From assembly GCA_018816555.1 (NCBI GenBank), contig JAHIVT010000123.1, forward strand, positions 1 to 44,846: a stretch of DNA of 44,846 nucleotides, written 5' to 3'. The notes below the pieces were generated by a model, which did not search any database, was not told the origin of the DNA, and worked only from the letters and a program-made list of their open reading frames with translations. A program made the position numbers and the translations under genes. Position 1 is the stretch's first letter. The number at the start of each line of letters is the position of its first letter. This stretch comes from Pseudomonadota bacterium. Its GTDB lineage: Bacteria; Desulfobacterota; Desulfobulbia; Desulfobulbales; SURF-16. Below, piece by piece: positions 1 through 44,846 of the stretch.

Positions 1-1404
1 AAACTGCCAGCCGCCGCCCAGGGCCTTGAACAGAGCAACCAGATCGAGAAAGACTCGCTGATCACTCTGCACCAGCTGGTCCTGGGAGAAATAAAGAGCA
101 CGCTGGCTCTCCAGCACACTCAGGAAATCCACCAGGCCGGTCCGGTACAGCTCATCGGCGATGGTCCAGGCCTGTTGGTTGGCGTTCACCGCCTGTTCCA
201 GGGAGTGCCGGGTGGCCTGTTCCCGGTCATAGGCGACCAGGGCGTTCTCCACCTCTTCGAAAGCGGTGAGCACGGTTTGTTCATAGGCCAGCAATGCCTG
301 CTCCTGCAGGGCATTCTGCACGTCGATGCCCGCCCGGATACGGCCGCCATCAAAGAGCGGCAGGCTCAGCGCCGGACCGATGCTCCAATAGCGGCTGCCG
401 CTGGTGGCAAGATCGGAGAGATTGTTGCTTTGCAGGCCGACAAGGCCGGTGAGGGAAAATCTGGGAAAGAGCTCGGCAGTGGCCACACCCACCATGGCGG
501 TTGCCGCGGCCAGTTCCCGTTCGGCCCGGCGGATGTCAGGCCGCCGCCGCAACAGCTCAGAAGGGAGCGCCACCGGAATCTCAGCCGGCTGACTGAGAAG
601 AGCGCTCTCCCCGGTGAGTTCGGCAAGCAGGGCGGTGGGCGGCAGTCCAGCGAGAACGCCCAGGCGATGGATCGCCTCCCTGACAGCCCTCTCCAGGCTT
701 GGAATCAGGGCCGTAGTGGTGGCAAGCTGGGCCTCTGCCTGGGCCACATCGAGCTTGCTGCTCAGGCCGGCGGCAAAACGGCCTTGGGTCAGCTCCAGGG
801 TCTGCTGCTGGGTGGCGATATTCTCCCTGGCCGTGACAATGCGGCGCTGACTGCCGCGCAGCTCCACATAGTTCCTGGCCACTTCGGCAAGCAGGGAGAC
901 CAGCACATCCCGGCGGTTTTCCTCTTCCGCGGCGATGCCTGCATCCGCGGCCTCCACCGCCCGGCGCACCCCGCCGAAGATATCCATCTCCCAGACGGCG
1001 TCAAAGCCGGCCTGGAAAAGATCCTGGGCACCGACCGCGCTGCTGCTTGTGCTGCTGCTGTTTTCACTGCGCCTGCTGCGGGTGTAAGCGCCGCCAAGAT
1101 CAACCTCGGGCCATGCCCCTGCTGCGGTGATCCCGCGCCGGGCCCGGGCCTCGCGGATGCGTGCCTCGGCAACCTGCAGATCCTTGTTGGCGGCCACGGT
1201 CCTCGCAATCAGGCTGTTGAGCTGCTGATCCCCCAATAATGTCCACCAGTCAGAAACAGTGGCGGAATCGGCGGCAACCACTGCCGGACCCGACCCGCTC
1301 CATTGGTCAGGGGTCTCTATCTGCGGCGGCTGATAATCCGGCCCGACCGTACAGGCCGACAGGGCCAAACACAGCATAATCAGTATGATTTTTTGGTTCA
1401 ACAT
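1..1404 (-). CDS. Outer-membrane efflux lipoprotein, NodT/OprM (TolC-like) family, C-terminus cut by window edge
   Basis: The outer-membrane channel of a tripartite efflux pump (RND or ABC type). Translation from ATG at 1404 gives a short hydrophobic signal ending in a lipobox (LSAC), followed by CTVGPDYQPP, the usual mature N-terminus of NodT-family lipoproteins. Two outer-membrane efflux repeats follow. The last visible residues, LVQSDQRVFLDLVALFKAL then GGGW, are the conserved family C-terminus, so only a few residues are missing beyond base 1. A start nine codons upstream (1431) is possible, but 1404 gives the better signal peptide. The TetR-type gene lies 64 bp upstream on the same strand, which suggests local control of the pump. 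The inner-membrane and periplasmic partners are not in the window. Confidence 0.9.
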   Translation of the reverse strand, partial: MLNQKIILIMLCLALSACTVGPDYQPPQIETPDQWSGSGPAVVAADSATVSDWWTLLGDQQLNSLIARTVAANKDLQVAEARIREARARRGITAAGAWPEVDLGGAYTRSRRSENSSSTSSSAVGAQDLFQAGFDAVWEMDIFGGVRRAVEAADAGIAAEEENRRDVLVSLLAEVARNYVELRGSQRRIVTARENIATQQQTLELTQGRFAAGLSSKLDVAQAEAQLATTTALIPSLERAVREAIHRLGVLAGLPPTALLAELTGESALLSQPAEIPVALPSELLRRRPDIRRAERELAAATAMVGVATAELFPRFSLTGLVGLQSNNLSDLATSGSRYWSIGPALSLPLFDGGRIRAGIDVQNALQEQALLAYEQTVLTAFEEVENALVAYDREQATRHSLEQAVNANQQAWTIADELYRTGLVDFLSVLESQRALYFSQDQLVQSDQRVFLDLVALFKALGGGWQF

Positions 1405-1468
1405 GGACTTGAAAAGCTCAGGCAAAGCCATTTCTCGCGTCAGTCATATGTGATCTGGCCATAATTCG

Positions 1469-2155
1469 TTACCTCGTCCGGTCTGCATCGGTCGAATCGC
1501 TGCCTGCCATGCCTGCAACGGCATGCAGGGAAAAGCGGGTGATATGTTCTGCCAGCGCCTCCACATCCCCCGGCCCGGGCTCCCGCTTTTGCAGCCTGCT
1601 GACCACCGGCCGAGAATGCAGATAGAAAACGCACTGCCCCATGATGCTCAGGCAGCAGAGATGAACCGCCTGCTCATCCGTACCGTCTCCGGCAAGTTTG
1701 CGGATAATGAAGGCCAGTTGCTGATAAAGAGGTCTGATTGCCTGCTCCACGATGCGGTCCAGAGCCGAAGTGGGATCGGCCATCTCCTGCACCATCAGCT
1801 TGCCGTGCCAGGCCGGTCGGCCATCGTCTAAGATCCGCAGCAGAAAAGAGCGGATAAAGGCATGGAGCCGTTCCCGCCCGCCGGCCTCCGGCTGCAGACC
1901 GAGATCCGAGGGATATTTCTCCTTGGCCGAACTGAAGGTATAGTGCAGTACAGCTGCATAAAACCCCTGCTTATCGCCGAAATAATAGCTTATGGATGCC
2001 ACATTGGCGTGGGCCCGCCGGGCGATTCTGCGCACCGTGGCCCCCCGGAAGCCATAGCGGGCAAAGACCTCGCCCCCGGCCTGCAGCAGCCTCTCTTTGG
2101 TGGAAATCCGTTTGGCCGTCCGTTCCCTGTTCTTTTCATCGCCGGTTGCCTTCAT
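1469..2155 (-). CDS. TetR/AcrR-family transcriptional repressor, CecR-like (DUF1956 C-terminal domain)
   Basis: A 228-residue one-component regulator. The N-terminal HTH lies at about residues 20-65: STKERLLQAGGEVFARYGFR, then ATVRRIARRAHANVASISYY and FGDKQGFYAAVLHY. The C-terminal part (LMVQEMADPTSALDRIVEQA ... LCCLSIMGQCVFYLHSRPVV) resembles the ligand domain of the CecR/YbiH group, whose E. coli member controls an efflux operon and drug sensitivity (family knowledge). It is transcribed in the same direction as, and directly before, the efflux lipoprotein, so it probably represses its own operon. The ligand cannot be read from sequence. A short palindrome overlaps its start codon (see next entry). 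Confidence 0.88.
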   Translation of the reverse strand: MKATGDEKNRERTAKRISTKERLLQAGGEVFARYGFRGATVRRIARRAHANVASISYYFGDKQGFYAAVLHYTFSSAKEKYPSDLGLQPEAGGRERLHAFIRSFLLRILDDGRPAWHGKLMVQEMADPTSALDRIVEQAIRPLYQQLAFIIRKLAGDGTDEQAVHLCCLSIMGQCVFYLHSRPVVSRLQKREPGPGDVEALAEHITRFSLHAVAGMAGSDSTDADRTR

Positions 2156-2202
2156 GAAACAGAAGTTTCATGACAATTGTTTAACTTTGACAATGACAAT
2201 TG
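2154..2202 (-). promoter_or_regulatory. Candidate operator/promoter region of the TetR-efflux unit
   Basis: Two signals are visible. A perfect 7-bp inverted repeat, ATGAAAC-AGAA-GTTTCAT, spans 2154-2171 and covers the start codon of the TetR gene. A 10-bp direct repeat, ATGACAATTG, occurs at 2170-2179 and 2193-2202, 23 bp apart (about two helical turns). On the minus strand the repeats supply TTGTCA boxes that could serve as -35 elements. TetR proteins usually bind dyads that overlap their own promoter, so autorepression is the simplest reading; this is inference. Confidence 0.45.
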
Positions 2203-2662
2203 AGGCCCCACCCCGCCTGCGACGTGAATTTATCATAAAGTAACCTTGTGGCCTTGCCATGTTAGCGGTGAAACCGCGCCAGGATCATCCCGCGGTATGA
2301 CACGCAAAATTTTCATCACGCAGTTTGAAGTTACTTGCAAGGAATTGGTATTAAGTGCAGACACCGAGTTCGGGTGAGGACCAATCACGAAATTATCATA
2401 TACTTTATGGCTGTCGGGACCGTAAACCCAAGTCGAGCATGCTGCGAGGAGACAGTCAAGTTGTTGGACAAAAAACGGCCAACTCATATCGAGTTGACCC
2501 TTTCAGTAAAAGCTGGCCGGATGAGAGAATTAAACATCTGATCCCTGGAGCCTTGTCCTGAGTCCTTTTGTGTTTGTGATAGTGATAAACTTGCATACGT
2601 TAGAACTTCGGACTCTTCAGTTCCAACTAACTCATCATAAATTACAATCTCGGCAAAAAAAT
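2203..2662. other. Intergenic, no gene recognised
   Basis: About 460 bp between the TetR gene and the receiver gene. Short open frames exist on both strands, but none has a recognisable protein, a good ribosome binding site or family-like composition. The final 12 bases (2651-2662, CGGCAAAAAAAT) match the left part of the motif found upstream of the two sigma-54 promoters at 4560 and 7570, but the right half-site is missing here. Confidence 0.5.
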
Positions 2663-3079
2663 CTATTCCTCTGAATCTTGTAACCTCGCCATTTTGATGC
2701 GTATTTCACGCTCGACCTTTTTTTTAAAAGCTCCCTCGATCTTGAAAACCAGATCTTCCGGATTGCAAGGCTTTCTCAGAAAATCATAAGCACCGAGTGT
2801 CATCCCTTCAACCCCTTGTTCTCGAGAGGCATTCCCGGTTAAAATAATAGCCTCAGTGAGAGGCTTTATCTTTTTGATTTCCCGCATAGTTTCTATCCCG
2901 TCAATACCCGGCATAATCACATCAATTATGGCCACATCGAAATCGGAATCCTTTATCTTTTCGATAGCATCCTCACCGTTCAGGCAGATTGTTACATCAT
3001 ATTTTTGTCTGATCAAACGCTTGGAAAGATATTCTAAAAACATTTCTTCATCATCAACCAGCAAAAGCCTGGGGTTCAT
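2663..3079 (-). CDS. Stand-alone response regulator receiver protein
   Basis: A single receiver (REC) domain of 138 residues with no output domain. Key residues are present: acidic pocket D9-D10, phospho-acceptor D53 in IIDVIMPG, switch T81 and K103 in FLRKP. The C-terminal tail is a short charged helix. It follows the sigma-54 activator gene by 94 bp on the same strand and closely resembles the receiver protein at 5660 (both start LLVDDEE, then FLSKRL or YLSKRL). Because the activator has no receiver of its own, this protein may act on it in trans or serve as a phosphate shuttle for the nearby kinase; that is inference. Confidence 0.9.
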   Translation of the reverse strand: MNPRLLLVDDEEMFLEYLSKRLIRQKYDVTICLNGEDAIEKIKDSDFDVAIIDVIMPGIDGIETMREIKKIKPLTEAIILTGNASREQGVEGMTLGAYDFLRKPCNPEDLVFKIEGAFKKKVEREIRIKMARLQDSEE

Positions 3080-3173
3080 TTTTCTTATTCCTCACGAATT
3101 CAGCTAGGCGCTCTGCGCTTTAACGGTAACACAAAATTGCGCAGCAAGTTTGTGTAGAAAATTTCTTATAAAA

Positions 3174-4271
3174 TTATGGCTGTTCTCGTTTGTTATCTTG
3201 AGATTTACTAATCATTTTTTTCCCTGTTTTGCGAAATTCAATCCCATAATCGCTGATTTTTTGTCTAAGAGTGCGAGGTTTGATCTCCAACATATCAGCC
3301 GCTTTAGACCTCTGTCCATTGGTCATCTGCAGAGCGGTCAGGATAAGGGACCTCTCCAGTCTTTCCCGAGCTTGGCGCATGGGTTCAACGCCGACAGAAG
3401 GCAATAAGGAAGATGTGTTATTTGCTTCATGGGACTCCTGAACTCGATTTAGGGATTGATCAAACCCCTCTTCAATAAAATCCTCAGGGAAATCTTCCTG
3501 CTGGATAACCGGACCTGAAGTCGTTAAAAAGACTCTCTCAATTAAATTCTTGAGTTGTCTGACATTGCCGGGCCAGACATGTGAAATCAGGTATTCCAAT
3601 GCCTTCGGGGAAAAAGTTGCCTTTTCCTTCTGGTACAGTTTAGCAAATCGTACTAAAAAGTAGTCCACCAGATGAGGAATCGCTTCTTTTCGTTCTCTTA
3701 GAGGTGGAAGTTTGATTGGGATAACCTGCAAGCGGTAAAAAAGATCTTTTCTAAAATTTCCTGCCTTGACTTCTGCTGCAAGGTCTTTATTGGTAGCTGC
3801 AACAATGCGCACATCAACCTTAATGGGGTTTTCCGCTCCAATTCGCCGAAAGCATCCGTCTTCCAGCACTCGCAGAAAGCTTACCTGGTTGATCAGGGAA
3901 ATCTCCGCGACTTCATCCAGAAACAGGGTTCCCAGGTGGGCCTGTTCAAATCTTCCCTTTGTTTGTTTCACGGCGCCGGTGAATGCTCCTACTTCATGGC
4001 CGAACATCTTGCTCTCAAATAAATCACCTGCAAGGGTGCCGCAGTTGACCGGTATAATGGGTTTATCCCTGCGGTTGCTTTTTTGATGAATAATGCGGGC
4101 CAGGAGTTCCTTGCCTGTTCCAGACTCACCATAGATGAGGACATTAGCATCAAACCGGGCAATCTGGTTCACGGTCCTGATAACGGCGCGCATATGCTCG
4201 CTCACCACGACAAATTCCGGGAAGAGATCCGGTTCGATTTGCCCATGTAAAGCTACCTTGGGAGGCTTCAT
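3174..4271 (-). CDS. Sigma-54-dependent transcriptional activator (AAA+ and Fis-type HTH) without a regulatory domain
   Basis: A bacterial enhancer-binding protein of 365 residues that remodels sigma-54 RNA polymerase using ATP. The AAA+ core occupies about residues 18-255: Walker A GESGTGKE, the sigma-54-contacting GAFTGA loop, Walker B LGTLFLDEV, and the R-finger and sensor region RIVAATNKDL ... FRKDLFYRL. A Fis-type HTH is near the C-terminus (RSKAADMLEIKPRTLRQKIS). Only about 20 residues precede the AAA+ core, so there is no receiver, GAF or PAS input domain; activity must be set in trans or by expression level, as in PspF or HrpR/S. Probable targets are the two sigma-54 promoters at 4560 and 7570, which share an upstream motif. 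The receiver gene at 2663 follows it. Confidence 0.93.
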   Translation of the reverse strand: MKPPKVALHGQIEPDLFPEFVVVSEHMRAVIRTVNQIARFDANVLIYGESGTGKELLARIIHQKSNRRDKPIIPVNCGTLAGDLFESKMFGHEVGAFTGAVKQTKGRFEQAHLGTLFLDEVAEISLINQVSFLRVLEDGCFRRIGAENPIKVDVRIVAATNKDLAAEVKAGNFRKDLFYRLQVIPIKLPPLRERKEAIPHLVDYFLVRFAKLYQKEKATFSPKALEYLISHVWPGNVRQLKNLIERVFLTTSGPVIQQEDFPEDFIEEGFDQSLNRVQESHEANNTSSLLPSVGVEPMRQARERLERSLILTALQMTNGQRSKAADMLEIKPRTLRQKISDYGIEFRKTGKKMISKSQDNKREQP

Positions 4272-4412
4272 GTGTGATTACCTGGTTATATCAGTCTAAC
4301 GGCCACGGCCTTAATGAAATCGTTTAACGCGTTTTTATAGAACCAGCTTTGCTGCTTTTTTATATAAAGACGGTAGTATCTCATGAATAATTATACTTTC
4401 AATTTAACAAAG

Positions 4413-4428
4413 CGGCAAAAAAATGTCA
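4413..4428 (+). promoter_or_regulatory. Putative enhancer (UAS) for the sigma-54 activator, copy A
   Basis: CGGCA, six A, then TGTCA: an imperfect version of the perfect dyad at 7424-7439, with 14 of 16 positions identical. It lies 148 bp upstream of the GG of the -24 element at 4561, and the other copy lies 147 bp upstream of its promoter. Fis-type activators bind dyads 80-200 bp upstream of sigma-54 promoters, so position and sharing fit an enhancer. Binding is inferred. Confidence 0.55.
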
Positions 4429-4559
4429 ATAATGAGTTAGCTGTTGTTTTGTAGGCATAAAATCACCGCTTTCTTGAAATGTCAGGGCATTCATTTTAGA
4501 AAACAAAAAGTTTGTTAAATCAGTAGATTAACAACTGATTTGGGCTCAATATAAAAAGC

Positions 4560-4575
4560 TGGCATATCAGTTGCT
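4560..4575 (+). promoter_or_regulatory. Sigma-54 (-24/-12) promoter of the CBS-domain gene
   Basis: TGGCAT-N5-TTGCT, with exactly 10 bp between the GG and the GC. This is one base from the consensus TGGCAC-N5-TTGCW. It is oriented toward the gene at 4835 and has a putative enhancer 148 bp upstream. Confidence 0.65.
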
Positions 4576-4834
4576 GAGATAAAGAAGTAAGGCGCGAAAG
4601 GCGGTTGATTGTCTTGTCGAGGAGGCCAGGCTTGTTGCTTGAAAACTTGACTCATTTACAACAACTTCTGATAACTAAAGGGCCTTGAAGGCGTATATTC
4701 ATCTCAGATTTAAGCACTTCCCTGAGGTCACGCATGAGCTTAAACAGCGATCATGTCCCAGCAGTAGAAAATTTATTTTTTTGGGGGTTGGATGCTTAAG
4801 CTGAATCGGCTATATGCTTTCTTCAAAATAGAAA

Positions 4835-5380
4835 ATGGATAAAACCAACAGGAAAATGATTTCGATCAATATGATACCATCGAAACGGATAAAAGATTTA
4901 ATGCTGGATCTAAGCGTGCTTAAACGGGTCTCACCCCAGGCAAAGGTGGTTGAGGCCGTCAAATTACTTGATGAAAGGCGTCAAAGCGGATGTCTTCCGT
5001 TCTTGCTGGTTGTTGATGAGGTTGGAAATAAGGAGGAAATTCTGGGTAAGCTTTCAATTGACGATATCCTTGCTCAGATGGAGCCGTCCACCATGAAGAT
5101 GGAAGAGCTTCCCATCTTCTGGCAGAGTCAGTTTTGGGAAGAATGCGAGGATATCCTGCAAAAGACTACCGACTCTATTATGTCTCCCGTGAAGCATGTC
5201 ATTCATCAAAGCGCCACTCTCATTGAAGCCGTTCATTTGATGAATTCCGGCGGAGTCGATTGGCTTCCGGTTGTGGAAAGGGAAAATGTTGTTGGTATTC
5301 TTTTTAAAGAGGACCTCTTCAACGAAGTTTTGGCCGCGGCTCAACCAAAAGACGATGAGTTGTCTGACGATCCATCATAA
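4835..5380 (+). CDS. CBS-domain pair protein
   Basis: A 181-residue soluble protein made of two CBS modules, at about residues 17-85 (KDLMLDLSVLKRVSPQAKVV ... LPFLLVVDE) and 112-170 (DSIMSPVKHVIHQSATLIEA ... WLPVVERENVVGILFKEDLF). CBS pairs usually bind adenosyl ligands (AMP, ATP, SAM) and act as energy or ionic sensors. There is no attached enzyme or channel. It lies behind a sigma-54 promoter that shares its enhancer motif with the Mrp antiporter promoter, so a role in sensing related to ion homeostasis is plausible. The start is uncertain: no clear ribosome binding site precedes 4835, and ATG at 4856 has AGGA just upstream. Confidence 0.85.
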   Translation: MDKTNRKMISINMIPSKRIKDLMLDLSVLKRVSPQAKVVEAVKLLDERRQSGCLPFLLVVDEVGNKEEILGKLSIDDILAQMEPSTMKMEELPIFWQSQFWEECEDILQKTTDSIMSPVKHVIHQSATLIEAVHLMNSGGVDWLPVVERENVVGILFKEDLFNEVLAAAQPKDDELSDDPS

Positions 5381-5542
5381 GGTGCCTTGAAAATTTGCCA
5401 TGCTGCTCGGATTGAGTTGCTTACAACATACACGCCTGCGTATATGTTTCGGAAAGAGGGTTTTAATTGAAAATTGTTTCACTTTGGAACATAACCTTTT
5501 GATTTTGCGATGATCTATACCATCGTCAATGAGCGTATTTGC

Positions 5543-5571
5543 TTGACAATTATATAGGAAAATACTAAAAA
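5543..5571 (+). promoter_or_regulatory. Candidate sigma-70 promoter of the receiver-kinase pair
   Basis: TTGACA at 5543-5548, a 17-bp AT-rich spacer, then TAAAAA at 5566-5571 (four of six -10 positions). It lies about 90 bp before the receiver gene at 5660. No sigma-54 element is visible in this gap. Confidence 0.4.
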
Positions 5572-5659
5572 AAATCATTAAAATGCTATTTTGGACAAAA
5601 GCGGGTCAATATTCATAACTACAGCATCTTGAAATGACAAAAACTCAAAGGAGAGACGT

Positions 5660-6154
5660 ATGACCGATCAGCCGACTATTCGAATTCTTTTAGTAGACGA
5701 TGAAGAGACTCTGCTTGAATTCTTATCCAAACGCCTTTTAAAACAGGGCTATACCGTAAAAGCAACCTTCTCTGGCGAAGAAGCTGTAAAGGTAGCTCAA
5801 GATGCACATTTTGATGTGGCTATTGTCGACTTGAAGATGCCCGGCATTGATGGTGTGGAGACCCAAAAGAGACTGAGACAGATTCAACCGTTCTTACAGT
5901 GCATTGTGTTGACCGGCCATGGTTCCATTGAAACAGCCCTGGAAAGCGGTCAACAGGAAGCATTCCAGTATATGCTCAAGCCTGTGGATTATGATAATCT
6001 CATAATTTCCATCCAAAAGGCATACGAGAAGAAAATGAAGCTACAAAACCAAGAATTTAAAGAGAAAGTGGCAGCGATAACCACGTCGGGCATGGGGGCG
6101 CACGGCATAAGGAAGGCTATCAGCGAACTGCATAAAATTTATGGAATCGAATAA
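5660..6154 (+). CDS. Response regulator receiver protein
   Basis: A 164-residue protein with a receiver domain (about 1-125) and a basic helical tail. The acidic pair is D13-D14, the phospho-acceptor is D57 in VDLKMPGIDG, and the switch Thr (LTGHG) and Lys (LKPVD) are present. Ribosome binding site AAAGGAGAG lies upstream of the ATG. The 3' end overlaps the PAS kinase gene by 14 bp, indicating translational coupling and a cognate pair. It has no DNA-binding domain, so its output must be protein-protein; the receiver-less sigma-54 activator next door is the obvious candidate (inference). Confidence 0.92.
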   Translation: MTDQPTIRILLVDDEETLLEFLSKRLLKQGYTVKATFSGEEAVKVAQDAHFDVAIVDLKMPGIDGVETQKRLRQIQPFLQCIVLTGHGSIETALESGQQEAFQYMLKPVDYDNLIISIQKAYEKKMKLQNQEFKEKVAAITTSGMGAHGIRKAISELHKIYGIE

Positions 6155-7295
6155 CTCTCTACAGACCGAACTGAAAAGAGCCAAGCAGGAACTGGCCGGC
6201 TACAAGATAGAGTTGCATCAAACCAGAGGCTACCTGCAGTCTATTTTGCAGAGCTCGGAAGATATAATCTTTGCTACGGAAGTCGGCGGCATGCTGATAT
6301 CTTTCAGCAAGGGTGGAGAAAAGGTTCTGGGTTACACGTGGGAGGAGTTAGTCGGCAGAGACATTAAGGACTTAGCTGAAAACCCTCTCTTATTTCAAGA
6401 ATTCATGAGCTCTTCTCTGCAGGGTGGCGTTACAACGCACTTGGATCTCCCCTTTCGGCACAAGGAAGGAAAATCAATTTACTGTAATGTCACCCTGATA
6501 AATTTGACCAACAGGGAAGGTCAAAGAGTCGGCACGGTTGGAGTCTGCCGCGATATCACCTTGTGGAAAAAGTTGCAGGAAGATCTCGTTCAGATCGACA
6601 GACTGGCGGAAATAGGCAGGTTGGCGGCCGGCGTGGCCCATGAGATCAACAACCCCCTTGCCATTATCGGCGAGGCTTCGGGATGGGCTGGCATGGTAAT
6701 CAACGACGCCAAGGACCTCAACGCCGAAGACCGATCAGAACTGGAAAAGGCCGCAAAAGTAATCAGTGAGCAGACTAAACGCTGCCGCAGCATAACCCAT
6801 CAACTATTAGACTTTGCCAGACGTTCCGAGCCGGAAAAAACCGAGTTTGATGTGCATGCATTACTCAAAGAAAGCGTCGGTTTTTTAAAGCCTGAGTTAA
6901 AGCATACCTCTATTGAAATCGACTTTGATTTTATGCCAGGTCCCCTGCTGATGCGTTCAGATCCCAGACTGCTGGAACAGGTTTTTGTTAATTTTATTAC
7001 TAACGCTATTCACGCCATTAAAAAAACCGAGAAAGACAAAGGCCGTATTGAGATAAAAACCCTCAGGACTGATTCGAAAGCGGAAATAAGTTTTAAAGAT
7101 AACGGCGTCGGCATCCCGCCGGAAAATCAACAAAAGATCTTCGATCTGTTTTATACTACCAAACCTCCGGGAAAAGGGACAGGTCTCGGTTTGCCGATTT
7201 GTCAGAATATCATCAAAAAGATAGGGGGAGAAATTTCTTTTCATAGTGAAGTAGGAGTCGGCACTTCTTTCACTATCAATGTTCCCCTTTCCTGA
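6141..7295 (+). CDS. Soluble PAS-domain sensor histidine kinase
   Basis: 384 residues with no membrane segment. A coiled N-terminus (about 5-30) leads into a PAS domain (about 30-145, ending in the PAC-like GTVGVCRDIT), then HisKA with H167 in AAGVAHEINNPLAII, and HATPase_c with the N box (FVNFITNAIHAI), G1 (DNGVGIPP) and G2 ([10 protein letters not shown]). All catalytic motifs are intact. It overlaps the upstream receiver gene, its likely partner. The Mrp antiporter operon begins about 385 bp downstream on the same strand. The PAS ligand is not evident; no haem or FAD signature was recognised. Confidence 0.93.
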   Translation: MESNNSLQTELKRAKQELAGYKIELHQTRGYLQSILQSSEDIIFATEVGGMLISFSKGGEKVLGYTWEELVGRDIKDLAENPLLFQEFMSSSLQGGVTTHLDLPFRHKEGKSIYCNVTLINLTNREGQRVGTVGVCRDITLWKKLQEDLVQIDRLAEIGRLAAGVAHEINNPLAIIGEASGWAGMVINDAKDLNAEDRSELEKAAKVISEQTKRCRSITHQLLDFARRSEPEKTEFDVHALLKESVGFLKPELKHTSIEIDFDFMPGPLLMRSDPRLLEQVFVNFITNAIHAIKKTEKDKGRIEIKTLRTDSKAEISFKDNGVGIPPENQQKIFDLFYTTKPPGKGTGLGLPICQNIIKKIGGEISFHSEVGVGTSFTINVPLS

Positions 7296-7423
7296 TCATC
7301 CATTTTCTTCGTGCACGATTCTTTCAAATAACATCCCGCTCATTCATTCCATCATATAGCCCCCCCCAGATCTCTCATCCTCTGTTGTCTCACTTTCTTA
7401 TTTAAAATGTTCACACCATAAAT

Positions 7424-7439
7424 CGGCAAAAAAATGCCG
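7424..7439 (+). promoter_or_regulatory. Putative enhancer (UAS) for the sigma-54 activator, copy B
   Basis: The perfect 5-bp dyad CGGCA-AAAAAA-TGCCG, 147 bp upstream of the GG of the -24 element at 7571. It matches copy A at 4413 at 14 of 16 positions and at nearly the same distance from its promoter. A 5-bp stem with a six-base spacer could in principle be a weak hairpin for the upstream kinase gene, but the shared position favours protein binding. Confidence 0.6.
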
Positions 7440-7569
7440 CCTTATTACCTTGCATATTCTATTCGGCATGAATTTATTAAGTCCTATAGCGGTCAGACTA
7501 TTTTTTATCTTGCTGGAAATGCTGTAAAAGCAGATAGTTATATCGTACGGAAGACTCCAAACAATAAAA

Positions 7570-7585
7570 TGGCACATCTATTGCT
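7570..7585 (+). promoter_or_regulatory. Sigma-54 (-24/-12) promoter of the Mrp antiporter operon
   Basis: TGGCAC-ATCTA-TTGCT is a full match to the sigma-54 consensus, with 10 bp between GG and GC. The predicted start is near 7597, about 80 bp before the mrpE start codon at 7680. Confidence 0.75.
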
Positions 7586-7679
7586 ATATTTTCGATTAAA
7601 AATCGAGACGCCAAATTGAAATCAACAACTCAAAGGAAAAGCTTCACTTTTTTGCGTGGACGAATTTAGGGAGTGCCTC

Positions 7680-8243
7680 ATGTTGAATAAAAACGAAGAA
7701 AAGAATCTTCACAATAATCAGCCTGAAATTGTCCAGAAAAACCAGTCGTCCCTCTATTTTTTCCCTTTCCTGACAACCTTCATCATTATGTTTGGGGTCT
7801 GGATGCTTCTCTCCGGCAAATTTGATCCCTTTCATCTCAGCCTTGGAGTCATTTCCTGTGCTATTGTTGCTTTTCTGTCATCCGACCTGTTGTTTCCATC
7901 GCCGAAACTAAAAGGGAAGCTGACTGTTTTTATACGATGGCTCTGTTATCTCCCCTGGCTGACAATAGAGCTCTTCAAGGCCAATTTTCATGTAGCCTAT
8001 CTCGTTTTCCATCCAAGGATGATGGATCTGATTGATCCAAGAATTATCAAATTTAAAAGCACGCTTGATAGTGAATTAGGATTGGTGACATTTGCCAATT
8101 CAATCACGCTTACCCCAGGTACGATTACGGTTAATGTGTCAATAGACGGAGATTTTAAAGTTCATGCTATTGACAAAGCTTCCGGCGATCCGTTGCCGGG
8201 CGAAATGGAAATAAAAATTGCCAAAGTCTTCAGGAAGGTCTGA
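7680..8243 (+). CDS. mrpE: Mrp-type cation/proton antiporter subunit E
   Basis: MrpE (MnhE) family, 187 residues from ATG 7680. A GTG at 7656 is in frame, but AGGGAG at 7668-7673 sits six bases before 7680, which fixes the start there. Two or three hydrophobic segments near the N-terminus (LTTFIIMFGVWMLLSG, then HLSLGVISCAIVAFLSSDLL and WLCYLPWLTIELFKANFHVA) precede the conserved soluble tail with FKSTLDSELGLVTFANSITL then TPGTITV, the family signature. The tail acts as a structural part of the Mrp complex, which exchanges Na+ (or K+) for H+. It is the first gene of the operon, ending one base into mrpF. Confidence 0.93.
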   Translation: MLNKNEEKNLHNNQPEIVQKNQSSLYFFPFLTTFIIMFGVWMLLSGKFDPFHLSLGVISCAIVAFLSSDLLFPSPKLKGKLTVFIRWLCYLPWLTIELFKANFHVAYLVFHPRMMDLIDPRIIKFKSTLDSELGLVTFANSITLTPGTITVNVSIDGDFKVHAIDKASGDPLPGEMEIKIAKVFRKV

Positions 8244-8521
8244 TGGATAATATCTTTTTATACTCAAGTCTTTACCTGTCTTTTTTAATGGTTTTTTCTT
8301 TATACCGCGCCGTAATCGGACCTACCGTCCTGGACCGCATGATCGGCGTTAATGCCATAGGAAGCAAGACCACGGTAATGCTGATACTGATCGGTCTTCT
8401 TTACCACCGGGTCGATATGTTTGTCGACATTTGCCTGGCCTATGCCATGCTGAATTTTATCGCTGTGCTGGCGGCATCCAGGTACTTCCATAAACGCCAA
8501 GGATTATCGGATGAAATATGA
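8243..8521 (+). CDS. mrpF: Mrp-type antiporter subunit F
   Basis: A 92-residue membrane protein with three hydrophobic helices and the MrpF/MnhF signature RAVIGPTVLDRMIGVNAIGS, followed by VDICLAYAMLNFIAVLAASR. Small subunits E, F and G are all needed for Mrp activity in characterised systems. Its first base is the last base of the mrpE stop codon, so translation is probably coupled. Confidence 0.93.
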   Translation: MDNIFLYSSLYLSFLMVFSLYRAVIGPTVLDRMIGVNAIGSKTTVMLILIGLLYHRVDMFVDICLAYAMLNFIAVLAASRYFHKRQGLSDEI

Positions 8522-8607
8522 TGCCAGTGAGCACGTTGGACACTTTGTTAAAAGCGACTTAGCCGCACTTCAAAAATTATTCCTGTAATTTTATTCAGGT
8601 GCTTAAT

Positions 8608-8931
8608 ATGGATATCCTTGTATGCATACTGCTATTTTCCGGGCTGTTCTTTTTAACGGCAGGATCGATTGGAATTCTGCGTTTTCCGGATTTTTACTCC
8701 CGGCTGCATCCGGCAGGCAAGCTCGACACCTTAGGCACCCTTTTGGCGTTGATGGGACTTGCCCTCTTCAGCCTTCATCATTTTTCATTAGGCGCCCTGC
8801 TCACCAGTTTAAAAATTATGCTCATTATCATATTTGTTTTTGTAGCCAGTCCCACAGCCACCCATGCAATTGTTGACGCCGGCGTCAGGGCTGGTCTGGC
8901 TCCTTGGACCAAGGGCGAAAAAAGGAGGTAA
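8608..8931 (+). CDS. mrpG: Mrp-type antiporter subunit G
   Basis: MrpG (MnhG/PhaG) family, 107 residues from ATG 8608. An in-frame GTG at 8599 overlaps the AGG used as ribosome binding site, so 8608 is preferred. Three hydrophobic helices and the motif GSIGILRFPDFYSRLHPAGK, then LDTLGTLL, are diagnostic. It follows mrpF after 86 bp, a larger gap than elsewhere in the operon, with no promoter or hairpin that I can support. Confidence 0.92.
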   Translation: MDILVCILLFSGLFFLTAGSIGILRFPDFYSRLHPAGKLDTLGTLLALMGLALFSLHHFSLGALLTSLKIMLIIIFVFVASPTATHAIVDAGVRAGLAPWTKGEKRR

Positions 8932-8934
8932 CCT

Positions 8935-9180
8935 ATGTTCTGGCAGATAGATCTGGCCATCCTTACGCTTGTTGTCGTCACCGCTGTCGGATCGTTAATG
9001 GTCAAGGATTTGCTCGGCGCCGCCATCCTGTTCGGGGCTTATAGTTTTCTGATGTGTCTGCTCTGGTCCATCATGGGAGCGGTGGATGTTGCCTTTACCG
9101 AGGCTTCGGTGGGCGCGGGCGTCAGCTCCGTATTTTTTGTTGCCGCTGTTTTCCGTACGTCAAGGAGGACAAAAGATTGA
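8935..9180 (+). CDS. MbhD/DUF4040-type antiporter subunit (counterpart of part of the MrpA C-terminus)
   Basis: An 81-residue, three-helix membrane protein: LAILTLVVVTAVGSLMVKDL, LGAAILFGAYSFLMCLLWSI, then VDVAFTEASVGAGVSSVFFV. In the large MrpA of Bacillus-type systems this module is fused at the C-terminus; here it is a free gene, as in archaeal Mbh/Mrp clusters. The conserved acidic region AFTEASVGAG, thought to belong to the ion pathway, is intact. It is three bases after mrpG, with GGAGG before the ATG, and overlaps the next gene by four bases. Confidence 0.85.
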   Translation: MFWQIDLAILTLVVVTAVGSLMVKDLLGAAILFGAYSFLMCLLWSIMGAVDVAFTEASVGAGVSSVFFVAAVFRTSRRTKD

Positions 9181-10004
9181 AAATCATCGGACTCATCATC
9201 ACGATTATAACGGGAGCATTTCTGGTTTATGCCGCAGTCGATTTTCCGGCCTGGGCGGACCCGAATTCTCCTGCCAGCACATACCTTTCTCCCTACTTTA
9301 TTGAAAATTCAATGAAGGATACGTCCGTACCCAATTTCGTTACTTCATTGCTGGCAGACTATCGTGGCTTTGACACCATGTTTGAGACGACGGTCATTTT
9401 TACAGCGGGCCTCGTCTGTTTCATCCTTTTACGAATCTCTGGAGGGAAAGAGCCGGAGACCAGACATTATCGGCATGTCCTTACCGGCGTCACCGTAACG
9501 CTTAAAGAAGGACGTAAAATACCCGCGTCTGAAGATTTTGAAAGAATCGACGACCTCTGGACGCCTCCTGATCTGATCATCAAAACGGGTTGCCGCTTAA
9601 TGATTCCTTTTATTCAGCTCTTTGCTCTCTATGTCATTGCCCATGGACATTCGAGCCCCGGTGGGGGGTTCCAGGGCGGTGTCATCCTGGGGGCCAGCAT
9701 CATTTTGCTGGCGATATCGCACGACCTGCGAACCGCACTTGAAAGAATGCGCGAAAAAGTGGTCGCTATTCTCTGCCCAGTGGGCGTTGCCATCTATGCA
9801 GGCACCGGCACCCTGTGCCTTTTATTAGGACTCAATTTCCTTGATTACAGTGCACTCGCCTCAGTGCTCCATGTCGACCCGATATCAGCACGCTCCCATG
9901 GTATTCTCATGGTGGAAATAGGTGTCGGCATCGCTGTCATGACCACTATGATATGGATCTACAACAACATTTCATCGGCGGGCAAATACAACCAGGGACT
10001 CTAA
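9177..10004 (+). CDS. mrpB: Fused MbhE-like and MrpB (MnhB) antiporter subunit
   Basis: 275 residues from TTG at 9177, which overlaps the preceding stop (TTGA) and has AGGAGG eight bases upstream; longer in-frame reading upstream lies inside the previous gene. The N-terminal half (about 1-95) matches MbhE: a first helix, an extracytoplasmic stretch (FPAWADPNSPASTYLSPYFI), then FETTVIFTAGLVCFILLRIS. The C-terminal half is MnhB: DLIIKTGCRLMIPFIQLFAL, YVIAHGHSSPGGGFQGGVIL, four helices in all. In many Mrp operons these are separate or belong to MrpA and MrpB. The TTG start may keep its synthesis in step with the upstream gene. Confidence 0.87.
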   Translation: MKIIGLIITIITGAFLVYAAVDFPAWADPNSPASTYLSPYFIENSMKDTSVPNFVTSLLADYRGFDTMFETTVIFTAGLVCFILLRISGGKEPETRHYRHVLTGVTVTLKEGRKIPASEDFERIDDLWTPPDLIIKTGCRLMIPFIQLFALYVIAHGHSSPGGGFQGGVILGASIILLAISHDLRTALERMREKVVAILCPVGVAIYAGTGTLCLLLGLNFLDYSALASVLHVDPISARSHGILMVEIGVGIAVMTTMIWIYNNISSAGKYNQGL

Positions 10005-10007
10005 GAT

Positions 10008-10403
10008 ATGTCTGAACTGATACCGACTATTATCGCCAAGTATAATTACTGGATCTATATCACCTTAATGATGATCGGTCTTTATGCCATGATTGCCAAA
10101 AACAACCTGGTCAAAAAGATTGTGGGCATGAATATCTTTCAAACGGCTATCATTCTCTTTTACGTATCCATCGGCGTTAAAAAAGGGGCCACCATTCCGA
10201 TTTCAACAGGTGGCCATGGGGCGGCCCATGAAGTGGTACATGCTGCGGATTACCTCAATCCGTTGCCGCATGTACTGATGCTGACCGCCATTGTTGTCGG
10301 TGTGGCTACCCTCGGAGTTGCCCTGGCCTTGGCCTTAAGAATATATAGCCGGTACAACACCCTCGAGGAAGATGAAATCTTAGCGCAGATAAGAAAAAAA
10401 TGA
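10008..10403 (+). CDS. mrpC: Mrp-type antiporter subunit C (NuoK-like)
   Basis: 131 residues, MnhC/NuoK family, three transmembrane helices: WIYITLMMIGLYAMIAKNNL, KKIVGMNIFQTAIILFYVSI, and PHVLMLTAIVVGVATLGVAL. A histidine-containing loop (GGHGAAHEVVHAADYLNPLP) lies between helices 2 and 3, as in other MrpC proteins. It starts three bases after mrpB and overlaps mrpD by four bases (ATGA). Confidence 0.92.
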   Translation: MSELIPTIIAKYNYWIYITLMMIGLYAMIAKNNLVKKIVGMNIFQTAIILFYVSIGVKKGATIPISTGGHGAAHEVVHAADYLNPLPHVLMLTAIVVGVATLGVALALALRIYSRYNTLEEDEILAQIRKK

Positions 10404-11890
10404 GCCAACAATATCCTGTACTTATCGTCATTGTTCCCTTATTGTCTGCCTTTGCCATCAGCATTGCCGGCTGGGTGAATAAAAGACTGTGTTTTCCGAT
10501 TATCGTAACGGCACTGGGCGTCGCCGTCTATGCGTCAGTTGGTCTGCTGTTAACGGTGTTGGAAAAAGGTGTGGTCATTTATCACCTGGGCGGATGGCCC
10601 CCACCGGTAGGCATTGCCTATTATGTTGATCATTTAAATGGATTGGTGCTGGTTGTCGTTTCCCTCGTCGCCCTTTTGAATGTGATAGCGTGCAAAAAAA
10701 GTATTGAGCTGGAATTTCCGGATAAAGCGGCGCCATTCTATACCTTATACATTCTCATGGTGACCGGTCTCTTGGGAATTGTGGTAACCGGTGATGCCTT
10801 TAACCTTTATGTACTGCTCGAGATCGCCGCGTTGACGGGTTACGGGTTGCTTGCCATGGGAGAAGAACGCGCCCCGCTGTCAACCCTGAATTATCTCTAT
10901 ATGGGTACGATCGGCGCCTGTTTTTATTTACTGGGGGTCGGCTATCTCTATATTGTCACCGGTTCCTTGAATATGGTGGATATTGCGCGGTTACTGCCCC
11001 CCCTTTACCAATCCAAGGCGGTACTGGCCGCTTTTATTATCTGTATGGTCGGGGTCTGGCTCAAGATGGCCTTCTTCCCTTTGCACGCCTGGTTGCCCAA
11101 TGCCTACACCCATGCCCCTTCGGCGGCCAGCAGTTTGATTGCCCCGTTGGTCACCAAGGTGATGGTCTATGTGATGATACGGCTCATTTTAACCGTGTTT
11201 ACCCCCGAATTTGCCTTTGCCACCTTGGCTTTGAACAACGTCGTGGTCTGGCTTGCCGTCATCGCCATTGTCATGGGCGCCATCCTTGCCCTGGCGGAAC
11301 GTAATCTCAAGAAAATGTTGACCTTTATCATCGTGGCGGAAGTTGGCTACATGGTGGGCGGCGCCTGGTTGGGAAACCGTGCCGGCATGACCGGCGCGAT
11401 CCTCCATATTGTTAACGATGCCCTGATGACGCTGTGCGTCTTTCTGGTGGTCGGCAATATTGTTTATAAGGTCAAGGGATATGCCTTTGAGGACCTGCAA
11501 GGGTTGTTCCGGAAAATGCCTTTTACCATGGGGGCCTTTGTTGTAGGAGCCATGTCCATTATCGGGGTTCCCCCCACCTGCGGTTTTTTCAGCAAGTGGT
11601 ATCTGATCCTCGGGGCTCTTCAGGCCGGCCATTACGGCTTTGTGGCCGCCCTTATTTTCAGCAGTCTGGTGTCGGTGGTTCTGTTTTTCAGGATTTTTGA
11701 AATCTGCTATTACGAGCCATTCAGCGATCATCATGGACATGATCATCCGCCGGAACCAATGGATGAAGCACCGCTTTTGATGGTGGTTCCACTTTTAATT
11801 GTGGCCGTGATCTTAATTCTGGTCGGGCTTTACACGGGTGATATTGTTAATCATGTTATCAAATTTGCCATTCCTGAAGGTCTTGTGTGA
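10400..11890 (+). CDS. mrpD: Mrp-type antiporter subunit D (NuoL/M/N-like)
   Basis: A 496-residue proton-conducting subunit with about 14 helices. The residues that define this superfamily are visible: Glu141 in the TM5 motif (YVLLEIAALTGYGLLAMGEE) and Lys222 in the TM7 motif (GVWLKMAFFPLHAWLPNAYT), followed by HAPSAASSLIAPLVTKVMVY with the TM8 lysine. A histidine-rich loop (DHHGHDHPPEP) near the C-terminus may bind metal or simply be a cytoplasmic linker. Overlap with both neighbours (four bases) indicates one operon. Confidence 0.93.
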   Translation: MSQQYPVLIVIVPLLSAFAISIAGWVNKRLCFPIIVTALGVAVYASVGLLLTVLEKGVVIYHLGGWPPPVGIAYYVDHLNGLVLVVVSLVALLNVIACKKSIELEFPDKAAPFYTLYILMVTGLLGIVVTGDAFNLYVLLEIAALTGYGLLAMGEERAPLSTLNYLYMGTIGACFYLLGVGYLYIVTGSLNMVDIARLLPPLYQSKAVLAAFIICMVGVWLKMAFFPLHAWLPNAYTHAPSAASSLIAPLVTKVMVYVMIRLILTVFTPEFAFATLALNNVVVWLAVIAIVMGAILALAERNLKKMLTFIIVAEVGYMVGGAWLGNRAGMTGAILHIVNDALMTLCVFLVVGNIVYKVKGYAFEDLQGLFRKMPFTMGAFVVGAMSIIGVPPTCGFFSKWYLILGALQAGHYGFVAALIFSSLVSVVLFFRIFEICYYEPFSDHHGHDHPPEPMDEAPLLMVVPLLIVAVILILVGLYTGDIVNHVIKFAIPEGLV

Positions 11891-13356
11891 TAATGGAAAC
11901 GATCACTTCAATCAAACCCTTGCTGGCCGTTCTGGTTTCGCTGTTAGTTACTCCCATGCTGATCTCAAGCAGATCTCCGAACGTCCGCGAGGGCTGGACC
12001 TTTGTAGCGGCCATAATCAAGCTTGCCATTGTCGCCTCCATGGTACCGGTAATCTTGCAAGGAACGGAGATCGTGTATACAGTCGCCGAAGTATTCCCGG
12101 GCGTTGCCATCAAATTCAAGGTTGACGCCTTCGGCATGCTCTTTGCGCTTGTCTCTTCCACGCTGTGGATTGTGACGACCATTTATTCCATCGGTTATAT
12201 GCGCGGACTGAATGAACACAGCCAGACCAGGTATTTCTGCTTCTTTGCCATCGCCCTTTCAGCCACCGTTGGGGTGGCTTTTTCCGCCAACCTGTTTACA
12301 CTGTACCTTTTTTACGAGATGCTTTCTTTTGCCACCTATCCTCTGGTTGCCCATCATCAGGATCAGGAGGCACGCAGCTCAGGTCGAAAATATCTGCTGT
12401 ATATCGTGGGCGCCTCGATCGGGCTGGTTCTTCCAGCCATGATGATATGTTACAATCTGACAGGCACCCTTGAGTTCTCAAAGCAAGGAATTTTTACCGG
12501 AACGGAACCTAATGCCACCATGCTCGTGCTTCTTCTCATGTTGGTGCTCGGTTTTGCCAAGGCGGGGATCATGCCCTTTCATTCATGGCTTCCCGCAGCC
12601 ATGGTGGCGCCTACACCGGTCAGCGCTCTGCTGCATGCGGTGGCTGTCGTCAAGGTCGGCGCTTTCAGCGTTCTTCGCGTTCTCACAGGCGTATTTGGCA
12701 TAGACCTTTTGGCCCGCCTTAATCTCGGTATCGTCATCTGCTATCTTGCCGCCTTTACCGTTATTACAGCTTCACTTATCGCTCTTTCCCAGGACGGCCT
12801 GAAAAGGCGCCTTGCCTTTTCCACCATTGGCCAGCTTTCCTATATTGTATTGGGCGTGGCGCTCCTTTCACCTAAGGGGATGATAGGCGGCATGACCCAT
12901 ATTGCCATGCACGCCTTCGGCAAGATCACCCTGTTTTTTTGTGCCGGTGCGATTTTTGTCGCCACGGGCAAAAAGAACATCAGCGAAATGGTCGGCATCG
13001 GCAGAAGAATGCCGATTACCATGGTCGCTTTCTTCATTGGTTCTCTGAGCGTAATCGGTCTACCTCCCACCGGTGGTTTTTTCAGCAAATGGTATCTTGT
13101 CCAGGGAACTATCCAGGCTGATCAGTGGCCTATGCTGGTTGTGCTTCTTACAAGTTCACTATTAAACGCCGCCTATTTTTTCCCTATTGTGTATAAGGCC
13201 TTTTTCTGCACGCCGGAAGAGGCCATGTTTGAAGACAGAATAGAAGAGGCCCCAATATGGTGCGTGGTCCCTCTGGTGATTACCGCCGCAGGCTCTATCG
13301 CGCTGTTCTTTTATCCTACGCTCTTTCTCAAACTGGCTGAACTGGCGACGAGGTAA
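11887..13356 (+). CDS. Second NuoL/M/N-like antiporter subunit (MrpD paralogue)
   Basis: A 489-residue membrane protein of the same proton-pumping superfamily. Glu144 (TLYLFYEMLSFATYPLVAHH) and Lys225 (GFAKAGIMPFHSWLPAAMVA) are intact, as is the TM8 lysine in LHAVAVVKVGAFSVLRVL. The GTG start at 11887 overlaps the previous stop and has GAAGG six bases upstream; ATG 11893 is the alternative. It probably fills the place of the NuoL-like N-terminal part of MrpA, which is otherwise missing in this operon. Confidence 0.88.
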   Translation: MIMETITSIKPLLAVLVSLLVTPMLISSRSPNVREGWTFVAAIIKLAIVASMVPVILQGTEIVYTVAEVFPGVAIKFKVDAFGMLFALVSSTLWIVTTIYSIGYMRGLNEHSQTRYFCFFAIALSATVGVAFSANLFTLYLFYEMLSFATYPLVAHHQDQEARSSGRKYLLYIVGASIGLVLPAMMICYNLTGTLEFSKQGIFTGTEPNATMLVLLLMLVLGFAKAGIMPFHSWLPAAMVAPTPVSALLHAVAVVKVGAFSVLRVLTGVFGIDLLARLNLGIVICYLAAFTVITASLIALSQDGLKRRLAFSTIGQLSYIVLGVALLSPKGMIGGMTHIAMHAFGKITLFFCAGAIFVATGKKNISEMVGIGRRMPITMVAFFIGSLSVIGLPPTGGFFSKWYLVQGTIQADQWPMLVVLLTSSLLNAAYFFPIVYKAFFCTPEEAMFEDRIEEAPIWCVVPLVITAAGSIALFFYPTLFLKLAELATR

Positions 13357-13397
13357 CTGATGAATGCAAATGAAGTATTAAACATCAGGAGCGGACA

Positions 13398-13649
13398 ATG
13401 AAACAAAAAAAAGAATTCGATTATTTTGACCGGCCTGAGACCATAAAAAAGCTATGGATCCTTCTTTACGTTGTCTGCGTGCTGACAATAGTTCCTGACT
13501 TTTTTACCGACCGGCATGCCTACTTTGGGGTTGACGGTTACTTTGGGTTCTTTGCACTGCTTGGATTTATTTCATGTGCCGTTCTGATACTCTTTTCCAA
13601 ATTAATCGCTCTGGTGCTGAAAACTAAGGAGGATTACTATGATAGGTGA
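13398..13649 (+). CDS. Small two-helix membrane protein of the Mrp operon
   Basis: 83 residues with two hydrophobic segments (WILLYVVCVLTIVPDFFTD and GFFALLGFISCAVLILFSKL) joined by a loop rich in Tyr, Phe and Gly (RHAYFGVDGYFGFFA), with charged termini. The ribosome binding site AGGAGCGG precedes the ATG, and the gene overlaps the next one by 11 bp, so it is a real member of the operon. I do not recognise a characterised family; position between two D-like subunits suggests an accessory or assembly subunit. Confidence 0.8.
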   Translation: MKQKKEFDYFDRPETIKKLWILLYVVCVLTIVPDFFTDRHAYFGVDGYFGFFALLGFISCAVLILFSKLIALVLKTKEDYYDR

Positions 13650-15402
13650 TTTTCCGCCTGCAGCGCTCCTGATACTTGGCGCCCTGTTGGTGCCTTTCTT
13701 TAAGGGGAATGCCCGCAACTGGTATGTAATCATCCTTCCAGCGCTTGCCTTTTATTTGATTTCCCAGCTACAGCCCGGATCTTCCTGGCAAATTCATTTT
13801 TTCGGCTTTGACCTTACCTTTTTAAGAGTGGATAAACTCAGCAAGGTCTTTGGCTATATCTTTACCCTCAACGCGTTTGCAGCCTTCATTTATTCCTTTT
13901 ATCTGAAAGACAGCACCCAGCATATGGCCGCCCTTATCTATATAGGAAGCGCCTTGGGCGTGGTCTTTGCCGGCGACATGGTTTCCCTTTATTTCTTCTG
14001 GGAAGTTATGGCGGTGGCCTCTACCTTTCTGATTCTGGCACGAAAGACCGAAAAGGCCCAGGGATCCGCTATGCGTTACATCCTGGTGCATATTTTTGGC
14101 GGGCTTTGCCTGCTGGCTGGTCTGGTAATCTATATCAACCAGACCGGATCGGTTGACTTTAATGCCATGACCGATCGGAACCTGGGAACCTATCTTATCC
14201 TCATTGGCATTCTGGTCAATGCCGCCGCTCCTCCCATGCACGCCTGGCTCCCTGACTCCTACCCCGAGGCTACGGTAACCGGGGGAGTCATTCTCAGCGC
14301 GTATACTACCAAGACTGCGGTTTATACCTTGATCAGGGGTTTCCCCGGCTGGGAAATACTTATAGTGATAGGATGTTGTATGACCATCTACGGTATTATT
14401 TATGCGCTTCTGGAAAACGACATGCGGCGCATCCTCGCTTACAGCATTATCAACCAGGTTGGTTTCATGGTCACCGGAGTAGGTATCGGCACCATGATGT
14501 CTTTAAACGGCGCCGCGGCTCATGCCTTTTGTCATATTATCTATAAGGCGCTTCTCTGGATGTCCGCCGGTTCAGTGCTGTATATGACGGGAAAAAGCAA
14601 GTGCACCGATCTTGGCGGCCTTTACAAAACCATGCCATGGACCCTGATTTTCGGCACAATCGGGGCTCTTGCCATATCCTCGGTGCCTGCTACAAGCGGA
14701 TTTACCAGCAAATCCCTTATCATAGACGGAGCCAGTCATGAACACCTGTTCTGGGTATGGCTTATTTTGGAAATTGCATCGGCCGGCGTTTTTCTCCATG
14801 CCGGAATCAAATTCCCTTACTTTGTCTTTTTTGCCAAGGATAAGGGGTTGAGACCAGGGGAAACCAATAAGTCCATGCTTATCGCCATGGGTTTTTTAGC
14901 CTTTCTGTGTATTTTTCTCGGCCTTTACCCGAAACCGCTTTACGATATCTTGCCCTATGAAGTCCATTACCAGGCATATACTGTCAATCATGTGGTGGCC
15001 CAGTTGCAACTGCTTTCCCTCTCGGCCCTGGTCTTTTTCTTGTTTCTTAAGTTACTCAAACGGACAGAGACTATTTCCATTGATACCGATTGGTTTTATC
15101 GCAAAGGGGGACGAATCTTTTATTATCTCATGGACAAATCCCTGAATGGCATTAACAGGTTCGCAAATAGAGTCTTGGCCGAAGGATTGGCCGGATTTGT
15201 CGGTCGTATAGCAAGAAGTGGCCCGGAAATTTTCACCCTGGGGATCATGATTCCCCTCTGGAGCGTCTCCGGTTTGAAAGGTGAAAAACTTCAGGGCAAG
15301 ATCGAAACGGCTCGTGCGGCTTTGCAAACGGGAACTGCACCGGTAGGAATCGGGGCTGCCTTGGCGACTGTTTTTCTGGTAATAATTTTTCTTTTAAACT
15401 AA
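13639..15402 (+). CDS. Third NuoL/M/N-like antiporter subunit with C-terminal amphipathic extension
   Basis: A 587-residue proton-conducting-type membrane protein. Glu122 of TM5 (LYFFWEVMAVASTFLILARK) and Lys225 of TM8 (AYTTKTAVYT) are present. In the TM7 motif the position of the pump lysine carries Asn194 (LILIGILVNAAAPPMHAWLP), unlike the two paralogues upstream. After the core, about 110 residues (from ETISIDTDWFYRKGGRIFYY) form a soluble or amphipathic stretch ending in one more helix, recalling the lateral helix of NuoL. Its start lies inside the previous gene, with GGAGGA upstream. It is the last large subunit of the operon. Confidence 0.9.
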   Translation: MIGDFPPAALLILGALLVPFFKGNARNWYVIILPALAFYLISQLQPGSSWQIHFFGFDLTFLRVDKLSKVFGYIFTLNAFAAFIYSFYLKDSTQHMAALIYIGSALGVVFAGDMVSLYFFWEVMAVASTFLILARKTEKAQGSAMRYILVHIFGGLCLLAGLVIYINQTGSVDFNAMTDRNLGTYLILIGILVNAAAPPMHAWLPDSYPEATVTGGVILSAYTTKTAVYTLIRGFPGWEILIVIGCCMTIYGIIYALLENDMRRILAYSIINQVGFMVTGVGIGTMMSLNGAAAHAFCHIIYKALLWMSAGSVLYMTGKSKCTDLGGLYKTMPWTLIFGTIGALAISSVPATSGFTSKSLIIDGASHEHLFWVWLILEIASAGVFLHAGIKFPYFVFFAKDKGLRPGETNKSMLIAMGFLAFLCIFLGLYPKPLYDILPYEVHYQAYTVNHVVAQLQLLSLSALVFFLFLKLLKRTETISIDTDWFYRKGGRIFYYLMDKSLNGINRFANRVLAEGLAGFVGRIARSGPEIFTLGIMIPLWSVSGLKGEKLQGKIETARAALQTGTAPVGIGAALATVFLVIIFLLN

Positions 15403-15451
15403 GATTACTTTTAATTTCAGTTTAGCGGGTAGGCATGAAGAGGAGATATTT

Positions 15452-15937
15452 ATGATTTCTGTAGAAGAACTGAAAAAGATTATACTGTTTGAGAATCTGA
15501 CGGACAAGATGCTTGAACAATTGCTTCCCATAGTTCAGGTACAGTCATTTGAGGAAAGGCAGATCATTTTCGAAACGGGCAGCGCGGCCTCATATTTCTA
15601 CTCACTAAGAAGAGGCAAGGTGTTGTTGGAGGCTGAACTCGCCTCTATGATTATCATCTCCCTGGGCGCTATCAAACCGGGGTACTCATTCGGCTGGGCT
15701 GCCCTCCGCAAGGAAGCCATCCACACCTCTATGGCTGTTTGCGCCGAACCCAGTGAAATCTTTATCATGCCTAAAGACGAACTTTTCAACCTTTTTGCAA
15801 GAGATCATACCATGGGATTCTTAGTTATGCGGAAGGCGGCCGATATTCTGGAGAATCGCCTTGAACGCCGTACGGCTCAGTTTCTCAAGGTCATCACTAG
15901 ACATCCCGATATTGCCGAACTTCTGGGTCTGTCATAA
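15452..15937 (+). CDS. Cyclic-nucleotide-binding-domain (Crp-like sensor) protein without HTH
   Basis: 161 residues: a cNMP-type beta-barrel at about 10-120 (LFENLTDKMLEQLLPIVQVQ ... YFYSLRRGKVLLE ... PGYSFGWAALRKEAI) followed by a helix. The phosphate-binding cassette is degenerate (SFGWAAL in place of FGE-ALL with the usual Arg-Thr-Ala), so true cAMP or cGMP binding is doubtful. There is no DNA-binding domain. Ribosome binding site GAGGAG; the gene begins 49 bp after the antiporter operon and is probably cotranscribed, suggesting a regulatory subunit. Related stand-alone domains often bind other proteins instead. Confidence 0.83.
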   Translation: MISVEELKKIILFENLTDKMLEQLLPIVQVQSFEERQIIFETGSAASYFYSLRRGKVLLEAELASMIIISLGAIKPGYSFGWAALRKEAIHTSMAVCAEPSEIFIMPKDELFNLFARDHTMGFLVMRKAADILENRLERRTAQFLKVITRHPDIAELLGLS

Positions 15938-15960
15938 AAGTATCCTCTTGTCCTTCTTTT

Positions 15961-15984
15961 GCGGAACGCAGCCCTGGATTCCGC
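15961..15984. terminator. Weak hairpin between convergent genes
   Basis: GCGGAA at 15961-15966 pairs with TTCCGC at 15979-15984 around a 12-base loop, in the 74 bp separating the cNMP-domain gene from the convergent receiver-kinase. No U-tract of more than a few bases follows in either direction, so intrinsic termination is only possible. Confidence 0.3.
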
Positions 15985-16011
15985 TATTATCATGATTTCA
16001 ATACTGTTATA

Positions 16012-17172
16012 TTACGTTACGGACAACAAAAGAGAAACGGTAGTCCCTTGACCGGCTATTGAATCCAAGAGAATCTCCCCTCCATGTTCATAAACGACTT
16101 TTTGAGTAACGAGAAGGCCGAGCCCTATACCTCGTCCTGGTTTGGTAGTAAAAAATCTTTGGAAGAGTTGCCCCTTTACCTCATCAGTCATGCCGCATCC
16201 ATTATCCGTGACTGTGATGTGGATGGTTTTACCGTGATCGGCGCCGGTCCTGATCCTGGTCTTAACAACGACCTCCCACTTCTTGGAAAGATCGACATCA
16301 TAAATGCAAGCATCAATAGCATTTGAAATCAGATTCACCAATGCCCGACGCATACCGTCATACTCAATATCAGCCTCTTTGAGGTCAGGATCCAGGTCCA
16401 TGCTCAACTTAACCTTATGAACTCCAGCCTCTTCTTTAAAAATTCTCATTACTTCCGGTACAATTTCATTAAGTCTGCAAGAACCGCGTTGGGGCGCCGT
16501 CTGTTTCGCATACCTTAACAAATCAAGGACAAGATCCGAGACTCGCTCTATATTGTGTTGAAACATGGCCCAACCCTCCTCCATCATATCGGGTTTTTCT
16601 TTAGTCATGCCTGTGTGGACCATATAGATGCCGCCGCCGAGTCCGGTCATGATATTCTTGATATAATGCGCCAATCCAGACACTGTCTCTCCAATGCTGG
16701 CAAGGCGCTCGGTTTTTACCAGCTCGTCCTGGGCCTGCCTGAGGCCAAGCTTGCATTCCTCAACCTTTTTCTCTAAATTATCGGTATAATCCTTTAACTG
16801 TTCGCACATGGCCAACTTTTTCTTAGCCCTTTCAAGCGAAACCATTAAAACTTCATCCCGCAGCGGTTTAGTGACGAAATCCGATGCCCCATGCTGGAGG
16901 GCAGCTATGGCGGTATCCATATCTCCGTGGCCGGTGATGACAATGACTTCCACCTCTTTGTTCAAGGTCTTGATCCTCTTAAGCACCTCAATGCCGTCAA
17001 TGCCTGGCATCTTAATGTCGGTCAGAACGAGTTGAGGACATTGTTCCTTGAAAATCTCCAGGGCCTTTTCACCGTTCTCGGCCGTCAACACATCATATCC
17101 TTCGCTGGATAAAGAGAGTTTCAACATCTCCAGGATAGGCCGCTCATCATCAATGACCAATATCTTTGTCAT
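16012..17172 (-). CDS. Hybrid response regulator-histidine kinase (receiver N-terminal, HisKA with HYIKN box)
   Basis: 386 residues. The N-terminal receiver (1-120) has D8-D9 region, phospho-acceptor D52 (LTDIKMPGIDG), Thr (VITGHGDMD) and Lys (VTKPL). A coiled linker (LKDYTDNLEKKVEECKLGLR) leads to a dimerisation domain in which H169 is followed by Tyr (GLAHYIKNIMTGLGGGIYMV), not the usual Glu/Asp. HATPase_c motifs follow: N box LVNLISNAIDAC, G1 TDNGCGMTDE, G2 GRGIGLGLLVTQ. It overlaps the 799-residue kinase gene by four bases (ATGA) and is probably its partner. Two paralogues lie at 19587 and 24274. Confidence 0.92.
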   Translation of the reverse strand: MTKILVIDDERPILEMLKLSLSSEGYDVLTAENGEKALEIFKEQCPQLVLTDIKMPGIDGIEVLKRIKTLNKEVEVIVITGHGDMDTAIAALQHGASDFVTKPLRDEVLMVSLERAKKKLAMCEQLKDYTDNLEKKVEECKLGLRQAQDELVKTERLASIGETVSGLAHYIKNIMTGLGGGIYMVHTGMTKEKPDMMEEGWAMFQHNIERVSDLVLDLLRYAKQTAPQRGSCRLNEIVPEVMRIFKEEAGVHKVKLSMDLDPDLKEADIEYDGMRRALVNLISNAIDACIYDVDLSKKWEVVVKTRIRTGADHGKTIHITVTDNGCGMTDEVKGQLFQRFFTTKPGRGIGLGLLVTQKVVYEHGGEILLDSIAGQGTTVSLLLSVT

Positions 17173-19568
17173 TTAGACGCACCCTCTTCTTGATAGGCCG
17201 GAAAGCGAACCGTAAATGTAGTGCCCACTCCCAAGACTGATTCCACGCTGATATCGCCCTGAAAATCTTTCACCAGATTATAGGTGATAGAAAGCCCCAG
17301 ACCGGTTCCTTTGCCCACTTCTTTTGTCGTAAAAAACGGTTCGAATATTTTTTCGCGGACATGTTTTGATATACCCGTACCGGTATCCGAGACCAGGGCC
17401 ACCACCATACCATCTTTTTCGTGGGTGGAAATTGTGAGTTTTTTAATTTCCTTTGATTCATCTGCATCCAAAGCATCTCTGGCATTGGTAACCAGATTCA
17501 GAAAAATCTGCTCCAGCCGGTTCTTGTCGCTCATGATCTTAGGCAGATCTTTACCCAGTTTGAGAATTACCTCGATATTTCGCAATTTGAGTTGCTGGCC
17601 CATAATCGTAAAGACATCTTCTATCGGTTTATTTAAATCAACCGGGTAGACCCTAAAATCACTTCTCCTGCCAAAGTCCCGTAAATGGTTGATAATAGTG
17701 GCAGCGCGATCCACCTGCTCGTTTATGTTGCGGCTCACTGTCAAGAGTTGATCCTCGGAGACATGCTTTCCCCGCCGGATCATTTTAGCAAGAAAATCGC
17801 TTCCTACCCGGATAACGTTCAGAGGCTGATTAAGCTCATGGGCGATACCGGTTGCCATCTCACCAAGGGTAGCCATTTTGCCTGCCTGGATCAACTGGGC
17901 ATCCCGTTCAAGACCGCGGGTAATATCCACGGTTCTAATAATGAGGGACAGACCAAGGCCTTCATGATGCAGCTTTCGAAACTTGCCGACACGGGCATGT
18001 AAATCAACAAAAAAATGACCGCCGTCTTTTTTGCGAGCCCATAGCTTGTGCATAAAGCCATATTCGTTATTAGAGGCAAGTTTGCGAAGCTCTTCACTGA
18101 TGCGCTGGTTGTCATCATTATTGAAGAGATCAATAAAGGACGTTCCCAGCAATTCCTTGCGGGAAGATTGATATTTTTCCGCAGCCTGCTTGTTTAAATC
18201 GAGGATTCTGGCCGTTTTCATCTCAACCATGAACAGCGGATTCGGGTCATAATTAAACAAGACCCGATACTTTTGTTCAGAGGCCTTTAATTCCTCTACA
18301 GCCCTCTTCCTCTCATATATTTCAAGCTGTAGCTGCTCAATAGCCATCATCAGTTCGGCTGTGCGCTCCCCGACTCGTTGCTCCAGACCGTCACGAGCCT
18401 CCAGCAGCTCCTGTTCCACTATTTTTCGGGATGTAATATCATGTAAAATGTGAACACTGCCCTTTGGTGTGCCGTTGAGGTTTGAGTAGATAGCCGCGCT
18501 GATGCTGACGTCCAGGATTTTACCTTCTTTGGTATGTCGCCGGCTTTCTATACCCGAGAAGCTTTTTCCCGACCGCACCTTATCGATCATCATTCTGGTT
18601 TCCGGCCAATTTTCCTCCGGGACATAATCCAGTTTCTGTCCCAGTCGCTCCTCCGGCGTCCAGCCGAACACCTGCGTGAAGGCCGGATTAATATAGGTGC
18701 ATTTGCCCTCCATATCATAGACAACAACAGGGTCAGGACATGCATCCAACATCGTGCGATATCGCTCTTCGCTCTCATGGAGTGCATCCTCGGCCTGTCG
18801 GTGCCTGATGACTCTCCCCAGTCGCTTGGCAATCATATTAACGAGATCTCTCTCTTCCTTCAGAAAAGGGCTCTTGTAATCCACCGATTCATCATGAAGA
18901 TAACAGACTTCCACCAAGCCCACACGTTGGCCGTGTATGACAATGTTACTACTTAGATTCCATTCCGTTTTTTTATAATTTTCAGTCAGATATTCCTGAT
19001 TCTGATAAGTAATGCGAGCGCATGCAATTTCCTGATACTGAAAGGCGGGGGGAATGAGATCTACCATCCCCTGAAAAATTTCTTCAAATGATGTGTCAAG
19101 TCTTTCAATAAGATCGGAGACACCGAAAAGACAGTGTAATTCTTTGACTCTTTTGTTAAGATCTTGCGTCTTCTTCCGTAGTGCATTCCCTCTTAGTTCC
19201 AACTCGGCAAGCATTTCTTCTTCAATCTTAAAGACATCCCAGAAAAGCCGGGCCGCCATATGATCCATCAAGCGGATATGGGCCGGCTTGGTGCGGGAGA
19301 TCTCCTCGGCGATCTCATCGCGGCCCGTCAGCTCAATGATCATATTGAGAACTTTTAACTTATAGAGATCCCGGTAATCCGTAGTCGTATAAATCCGGTG
19401 TTCCTGGGCGTAACGGTACCCTACCGTTTCAGGATTGGTATCCGACACCGCTATGATATTCATATGAAGCTGATCAAGCTTTTCAGCAAAGATCATATCC
19501 ATAAGCGCCTTGCATCCAGGACCGCCGCCGACAATTGCCACATTAATTGTTTTAGTTCGATTCTTCAT
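17169..19568 (-). CDS. Sensor histidine kinase with N-terminal Rossmann-like domain, GAF-like and two PAS domains
   Basis: 799 residues, soluble. Residues 7-115 form a nucleotide-binding Rossmann-like domain: beta strand [11 protein letters not shown] with a glycine-rich loop, [20 protein letters not shown], and [20 protein letters not shown], similar to the N-terminal halves of dehydrogenases and DapB-like proteins. A GAF-like region (about 143-255), two PAS domains (about 262-385 and 428-553), HisKA with H577 ([18 protein letters not shown]) and HATPase_c ([30 protein letters not shown]) follow. I infer sensing of a dinucleotide (NAD(H)/NADP(H)) or another nucleotide. It starts 18 bp after the receiver-kinase at 19587 and overlaps the next one, giving a three-gene phosphorelay operon. 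Confidence 0.9.
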
Positions 19569-19570
19569 TT

Positions 19571-20510
19571 GATTATCAGTAATTGCTTAAGACTTTTGCA
19601 TATACCGGTTGAACCTCACGGAAAAGGTCGTTCCCTGCCCGACCTCCGACTCAACCGAGACCTCTCCGCCCTGTTCATTTACTATCTTCTGGGTGATGAG
19701 AAGACCGAGTCCTGTGCCGCGGCCCGCCTTGGTGCTGAAAAATCTGGTAAAAAGCTTGGCCTTTACCTCATCCGTCATCCCCGCTCCATTATCAATGACT
19801 TGAAAAAGAATGACCTCGCCTGAACCTGCATCGCTTTCGAGCCTGGTCTTTACCTTGACTTCCCAGACCTTTGATGTATCTATATCGTAAAGACAGGCAT
19901 CAATGGCATTCGAGATAAGATTCAGCAAGACATCATTGATACCGTCCTGGTCTAACAAGGCCTCTTTCAGGTTCGGATCCAGGTCCGTGCTGAGCTTTAC
20001 CCCGTGTTGACCGGCCTTCTCTCTCATGAGCTCAACGCCTTCTAAGACTATCTTGTTGGGACTGCATACGGTTGGCTCAGGCAGCCTTTCCTTTGAATAT
20101 TTCAATAGATCAAGCACCAGATCCGAAACCTTCTCAATATTGCGGCGGACCATGCCCCATCCATCTTGCTGCATACGGGCTTTTCCCTTGGCCATGCCTA
20201 CGTCGACCATATACATGCCCCCACGCAGGCCTGTCAGGATATTTTTAATGTAATGGGCCAGTCCGGCGACGGTTTCCCCTATGGTGGCAAGACGTTCGCT
20301 TTCCATCAATTCTTCCTGAGCCTGCCTGAGCTCCAGTGTACGCTCTTCGATTTTCTGCTCTAAATTCTTGGTATAATCCTTTAACTGGCTGCTCATGGCA
20401 ATCTTCTGCTTAGCCCTTTCAAGGGCAAGAAGCAGCGCTTCAAATCGTACCGGCTTGTTAATGAAATCCGAGGCTCCGTACTTGAGCGACTCAATCGCGG
20501 AGTCCATATC
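19571..20510 (-). repeat. Inverted copy 1 of a 940-bp duplicated segment
   Basis: Read on the minus strand, this segment matches 24529-25468 on the plus strand with no net length difference. Over about 230 bases aligned by eye, roughly 94% are identical. The match begins at GATATGGACTCCGC inside the receiver domain and runs 16 bases past the stop codon (through TAAGCAATTACTGATAATC), where it ends abruptly just before the start of the 799-residue kinase gene. Confidence 0.88.
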
Positions 20511-20765
20511 GCCGTGTCCCGTCACGACAATGACTTCCGTATCCTTATCTATGGCTTTTATCCTGCGAAGAACCTCCAAGCCTTCTATCTCGGGCATTTT
20601 AATATCGGTAATAACAAGATTGATGCCTCCTCCTTCTTTCTCGAAAATTTCCAGCCCTTCTTTGCCGTTTTCAGCAGTTATGACTTCATATCCTTCACTC
20701 GTGAGAAAGATATCCAATACTTCCAGAATGGCACGTTCATCATCAATTATGAGAAGTTTTGTCAT
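19587..20765 (-). CDS. Hybrid response regulator-histidine kinase, paralogue 2 (HYIKN box)
   Basis: 392 residues from ATG 20765; an in-frame upstream extension lacks a good start and shows no conserved domain. Receiver 1-125 with D54 (VITDIKMPEIEG), coiled linker (YTKNLEQKIEERTLELRQAQ), H171 in GLAHYIKNILTGLRGGMYMV, and ATPase motifs LLNLISNAIDACL, IDNGAGMTDE, GRGTGLGLLITQ. From residue 86 to the end it is nearly identical to the protein at 24274, while the first 85 residues differ, showing duplication plus recombination. Upstream, GACCTCGT is repeated directly at 20773-20780 and 20794-20801 (21 bp apart), a possible regulator site. First gene of the 20765-16012 operon. Confidence 0.92.
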   Translation of the reverse strand: MTKLLIIDDERAILEVLDIFLTSEGYEVITAENGKEGLEIFEKEGGGINLVITDIKMPEIEGLEVLRRIKAIDKDTEVIVVTGHGDMDSAIESLKYGASDFINKPVRFEALLLALERAKQKIAMSSQLKDYTKNLEQKIEERTLELRQAQEELMESERLATIGETVAGLAHYIKNILTGLRGGMYMVDVGMAKGKARMQQDGWGMVRRNIEKVSDLVLDLLKYSKERLPEPTVCSPNKIVLEGVELMREKAGQHGVKLSTDLDPNLKEALLDQDGINDVLLNLISNAIDACLYDIDTSKVWEVKVKTRLESDAGSGEVILFQVIDNGAGMTDEVKAKLFTRFFSTKAGRGTGLGLLITQKIVNEQGGEVSVESEVGQGTTFSVRFNRYMQKS

Positions 20766-20963
20766 TGAAACGGACCTCGTCTGTGTAAAAACAGACCTCG
20801 TTAGCGTACATCTAAAAAGATGCGACTTTTTTGGACATGAGGAAATACATAATGAAGAAAAATTGTAAAACTCCAATCAAAAGGCCAAATGCATCAATTT
20901 TCACATTTTTCAATGTTTAATTTTTGATCGAAATACAATAAAAATAAACTTGTTATAATATGA

Positions 20964-22949
20964 TTAAAGTTTAGGGTTTAGGAGGTCTGAAATAGGAAAA
21001 CTCAGTTCTAATATAGTGCCGGTGTCAGAGGTTGACTTAACAGAAATATCACCGCCAAAATCCTTTACTATTCTGTATACAATTGAAAGTCCTAATCCGG
21101 TTCCCTTGCCCACTTCTTTTGTCGTAAAAAAGGGGTCAAATATTTTCTTGAAGATTTGATCCGGTATACCTGGACCGGTATCAGAAACAAGGACGACCAC
21201 TTTACCCTCCTCTTCATGAGTGGTGATGGTAAGTCTTTTTTCCGTTCCCGGACCTTTCGCTTCCATCGCTTCTCTGGCATTGGTAACCAGATTCAGAAAA
21301 ATCTGTTCCAGCAGGTTTTTACTGGCCAGGATCTTTGGCAGACCTTCATCCAGTTGGAGGTCAACCTCAATGCCCCGCGATTTCAACTGGCTTCCTAAGA
21401 AGGAAAATACAGCCAGAATCGATTCGTTTAAATCCAGTGGATAAGATCTGGAGGCGTTTTTACAGCCAAATTCACGCAAATGATCGATGATCTTGGCGGC
21501 CCGATCCACCTGACAGCATATGTTACGGCTGACCTTTAATAATTTGTCCTCGGAGATCTTCTTTTTCTTCTCGATCGATTTGGCAAAAATATCAGACCCC
21601 AACCTGATCACGTTTAAAGGCTGGTTGAGTTCATGGGCAATGCCGGTGGCCATCTCTCCCAAGGTGGTCATTATACCTGCATGGGCAATCTGGGCTTCCT
21701 GCTCCAGACGTCTCGTGATGTCAACCGTCCGGATAATATAGAAGGGTCCCGATGACTTCCGCTTTTTTTGAAACTCTGTAATCCGGGCATGGAGATCAAT
21801 AAAAAAATGATGCCCGTCTTTTTTCCGTGTCTCTATCCTCGGCAGGATGACTTCGCGTTCCTTTTGGGCGGCTGAGCGGAGTTCCTGCCAGAGTTGATCC
21901 GCATGTTCGGGATCAAGAAGGTTGAGAAAGGACATATCTGACAATTCCCGAGAACTGTATTGATACTTGATGCCGGCCTGCTTATTTGCATCCAGGATCA
22001 TGGTTGAGTCGGCATCAACCCTGAAAAGAGGATTTGGATCGTAATCAAACAGAAAACGATATTTTTCCTCTGATGCCCTCAAGTCCTTCTCTATCGATTC
22101 ACGTTCATTAATTTCATACTGCAACAGCTCATTTGCATGCTTTAATTCAGCCGTACGCTCTCTGACACGATGTTCAAGCATATCGCGTGTATTACGTAAC
22201 TCCTCCTCGGCACGCTTTCGTTCCGTAATATCAACAATATTGCCCAAGATCGCCTTGTTTCCCTTATATTCTATGCATGTATTTCTCCTTAAAACCCATA
22301 TCGTCTCACCGTCCTTTGTCAGGCCTTTGGCTTCATACTCCGAGGGAGCTTCTTCCCCCAGCAATCGTTTTTCCTTTATCTTTTCGGTCAAAGGCCTGTG
22401 TTCGGGATGAACCAGTCTCCAGGATTCTATGCCAATTATTTCGTTTTTTGAATATCTGTAAGTCTCGACAAACTTGTTATTGGCAAATGCAATTTTTCCA
22501 TCCTGGTCGATAATATAGATCCCGGTGAGTGAATTCTCAACCAATGTGCCATACTTTTCCTCAGCTTCTATGAGAGCCGTCTCGGATTGCTTGCTTTGAG
22601 TAATTTCCTGCACAACTTCAACCATTTCGGTGAAGCGGTCATTTATCTTCTTGATCGGATAGCCGCGAATAAGCCATACTCGACCATCCGGTGTTGTCAT
22701 CTCCATTTCCTGTGGCAGGCCTGTTTCATGAGCCCTTTCAACGGGACAACCTGTGCATGGTTTATCGCGTCTGGCCCAAATCTCGAAACAGTTACGTCCT
22801 ACAATTTTTTCAAGGGGCAAACCAATGGTCTCGGAAGCAGCTTTATTGGCCCAGAGAACTTTATGCCCGGTATCTTGAAGCACAAGATGCTCTAAAAGGC
22901 TGTCAAGAATAACTTCCTTTTCGATTTCCTTGTTTTTCACTGCTAACAT
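20964..22949 (-). CDS. PAS-PAS-PAS sensor histidine kinase
   Basis: 661 residues from ATG 22949 (a TTG at 22988 is in frame but has no better ribosome binding site). Three PAS domains lie at about 15-118, 130-245 and 292-412. The first contains a Cys pair (C65, C68 in KPCTGCPV) in the GRNCFEIW context common in PAS kinases of anaerobes, and could sense redox or bind a metal. HisKA has H439 ([18 protein letters not shown]); HATPase_c has [21 protein letters not shown] and [10 protein letters not shown]. The catalytic half resembles that of the 799-residue kinase. No membrane segment. It lies about 200 bp upstream of the receiver-kinase at 19587 and could form one transcript with it. Confidence 0.92.
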   Translation of the reverse strand: MLAVKNKEIEKEVILDSLLEHLVLQDTGHKVLWANKAASETIGLPLEKIVGRNCFEIWARRDKPCTGCPVERAHETGLPQEMEMTTPDGRVWLIRGYPIKKINDRFTEMVEVVQEITQSKQSETALIEAEEKYGTLVENSLTGIYIIDQDGKIAFANNKFVETYRYSKNEIIGIESWRLVHPEHRPLTEKIKEKRLLGEEAPSEYEAKGLTKDGETIWVLRRNTCIEYKGNKAILGNIVDITERKRAEEELRNTRDMLEHRVRERTAELKHANELLQYEINERESIEKDLRASEEKYRFLFDYDPNPLFRVDADSTMILDANKQAGIKYQYSSRELSDMSFLNLLDPEHADQLWQELRSAAQKEREVILPRIETRKKDGHHFFIDLHARITEFQKKRKSSGPFYIIRTVDITRRLEQEAQIAHAGIMTTLGEMATGIAHELNQPLNVIRLGSDIFAKSIEKKKKISEDKLLKVSRNICCQVDRAAKIIDHLREFGCKNASRSYPLDLNESILAVFSFLGSQLKSRGIEVDLQLDEGLPKILASKNLLEQIFLNLVTNAREAMEAKGPGTEKRLTITTHEEEGKVVVLVSDTGPGIPDQIFKKIFDPFFTTKEVGKGTGLGLSIVYRIVKDFGGDISVKSTSDTGTILELSFPISDLLNPKL

Positions 22950-23019
22950 GGCAAAAAACCCATTGTAAAAAAGACACTTTTTGAGCAATTAATTATCCGA
23001 ATTTACTATATCATAGACC

Positions 23020-23048
23020 TTGACATAATCAACTGTAAGATGATAAAT
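23020..23048 (+). promoter_or_regulatory. Candidate sigma-70 promoter of the receiver gene at 23156
   Basis: TTGACA at 23020-23025 with an AT-rich -10-like sequence (GATAAAT, 23042-23048) after a 16-17 bp spacer. It lies in the divergent gap between the kinase at 22949 and the receiver gene, oriented toward the latter. Confidence 0.4.
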
Positions 23049-23155
23049 ATCAACGTAACTATATGTCTTGTTTATGAGGCGTCATAATTTCCAACATACT
23101 ATTATCAAGTCAAGATTTGCCAAGGAATTAAAGGATTTCTCTGAGGAGGAACAAA

Positions 23156-23590
23156 ATGACGAAAAAAATATTAATTGTTGACGATGAGCCGGATATTAGA
23201 ACCTTTATCAGCGCTGTCTTAGAAGAGCATGGTTATGCAACCATAGGCGCTAATAACGGGGTAGAAGGGTTGGAACTTTTGCGTAAAGAGACTCCGGATC
23301 TGGTATTGCTGGACCTGATGATGCCTAAAAAAAGCGGCATCAGCATGTTTCAAGAGTTGAGAAAGGACCCGAATTTGAGCAATATTCCAGTGGTTGTCCA
23401 AACAGGAGTTTCCGAGGTGACAGGAGTTGATTTTAGGAACTTTATGTATCAACAACCATTACGTGATGAGAAGAAATTTGTTGAAAGCACGGGTCTGACA
23501 AAATACACGATACCGGATGGTTATATTGAAAAACCGATTGATCCTGATGAGCTGATCAAGGCTGTTAAGAAAGCCTTAAAAGAAGAGTAA
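23156..23590 (+). CDS. Response regulator receiver protein with a long beta4-alpha4 insertion
   Basis: 144 residues, a single receiver domain. The acidic pair is D9-D10 and the phospho-acceptor is D53 (LLDLMMPKKSG). Between the switch threonine (VVVQTGVSE) and the conserved Lys (YIEKPIDPDE) lies an insertion of about 20 residues (DFRNFMYQQPLRDEKKFVES) absent from ordinary receivers. The ribosome binding site GAGGAGG is strong. It is divergent from the PAS kinase at 22949 and followed by a broken region, so its original partner may be lost. No output domain. Confidence 0.92.
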   Translation: MTKKILIVDDEPDIRTFISAVLEEHGYATIGANNGVEGLELLRKETPDLVLLDLMMPKKSGISMFQELRKDPNLSNIPVVVQTGVSEVTGVDFRNFMYQQPLRDEKKFVESTGLTKYTIPDGYIEKPIDPDELIKAVKKALKEE

Positions 23591-23724
23591 TAAAGGCACA
23601 TTGCAAAGCCGTTTATTCTACGGTCATATTGGGGGGGGGTAAGGTTAAACCGCCGAAATTTCCGTGCGCGATTTTCACAGGCTGTTCCTGTCTGATTCAA
23701 CCCGCGCTTTTTAATGTTAAGTTT

Positions 23725-23844
23725 TCAACAAATATGGTTCAAATATCCTAGTAATTTAGCAATATTACGCACAGAAAGCCCATATCCCATCAATTCCTTT
23801 ATCCGCTCCACATTCTGATCAATCCTGCTTTTCTGCAAGGTGCC
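23725..23844 (-). pseudogene. Remnant of a recombinase/transposase-type HTH
   Basis: On the minus strand a short frame bounded by stops at 23845 and 23725 reads KSRIDQNVERIKELMGYGLS followed by VRNIAKLLGY. This looks like the C-terminal helix-turn-helix of serine resolvases or related transposases (RIxELxxxGLSxRxIAxxLG). No start codon, catalytic domain or inverted repeats remain. It could instead come from another regulator with the same fold. It abuts the gutted kinase and the duplication. Confidence 0.4.
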
Positions 23845-23845
23845 T

Positions 23846-24281
23846 TAGGATTTGCCCAGCGTCTGGCCCTGTGCCTTCTTCCTTGCCATGACCTCTCTGG
23901 TGCAGACTGATCAGATCACTCTCCAGTTCAGCAAATTGTTTTGCTCGGCCGCGTTTCTGGTGATCTCCTATTCCCTTTCCACCATGCTCACAAAACACAT
24001 CCGCGAGACCGATAAAAAAAGGCAATCGCTGCTCATCGATGAAGAGCACTCCAACAAACTGGCATCCATTGGCCGCCTGGCAGCCGGCGAGCCCATGAAA
24101 TTATTTTTACGACCAAAACGCCTGGCAATGGCTCAGGCTTCGGACTTTCAATAACTTATGGGCTGTTAAGAAACTCAGTGGGGAAATCACGGTAAGCTCC
24201 GAAGTCGGCGAGTGGGCTACCTATGAAATCCTTTTGCCGCGTAGACCCGACAACTCAGCAGAGAGAGATAACAATGAGTGA
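23846..24281 (+). pseudogene. Gutted sensor histidine kinase
   Basis: Fragments of one kinase survive in order. In the first frame, a hydrophobic segment (AAFLVISYSLSTMLTKHIRE) leads to TDKKRQSLLIDEEHSNKLAS and IGRLAAG, the normal run-up to the phospho-accepting His. There the coding sequence jumps, in another frame, to the ATPase G2 region: IFTTKTPGNGSGFGLSITYG. A further shift gives the C-terminus KKLSGEITVSSEVGEWATYE then ILLPRRP, ending in TGA at 24279-24281 inside the start of the next gene. So the H box, N box and G1 box are deleted and at least one frameshift is present. The N-terminus is also missing. The overlap with the downstream ATG shows that this kinase was once coupled to that receiver. 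Confidence 0.85.
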
Positions 24282-25452
24282 AATGAAGGTATTGATCGTT
24301 GACGATGAGGTAGAATTCGCTTCAACCCTGGCCGAACGGCTCGAACTCATAGACATCGTGGCGGAAACTGCCAACAACGGCAAGGATGCTCTATCAACCA
24401 TACTTGTCCGGCCGCCGGATGTCGTTATCCTGGATCTGAAAATGCCTGACCTGAGCGGCCTGAAGGTGCTGCACGGTATTAAGTCGCATGATCCATCAAT
24501 TGAAGTCATCATGCTGACCGGATACGGTGATATGGACTCCGCCATTGAGGCGCTCAAGTACGGTGCCTCGGATTTCATTACCAAACCGGTACGACTTGAA
24601 GTGCTGCTGCTTGCCATTGATAGGGCTAAGCAGAAGATTGCCATGAGCCGGCAGTTAAAGGATTATACCAAGAATTTAGAGCAGAAAATCGAAGAGCGTA
24701 CGCTGGAGCTCAGGCAGGCTCAGGAAGAATTGATGGCAAGCGAACGTCTTGCCACCATAGGGGAAACCGTCGCCGGACTGGCCCACTACATTAAAAATAT
24801 CCTGACAGGCCTGCGCGGGGGCAGGTATATGGTCGACGTAGGCATGGCCAAGGGAAAACCCCGTATGCTGCAAGATGGATGGGGTATGGTCCGCCGCAAT
24901 ATTGAGAAGGTTTCAGGACTTGTGCTTGATCTTTTGAAATATTCAAAGGAAAGGATGCCTGAGCCAACCGTATGCAGTCCCAACAAGATAGTCTTAGAAG
25001 GCGTTGAGCTCATGAGAGCAAAAGCCGGTCAACACGGGGTAAAGCTCAGCACGGACCTGGATCCGAACCTGAAAGAGGCCTTGTTAGACCAGGACGGAAT
25101 TAATGATATCTTGCTGAATCTTATCTCTAATGCCATTGATGCCTGTCTTTACGATACAGATACTGCAAAGGACTGGGAAGTCAAGGTGAGGACCAGGCTC
25201 GAAAGCGATGCAGGTTCAGGCGAGGCCATTCTTTTTCAAGTCATTGATAATGGAGCGGGGATGACGGATGAGGTAAAGGCCAAGCTTTTTAGCAGATTTT
25301 TCAGCACCAAGGCTGGCCGCGGCACAGGGCTAGGCCTTCTCATCACCCAGAAGATAGTAAGTGAACAGGGCGGAGCGCTCTCATTTGAGTCGGAGGTCGG
25401 GCAGGGAACGACCTTTTCCGTGAGGTTCAAACGGTCTATGCAAAAATCGTAA
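24274..25452 (+). CDS. Chimeric hybrid response regulator-histidine kinase, paralogue 3
   Basis: 392 residues from ATG 24274 (GAGAGAG upstream). Residues 1-85 are a receiver of a different lineage (MSEMKVLIVDDEVEFASTLA, D54 in ILDLKMPDLSG), of the kind encoded directly after kinases such as the broken one upstream. From GDMDSAIE (residue 86) to the end it is almost the same as the protein at 19587, including the HYIKN box, the ATPase motifs and 16 bases beyond the stop. The receiver keeps D54, Thr (MLTGYG) and Lys (ITKPV), so the chimera may be functional. It probably arose by recombination at the conserved beta4-alpha4 sequence, giving the orphaned receiver a new kinase output. Confidence 0.9.
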   Translation: MSEMKVLIVDDEVEFASTLAERLELIDIVAETANNGKDALSTILVRPPDVVILDLKMPDLSGLKVLHGIKSHDPSIEVIMLTGYGDMDSAIEALKYGASDFITKPVRLEVLLLAIDRAKQKIAMSRQLKDYTKNLEQKIEERTLELRQAQEELMASERLATIGETVAGLAHYIKNILTGLRGGRYMVDVGMAKGKPRMLQDGWGMVRRNIEKVSGLVLDLLKYSKERMPEPTVCSPNKIVLEGVELMRAKAGQHGVKLSTDLDPNLKEALLDQDGINDILLNLISNAIDACLYDTDTAKDWEVKVRTRLESDAGSGEAILFQVIDNGAGMTDEVKAKLFSRFFSTKAGRGTGLGLLITQKIVSEQGGALSFESEVGQGTTFSVRFKRSMQKS

Positions 25453-25468
25453 GCAATTACTGATAATC
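24529..25468 (+). repeat. Inverted copy 2 of the 940-bp duplicated segment
   Basis: Matches 19571-20510 in opposite orientation (see that entry). The left junction is inside the receiver coding sequence at GATATGGACTCCGC and the right junction is 16 bases after the stop. After 25468 the two copies have nothing in common. With arms 4 kb apart in inverted orientation, recombination between them would flip 20511-24528. Confidence 0.88.
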
Positions 25469-25480
25469 TGTAGTTCAGAC

Positions 25481-25527
25481 TTGAACTGACAGTTACCGGT
25501 TTTCCAGAGGTGTCTCTGTCAGTTCAA
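25481..25527. repeat. Perfect 12-bp inverted repeat beside the duplication junction
   Basis: TTGAACTGACAG at 25481-25492 and its exact complement at 25516-25527, separated by 23 bases. A smaller dyad, AGTTCA-GACT-TGAACT, overlaps its left arm (25472-25487). It begins 13 bp after the end of the duplicated segment. It could act as a transcript-end hairpin for the chimeric gene (no U-tract) or be a scar of rearrangement. Between here and the terminator at 25672 I see no gene. Confidence 0.5.
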
Positions 25528-25671
25528 ATTCAGCTACCAGAGATGCCCGCCAAGATTGCACTCGGCCAGCATTAACGAATCGCTTCCTTTGAGGGGAGGC
25601 AAATTTTTTGTGGTTTGGGTTCAGTTCCAAGCGCCGGCAAATTGGTATCCCATTTGGTACCCCGTCAAAAA

Positions 25672-25711
25672 AAAGACAAAAAAAGGGGTTACGGAAACAC
25701 CGTAACCCCTT
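25672..25711 (-). terminator. Rho-independent terminator of tRNA-Pro
   Basis: A perfect 12-bp stem (AAGGGGTTACGG at 25683-25694 with its complement at 25700-25711, loop of five) is followed on the minus strand by a long U-rich run (25672-25682, continuing to about 25670). It lies eight bases after the tRNA 3' end. Confidence 0.9.
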
Positions 25712-25719
25712 GGTAAAAC

Positions 25720-25796
25720 TGGTCGGGATGAGAGGATTCGAACCTCCGGCCCCTTGAACCCCATTCAAGTGCGCTACCAGACTGCGCTACATCCCG
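25720..25796 (-). tRNA. tRNA-Pro (anticodon GGG)
   Basis: 77 nt including an encoded CCA. Acceptor CGGGATG/CATCCCG, D-arm GCGCAGTCTGGTAGCGC, anticodon stem CTTGA/TCAAG with loop ATGGGGT (anticodon GGG), T-arm GGAGGTTCGAATCCTC. It reads CCC and CCU codons. It marks the border between the AT-richer kinase block and the housekeeping block; tRNA genes often serve as integration sites, but no attachment repeat was found. Confidence 0.97.
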
Positions 25797-25834
25797 GCCT
25801 TATTCCTCATGAATCATTTTTATTGTAAACGATC

Positions 25835-25864
25835 TATTTAGCATGACGGATGAATAACTGTCAA
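25835..25864 (-). promoter_or_regulatory. Sigma-70 promoter of tRNA-Pro
   Basis: On the minus strand TTGACA (25864-25859), an 18-bp spacer and TAAATA (25840-25835); the expected start is near 25828, about 30 nt before the mature tRNA. Confidence 0.5.
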
Positions 25865-25884
25865 GAAGCATTACGCGAAACTTA

Positions 25885-26298
25885 TTATTCATCCTGCAAT
25901 ATTTGCCGGATGGCAAGCAGTTCGGATTTCAGCCCGGCCAGAAGGGCCGTCACATCCTTTTTGCTTTTTTCCGGCTGACCTTTCAGCTCACTGCCTTTTC
26001 TGCCGGCAAAGAGTTTTTTCGCTCCCGGAATGGTAAAACCATCTTCCTTGAGCAGCTTTTTGATGGTCAGAATATTTTCAACATCAACCCGGCGATAGAG
26101 GCGCTGCTTGGAGGAAGCTCGCTGTGGCCGGATCAGCTGTTTGAATTCCGACTCCCAGTAGCGCAGCACATGCTGCTTGACCCCGGCTATTTCGCAAACC
26201 TCTCCAATCTTGAAGTATCGTTTGTCAGGAATAACACCTTGGTGTTCTGCTTCCTCACCGATTTGGCTTTCCATATGATTGTGAGGTTTGCCGGTCAC
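25885..26298 (-). CDS. MerR-family transcriptional regulator of the ihfA neighbourhood
   Basis: 137 residues from GTG 26298 (ATG 26274 is an in-frame alternative). A MerR-type winged HTH spans about residues 26-95: YFKIGEVCEIAGVKQHVLRY, WESEFKQL and LYRRVDVENILTIKKLLKED. It is followed by GFTIPGAKKLFAG and a short Lys-rich tail with a C-terminal helix. There is no cysteine-based metal or drug pocket. A MerR-type gene just after ihfA is a conserved arrangement in many proteobacteria; its signal is unknown. It is the last gene of the pheST-ihfA unit, 102 bp after ihfA. Confidence 0.88.
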   Translation of the reverse strand: MTGKPHNHMESQIGEEAEHQGVIPDKRYFKIGEVCEIAGVKQHVLRYWESEFKQLIRPQRASSKQRLYRRVDVENILTIKKLLKEDGFTIPGAKKLFAGRKGSELKGQPEKSKKDVTALLAGLKSELLAIRQILQDE

Positions 26299-26400
26299 TT
26301 ATCCGCTTATCTTGATGATTTACGTTTCTCTGTCAGCTCCACTGTTCTATCGTAACATCTTCAAACGAAAAACTCTTCCCCATTTTATCCATCCGGCAAA

Positions 26401-26688
26401 TCAGGAATTGATTTTCTGCCGCAGACTCTTGCTCGCCTTGAATGATACCATGCTGCGTTTGGCAATTTCCATGGTTTCGCCGGTGCGGGGATTTCTGCCC
26501 ATGCGAGGGGCTTTATTTCTTACGGTAAAGGTGCCGAACTGGACGATCTTAACAGACTCCTCATTCAACAGAGTCTGCTTCAGCGTCGAAAAGACAAGAT
26601 CGACCAGCTCGCCGGCGCTACGCTGGGAAATACCCAGCTTTTCATTGATCGCCTGGGCGAGTTCCTTTCTGGTGAGATTTGATTTCAT
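26401..26688 (-). CDS. ihfA: Integration host factor subunit alpha (HU/IHF family)
   Basis: 95 residues from ATG 26688: MKSNLTRKELAQAINEKLGI ... VQFGTFTVRNKAPRMGRNPR then TGETMEIAKRSMVSFKASKS. The RNPRTGE arm and the proline that intercalates into DNA are present. It bends DNA as a nucleoid protein and often assists sigma-54 activation, relevant to the promoters at 4560 and 7570. Location four bases after pheT, as in E. coli pheST-ihfA, supports the alpha assignment over HU. Confidence 0.92.
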   Translation of the reverse strand: MKSNLTRKELAQAINEKLGISQRSAGELVDLVFSTLKQTLLNEESVKIVQFGTFTVRNKAPRMGRNPRTGETMEIAKRSMVSFKASKSLRQKINS

Positions 26689-26692
26689 GCAG

Positions 26693-29116
26693 TTATACCT
26701 CACGTAACTGACCGTCAAAATGAGTCAGTAATATATCGATAATTTTCTGGTGCTCCAGGACTACGGTTTCATCATCAAGTGTCTGTTCAGCTGATCGGTA
26801 GGTAACTTTGATAGCGACACTCTTCATCCCCTTGCTGATCGCCCCGCCGCGAAAAACGTCAAAAAGTTCGACCTGCTCAATGAGAGAAATGCCGGAATGC
26901 AGAATCGACTCAACCATCTCACCTACGCGGACCTGTTCGGGAACAACAACGGCTATATCCCATTTCACTGAGGGAAACTTGGGCAGAGAGGTAAACTGTT
27001 TTGTATCTTTTGCTACTGCAAGCAGTGCGTCAAGATGCAGATTAAGGAAATAAACATCCTGCTTGATGCCGAAATCGGTAAGCACCTTTTTGTCAATCCG
27101 GGCAAAGCACCCTAAGGATTTTCCCTGAACGCTGACCCGGGCAAAAGTGTCAGTCTCACAATAAGGTTCCACAGCCTCCCGCGCAAGATCAAAATCGATA
27201 CCTGAAAAACCAAGACCGGCAAGCAGGGTCTCAATCACGCCCTTCACATCGTAAATATCGCATTTTCCCTCTCCCATATGGAGAAGCGGGGCGCCGGGCA
27301 ACCTCCGCCCACTCAGCACGGCAGTGAGATAGGTGCTTTCCTCCGGCTGCTCAAGACCAGTGCCCGGCACGAAACATTTGCCGATCTCAAAAAGTCGGAT
27401 ATCGGCCACCTGATAATTAACGTTGCGCCGCACATTGTCAAGCAGACCGGGAAGCAGCATGGAACGCAGCACGCTCTGGTCCTCGGCCAGCGGATTAAGC
27501 AGCTGCACCATTTTTTTGCGCGCATCATCTTCGGCAAGCCCCAGCATGTCCAGATGGCGGGGATTAACGAAACTGTAGTTGATCGCCTCATAAAAGCCAA
27601 GGGCGGTCATGGCTGCGGAGACATCCTGGCGCAGTTTGCGGGCCGGATCCTGCCAGGCTGCCGACATGGGCACCAATGGCATGGTCTGGGGAAACTCGTT
27701 ATAGCCCTTCAGCCGGGCTACCTCTTCAATGAGGTCAATTTCCCGCTCCAGATCAACGCGAAAACTGGGGGGGGTAACCAACAGGGTATCGTCGCTAAAC
27801 GGCTGGACAGCAATTTCAATGGCGGACAGCATGGCGGTGATCTCATCAATGCTGAAATCATAGCCGAGTAGATCATTTGTCCTGTTTACCCGCAGCGTGA
27901 TGGGTTCATTATTTTTCACGCCCTCGGCACAGTCAACCCCGTTTGCTACCACTTCAGCGCCCGCCACCTCGCAGAGCAGACGGACAGCCCGCTCCATGGC
28001 AATAGGGGGAAGCTGTGGATCAACCCCGCGCTCAAAGCGATAGGATGCCTCTGTTGCCAGATTGAGGCGCCTGGCGGTGCGTCGGACGCTCACCGGAGCA
28101 AAACAGGCGGATTCCAGCAGCACCTCAGTGGTGTTCGCATCGACCTCGGAGTTGGCCCCGCCCATCACCCCGGCGACAGCCACGGGCCGCTCGGCATCAC
28201 AGATCATCAGCATGTCAGAATCAAGGGTCCTTTCCACATTATCCAAGGTGACCAGGGATTCTCCGGCCCTGGCCCGGCGGACTACAATGACTCCGCCGTG
28301 CAGCTTCTTGAAATCAAATGCATGAAGCGGTTGGCCATATTCAAGCATGACGAAGTTGGTGACATCAACCACATTGTTAATGGGCCGCTGTCCTACGGCC
28401 AGCAGTCGCTTCTTCAGCCACCAGGGGGATGGCCCTATTTTGACATTTTTTAATAATCTGGCGGCGTAACGGGGGCAGTCCCCATGCTCGACCGTAACGC
28501 TGAATTCACAATTTTCACCGGTCAAGCGGGGAATGTCATGCACCGTAACCGGCGGATTTAATGAGGTGCCGCAAAAGGCGGCGCTTTCCCGGCCAATGCC
28601 CATGACTGAGGCGCAGTCAGGACGGTTGGGGGTCAGATCAACTTCAATGACCGTATCCTTGAGCTCAAGCGCCTGGGCAAGATCAGCACCTGACTCATGC
28701 AACCAGGTGAGCTCCATGATGCCGCTGTGACTATCGCTGATACCCAGATCCTTTTCTGAACAGAGCATCCCATGGGAAACCTGGCCGCGGATCTTGCTCT
28801 TTTTGATCGTCATTCCGGAGGGCAGAACAGCACCGGGCAGGGCAAGAGCGCTGAACAGACCGGCTCTGGCATTGGGCGCGCCGCAGACTATCTGCACCTT
28901 TTCCCCACCAACCGCCACCTGGCAGACCACAAGTCTGTCCGCATCAGGATGGGGTGAGACCGATAGAATCTCGGCTACCTTGACCCCGTCAAGCCCGCCG
29001 AAAATCTCCTCAAGCGCATCAACCTCCAGGCCGGCCATGGTGAGCCGATCAGCCAGTTCACCCGGGGTGATGTTCACATCAACAAATTGTCTCAGCCAGT
29101 CAAAAGTAAATTTCAT
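26693..29116 (-). CDS. pheT: Phenylalanyl-tRNA synthetase beta subunit
   Basis: 807 residues, normal length. It begins MKFTFDWLRQFVDVNITPGE and has the tRNA-binding OB domain (about 40-150: VKVAEILSVSPHPDADRLVV then CQVAVGGEKVQIVCGAPNAR), the B3/B4 editing domain (about 210-380), the B5 domain (about 400-475), the core B6/B7 fold, and the C-terminal ferredoxin-like anticodon-binding domain (LPKFPSVKWDIAVVVPEQVR ... FDVFRGGAISKGMKSVAIKV). With PheS it charges tRNA-Phe and hydrolyses mischarged Tyr-tRNA. It lies 187 bp downstream of pheS, in a gap with palindromic intergenic repeats. Confidence 0.97.
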   Translation of the reverse strand: MKFTFDWLRQFVDVNITPGELADRLTMAGLEVDALEEIFGGLDGVKVAEILSVSPHPDADRLVVCQVAVGGEKVQIVCGAPNARAGLFSALALPGAVLPSGMTIKKSKIRGQVSHGMLCSEKDLGISDSHSGIMELTWLHESGADLAQALELKDTVIEVDLTPNRPDCASVMGIGRESAAFCGTSLNPPVTVHDIPRLTGENCEFSVTVEHGDCPRYAARLLKNVKIGPSPWWLKKRLLAVGQRPINNVVDVTNFVMLEYGQPLHAFDFKKLHGGVIVVRRARAGESLVTLDNVERTLDSDMLMICDAERPVAVAGVMGGANSEVDANTTEVLLESACFAPVSVRRTARRLNLATEASYRFERGVDPQLPPIAMERAVRLLCEVAGAEVVANGVDCAEGVKNNEPITLRVNRTNDLLGYDFSIDEITAMLSAIEIAVQPFSDDTLLVTPPSFRVDLEREIDLIEEVARLKGYNEFPQTMPLVPMSAAWQDPARKLRQDVSAAMTALGFYEAINYSFVNPRHLDMLGLAEDDARKKMVQLLNPLAEDQSVLRSMLLPGLLDNVRRNVNYQVADIRLFEIGKCFVPGTGLEQPEESTYLTAVLSGRRLPGAPLLHMGEGKCDIYDVKGVIETLLAGLGFSGIDFDLAREAVEPYCETDTFARVSVQGKSLGCFARIDKKVLTDFGIKQDVYFLNLHLDALLAVAKDTKQFTSLPKFPSVKWDIAVVVPEQVRVGEMVESILHSGISLIEQVELFDVFRGGAISKGMKSVAIKVTYRSAEQTLDDETVVLEHQKIIDILLTHFDGQLREV

Positions 29117-29134
29117 GAACGAATCGGTATAAGG

Positions 29135-29280
29135 TTTTTAGTCTGTAGGGACATAGTCTATAAGTGTTTAGTTTGTAAGTGAGGAAAAATGAACAAATGA
29201 GGCTCCTTGAGCACCAGCATTTCGACCATTTTTATGAACATATTTCATGTCTGAACACCTAAAAGACTACAGTCTAACAC
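29135..29280. repeat. Intergenic palindromic repeat (TTTAGTCTGTAG family), copy 1
   Basis: Variants of TTTAGTCTGTAG and AAGTGTTTAGTTTGTAAG on the left (29137-29180) face their reverse-complement-like forms on the right (AACACCTAAAAGACTACAGTC, 29253-29273 region). The same words recur in the gap at 42492-42617. The repeats are degenerate, so this is a family resemblance rather than an exact repeat. Confidence 0.5.
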
Positions 29281-29303
29281 TCTTAACAACCTGGTAGTTT
29301 CCG

Positions 29304-30320
29304 TCAAAACTGGGAAAGAAAACGCAGATCATTTTCATAGTAGAGCCGGATGTCATTGATGCCGTATTTGAGCATGGCAATACGCTCTACGCCGAGACCA
29401 AAGGCAAAACCGCTGTACTCCTCCGGATCATAGCCCACCTGTTTGAACACCTCGGGATCGATCATGCCGGCACCGAGAATCTCCAGCCATCCGGTCTGTT
29501 TGCATACCCGGCAGCCCTTGCCCCGGCAGATAACACAGGCGATATCAATTTCAGCACTTGGTTCGGTAAAGGGAAAGAAACTCGGCCTGGCGCGTATGGC
29601 CGTGCGCTCATCAAACATCCGGGCAATAAAAACACCGAGCACGCCGCGCAGATCGGCAAAAGAGACCTTTCTGTCCACCAGAAAACCTTCCACCTGATGA
29701 AACATCGGGGTGTGGGTTATATCGGAATCGCAGCGGTATACCTTGCCAGGGGCGATCATCCTGAGAGGCGGCTGCCGGTTTTCCATGATGCGGGCCTGCA
29801 TGGGAGAGGTGTGGGTGCGCAGCAGCAGACTTTCATTGATGTAGAAAGTGTCATGCATATCCCGGGCTGGATGATGTTTGGGAATGTTCAGGGCTTCAAA
29901 ATTGTAGAAATCAGTTTCAACATCCGGTCCCTCGGCAACGCCGAAGCCCATGCCCTCAAAAATGGCGCAGATCTCTTCCATGATCTGCGTTACCGGATGC
30001 AGCTTGCCTAAAGAGTAAGTACGGCCCGGCAAAGTCAAATCCACGGTGGAGGTCCCGCTTGTTTTAATACGAACGGCTTCTTCCAGTTCCGTCTTTTTGG
30101 AGGCAAACTGATCTTCGAGATCTACTTTAATGTCATTGGCCAGCTTGCCGAGTCGGGGTCTTTCCTCTGCGGCAACCTGACCAAGTTTGCGCATCAGTCC
30201 GGTAAATTCGCTTTTTCGGCCGAGATATTGGACCCGGAACGGCTCAAGGTCCTTCAGATCATTAAGAGCTGCCAGGTCCCGGCATGCCTCATTCTGCAGG
30301 CGAAGTAATTCTTCTTCCAT
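29304..30320 (-). CDS. pheS: Phenylalanyl-tRNA synthetase alpha subunit
   Basis: 338 residues from ATG 30320 (MEEELLRLQNEACRDLAALN); a TTG seven codons upstream is less likely. An N-terminal coiled coil (about 1-85) is followed by the class II catalytic domain: motif 2 region MIAPGKVYRCDSDITHTPMF, HQVEGFLVD, and motif 3 GFAFGLGVERIAMLKYGIND. A Cys-rich insert, CVICRGKGCRVC, could bind zinc, as in many PheS proteins. It is in the same direction as pheT and follows rplT after about 195 bp that hold two hairpins. Confidence 0.97.
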   Translation of the reverse strand: MEEELLRLQNEACRDLAALNDLKDLEPFRVQYLGRKSEFTGLMRKLGQVAAEERPRLGKLANDIKVDLEDQFASKKTELEEAVRIKTSGTSTVDLTLPGRTYSLGKLHPVTQIMEEICAIFEGMGFGVAEGPDVETDFYNFEALNIPKHHPARDMHDTFYINESLLLRTHTSPMQARIMENRQPPLRMIAPGKVYRCDSDITHTPMFHQVEGFLVDRKVSFADLRGVLGVFIARMFDERTAIRARPSFFPFTEPSAEIDIACVICRGKGCRVCKQTGWLEILGAGMIDPEVFKQVGYDPEEYSGFAFGLGVERIAMLKYGINDIRLYYENDLRFLSQF

Positions 30321-30384
30321 AAATTTACCAAAAAAAGTCAACTCCGTACCGATTATGGGAGAGGACTCTCATGCCTGATAATGA

Positions 30385-30404
30385 ATGGCCCTGGGCAGGG
30401 CCAT
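30385..30404. other. Perfect 8-bp hairpin in the rplT-pheS gap
   Basis: ATGGCCCT-GGGC-AGGGCCAT, 64 bp upstream of the pheS start. No run of U follows on the minus strand and no Phe-rich leader reading frame with a stop could be made out, so a pheM-like attenuator is not supported. It may be a protein site or a transcript-stability hairpin. Confidence 0.4.
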
Positions 30405-30490
30405 GATTGTTTTATAGAAAGTCGACTCCGATCTTCCATGGGGAATCACTATCATTCCGCACGGATGCGGCTCGCAGGAGCCAGGGGAAA

Positions 30491-30513
30491 CGTAACGGAA
30501 ATCTTCCGTTACG
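30491..30513 (-). terminator. Strong hairpin after rplT
   Basis: CGTAACGGAA-ATC-TTCCGTTACG: a perfect 10-bp stem with a 3-base loop starting two bases after the rplT stop codon. Only three U follow, so it is probably a partial terminator or a 3'-end stabiliser rather than a full intrinsic terminator. Confidence 0.5.
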
Positions 30514-30514
30514 A

Positions 30515-30859
30515 TCAGGAAGCGAGCTTCGCAACAGCTGAAAAGGCGTTTGGATCGAGAATAGCCAAGTTGGAGAGAACCTTGCGGTCAAGCTCCACAT
30601 TTGCTTTCTTCAAACCGCCTATCAGACGGCTATAGGATGTGCCATTCTGTTCGGCTCCAGCACCGATACGCACGATCCAAAGACGTCTGAAATCACGTTT
30701 TTTGGCGCGGCGGTCACGATAGGCATAGGTGAGAGCGTGATCAACCGCCTCTGCAGCCGTACGGTAAAGGCGATGGCGGGCTCCACGAAAACCCTTGGCC
30801 AGTTTAAGAACTCTATTTCTTCTGCGGCGTGCTTTAAAACCGCGTGTCACTCTAGGCAT
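30515..30859 (-). CDS. rplT: 50S ribosomal protein L20 (bL20)
   Basis: 114 residues: [40 protein letters not shown] and [20 protein letters not shown] are the family signature. The basic N-terminal extension threads 23S rRNA and is essential for early 50S assembly. In other bacteria L20 represses its own operon by binding a leader RNA; a structured candidate lies at 31102 in the same transcript. It starts 15 bp after rpmI. Confidence 0.98.
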
Positions 30860-30874
30860 TACAATCTCCTTGAT

Positions 30875-31072
30875 CTACATATAGGGCAGAATACGTTTGA
30901 TCCCTTTATGGTTGGCGGAATCAACAACTGCTGACTGGCGCAGATTTCTTTTCCTTTTAGTGCTTTTTTTCGTCAGAATATGACTGGTAAAAGCCTTTCT
31001 GCGAATAAGCTTGCCGGAACCGCTCAATTTAAAACGTTTGGCAGCTCCTCTATTGGTCTTCATTTTTGGCAT
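30875..31072 (-). CDS. rpmI: 50S ribosomal protein L35 (bL35)
   Basis: 65 residues, [20 protein letters not shown] then [20 protein letters not shown], normal length. AGGAG precedes the ATG. It is translated just downstream of the 31102-31166 RNA structure, the expected place for feedback control of L35 and L20. Confidence 0.98.
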
Positions 31073-31101
31073 AACATATACTCCTGTTTATAATAAAATT
31101 A

Positions 31102-31166
31102 CAAGTTCTAGATTTCAGCTTTGCAGCCTGAAACGGATCACAGAGTAATCCGTTCGCTAAAACTTG
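31102..31166 (-). ncRNA. Candidate structured leader (three-way junction) upstream of rpmI-rplT
   Basis: On the minus strand an outer stem CAAGTTTTAG (31166-31157) pairs with CTAGAACTTG (31111-31102), 9 of 10 positions. Inside are two hairpins: AACGGAT/ATCCGTT (arms 31154-31148 and 31138-31132) and TTTCAG/CTGAAA (31133-31128 and 31118-31113), sharing two bases at the junction. It ends about 30 nt before the rpmI start in a 274-bp gap between infC and rpmI. Autogenous control by L20 is known for this operon in E. coli and B. subtilis; that this RNA is an L20 (or L35) target is inference. Confidence 0.55.
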
Positions 31167-31346
31167 AATACCTATAAAAATCTCTATCCCTTTTCAGCTC
31201 TTCATTGCGCCCATGGGGGGCTACAACCTAACCGGCAACTATCAATTTTTGACTATCTCGAAAAAAACTCTCGACAGCCATACAGCGCATGATAAGTTGC
31301 AGATAATCGTCACGAAACTTCTGAGCCGTGACTTTTAGCGATACTA

Positions 31347-31889
31347 TCAACCTTTCGGCGCGACGAACATAACCATCTGACGGCCTTCCATGGTCGGCGG
31401 CTGGACAATGACAGCAACATCTTCCAGGATTGCGCCTATCTGATTCAAGAGTTCCAAACCCAGGCTATCGGCATAGACGATCTCTCTTCCCCTGAATCGC
31501 AAGGTCACTTTAACCTTATTTTTCTGCGCTAAAAATTTTCGAATATTGCGGACCTTGAAATCAAGGTCATGTTTTTCGGTCTTCGGGCGGAGCTTAATTT
31601 CCTTTACCTCGACAACGGCCTGTTTCTTCTTGGCCTCCGCCTGTTTTTTGCTCTGCTCGTATCGATATTTGCCATAATCCATGATCCGGCAGACCGGAGG
31701 TTCTGCCGAGGCTGACACCTCAACGAGGTCAAGGCCTACCGCTTGCGCCTTTAACATGGCCTCTTCCGTCGAGATTACACCAAGCTGATTTCCATCCGCA
31801 TCAATGACCCGCAACTCTTTCTCTCTGATCTGGTCATTTACTCTGGCCTTCACTTCACGGCCGCTCTTAACACTCTTTTTTCTTTTAAT
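31347..31889 (-). CDS. infC: Translation initiation factor IF-3, with the rare ATT start codon
   Basis: 180 residues. The conserved part begins VNDQIREKELRVIDADGNQL and includes MDYGKYRYEQSKK, EIKLRPKTEKHDLDFKVRNI and RFRGREIVYADSLGLELL. In-frame GTG at 31853 has no ribosome binding site. Twelve codons upstream, ATT at 31889 sits six bases after a perfect GGAGGT (31901-31896), with a stop codon just upstream. IF-3 genes use AUU starts for autoregulation, because IF-3 rejects non-canonical start codons, so 31889 is chosen; the protein then begins with a basic stretch (KRKKSVKSGREVKARVN). Confidence 0.95.
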   Translation of the reverse strand: MKRKKSVKSGREVKARVNDQIREKELRVIDADGNQLGVISTEEAMLKAQAVGLDLVEVSASAEPPVCRIMDYGKYRYEQSKKQAEAKKKQAVVEVKEIKLRPKTEKHDLDFKVRNIRKFLAQKNKVKVTLRFRGREIVYADSLGLELLNQIGAILEDVAVIVQPPTMEGRQMVMFVAPKG

Positions 31890-31957
31890 ACGCTTACCTC
31901 CACATTATTCCATACTAAAAACTTTACAAAGCCTGCCTGTCCGAGCACACGACAGTA

Positions 31958-33883
31958 TCAGCGAATCCGGCTCTCCTCCCGAATCATCTCTGCAAAATCC
32001 GATACGGACATGGGATCGAGGTTCTTACCATCGCGCAGGCGAACCGTCACCGTATCCGTATCCTTCTCTTTATCTCCGATAATCACCATATAGGGAATTT
32101 TAGCAAGCTGTGCTTCTCGGATCTTATAATTCAACTTTTCATTACGGGTATCCTTTTCCACCCGCACATTGGCCTGACGCAGCTCCTGATACACCTTTTC
32201 AGCATAATCAAGCTGAGCATCCGTGATATTGAGAACCTTTGCCTGCACGGGTGCCATCCACAGCGGAAAGGCTCCGGCATAATGTTCAATGAGAACACCG
32301 AAGAAGCGCTCCAGCGAACCCATAAGCGCCCGATGGATCATGATGGGCTGATGGTCCCTGCTGTCTTCCGCAGTATAGGCAAGCTGGAAACGCTCCGGCA
32401 GGTTGAAATCCACCTGAATGGTGGAACACTGCCAGGCGCGCCCGAGCACGTCCTTAATCTTGATGTCGATTTTAGGGCCGTAAAAAACCCCCTCACCGGG
32501 ATCAACCGTGTAGCTCAGCCCCTTCTTATCCAGGGCCATCTTCAAGGCGTCGGTGGCCTTCTGCCAGTTCTCATCCGAGCCTACATACTTCTCGGGTCGG
32601 GTGGACAGATAAATATCATATTCACTAAAGCCGAATGTCTTTAAAATGTGAAGATTTAAATCAATAATATTAAAAATTTCTTCTTCAAGCTGCTCCGGCA
32701 GGCAGAAAATATGTGCGTCATCCTGGGTGAAACCGCGCACCCGCATCAAACCCTGCAGTGCGCCGGTACGTTCGAAGCGGTAAACCGTTCCCAGTTCGCA
32801 CCAACGGATGGGGAACTCACGGTAGCTCCGCTTCCTGGTCTTGTAAATAGCGATATGGAACGGACAGTTCATGGGCTTGATCTGATAGCTCACATCCTCC
32901 ACTTCCATGGGAGAAAACATGTCATCCACATAGAAGTCAAGATGACCGCTGGTGGCCCACATCTCGCGTTTGGCGATATGCGGGGTATACAGCAACTCAT
33001 AGGCGTTGCGGTAATGTTCGTCCTTCCAGTAATCTTCAATGACCCTTCTCACCAGCGCACCCTTGGGCAGCCAGAGAATCAGGCCGGGGCCGACCTGGTC
33101 GCTGATGGCAAAGAGCTCCAGCTCCTTGCCGAGCTTGCGGTGATCCCTCTTCTTGGCCTCTTCAAGCTGAAAGAGATATTTTTTCAGCTCCTTGGCATCA
33201 TAAAAGGCGGTGCCATAAAGGCGCTGCAGCATCGGCCTCTTCTCATCCCCGCGCCAGTAGGCACCGGCAATACGCAGCAGCTTGAAGGCTTGCAGCAGAC
33301 CGGTATAAGCAATATGGGGCCCGCGGCACAGATCGACAAAATCACCCTGTCTGTAGATGCTGACCGTATCCGCCTGGGTCTGGATATCGTCAAGCAGCTC
33401 AACCTTATAGGGCTCGTCCTTTTCCTGAAAAAATTTCTTCGCCTCGGCGATGGAAAGGGTTTCCCGGGTAAAAGGCAGGTTGGCCGCCACAATCTCCTGC
33501 ACCCTGGCCTCTATGCCCGCAAAATCATCCGGTGTAAACGGCTCTTTCCGGTCAAAATCATAGTAAAAACCGTCTTCCGTGGCCGGTCCGATAGCCACCT
33601 GGATATCCGGCCCGTAAAGTTCCACCACTGCCTGGGCCATGATATGGGAGGCGCTGTGGCGCAGAATATCCAGGCCTTCGAGTGAATCCTTTGTCACTGG
33701 TGCAATCACGGCATCTTCAGTCAGAGGCTCGGAAAGATCAAGCAGCCTTTCCCCCACACGCACGGCGACAATGCTCTTCCGCTCCTTGCTGGAGCAGAGC
33801 GCCTTCACCGCCTCAGCTACCGTGGTTCCGACGGGAAAAGTCTTTGCCTCTCCTCCCGTGGTGCTTAACAGAATATCTGCCAT
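31958..33883 (-). CDS. thrS: Threonyl-tRNA synthetase
   Basis: 641 residues. N-terminal TGS domain (MADILLSTTGGEAKTFPVGT), second editing domain with the HxxxH motif (DILRHSASHIMAQAVVELYG) and YCxGPH-like region (DFVDLCRGPHIAYTG), class II catalytic core (PMNCPFHIAIYK, GTVYRFERTGALQGLMRVRG, MIHRALMGSLERFFGVLIEH), and a C-terminal anticodon-binding domain (FPLWMAPVQAKVLNITDAQL). It is full length. It lies 68 bp upstream of infC, the order thrS-infC-rpmI-rplT found in many bacteria. A 25-bp palindrome lies 39 bp upstream of the start. Confidence 0.98.
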   Translation of the reverse strand: MADILLSTTGGEAKTFPVGTTVAEAVKALCSSKERKSIVAVRVGERLLDLSEPLTEDAVIAPVTKDSLEGLDILRHSASHIMAQAVVELYGPDIQVAIGPATEDGFYYDFDRKEPFTPDDFAGIEARVQEIVAANLPFTRETLSIAEAKKFFQEKDEPYKVELLDDIQTQADTVSIYRQGDFVDLCRGPHIAYTGLLQAFKLLRIAGAYWRGDEKRPMLQRLYGTAFYDAKELKKYLFQLEEAKKRDHRKLGKELELFAISDQVGPGLILWLPKGALVRRVIEDYWKDEHYRNAYELLYTPHIAKREMWATSGHLDFYVDDMFSPMEVEDVSYQIKPMNCPFHIAIYKTRKRSYREFPIRWCELGTVYRFERTGALQGLMRVRGFTQDDAHIFCLPEQLEEEIFNIIDLNLHILKTFGFSEYDIYLSTRPEKYVGSDENWQKATDALKMALDKKGLSYTVDPGEGVFYGPKIDIKIKDVLGRAWQCSTIQVDFNLPERFQLAYTAEDSRDHQPIMIHRALMGSLERFFGVLIEHYAGAFPLWMAPVQAKVLNITDAQLDYAEKVYQELRQANVRVEKDTRNEKLNYKIREAQLAKIPYMVIIGDKEKDTDTVTVRLRDGKNLDPMSVSDFAEMIREESRIR

Positions 33884-33921
33884 ATTGTCCAGTTATGTTG
33901 TTCTTTACGGAATGTTTCATA

Positions 33922-33980
33922 TGGCATGAACAAATAAACTTCGCAACATTAAATATTGCGAAGTTTATTTGTTCATGCCA
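33922..33980. repeat. Perfect 25-bp inverted repeat upstream of thrS
   Basis: Arms 33922-33946 and 33956-33980 are exact complements, with a 9-base AT-rich loop. The left arm begins TGGCATGAACAAATAAAC and ends TTCGCAA. It lies between tRNA-Val and thrS (both leftward). The stem is too AT-rich and lacks the terminal U-run of a normal terminator, although it could still end or stabilise the tRNA transcript; it could also be a regulator site for thrS or a small palindromic element. Confidence 0.7.
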
Positions 33981-34000
33981 GAGCTATGTAAATAAAAAAT

Positions 34001-34075
34001 TGGTAGGCACGGGCGGGATTGAACCGCCGACTTCTACCATGTCAAGGTAGCACTCTCCCACTGAGTTACGCGCCT
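34001..34075 (-). tRNA. tRNA-Val (anticodon GAC)
   Basis: 75 nt with an encoded CCA. Acceptor AGGCGCG/CGTGCCT (one G-U), D-arm CTCAGTGGGAGAG, anticodon stem CTACC/GGTAG with loop TTGACAT (anticodon GAC), T-arm GGCGGTTCAATCCCGCC. It reads GUC and GUU codons. It ends 20 bp before the large palindrome. Confidence 0.97.
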
Positions 34076-34267
34076 GTATTCTTCATGAACCCGTAAAAAT
34101 AAGGTGCTGCGGCCGACAGCAAGGCTTTGTTATTGAACAATTTTCACGTCGCCGCACTGCCGGATATTTTTAACGGGACATCATTTTTCATGGTATCTCT
34201 AAACGGGAAGGAAATACCAATAATGAGCGGCAATGTCAAGAACATTATACATTAACACGCAAAGTGG

Positions 34268-34867
34268 TCAATACCTTTTCCGCGCCTCAATTGCCCGGCT
34301 CAGGGTCAATTCATCGGCATATTTGATATCCATGCCCATGGGTATGCCGCAGGCCAGCCGGGTGACCTTGACATCCTTTTTCCCCATGCTGTCAATGAGG
34401 TAGGCAGCCGTGGCCTCTCCCGGCACCGTGGAACTGGTGGCAATAAGCACTTCAGCCACCTGCTGCCGGTCAATCCGATCGAGCAGGGCCTGAATCTTGA
34501 GCTCATCGGGGCCGATGCCGTCCATGGGCGACAACACCCCGTGCAGGATATGGTACTGGCCCTTGAAAATACCGGTCTTCTCGATGGCCATCAGATCCGC
34601 CGCCTCCTCAACAACACAGATCAGACTGCTGTCCCGCTGGGGATCGGCACAGATGGCGCAGGGTTCCGTCTCGGAGAAGGCAAAACAGTTAGTGCAGAGC
34701 CGGATCGTTTCATGCAGATCCTGTAAATCCCGGGCCAGGGATTGGGCCTCTGAGGCAGGACGCCGCAGCAGATGCAGGGCAAGCCGGGTTGCCGTTTTCC
34801 TGCCCACGCCGGGCAGACGGTTCAGATCGGCAATCAGTCTTGCCAGGGCGGGGGGGACGACGTTCAC
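34268..34867 (-). CDS. recR: Recombination mediator protein RecR
   Basis: 199 residues from GTG 34867. N-terminal HhH (LPGVGRKTATRLALHLL), four-Cys zinc finger (CTNCFAFSETEPCAIC), Toprim domain (SLICVVEEAADLMAIEKTGI ... FKGQYHILHGVLSPMDGIGP) and a C-terminal Walker-B-like part (TRLACGIPMGMDIKYADELT). With RecO it loads RecA on SSB-coated gaps. It is ten bases after ybaB in the common dnaX-ybaB-recR order. Confidence 0.97.
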   Translation of the reverse strand: MNVVPPALARLIADLNRLPGVGRKTATRLALHLLRRPASEAQSLARDLQDLHETIRLCTNCFAFSETEPCAICADPQRDSSLICVVEEAADLMAIEKTGIFKGQYHILHGVLSPMDGIGPDELKIQALLDRIDRQQVAEVLIATSSTVPGEATAAYLIDSMGKKDVKVTRLACGIPMGMDIKYADELTLSRAIEARKRY

Positions 34868-34876
34868 TTTTGTCTC

Positions 34877-35197
34877 TCAACCGCCGAACATGCCGGGCAG
34901 ATTGAGGCCGAGGCCGCCTGTCAGCTTGGCAAGTTCAGCCTGGGTCATCTCCTTGACCTTACGCATGGCATCGTTGACTGCCGCCACCACCAGATCCTGC
35001 AGCATCTCAGCCTCATCAGGATTGATGGCCACCTTTTCAATCTGCAGCGAGACAATCTCAAATTTGCCATTAACGATAACGGTGACCATGCCGCCACCCA
35101 CCGTTGAGGTAATCGTTCTTCCGGCCAACTCCTCCTGCTTCTTGCTCATCAGGTACTGAAATTCCTGGGCCCGTTTTAAAATCGAATCCATATCCAT
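34877..35197 (-). CDS. ybaB: YbaB/EbfC nucleoid-associated protein
   Basis: 106 residues: MDMDSILKRAQEFQYLMSKK, GRTITSTVGGGMVTVIVNGK, then FEIVSLQIEKVAINPDEAEM and LQDLVVAAVNDAMRKVKEMT. A small dimeric DNA-binding protein encoded between dnaX and recR in most bacteria. The start codon follows a 9-bp tandem-repeat spacer. Confidence 0.96.
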   Translation of the reverse strand: MDMDSILKRAQEFQYLMSKKQEELAGRTITSTVGGGMVTVIVNGKFEIVSLQIEKVAINPDEAEMLQDLVVAAVNDAMRKVKEMTQAELAKLTGGLGLNLPGMFGG

Positions 35198-35201
35198 TAT
35201 A

Positions 35202-35255
35202 TTGGTCCTGTTAGTCTTGTTGGTCTAATTGGTCTTACTTGTCTTATTGGTCAGA
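35202..35255. repeat. Tandem 9-bp repeat between dnaX and ybaB
   Basis: Six consecutive 9-base units: TTGGTCCTG, TTAGTCTTG, TTGGTCTAA, TTGGTCTTA, CTTGTCTTA, TTGGTCAGA. It fills most of the 73-bp gap and covers the expected ribosome binding region of ybaB. Copy number could vary between strains. Confidence 0.85.
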
Positions 35256-35270
35256 TCAGCCAGCCCGGTG

Positions 35271-37052
35271 TCAACGAAACCTTGGACCGGTTCGTATAGC
35301 TCCCACCTGTCCGCCGAAGACATCCACCGTCATCTGCACCAGGGGATCATTTGCCAAGGCGCGCCGTTCCTCCTTGGGACCGTCCAGGACCGCTTCGCCC
35401 TGCCCATCCGCCTTGTCGCCCCGGCTGCTGATCCTCACCCGCAGATCCTTCTGAAAAAAATCCAGCACATAGACACTGAGATCCTTCACATTATCCGGCT
35501 CCTGCAGCAGGGTGCAGTCAGAGGGATTGTCAAACCTGACAAGAAGATTCCCCTCATCTTCCCGCGGATTTTCACAGAGCTTCAGAACCTGCGCCATCCA
35601 GGGCTTTCTTTCCTTAACATAGGCGACAAAGCTGTCCCAGTTCTTGCGCACATCCTTTGTGTGTGTCTGGATGGCAACCCTGCCATCTTTCTGCTCTCTA
35701 TTTTTTGGTTCCGCTATTTTCCCCACCAGGGCTTCCAGCCTTTTCACCTTGCTGTCAAGCTCAGGTTCAGCGTCTGCCGGCGGTTCAGGAACTACGGGTG
35801 TTTTTTTTTCCGGCAGCGGCGCAGCAGGCGGTTTCGGGGGAACAACAACTGGTGGCTTTTCCGGCTCTTTAGCAGCAGATGCGGTACTCGGCATGGGCTG
35901 CCCCACGCCCCCAACTTTGATCATCTCATCGAGCCGGGCAAGAAGCGCTGCCGCCGGGGTCACCTGTCCGGCCTGCACCGCCTTGATAAAGGCCATTTCC
36001 AGCACCAGCCGCGGATGGGCCGAATACTGCATCTCACTCATGCCTTTGAACAGAAGCTGAAACAGCATGGACAGGGTCTCGGGACTGTGGTTTGCGCTGA
36101 GTTCCCGCAGTTCGGCAAGCTCCTGGTCAGAGACATCGAGCAGCGCTTCCGGTCGGGGACTGGTGCGACAGATGAGCAGGGCACGCAGATAGGCAAGCAG
36201 GTCCGTGGCAAAACGCTTCAAATCAATCCCCGCCACATAAATTTTTTCCAGCAGATCAAAACACTGGGCCAGATCGGCAGTCAGCAACGACCGGGCAATA
36301 CTGGCAAAAATCTGCTGATCGACAAGGCCGAGCACCTGCACCACATCCTCATCCGTTACCCGGTCCCCGCCGAATGAGAAAACCTGATCCAGCAGGCTCA
36401 AGCCATCCCGTATGCTGCCGTCAGCCTCCCTGGCAATCATCTCAATGGCTTTGCGGGAAATCTCCACCTGCTCCTGACTGGCAATTTTCGCAAAAAAGGC
36501 AACAAGCTCAACAAAAGAGACTCTTTTTAATTCATAACGCTGGCAGCGGGAAAGGATGGTAATGGGAACCTTGTGCAGTTCGGTGGTGGCAAACATGAAA
36601 TAAACATGTTCGGGCGGCTCCTCCAGGGTCTTCAGCAGGGCGTTGAAGGCCTCGGTGGTGAGCATGTGCACCTCATCGATGATAATGACCTTGAAACGGC
36701 ATTTGGTGGGAAAGAAGCGGATATTCTCCTTCAGTTCACGGATCTCCTGGATGCCGCGATTTGAGGCGCCGTCGATTTCCTGCAGATCCACAGCATTGCC
36801 GACAGTAATTTCCCGGCAGGACTCACAAACATTGCACGGTTTGTCATCTGACTCGCCCGTGCAGTTGAGGGCCTTGGCCATGATGCGGGCCAGGGTGGTC
36901 TTTCCCACCCCGCGGACACCGGAGAAAATCATGGCATGGGCAACCCGGTTGCGTGCCAGTCCGTTCTGCAGGGTGCGGACAACAGGCTCCTGACCGACGA
37001 CATCGGCAAAGGTCTGTGGTCGCCATTTCCGGGCTAGGACAAGATACGACAT
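35271..37052 (-). CDS. dnaX: DNA polymerase III subunits gamma/tau
   Basis: 593 residues from ATG 37052 (MSYLVLARKWRPQTFADVVG); a TTG two codons upstream is unlikely. Walker A GVRGVGKTT with K51, zinc finger C64, C73, C76, C79 (LNCTGE ... KPCNVCESC), Walker B region FKVIIIDEVHMLTTEAFNAL, and sensor 2 region. A Pro-rich linker (VVVPPKPPAAPLPEKKTPVV) leads to a tau-like C-terminal domain of about 140 residues (KNWDSFVAYVKERKPWMAQV). It forms the clamp loader. No obvious slippery site for a gamma frameshift was recognised. Confidence 0.97.
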   Translation of the reverse strand: MSYLVLARKWRPQTFADVVGQEPVVRTLQNGLARNRVAHAMIFSGVRGVGKTTLARIMAKALNCTGESDDKPCNVCESCREITVGNAVDLQEIDGASNRGIQEIRELKENIRFFPTKCRFKVIIIDEVHMLTTEAFNALLKTLEEPPEHVYFMFATTELHKVPITILSRCQRYELKRVSFVELVAFFAKIASQEQVEISRKAIEMIAREADGSIRDGLSLLDQVFSFGGDRVTDEDVVQVLGLVDQQIFASIARSLLTADLAQCFDLLEKIYVAGIDLKRFATDLLAYLRALLICRTSPRPEALLDVSDQELAELRELSANHSPETLSMLFQLLFKGMSEMQYSAHPRLVLEMAFIKAVQAGQVTPAAALLARLDEMIKVGGVGQPMPSTASAAKEPEKPPVVVPPKPPAAPLPEKKTPVVPEPPADAEPELDSKVKRLEALVGKIAEPKNREQKDGRVAIQTHTKDVRKNWDSFVAYVKERKPWMAQVLKLCENPREDEGNLLVRFDNPSDCTLLQEPDNVKDLSVYVLDFFQKDLRVRISSRGDKADGQGEAVLDGPKEERRALANDPLVQMTVDVFGGQVGAIRTGPRFR

Positions 37053-37119
37053 GGGCAAACTGAAGAGATGACGGCTTTATAAAAAGTCATTGTCGCGAAA
37101 ATAAAGAAGATAAAAAAAT

Positions 37120-37222
37120 GATAGCCAGGCACCCCCACGGCACACAGAGGGGATTCATTACCGCTGCTTCCTCCCGGACCTGACGGGGTTCATGAGCCTC
37201 TGTTGCGCGGGACCCGGCTATC
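37120..37222 (-). ncRNA. ffs: Signal recognition particle RNA, small bacterial type (4.5S)
   Basis: 103 nt. The universally conserved SRP core is visible on the minus strand: GTCAGGTCCGGGAGGAAGCA, with a GNRA-type tetraloop (GGAG region) and the symmetric internal loop. The ends pair (GATAGCCGGG with CCTGGCTATC), giving one long hairpin. A run of seven U (37118-37112) follows directly as terminator. It lies between tRNA-Ser and dnaX, a frequent location in proteobacteria. Confidence 0.95.
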
Positions 37223-37325
37223 AAACTCTTAAAATATGAAAAACAGAGCTGTAGGTCTCCCTGACAATATGTATTTTTGCATATTACACTTTTTTCCAGG
37301 CCTTGCAAGAGATATGGAAAAATAC

Positions 37326-37413
37326 TGGCGGAGAAGGGGGGATTCGAACCCCCGGTACGTTGCCGCACACACGATTTCCAGTCGTGCACCTTCGGCCTCT
37401 CGGTCACCTCTCC
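37326..37413 (-). tRNA. tRNA-Ser (anticodon GGA)
   Basis: 88 nt with a long variable arm and encoded CCA. Acceptor GGAGAGG/CTTCTCC (one G-U), anticodon stem CACGA/TCGTG with loop CTGGAAA (anticodon GGA), variable arm TGCGGCAACGTA, T-arm GGGGGTTCGAATCCCCC. It reads UCC and UCU codons. About 100 bp upstream of the SRP RNA on the same strand. Confidence 0.97.
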
Positions 37414-37584
37414 GCTTAGAGCAATTTTGCAAAGTCAAGTACTTTACAAACAAAGTTCAGATTTTGAAAGCGGAAAATTGAATGGACCCGCAAAAAATCC
37501 CAGGAGGGAAATACACTGCCGATAAATCAACAGGTTAAACTCCGTGACAAAGACAACATTCTGCATTTCCCCGGGTCGCAAGCT

Positions 37585-38061
37585 TCATGGCGCCGCTGTT
37601 TTTTTCCTTTTCCGTTGAAAAAAAGCGCGCAGCACCGCAGCGCATTCCTCGCCGAGAATACCACCCGTCACCTCCAGGTTATGATTGAGGCGACCGTCCC
37701 GTCCCACCTGATAAAGCGACACCATGCCGCCGGCCTTGGGATCATCGGCGCCATACACCACCCGGCTGACCCGGGCATGCACCAGGGCACCGGCGCACAT
37801 GACACAGGGTTCAATGGTAACATACATGGTGGTGCCGGAGAGCCGGTAGTTGGCAAGGCTGCGCCCTGCCTGGCGCAGCACCACCATCTCCGCATGGGCC
37901 GTGGGATCGCTGTATTCAATGGGACGATTACCGTCACAGGCCAGCACCGTGCCCTGGGCATCCACCAGCAGCGCGCCTACGGGAACCTCACCCCGCCCCG
38001 CTGCAAGCTCAGCCTGCTCAAGTGCCAGCTGCATATAGTGAACATCGGGCAGGACCGCCAT
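37585..38061 (-). CDS. tadA: tRNA-specific adenosine deaminase (A34 to inosine)
   Basis: 158 residues from ATG 38061; a TTG one codon upstream is possible. The zinc-binding deaminase motifs are complete: H56-A-E58 (DPTAHAEMVVLRQAG) and P-C86-V-M-C89 (YVTIEPCVMCAGALVHARVS). The C-terminus GGILGEECAAVLRAFFQRKR is typical of TadA. It makes inosine at the wobble base of tRNA-Arg(ACG). The start codon overlaps the last base of the reductase stop codon upstream, so the two are cotranscribed. Confidence 0.95.
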   Translation of the reverse strand: MAVLPDVHYMQLALEQAELAAGRGEVPVGALLVDAQGTVLACDGNRPIEYSDPTAHAEMVVLRQAGRSLANYRLSGTTMYVTIEPCVMCAGALVHARVSRVVYGADDPKAGGMVSLYQVGRDGRLNHNLEVTGGILGEECAAVLRAFFQRKRKKTAAP

Positions 38062-38975
38062 CAATCAGCAGTTTCGTGTCTTTTCTGCTTGTTGGCAAAA
38101 TTTGCCGCATACCAGCCGGCCACACACCCTTCACCCACCGCCTTGGCCATCTGCAGGGGCGGTCCGGCAATGTCTCCGGCCGCATAGACCCCGGCCAGAT
38201 TGGTCTCCTGCCGCTTGTTCGTATCGATATAGGAGAATGTCTCCATGTCAAGCTGCACACCCAGGTTGGTGGCAAGCTCCATGGCGCCCTTGGCGCCCAA
38301 CTCAATGAACACCCCTTCCACCTCCAGGGATGAATCATCTTCCAGCAGCAGTTTCTCCACCGCGTTTTCCCCGATGATCTCCTTGACCCAGGTGCTGTGA
38401 ACCTTGACGCTGCTGGCCTTTAGTTTGCCAGCCAACTCCTCGGAAACCGCCAGTTCCTTGGCAACCAGATGCACCTCGGAGGCATATTTGAGCAAGGTCA
38501 ACGCCCCGTCCACCGCCGCGCTCTCATTACCCACCACCGCCACCTTCGCGTTGCGGAAAAAATTGGCGTCACAGTCAACGCAGTAACTGACGCCTTTACC
38601 GGTCAACTCTTTTTCGCCATTTACCTTAAGCTTGTTTTTGGAGGTGCCGGTGGCCAGAATAACCGTTCGTGCCAGATAGGTGGCGCTTTCCGAACGCAGC
38701 TCGAAATGATCATCACTCTGCTCAATGCCCAGCACGTCTTCCTCGGCGAACAAAACGCCGAAGCGGGAGGCCTGCGCCCGCCCGATGGCGAGCAATTCCT
38801 TTCCCTCGGTCACCCCGTCCACACACAGATAATTTTCCACATGGCCCCAGTAAATGGCACTTTTATGCGGACGTCCCAGCACCAGCACCGAGGCTTTTTT
38901 ACGCACGGCATGAACGGCCGCCTGCAGCCCGGCCGGTCCCGCACCGACCACAATGACATCAATCAGTTCAGACAT
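38061..38975 (-). CDS. Thioredoxin reductase-like FAD/NAD(P) oxidoreductase
   Basis: 304 residues. FAD-binding motif VVGAGPAGLQAAVHAV at the N-terminus, second dinucleotide fold around VAVVGNESAAVDGALTLLKY (GxGxxA-like but GNESA), and the C-terminal FAD motif GVYAAGDIAGPPLQMAKAVG. The redox pair is C132-V-D-C135 (GVSYCVDCDANFF), differing from the CATC of standard TrxB but placed alike. The NADPH-specific HRRxxxR motif is not visible (AKELAVSEEL in that place), so the electron donor may be NADH or ferredoxin-derived. It overlaps tadA. Confidence 0.88.
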   Translation of the reverse strand: MSELIDVIVVGAGPAGLQAAVHAVRKKASVLVLGRPHKSAIYWGHVENYLCVDGVTEGKELLAIGRAQASRFGVLFAEEDVLGIEQSDDHFELRSESATYLARTVILATGTSKNKLKVNGEKELTGKGVSYCVDCDANFFRNAKVAVVGNESAAVDGALTLLKYASEVHLVAKELAVSEELAGKLKASSVKVHSTWVKEIIGENAVEKLLLEDDSSLEVEGVFIELGAKGAMELATNLGVQLDMETFSYIDTNKRQETNLAGVYAAGDIAGPPLQMAKAVGEGCVAGWYAANFANKQKRHETAD

Positions 38976-39018
38976 ATTGCATCCCCTTTATTATGAAAGT
39001 GAAAGTTCAGAACTCGTA

Positions 39019-39191
39019 AAGTGCCTGAAATTGCGAGTTGCTGGTTGTTTCTCATCAACTTGGATTCCGGCTGAAAACATGCCGGAATGACGAACTTAGG
39101 ACAGTTTTCCTTCCTTTCGTTAGCGACTATGCCGGGGAAGGGGCTGGAACCACGAAAGATCGTAACCGGACAACACGGACTTCAGGCACTT
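39019..39191. mobile_element. MITE-like element with 11-bp terminal inverted repeats
   Basis: AAGTGCCTGAA at 39019-39029 and its exact complement at 39181-39191 enclose 173 bp without coding capacity. Inside is a second dyad (ATTCCGGC ... GCCGGAAT, about 39063-39089) followed by GACGA, resembling the dispersed GGATTCC ... GGAATGACG palindromes common in sulfur- and metal-reducing bacteria. No target duplication was made out. It separates the minus-strand reductase from the plus-strand nuclease-helicase. Confidence 0.5.
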
Positions 39192-39278
39192 AAAATACTT
39201 TTTACGTAACAGGCAATTTTGGTTATGTTAGGTGCATACATTAATTCCGCTTTCTCTGAATGTCAAAAGAACAATGCT

Positions 39279-42200
39279 ATGAAATTTCTCGCCGACCTGC
39301 ACATCCACTCACCTTTTTCCCGGGCCACCAGCAAGGAAAGCAATCTGGCGGGCCTCTTCGCCTGGGCCCGGATCAAGGGGATCCACCTCATCGGCACCGG
39401 CGATTTTAGCCATCCCGGCTGGTTCCAGCATCTGAAGGAAAATCTGGTCCCGGCCGAACCGGGCTTCTACCGGCTACGCGATGAAAACGTGCCGCCAGCC
39501 TTTAATCAGGCCGCTCCGGAGGCCATTGATGTGCGTTTTATCCTGACTGCCGAAATCAGCTCTATCTACAAACGCCATGACCGGGTACGCAAGGTCCACA
39601 ATATCCTCTTTGCCCCTGATTTCGCCGCGGTTGAGAAAATGAACCGCCGCCTGGCCGCCATCGGCAATATCGAGTCGGACGGCAGACCGATTCTCGGTCT
39701 CGATTCCCGCAATCTGCTCGAGATTGCTCTGGAAGAGATGCCGGAGGGTTTCCTGGTGCCGGCCCATATCTGGACCCCCTGGTTTTCCCTGTTCGGGTCC
39801 AAGTCCGGCTTTGATTCCATTGAGGAGTGTTTCGGCGACCTGTCCCACCACATCTTTGCCCTGGAAACCGGTCTCTCCTCCGACCCGGACATGAACCGCC
39901 TTGTTTCCGCCCTGGACCGCTTCACCCTTATCTCCAACTCGGACTGCCATTCTCCGGGAAAACTGGGCCGGGAACTCAACCGCTTTGACTGCGGCTTTGA
40001 TTTTTTCACCATGCGGGAGGCCCTGAAAGACCCGGGCAAAGGCTTTGCCGGCACCATGGAATTTTTCCCGGAAGAGGGCAAATATCATCTGGACGGCCAC
40101 CGCAAGTGCAACGTCAGCATGGAACCCCAGGAGACAAAAAAACACAGGGGCGTCTGCCCGGTGTGCGGCAAACCCCTTACCATCGGCGTCAGCCACCGGG
40201 TGCTCGATCTGGCCGATCGCCAAACCCCCAACTATCCGGCCAACGGACCGAGTTTTAAAAGCCTGATCCCCATGCCGGAAGTCATCGGCGAGATCATGGG
40301 CAGAGGGCCTGCCACCAAAGGGGTTCTTGAACAATACCAGAAGACGATCAACCGTTTCGGCTCCGAATTCAACATCTTTCTCCACACCCCGGTGGAAGAG
40401 ATCAGCCGCTTCTCGCCGCTGCTGGCCGAAGCCGTGGCCCGCATCAGATCAAACAAGGTAATCCGTCAGGGCGGCTTTGACGGCCAGTTCGGCGTTATCC
40501 GCACCTTTGCGGAAGGTGAGATCAACCGTCTGCGCGGCCAGGCAAGCCTTTTTGCCGACCCGCTACCGGCAAAAAAGAAAAAAAATGAAGAAAAAACCAC
40601 TCCCCCTGCAGAGATCCTCCCCCTGTTCCCTCCCCTGCCTCCAGCTGAAAATAAAACAAGGAACCTCAACCCCGAGCAGCAGATGGCCATTGCCAGCACG
40701 GCCGATCGCATCCTTGTTTCCGCAGGTCCGGGCACAGGTAAGACCCATACCCTTGTCTCCCGCCTGGTCCACCTGCTGCAGGTGGAAAAAACAGATGCCG
40801 ACCAAATCTTCGCCATCACCTTTACCAACCGAGCGGCAAACGAAATGCGCGAGCGGCTGGCAAGCCGGGCCGGCGAGCAGGCGAACCAGGTTTTTGTCGG
40901 CACCTTCCACGGCTTCTGCCTGGAATGGCTCAGGCAGGACACCCCAGAGCTGACAGTAATCGGCGAAGAGGAACGGGCCGTGCTGCTGAAAAAACTCTTC
41001 CCGGATAAACCTGCAAAAGAGCAGAAAAAATTAAGCAGCAGCATCACAGACTTCTACCTCGGGACCGAGGTGGACAACCAGGACAATCAAGAGGAGATCA
41101 ACCGCTACCTCAGTGAAGTTGCGCAGCTTAAGGCCATTGACCTGGAGGCCGTCATACCGGACTTCGTGCACAGACTGAAAACCGACCAGGGCTTCAGCAG
41201 CAGGGTTTACAGCCGGGTTGCCCATCTCTTTGTCGATGAGTTCCAGGACGTCAATTCCTCCCAGTACGAGCTTGTCACCCTGCTTGCAGGCTCGGCCCGG
41301 ATCTTTGCCATCGGTGATCCCAACCAGGCCGTCTACGGCTTCCGCGGCAGTGATCTCCATTTCTTCCTGCAGTTTGCCGCAGAGGCGGGCACCCAGTGCC
41401 TGGCCTTGACCCGTAATTACCGCTCAGGTTCGGCAATTCTTGAGGCGGCAACAGAGGTGATCGAACACAACCGGGTGAAAGGTGCTGCCCGCCTTGAGGC
41501 GCAGAACAGGGAAACCGGCGAGATTACCCTTTTCCCTGCCGCCTCCGGCAAGGCCGAAGCGGAGAACGTGGTCAAACAGATTGAAAAAATCCTGGGCGGT
41601 ATTTCAAGCTTTTCCATCAACTCGGGCCGCTCCCAGGGTGAGGAGGCAGGCTTCAGCTTCCAGGACATCGGAGTTCTCTACCGCCTGGGCCGCCAGGCCG
41701 ATGATCTGGTAGAGGCGCTCTCACGCCGGGGCATACCTTTTCAGATCATCGGCGCCCGCCCCTTTTTCATGGAAAAGGAACTGGGGGGGCTCTACTTCTG
41801 GATTCTTGCCGCCGCAGACAAGGCTACCTTCTCTGATTATCTTGGCCTGTGCCGGGCAGTGCCGGGCATCGGCCCGACAAGCGTTGCACTGCTAGAAAAC
41901 CGCATAGCACTGACCAGCCGAAATTTTTTCAGCGAGGCCCTGACCTTGCCCCTGCCGGTCAAAGCAACCCAGGCCATCCGCTCAGTGATGGAGGGTATCC
42001 GTTGTTTTCAGCAGGATGCGGATGCCGATCTGGCCGCTGCCTTACTCCCGGTTTTTGATTTTTTCGGGGCTGACCACAAATCCGCCCCGGCCAGACGATT
42101 TATCGAACTTGCCGGCGCCTTCGGAAGCCTCACGTCATTTGCCCTGCATCTGGCGGAAAACGCCCGGGCCACCATTTATGATGATCGGGCTGAGGCGGTG

Positions 42201-42491
42201 TCGCTCATGACCCTGCACGGGGCAAAAGGGCTTGAATTCCCTGTGGTCTTCATCACCGGACTGGATGAGGGGCTGCTGCCCTGCCGATTAATGGGCGGCG
42301 ATATGGAGGAGGAAAGGCGCCTCTTTTATGTGGGCATGACCCGGGCCAAAAGCAAACTAATTCTCTCCTACGTCAAACCGAACAAGCCCTCGCCCTTTCT
42401 CTTCGAGATCCCGGACCGGCTGATACAGATCATGGATGACGAAAGGGTAAAACGAAAAAAACCGGCAGCAAGGCAGCTAAAATTGTTTTAG
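39279..42491 (+). CDS. EndoQ-like PHP-domain endonuclease fused to a UvrD/Rep superfamily 1 helicase
   Basis: 1070 residues from ATG 39279, where homology begins (MKFLADLHIHSPFSRATSKE); an in-frame start 20 codons upstream is possible. Residues 1-425 resemble endonuclease Q, which cuts 5' of deaminated bases (uracil, hypoxanthine): PHP metal motifs DLHIHS, GTGDFSHP, HIWTPWFSLFGSKSGF, SNSDCHSP, and a zinc-finger-like KCNV ... CPVCGKPL. After a Lys/Pro linker, about residues 460-1070 are a complete helicase: Walker A GPGTGKT, FTNRAANEM, DEFQD, GDPNQAVYGFRG, NYRSG, TLHGAKGLEFPVV, YVGMTRAK. A role in unwinding and repairing deaminated DNA is inferred. Confidence 0.9.
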   Translation: MKFLADLHIHSPFSRATSKESNLAGLFAWARIKGIHLIGTGDFSHPGWFQHLKENLVPAEPGFYRLRDENVPPAFNQAAPEAIDVRFILTAEISSIYKRHDRVRKVHNILFAPDFAAVEKMNRRLAAIGNIESDGRPILGLDSRNLLEIALEEMPEGFLVPAHIWTPWFSLFGSKSGFDSIEECFGDLSHHIFALETGLSSDPDMNRLVSALDRFTLISNSDCHSPGKLGRELNRFDCGFDFFTMREALKDPGKGFAGTMEFFPEEGKYHLDGHRKCNVSMEPQETKKHRGVCPVCGKPLTIGVSHRVLDLADRQTPNYPANGPSFKSLIPMPEVIGEIMGRGPATKGVLEQYQKTINRFGSEFNIFLHTPVEEISRFSPLLAEAVARIRSNKVIRQGGFDGQFGVIRTFAEGEINRLRGQASLFADPLPAKKKKNEEKTTPPAEILPLFPPLPPAENKTRNLNPEQQMAIASTADRILVSAGPGTGKTHTLVSRLVHLLQVEKTDADQIFAITFTNRAANEMRERLASRAGEQANQVFVGTFHGFCLEWLRQDTPELTVIGEEERAVLLKKLFPDKPAKEQKKLSSSITDFYLGTEVDNQDNQEEINRYLSEVAQLKAIDLEAVIPDFVHRLKTDQGFSSRVYSRVAHLFVDEFQDVNSSQYELVTLLAGSARIFAIGDPNQAVYGFRGSDLHFFLQFAAEAGTQCLALTRNYRSGSAILEAATEVIEHNRVKGAARLEAQNRETGEITLFPAASGKAEAENVVKQIEKILGGISSFSINSGRSQGEEAGFSFQDIGVLYRLGRQADDLVEALSRRGIPFQIIGARPFFMEKELGGLYFWILAAADKATFSDYLGLCRAVPGIGPTSVALLENRIALTSRNFFSEALTLPLPVKATQAIRSVMEGIRCFQQDADADLAAALLPVFDFFGADHKSAPARRFIELAGAFGSLTSFALHLAENARATIYDDRAEAVSLMTLHGAKGLEFPVVFITGLDEGLLPCRLMGGDMEEERRLFYVGMTRAKSKLILSYVKPNKPSPFLFEIPDRLIQIMDDERVKRKKPAARQLKLF

Positions 42492-42617
42492 GTGGATAGG
42501 CTGTAGGTGTTTAGGTGTGTAGATTAATAGAAGCTAACCCCTACAGACTAATAATCTGCCAGACCACGACAACACACCTTCAGACTAAAAAGCTACAGAC
42601 TAAACACCTAATAGACT
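42492..42617. repeat. Intergenic palindromic repeat (TTTAGTCTGTAG family), copy 2
   Basis: TAGGCTGTAGGTGTTTAGGTG on the left is mirrored by CTACAGACTAAACACCTA on the right (about 42592-42609), with further CTACAGACTAA and TTCAGACTAAA copies between. These words match those in the pheS-pheT gap. The unit fills the space between the nuclease-helicase and the thioredoxin-fold gene. Confidence 0.55.
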
Positions 42618-43100
42618 ATGCAACTATGCAAAATCAAAATCGGCAAGGCCACGGTGGGGCTGATCGGCCTTGAACAGGCCATACAGCAGGCGGTCAGCCG
42701 CAAGATGAGCGAGAATGAAGCCACCGACTTTCTTTTTGAAGTCGTCAACCGCGAAAACTATATCCCGGCCACGGCAAGGGTGCTCTACCGCCAGGCACTG
42801 CGCCGGGAATACCAGACTGCCCAGAGCGGCGGGGACCAGAGCCCCCAGCAGCTCACCATCAAGATCCTCGGTCCGGGCTGCGTAAGCTGCAACAAACTCA
42901 ACACCATGATCTTCGACATCATGCAACGGCTTGATATCGCGGCTGACATTGAACAGATCCATGACCTTGACGAGATCTGGCGGCACGGCGTCATCACCAC
43001 CCCGGCCCTGATCATCAACGGCAGCATCAAGTGCTCCGGCCGCATGCCACCTCCGGCAGAAGTGGAGCAGTGGCTGGTGGAGGAGGCGGAGCGTTTATAA
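42618..43100 (+). CDS. Thioredoxin-fold protein with an N-terminal helical extension
   Basis: 160 residues. From about residue 78 it is a small thioredoxin/glutaredoxin-like domain with C88-V-S-C91 (ILGPGCVSCNKLNTMIFDIM), TTPALIINGSIKCSG (cis-Pro motif) and a C-terminal helix, similar to the thioredoxin_3 or MTH895-type redox-active disulfide proteins. The first 75 residues (TVGLIGLEQAIQQAVSRKMS ... YIPATARVLYRQALRREY) are helical and of unknown function. It lies 126 bp after the helicase and 20 bp before the flavoenzyme; a role as its electron donor is possible but not shown. Confidence 0.82.
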   Translation: MQLCKIKIGKATVGLIGLEQAIQQAVSRKMSENEATDFLFEVVNRENYIPATARVLYRQALRREYQTAQSGGDQSPQQLTIKILGPGCVSCNKLNTMIFDIMQRLDIAADIEQIHDLDEIWRHGVITTPALIINGSIKCSGRMPPPAEVEQWLVEEAERL

Positions 43101-43120
43101 TTCTTAACCTGGAGGAAATG

Positions 43121-44197
43121 ATGAACACTGAACAGAGCAAGATCTTCACCCCATTCACCCTGAAGAACCGCACCCTGAAAAATCGGCTGGGCGTCGCCCC
43201 CATGACGAGAATGTCCTCAGTCAAGGACAGCATCCCCCGGCAGGACGTCCTTGACTTTCTCGTACGCCGGGCCAGAAACGACGCGGCAATCGTCTATACC
43301 GAAGCCATTGTCACCGATTACGAAAGCGCCCAGGGCTATCCCGGCCAGGCCAGGCTGGTCACCCAGCGGCAGATCGACGGCTGGCGGCCGGTGGTGCAGG
43401 CCATCGAGCAGGCAGGAGCCCTGGCCATCATGCAGATGTTCCACTGCGGTCGCATGAGCTGGAACGAGGTCAATCCGGCAGGCCGGGTCATTGCCCCGAG
43501 CGCAGTAGCTCCCAAACAGAATAATACGCTGACGGGCGCCCCCTACCCGGCCCCGGACGAGATGAGCGCCTTTGATATCGCACATGTAATCAAAGGGTTT
43601 GCCGAAACCGCCCGCGGCGCAGTAGCCGCCGGCTTCAAGGCCATCGAGATCCACGGCGCCCATGGCTATCTCATCAACCAGTTCCTCTCCTCCTATTCCA
43701 ACAAACGCAGCGACAGTTTCGGCGGCTCCATGGCCAACCGCTTCCGTTTTGCCCGCCAGGTCATTGCCGCGGTGAAAAAAGAGGTACCGGATGATATCAT
43801 CCTGGCCTTCAGAATCTCCAACTGGGGGATTGCCGATATGGAGGTCTCATTGTTTGCCAGTGCAGAGGAATGGCAGGAAATGATCAGCCTGATAGCCGCT
43901 GAGCCCATTGATGTCATTTCCGTCTCGACCTATGATTTTCGGGACAAGGCATTCGGTACGACAAAGAACATGGCCCAGCTCACCAGGGAGGTTACGGATC
44001 TGCCGATCATGATCTGCGGCAAAATCCATGACCAGGACAGCGCCGAAGAGGCCCTGCTGCATGCAGATATTGCCTTGAGCGGTAAATCCACCCTGCTGAA
44101 TCCCGAATGGTTGGAGGATGTCAGGGCCGGCAAGTCCATGCCTCCCTATACGTCTGATCAGGCCAACATCGCCTACACCACCGAGCCGCTGCCGTAA
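43121..44197 (+). CDS. NADH:flavin oxidoreductase, Old Yellow Enzyme family
   Basis: 358 residues from ATG 43121 (GGAGG five bases before it; ATG 43118 is directly adjacent). A TIM-barrel FMN enzyme: FTPFTLKNRTLKNRLGVAPM, the H-G-R substrate/FMN region MQMFHCGRMSWNE, GAVAAGFKAIEIHGAHGYLI then NQFLSSYSNKRSD, and a C-terminal barrel part (LPIMICGKIHDQDSAEEALL). The HGAHGYL motif has the usual His pair. There is no Fe-S cluster or C-terminal NAD domain, so it is a short OYE of the ene-reductase type. Substrate unknown. Part of a short unit with the thioredoxin-fold gene. Confidence 0.93.
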   Translation: MNTEQSKIFTPFTLKNRTLKNRLGVAPMTRMSSVKDSIPRQDVLDFLVRRARNDAAIVYTEAIVTDYESAQGYPGQARLVTQRQIDGWRPVVQAIEQAGALAIMQMFHCGRMSWNEVNPAGRVIAPSAVAPKQNNTLTGAPYPAPDEMSAFDIAHVIKGFAETARGAVAAGFKAIEIHGAHGYLINQFLSSYSNKRSDSFGGSMANRFRFARQVIAAVKKEVPDDIILAFRISNWGIADMEVSLFASAEEWQEMISLIAAEPIDVISVSTYDFRDKAFGTTKNMAQLTREVTDLPIMICGKIHDQDSAEEALLHADIALSGKSTLLNPEWLEDVRAGKSMPPYTSDQANIAYTTEPLP

Positions 44198-44583
44198 AAA
44201 TGTCCTTAAGCGGCTGTCGAGCAAACCGGGTTCTTTGAAACGAGCGTGACGTGTGCAAATAATCTTTCACCGATGCTTTCAGCACGCGACTACTACGTGT
44301 CATCAGCATTTGCCTCATCCTATCCGTCGTTCCCGGCGCCTCACAGAATCGTGCTGTGTTATTAACACCACGGCTCAGCATCAGTACATTCACTTTGTGC
44401 GGCGAGCACATTCATCGCAATATGCGCTCGGCGCAGGGGAAACTTCACCATAAATTTGTTGAATTTTTACAATTCATGCTTCCCCGCTTCCCCCGCCGAT
44501 CAAGTCAGTCAAAGAGCAAACTCCAGACTTAGGGACTTGGAAAATACTAAATTACCGTTTATAATGTTTTCATACTTTAAAAA
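44198..44583. other. Intergenic, no gene recognised; left flank of an insertion sequence
   Basis: About 385 bp. Open frames on both strands are short and show no family. The part from about 44530 (AGGGACTTGGAAAATACTAA, AT-rich) is probably the left end of the insertion sequence whose transposase starts at 44599; its terminal inverted repeat cannot be confirmed because the right end is outside the window. Confidence 0.45.
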
Positions 44584-44598
44584 GAGGAGGATCTGAGT

Positions 44599-44846
44599 AT
44601 GAAGACATCGACTTTGGTTCGGAATGGAGTATCGCCAGAACTGGTGGGCTTGATTTCACGTTTGGTTGATTTGATTCCCTGGCCTATGCGACGTTCTGCG
44701 ATGGGAGATGTGACATTGTTGTTACTGGACGGCAAGCATCGTGTAGCTGAGGATGTATTTGGCTGGGGCCGGTCTGTTGTGGAAGTTGGAATCAAAGAAT
44801 TTCAAACCGGCATTTTGTGCGTGAACGATATTTCCACACGGCTCAA
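44599..44846 (+). mobile_element. ISAzo13-type transposase, N-terminal part (runs off the window)
   Basis: From ATG 44599 (GAGGAGG at 44584-44590, spacing 8) the open frame continues to the window end: MKTSTLVRNGVSPELVGLIS, then MRRSAMGDVTLLLLDGKHRV, AEDVFGWGRSVVEVGIKEFQ, TGILCVNDISTRL. The phrase AEDVFGWGR ... ELG-x-x-EF-x-TGI-x-CVNDIST is, as I recall it, characteristic of the start of ISAzo13-family transposases. Whether the gene is intact cannot be seen. It indicates a mobile element inserted downstream of the flavoenzyme gene. Confidence 0.75.

Follow-up and report, generated by a model that had tools for sequence, protein, structure and literature searches.

The window analysed in this study, a stretch of 44,846 nucleotides, carries a gene that joins an EndoQ-like nuclease to a UvrD-type helicase, and many sulfate reducers and related bacteria possess this fusion. 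We consider it rather likely that the protein is an alternative excision repair enzyme tethered to the sliding clamp, in which a nick at the lesion would be followed by strand removal by the helicase. Observed at the sequence level were the fusion itself, the active-site residues of both halves, the clamp-like peptides and an adjacent gene pair in 3/63 loci. No publication on an EndoQ-helicase fusion was found in literature searches.

The fusion gene and its two halves

The open frame extends from 39219 to 42491 (+ strand), with a TTG at 39219 and an in-frame ATG at 39279. With the ATG as start, the N-terminal spacing up to the DLHIHS motif is identical to that of PfuEndoQ. The features of the gene are:

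39279..42491, + strand: EndoQ-UvrD fusion gene, 1070 aa from ATG 39279
39279..40532, + strand: EndoQ domain, aa 1-418, by alignment with PfuEndoQ; checked residues kept in 63/63 EndoQ domains
40539..40553, + strand: linker beta-clamp-binding-like peptide QASLF, aa 421-425, by motif count, loose form only
40665..42437, + strand: UvrD/PcrA-type SF1 helicase, approximately aa 463-1053, by Pfam, solved-structure matches and SF1 motifs
42474..42488, + strand: C-terminal beta-clamp-binding-like peptide QLKLF, aa 1066-1070 (the last residues), strict motif

An AlphaFold2 model, based on an alignment of the window protein with loci L009 and L010, reached a mean pLDDT of 39.9 and was set aside.

Residues 5-409 of the fusion aligned to residues 5-382 of PfuEndoQ (PDB 5zb8) with an E-value of 1.5e-57. 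The score for the hypothetical equivalog family TIGR00375 (179.5 bits) was below the cut-off of 326.6, yet the likeness to solved EndoQ is unambiguous. The metal and catalytic residues are present as H8, H10, E92, H107, H163, D222 and H224, and the set was intact in 63/63 aligned EndoQ domains. Their Pfu counterparts are H8, H10, E76, H84, H139, D193 and H195, numbered on the chain of the structural alignment; in PMC4357722 the last two are numbered one lower. The preliminary description had claimed an N-terminal EndoQ-like PHP nuclease with metal motifs and had named loss of the PHP residues on alignment as the counter-argument; with these residues conserved throughout, the assignment stands. 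Its Cys-rich finger has four zinc ligands (H274, C277, C293 and C296), but one of them is a histidine: the order H-C-C-C was found in 63/63 aligned sequences, as compared with C-C-C-C in PfuEndoQ.

The base-pocket residues G198 and S200 (together with H163) and residue E196, the equivalent of Pfu E167, were conserved in 63/63 sequences as well. According to PMC8307549, G169 and S171 are the steric-gate residues of PfuEndoQ, the pocket of H139, G169 and S171 is said to exclude T and A, and alanine mutants of E76, H84 and H139 are dead; E167 is given as possibly important in PMC4357722. The residues equivalent to E76, H84, H139, G169 and S171 were conserved in all 63 sequences.

This conservation also bears on the proposal that the protein is an endonuclease-helicase for AP sites or a broad range of lesions, with uracil and hypoxanthine as minor substrates. 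According to PMC11354406, PfuEndoQ acts best on duplex DNA with an abasic analogue, hypoxanthine and uracil being poorer substrates; moreover, UDG was also present in 232/253 EndoQ genomes of the phylum sample. A pure AP enzyme would, however, hardly need the residues which in PfuEndoQ exclude T and A (PMC8307549), and we regard this proposal as improbable.

Compared with known EndoQ proteins (PfuEndoQ, PDB 5zb8 and 7k30; TkoEndoQ; BpuEndoQ; TIGR00375), the window protein has kept the metal, pocket and PHP residues. It also has a clamp-binding-like peptide right behind the EndoQ domain, at the point where archaeal EndoQ terminates with a PIP box. It differs in the attached helicase, in the histidine as first zinc ligand, which is Cys in PfuEndoQ, and in an insert of approximately 16 residues ahead of the metal Glu.

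In the second half, PF00580 matched residues 483-721 (E 2e-56); PF13361 matched in two parts, of which the last was 987-1053 (E 1e-40). Both domains were above the gathering score. The best-matching solved helicase was PcrA (1pjr, E 7e-64); Gabija GajB was among the solved helicases matched. All SF1 motifs (Q, I, Ia, Ib and II-VI) were located, including the Walker A sequence GPGTGKT (K488), DEFQD (D653, E654) and a motif VI starting at aa 1011. Walker A and DExQD were intact in 42/42 helicase segments. A UvrD-type helicase with the full SF1 motifs in the same 1070-residue chain, as described beforehand, is thus confirmed.

Like the SF1A helicases UvrD, PcrA and Rep (PDB 1pjr, 3lfu, 2is1, 1uaa), the fusion has the SF1 motifs and both UvrD Pfam domains, N and C. 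In contrast to these, the fusion carries an N-terminal nuclease and scored far below the NCBIfam equivalog cut-offs for PcrA, UvrD and Rep (294.9, 263.6 and 259.0 bits versus 911.2, 1144.45 and 951.45, respectively). Separate UvrD-type helicases are encoded elsewhere in the same genome; taken together, the fusion is therefore not the plain PcrA or Rep of the cell. Furthermore, it ends in a clamp-binding-like peptide which is absent from the five other UvrD_C loci of the genome. The PcrA-like locus of the genome (L001) has a near miss to this motif, QLELI.

Clamp-binding-like peptides

The consensus pentapeptide for binding to the beta clamp is Q-[L/M/I]-x-L-[F/L]. The terminal QLKLF agrees with this strict form, whereas the linker peptide QASLF agrees only with a loose form (Qxx[LMIF][FLWY]). 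Two beta-clamp-binding-like peptides, one behind the EndoQ domain and one at the C-terminus, are new in this study; the preliminary description contained neither these nor the adjacent and unlinked gene forms presented below.

At the C-terminus, the strict motif was found in 30/37 and the loose motif in 34/37 fused proteins, versus 0/288 and 3/288 neighbouring control frames, which were called mechanically and are not all true genes. The count leaves out L010, which ends at the contig end, and L033, whose frame continues into a thioredoxin gene and which retained QMKLF at its helicase end. The loose motif was present in 32/39 fused linkers compared with 5.7% of equal-sized internal windows, the strict motif in just 5/39 compared with 0.9%. 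Among the unfused EndoQ proteins only 10/24 ended in the motif, even in its loose form. In the loci read from family f43, which is characterised below and offers the strongest case with regard to UDG, the linker peptide was absent in 6/6 and the C-terminal motif in 3/6, so tethering to the clamp would not be universal. In the stretch after the linker peptide the mean between-family identity was about 0.11 over 20 residues; for these identities rows were chosen by motif, and the Q is conserved by construction.

In PMC4858679, a clamp-binding motif of bacterial EndoQ is remarked on, and archaeal EndoQ is described as having a C-terminal PIP box through which it is bound and stimulated by PCNA. 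The terminal clamp-like motif of the fusion parallels this PCNA box, and from the motif and the archaeal EndoQ-PCNA pair we infer that the fusion may bind the clamp. In the archaeal repair complex, called 'uracilosome' in the same paper, a terminal box containing Q likewise ties EndoQ to the sliding clamp. The fusion is distinct in its motif of bacterial clamp type instead of a PIP box, and in its covalently joined helicase.

Distribution, gene arrangement and neighbourhood

EndoQ was found in 253/395 genomes sampled from the phylum of the window. The earlier statement that it occurs in archaea and a few bacteria is consequently too narrow. Matches to TIGR00375 were present in 3/14 control genomes outside the phylum. 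A phylogenetic survey, as suggested in the preliminary description, was done within the phylum: among 63 EndoQ loci read, 39 were fused to the helicase, 3 were adjacent and 21 stood alone. Besides the window gene, the fused loci comprise two named MAG loci (87% and 73% identity, the second ending at its contig end) and 36/60 further regions read, which were picked non-randomly from the 150 best-scoring rows so that both long and short frames, and numerous families, were represented. This recurrence shows that the frame is not an assembly accident.

The adjacent pairs were L057, L076 and L081. The first was counted as adjacent with both parts in one frame and a single stop codon between them. 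In the other two the overlap between the stop-to-stop frames is 8 and 20 bases; the genes lie directly against each other and possibly overlap. In 12 genomes with stand-alone EndoQ, 16 of 30 UvrD-type loci were read (L110-L125), and 14/16 were without the terminal motif. Among these 16 loci, L110 and L112 carry the motif and are nearest (47%) to L076, the EndoQ-adjacent helicase of the same family (f37). By similarity and motif, the genomes G104 and G133 thus probably possess EndoQ with an unlinked helicase partner.

The helicases of all 39 fusions and of L057 formed one clade (SH-aLRT 98) in a tree made by a quick method with no bootstrap, with the PcrA-like L001 as sole outgroup row and the paralogue L002 left out. 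A tree containing a wrongly trimmed L002, in which L076, L081 and L001 grouped together, was set aside.

The two halves could also be independent enzymes which share a chain and a clamp. Unwinding would then be uncoupled from nicking, and the main task of the helicase might be to remove RNA polymerase or other obstacles, as Rep, UvrD and PcrA do. The poorly conserved linker beyond the clamp peptide would fit this, as would the 21/63 EndoQ without a neighbouring helicase, the three adjacent pairs and the probably unlinked partners; in some lineages the helicase is evidently dispensable. On the other hand, a selected partnership is suggested by the adjacent pairs and by the single clade of fused helicases, in a tree with one outgroup, and the PcrA, UvrD and Rep scores and the separate helicases of the genome argue in the same direction. 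Independent enzymes therefore seem unlikely to us.

In the window the neighbours of the fusion are housekeeping genes. When the flanks of the window gene were clustered with those of 62 loci, the largest neighbour cluster covered 8/63 loci and the next one 4, and no partner gene was inferred. The fusion had no match in 72,556 plasmids or 50,697 phages at E 1e-5, and none was found in viral contigs by a pattern scan. On these grounds a mobile or defence origin was rejected; neither a mobile-element nor a recurrent defence-gene context, which would indicate an anti-phage system, was seen in the gene neighbours, plasmids, phages and viral contigs covered. An anti-phage nuclease-helicase comparable to Gabija would agree with the defence-like pairing of nuclease and UvrD-like helicase, with GajB among the solved matches and with the antiviral role suggested for Bacillus EndoQ in PMC8307549. 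However, the near-universal presence of EndoQ in one family (120/121 high-quality genomes) and clamp peptides suited to host replication speak against it in addition to the neighbourhood, and we regard such a role as very improbable.

Proposed pathway and relation to uracil-DNA glycosylase

Published schemes for the steps after EndoQ incision comprise either a polymerase acting with a flap nuclease or EndoV acting together with a helicase. For the fusion, we favour nicking at the lesion and strand removal from the clamp. One or two short peptides would hold the protein on the beta clamp, and the EndoQ half would locate a deaminated base (uracil or hypoxanthine) or an AP site and nick the backbone 5' of it, leaving a 3'-OH. 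The UvrD half, as a 3'-to-5' motor, would load on the intact strand at the nick, run toward and past the lesion and displace the 5' end that holds the damage. The 3'-OH would be extended by a polymerase sharing the beta clamp, the displaced strand would be cut away by a flap or 5' nuclease, and ligase would seal. The presumed substrate specificity is that of EndoQ, the presumed polarity that of UvrD, PcrA and Rep, and the order of the steps is likewise putative. Nicking at deaminated bases with subsequent unwinding by the fusion, as proposed in the preliminary description, is plausible. One pathway drawn by the discoverers of EndoQ ends with removal by helicase activity (PMC4357722). By analogy only, methyl-independent mismatch repair also combines a nick at the clamp by the MutL nickase with UvrD unwinding (PMC8744996), but the fusion would make a lesion-specific incision directly, bypassing MutS/MutL sensing, and its nuclease and helicase share a single polypeptide.

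The genome of the window has a UDG match and a partial EndoV frame, and the fusion is thus not its only candidate uracil enzyme. Family f43 we take to be Desulfovibrio-like from the source species of the DsrA chains 2v4j, 3or2/3or1 and 2xsj: DsrA of G076 was nearest to 2v4j, that of G277 to 3or2/3or1, and that of G040 tied 2v4j with 2xsj. Among its 121 high-quality genomes, 120 had EndoQ and 83 lacked a PF03167 match; G474, the only one lacking EndoQ, carries a UDG match. A first sample of 16 f43 genomes contained neither a PF03167 match nor EndoV. The ung family (TIGR00628) was absent from them too, which adds little since none of the 24 genomes tested, G000 among them, had it. In a wider f43 sample (n=149) PF03167 was found in 47, with mostly weak scores. 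UDG was present there in 5/7 EndoQ-negative versus 42/142 EndoQ-positive genomes (p 0.03), a weak association that ignores relatedness. Phylum-wide the direction was opposite: EndoQ occurred in 21/42 UDG-negative genomes, 22 of them obtained by subtraction, versus 232/353 UDG-positive genomes (p 0.06). UDG replacement as a general rule was rejected, since EndoQ was not enriched in UDG-negative genomes of the phylum.

Tentatively, and with somewhat more doubt than confidence, the phylum may possess a one-protein, clamp-docked excision repair machine which combines sensing, 5' incision, strand removal and polymerase access, with a clamp peptide per enzyme, and which replaces uracil-DNA glycosylase in many Desulfovibrio-like bacteria. 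EndoQ is common in a bacterial phylum and no archaeal speciality, and for the numerous relatives of Desulfovibrio without a detected UDG the fusion is a candidate enzyme of uracil repair. The natural fusion suggests that the factor acting after EndoQ incision is a UvrD-type helicase and that the sliding clamp serves as the platform. The roles of helicase and clamp after EndoQ incision would thereby become single-protein tests in bacteria with genetics.

The fused gene and its active sites

The fusion and its neighbours, assigned by Pfam, are arranged as follows:

38061-38975, divergent strand: thioredoxin-reductase-like gene, just upstream of the fusion
39219..42491, + strand: EndoQ-UvrD open frame, first codon TTG
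42618-43100: thioredoxin-like gene, just downstream of the fusion
Further window neighbours: a DNA polymerase III gamma/tau-like protein, a cytidine-deaminase-fold protein (presumably TadA-like), and Phe- and Thr-tRNA synthetases

Read from the in-frame ATG at 39279 the protein has 1070 aa, and the motif DLHIHS is then located at the same positions as in the archaeal reference PfuEndoQ. Residues 5-409 aligned with the PfuEndoQ structures (5zb8, E 1.5e-57; 7k30, E 8e-57), while residues ~463 to 1053 constitute a UvrD-type SF1 helicase (Pfam) with PcrA as best solved relative (1pjr, E 7e-64). The protein scored below every cut-off of the NCBIfam models PcrA, UvrD, Rep and TIGR00375, and is thus related to each but a plain member of none.

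The EndoQ domains of 63 loci were aligned with PfuEndoQ as added reference. The PHP catalytic residues, whose loss the preliminary description had named as a point against its reading, were intact in 63/63. E76, H84 and H139, each of which abolishes all PfuEndoQ activity when replaced by alanine, were identical throughout, as were G169 and S171, which together with H139 keep T and A out of the enzyme (both according to the available parts of PMC8307549). The same was true for D6, H8, H10, E167, D193 and H195. In the window protein E76/H84/H139/G169/S171/E167/D193/H195 correspond to E92/H107/H163/G198/S200/E196/D222/H224. Differences from PfuEndoQ do exist at other positions examined; Pfu S174, for instance, was replaced by Pro and Pfu E112 by Asp in all 63 domains. 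The zinc ligands were consistently His-Cys-Cys-Cys versus four cysteines in PfuEndoQ.

All 42 helicase segments, 39 of them fused and three adjacent to EndoQ, share the Walker A glycines, lysine and last threonine as well as D, E, Q and D of DExQD. The T-R of motif VI was found in all 41 segments long enough; the L010 segment, from a named MAG locus, stops earlier at the contig end. Judged from these residues, both halves of the fusion look catalytically competent.

Distribution, history and genomic context

We searched 395 genomes sampled from the phylum, including the window's own, with the EndoQ portion of the protein and found EndoQ in 253. The EndoQ nuclease and UvrD-type helicase in one chain, as preliminarily described, was correctly recognised and is wider spread than had been stated. 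Of the 150 matches listed, 94 had frames of 850 aa or longer and the other 56 had frames shorter than 600 aa. The 63 loci comprised 60 full regions, chosen from these matches to cover many families and long and short frames, two named loci (a 'Proteobacteria' MAG and a Desulfobulbaceae MAG) and the window. EndoQ was fused in 39, lay side by side with the helicase in three (L057, L076, L081) and stood alone in 21; in the regions examined all frames of at least 850 aa were fused and none below 600 aa.

In L057 (G186:C3) a single stop codon divides both parts within one frame; the locus may be a pseudogene or recently split, or the stop may be recoded. The frames of L076 and L081 abut in different reading frames. 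On the 63-row EndoQ tree the fused label required at least 10 changes versus a shuffled mean of 19.5, a count which is blind to gain versus loss. In a helicase tree, built by a quick method and rooted on a PcrA-like helicase of the window's genome (L001) as sole outgroup, all 39 fused helicases and L057 formed one clade (SH-aLRT 98) with L076 and L081 outside. The simplest story would be a single fusion of a gene pair, followed by several later splits or trimmings.

Two further arrangements were observed. The 1267-aa fused frame of L033 (G261:C19) runs past QMKLF into thioredoxin-like sequence resembling the separate window gene at 42618-43100, an apparent triple read-through fusion. One Desulfovibrio-like genome carried two EndoQs (G426:C126, G426:C27), one in a 438-aa frame and a distantly related one (30% identity) in a 1053-aa frame.

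The window neighbours are housekeeping genes, and no recurrent neighbour cluster was present in more than 8 of the 63 loci. At E 1e-5 neither the plasmids (72,556) nor the phages (50,697) gave a match, and none of the 14 stretches returned by a two-pattern scan of the viral contigs was a relative. Taken together, these observations favour a chromosomal repair gene. The upstream thioredoxin-reductase-like gene was common to the window and its close kin L009, L010 and L032, and the clustering detected it in no other locus of the 63. L074, L083, L085 and L090, each from a different family, have a related 256-293-aa frame directly upstream of EndoQ.

Clamp-binding-like peptides

GQASLF is located in the linker directly after the EndoQ domain, and RQLKLF forms the C-terminus. 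We scored a strict (Q[LMI]xL[FL]) and a loose pattern (Qxx[LMIF][FLWY]), taking the last 14 residues as C-terminus. Fused C-termini matched in 30/37 (strict) and 34/37 (loose) cases, compared to 0 and 3 of 288 neighbouring frames at the same loci (Fisher p 5e-36 and 4e-39, relatedness ignored). The loose motif was present in 32/39 fused linkers, compared to 5.7% in internal windows of equal size; the strict motif occurred in just 5/39, compared to 0.9%. Between families the 20 residues preceding the C-terminal motif were ~11% identical, and motif positions four and five 94% and 83%, in rows selected by the motif itself. As notable exceptions, the six Desulfovibrio-like loci examined lacked the linker motif (6/6) and partly the C-terminal one (3/6); L072 also lacked the linker motif.

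Unfused EndoQ C-termini matched in 10/24 (loose) and 7/24 (strict) cases, those of the three adjacent helicases in 3/3 and 2/3. A search of 12 genomes in which EndoQ stands alone returned 30 UvrD-type loci; among the 16 examined, only L110 (G104) and L112 (G133) carried the C-terminal motif. Both belong to family f37 and were closest (47% identity) to L076, the EndoQ-adjacent helicase of that family. Five other UvrD_C loci in the genome of the window lacked the motif, L001 being a near miss (QLELI). From this distribution it seems that EndoQ is accompanied by one type of helicase with a clamp-like tail, whether fused, adjacent or, as we infer, unlinked.

Archaeal EndoQ has a C-terminal PIP box; TkoEndoQ binds PCNA with a KD of 55 nM and is stimulated by it, and beta-clamp-binding consensus sequences were already noted in bacterial EndoQ C-termini (available parts of PMC4858679). 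New in comparison are the helicase's own putative clamp-binding tail and the EndoQ peptide kept inside the fusion linker.

Uracil-DNA glycosylases and the proposed repair route

The UDG family PF03167 was found in 353/395 genomes, the window's own included. EndoQ was present in 21/42 PF03167-negative versus 232/353 PF03167-positive genomes, and hence not enriched in UDG-negative genomes phylum-wide. Family f43 was sampled separately. Its DsrA is closest, or ties for closest, to solved enzymes that we take to be those of Desulfovibrio. The first 16 genomes had neither a PF03167 nor an EndoV match. In a wider sample of 149, EndoQ was present in 142 (120/121 among high-quality genomes) and PF03167 in 47 (38/121). 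Of the 142 EndoQ-positive genomes, 128 had EndoQ in a frame of 850 aa or longer, a count based on frame length alone. G474, the sole high-quality genome without EndoQ, had a PF03167 match. Thus EndoQ occurs without a recognisable UDG in many f43 genomes, and each high-quality genome has at least one of the two, a suggestive pattern that represents few independent events.

The EndoV match in the window's genome (G000:C72:3999-4292) lies in a 128-aa frame and covers no more than profile positions 101-198; the gene may be incomplete or broken, or the contig a contaminant. UDG domains in 611-741-aa frames (G099, G154, G226, G268, G308, G326, G344) suggest other UDG fusions in the phylum.

In the titles and opening lines of abstracts obtained from open-licence literature we found no description of an EndoQ-helicase fusion; an earlier one elsewhere, or an automatic database annotation, may exist. 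The available parts of PMC4357722, PMC4858679, PMC6202378, PMC7776575, PMC8307549, PMC8438529, PMC11354406, PMC3820547, PMC8744996 and PMC12448304 do not contain it, and Desulfovibrio EndoQ homologues are mentioned in those of PMC4357722, PMC4858679 and PMC8438529.

The earlier reading, nicking at a deaminated base and unwinding by one polypeptide, is plausible, and both the clamp-like peptides and the split forms add to its support. EndoQ nicks 5' of the lesion and leaves 3'-OH and 5'-phosphate (available parts of PMC4357722). A helicase half of assumed 3'-to-5' polarity would enter at this nick on the intact strand, would travel 5' to 3' with respect to the nicked strand and would therefore displace precisely the lesion-bearing end. 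According to a later review, EndoQ is followed by a helicase along with FEN1, polymerase and ligase (available parts of PMC8438529). With every enzymatic step, polarity, clamp binding and coupling all proposed, the fusion favours a helicase-driven route after EndoQ, on the clamp.
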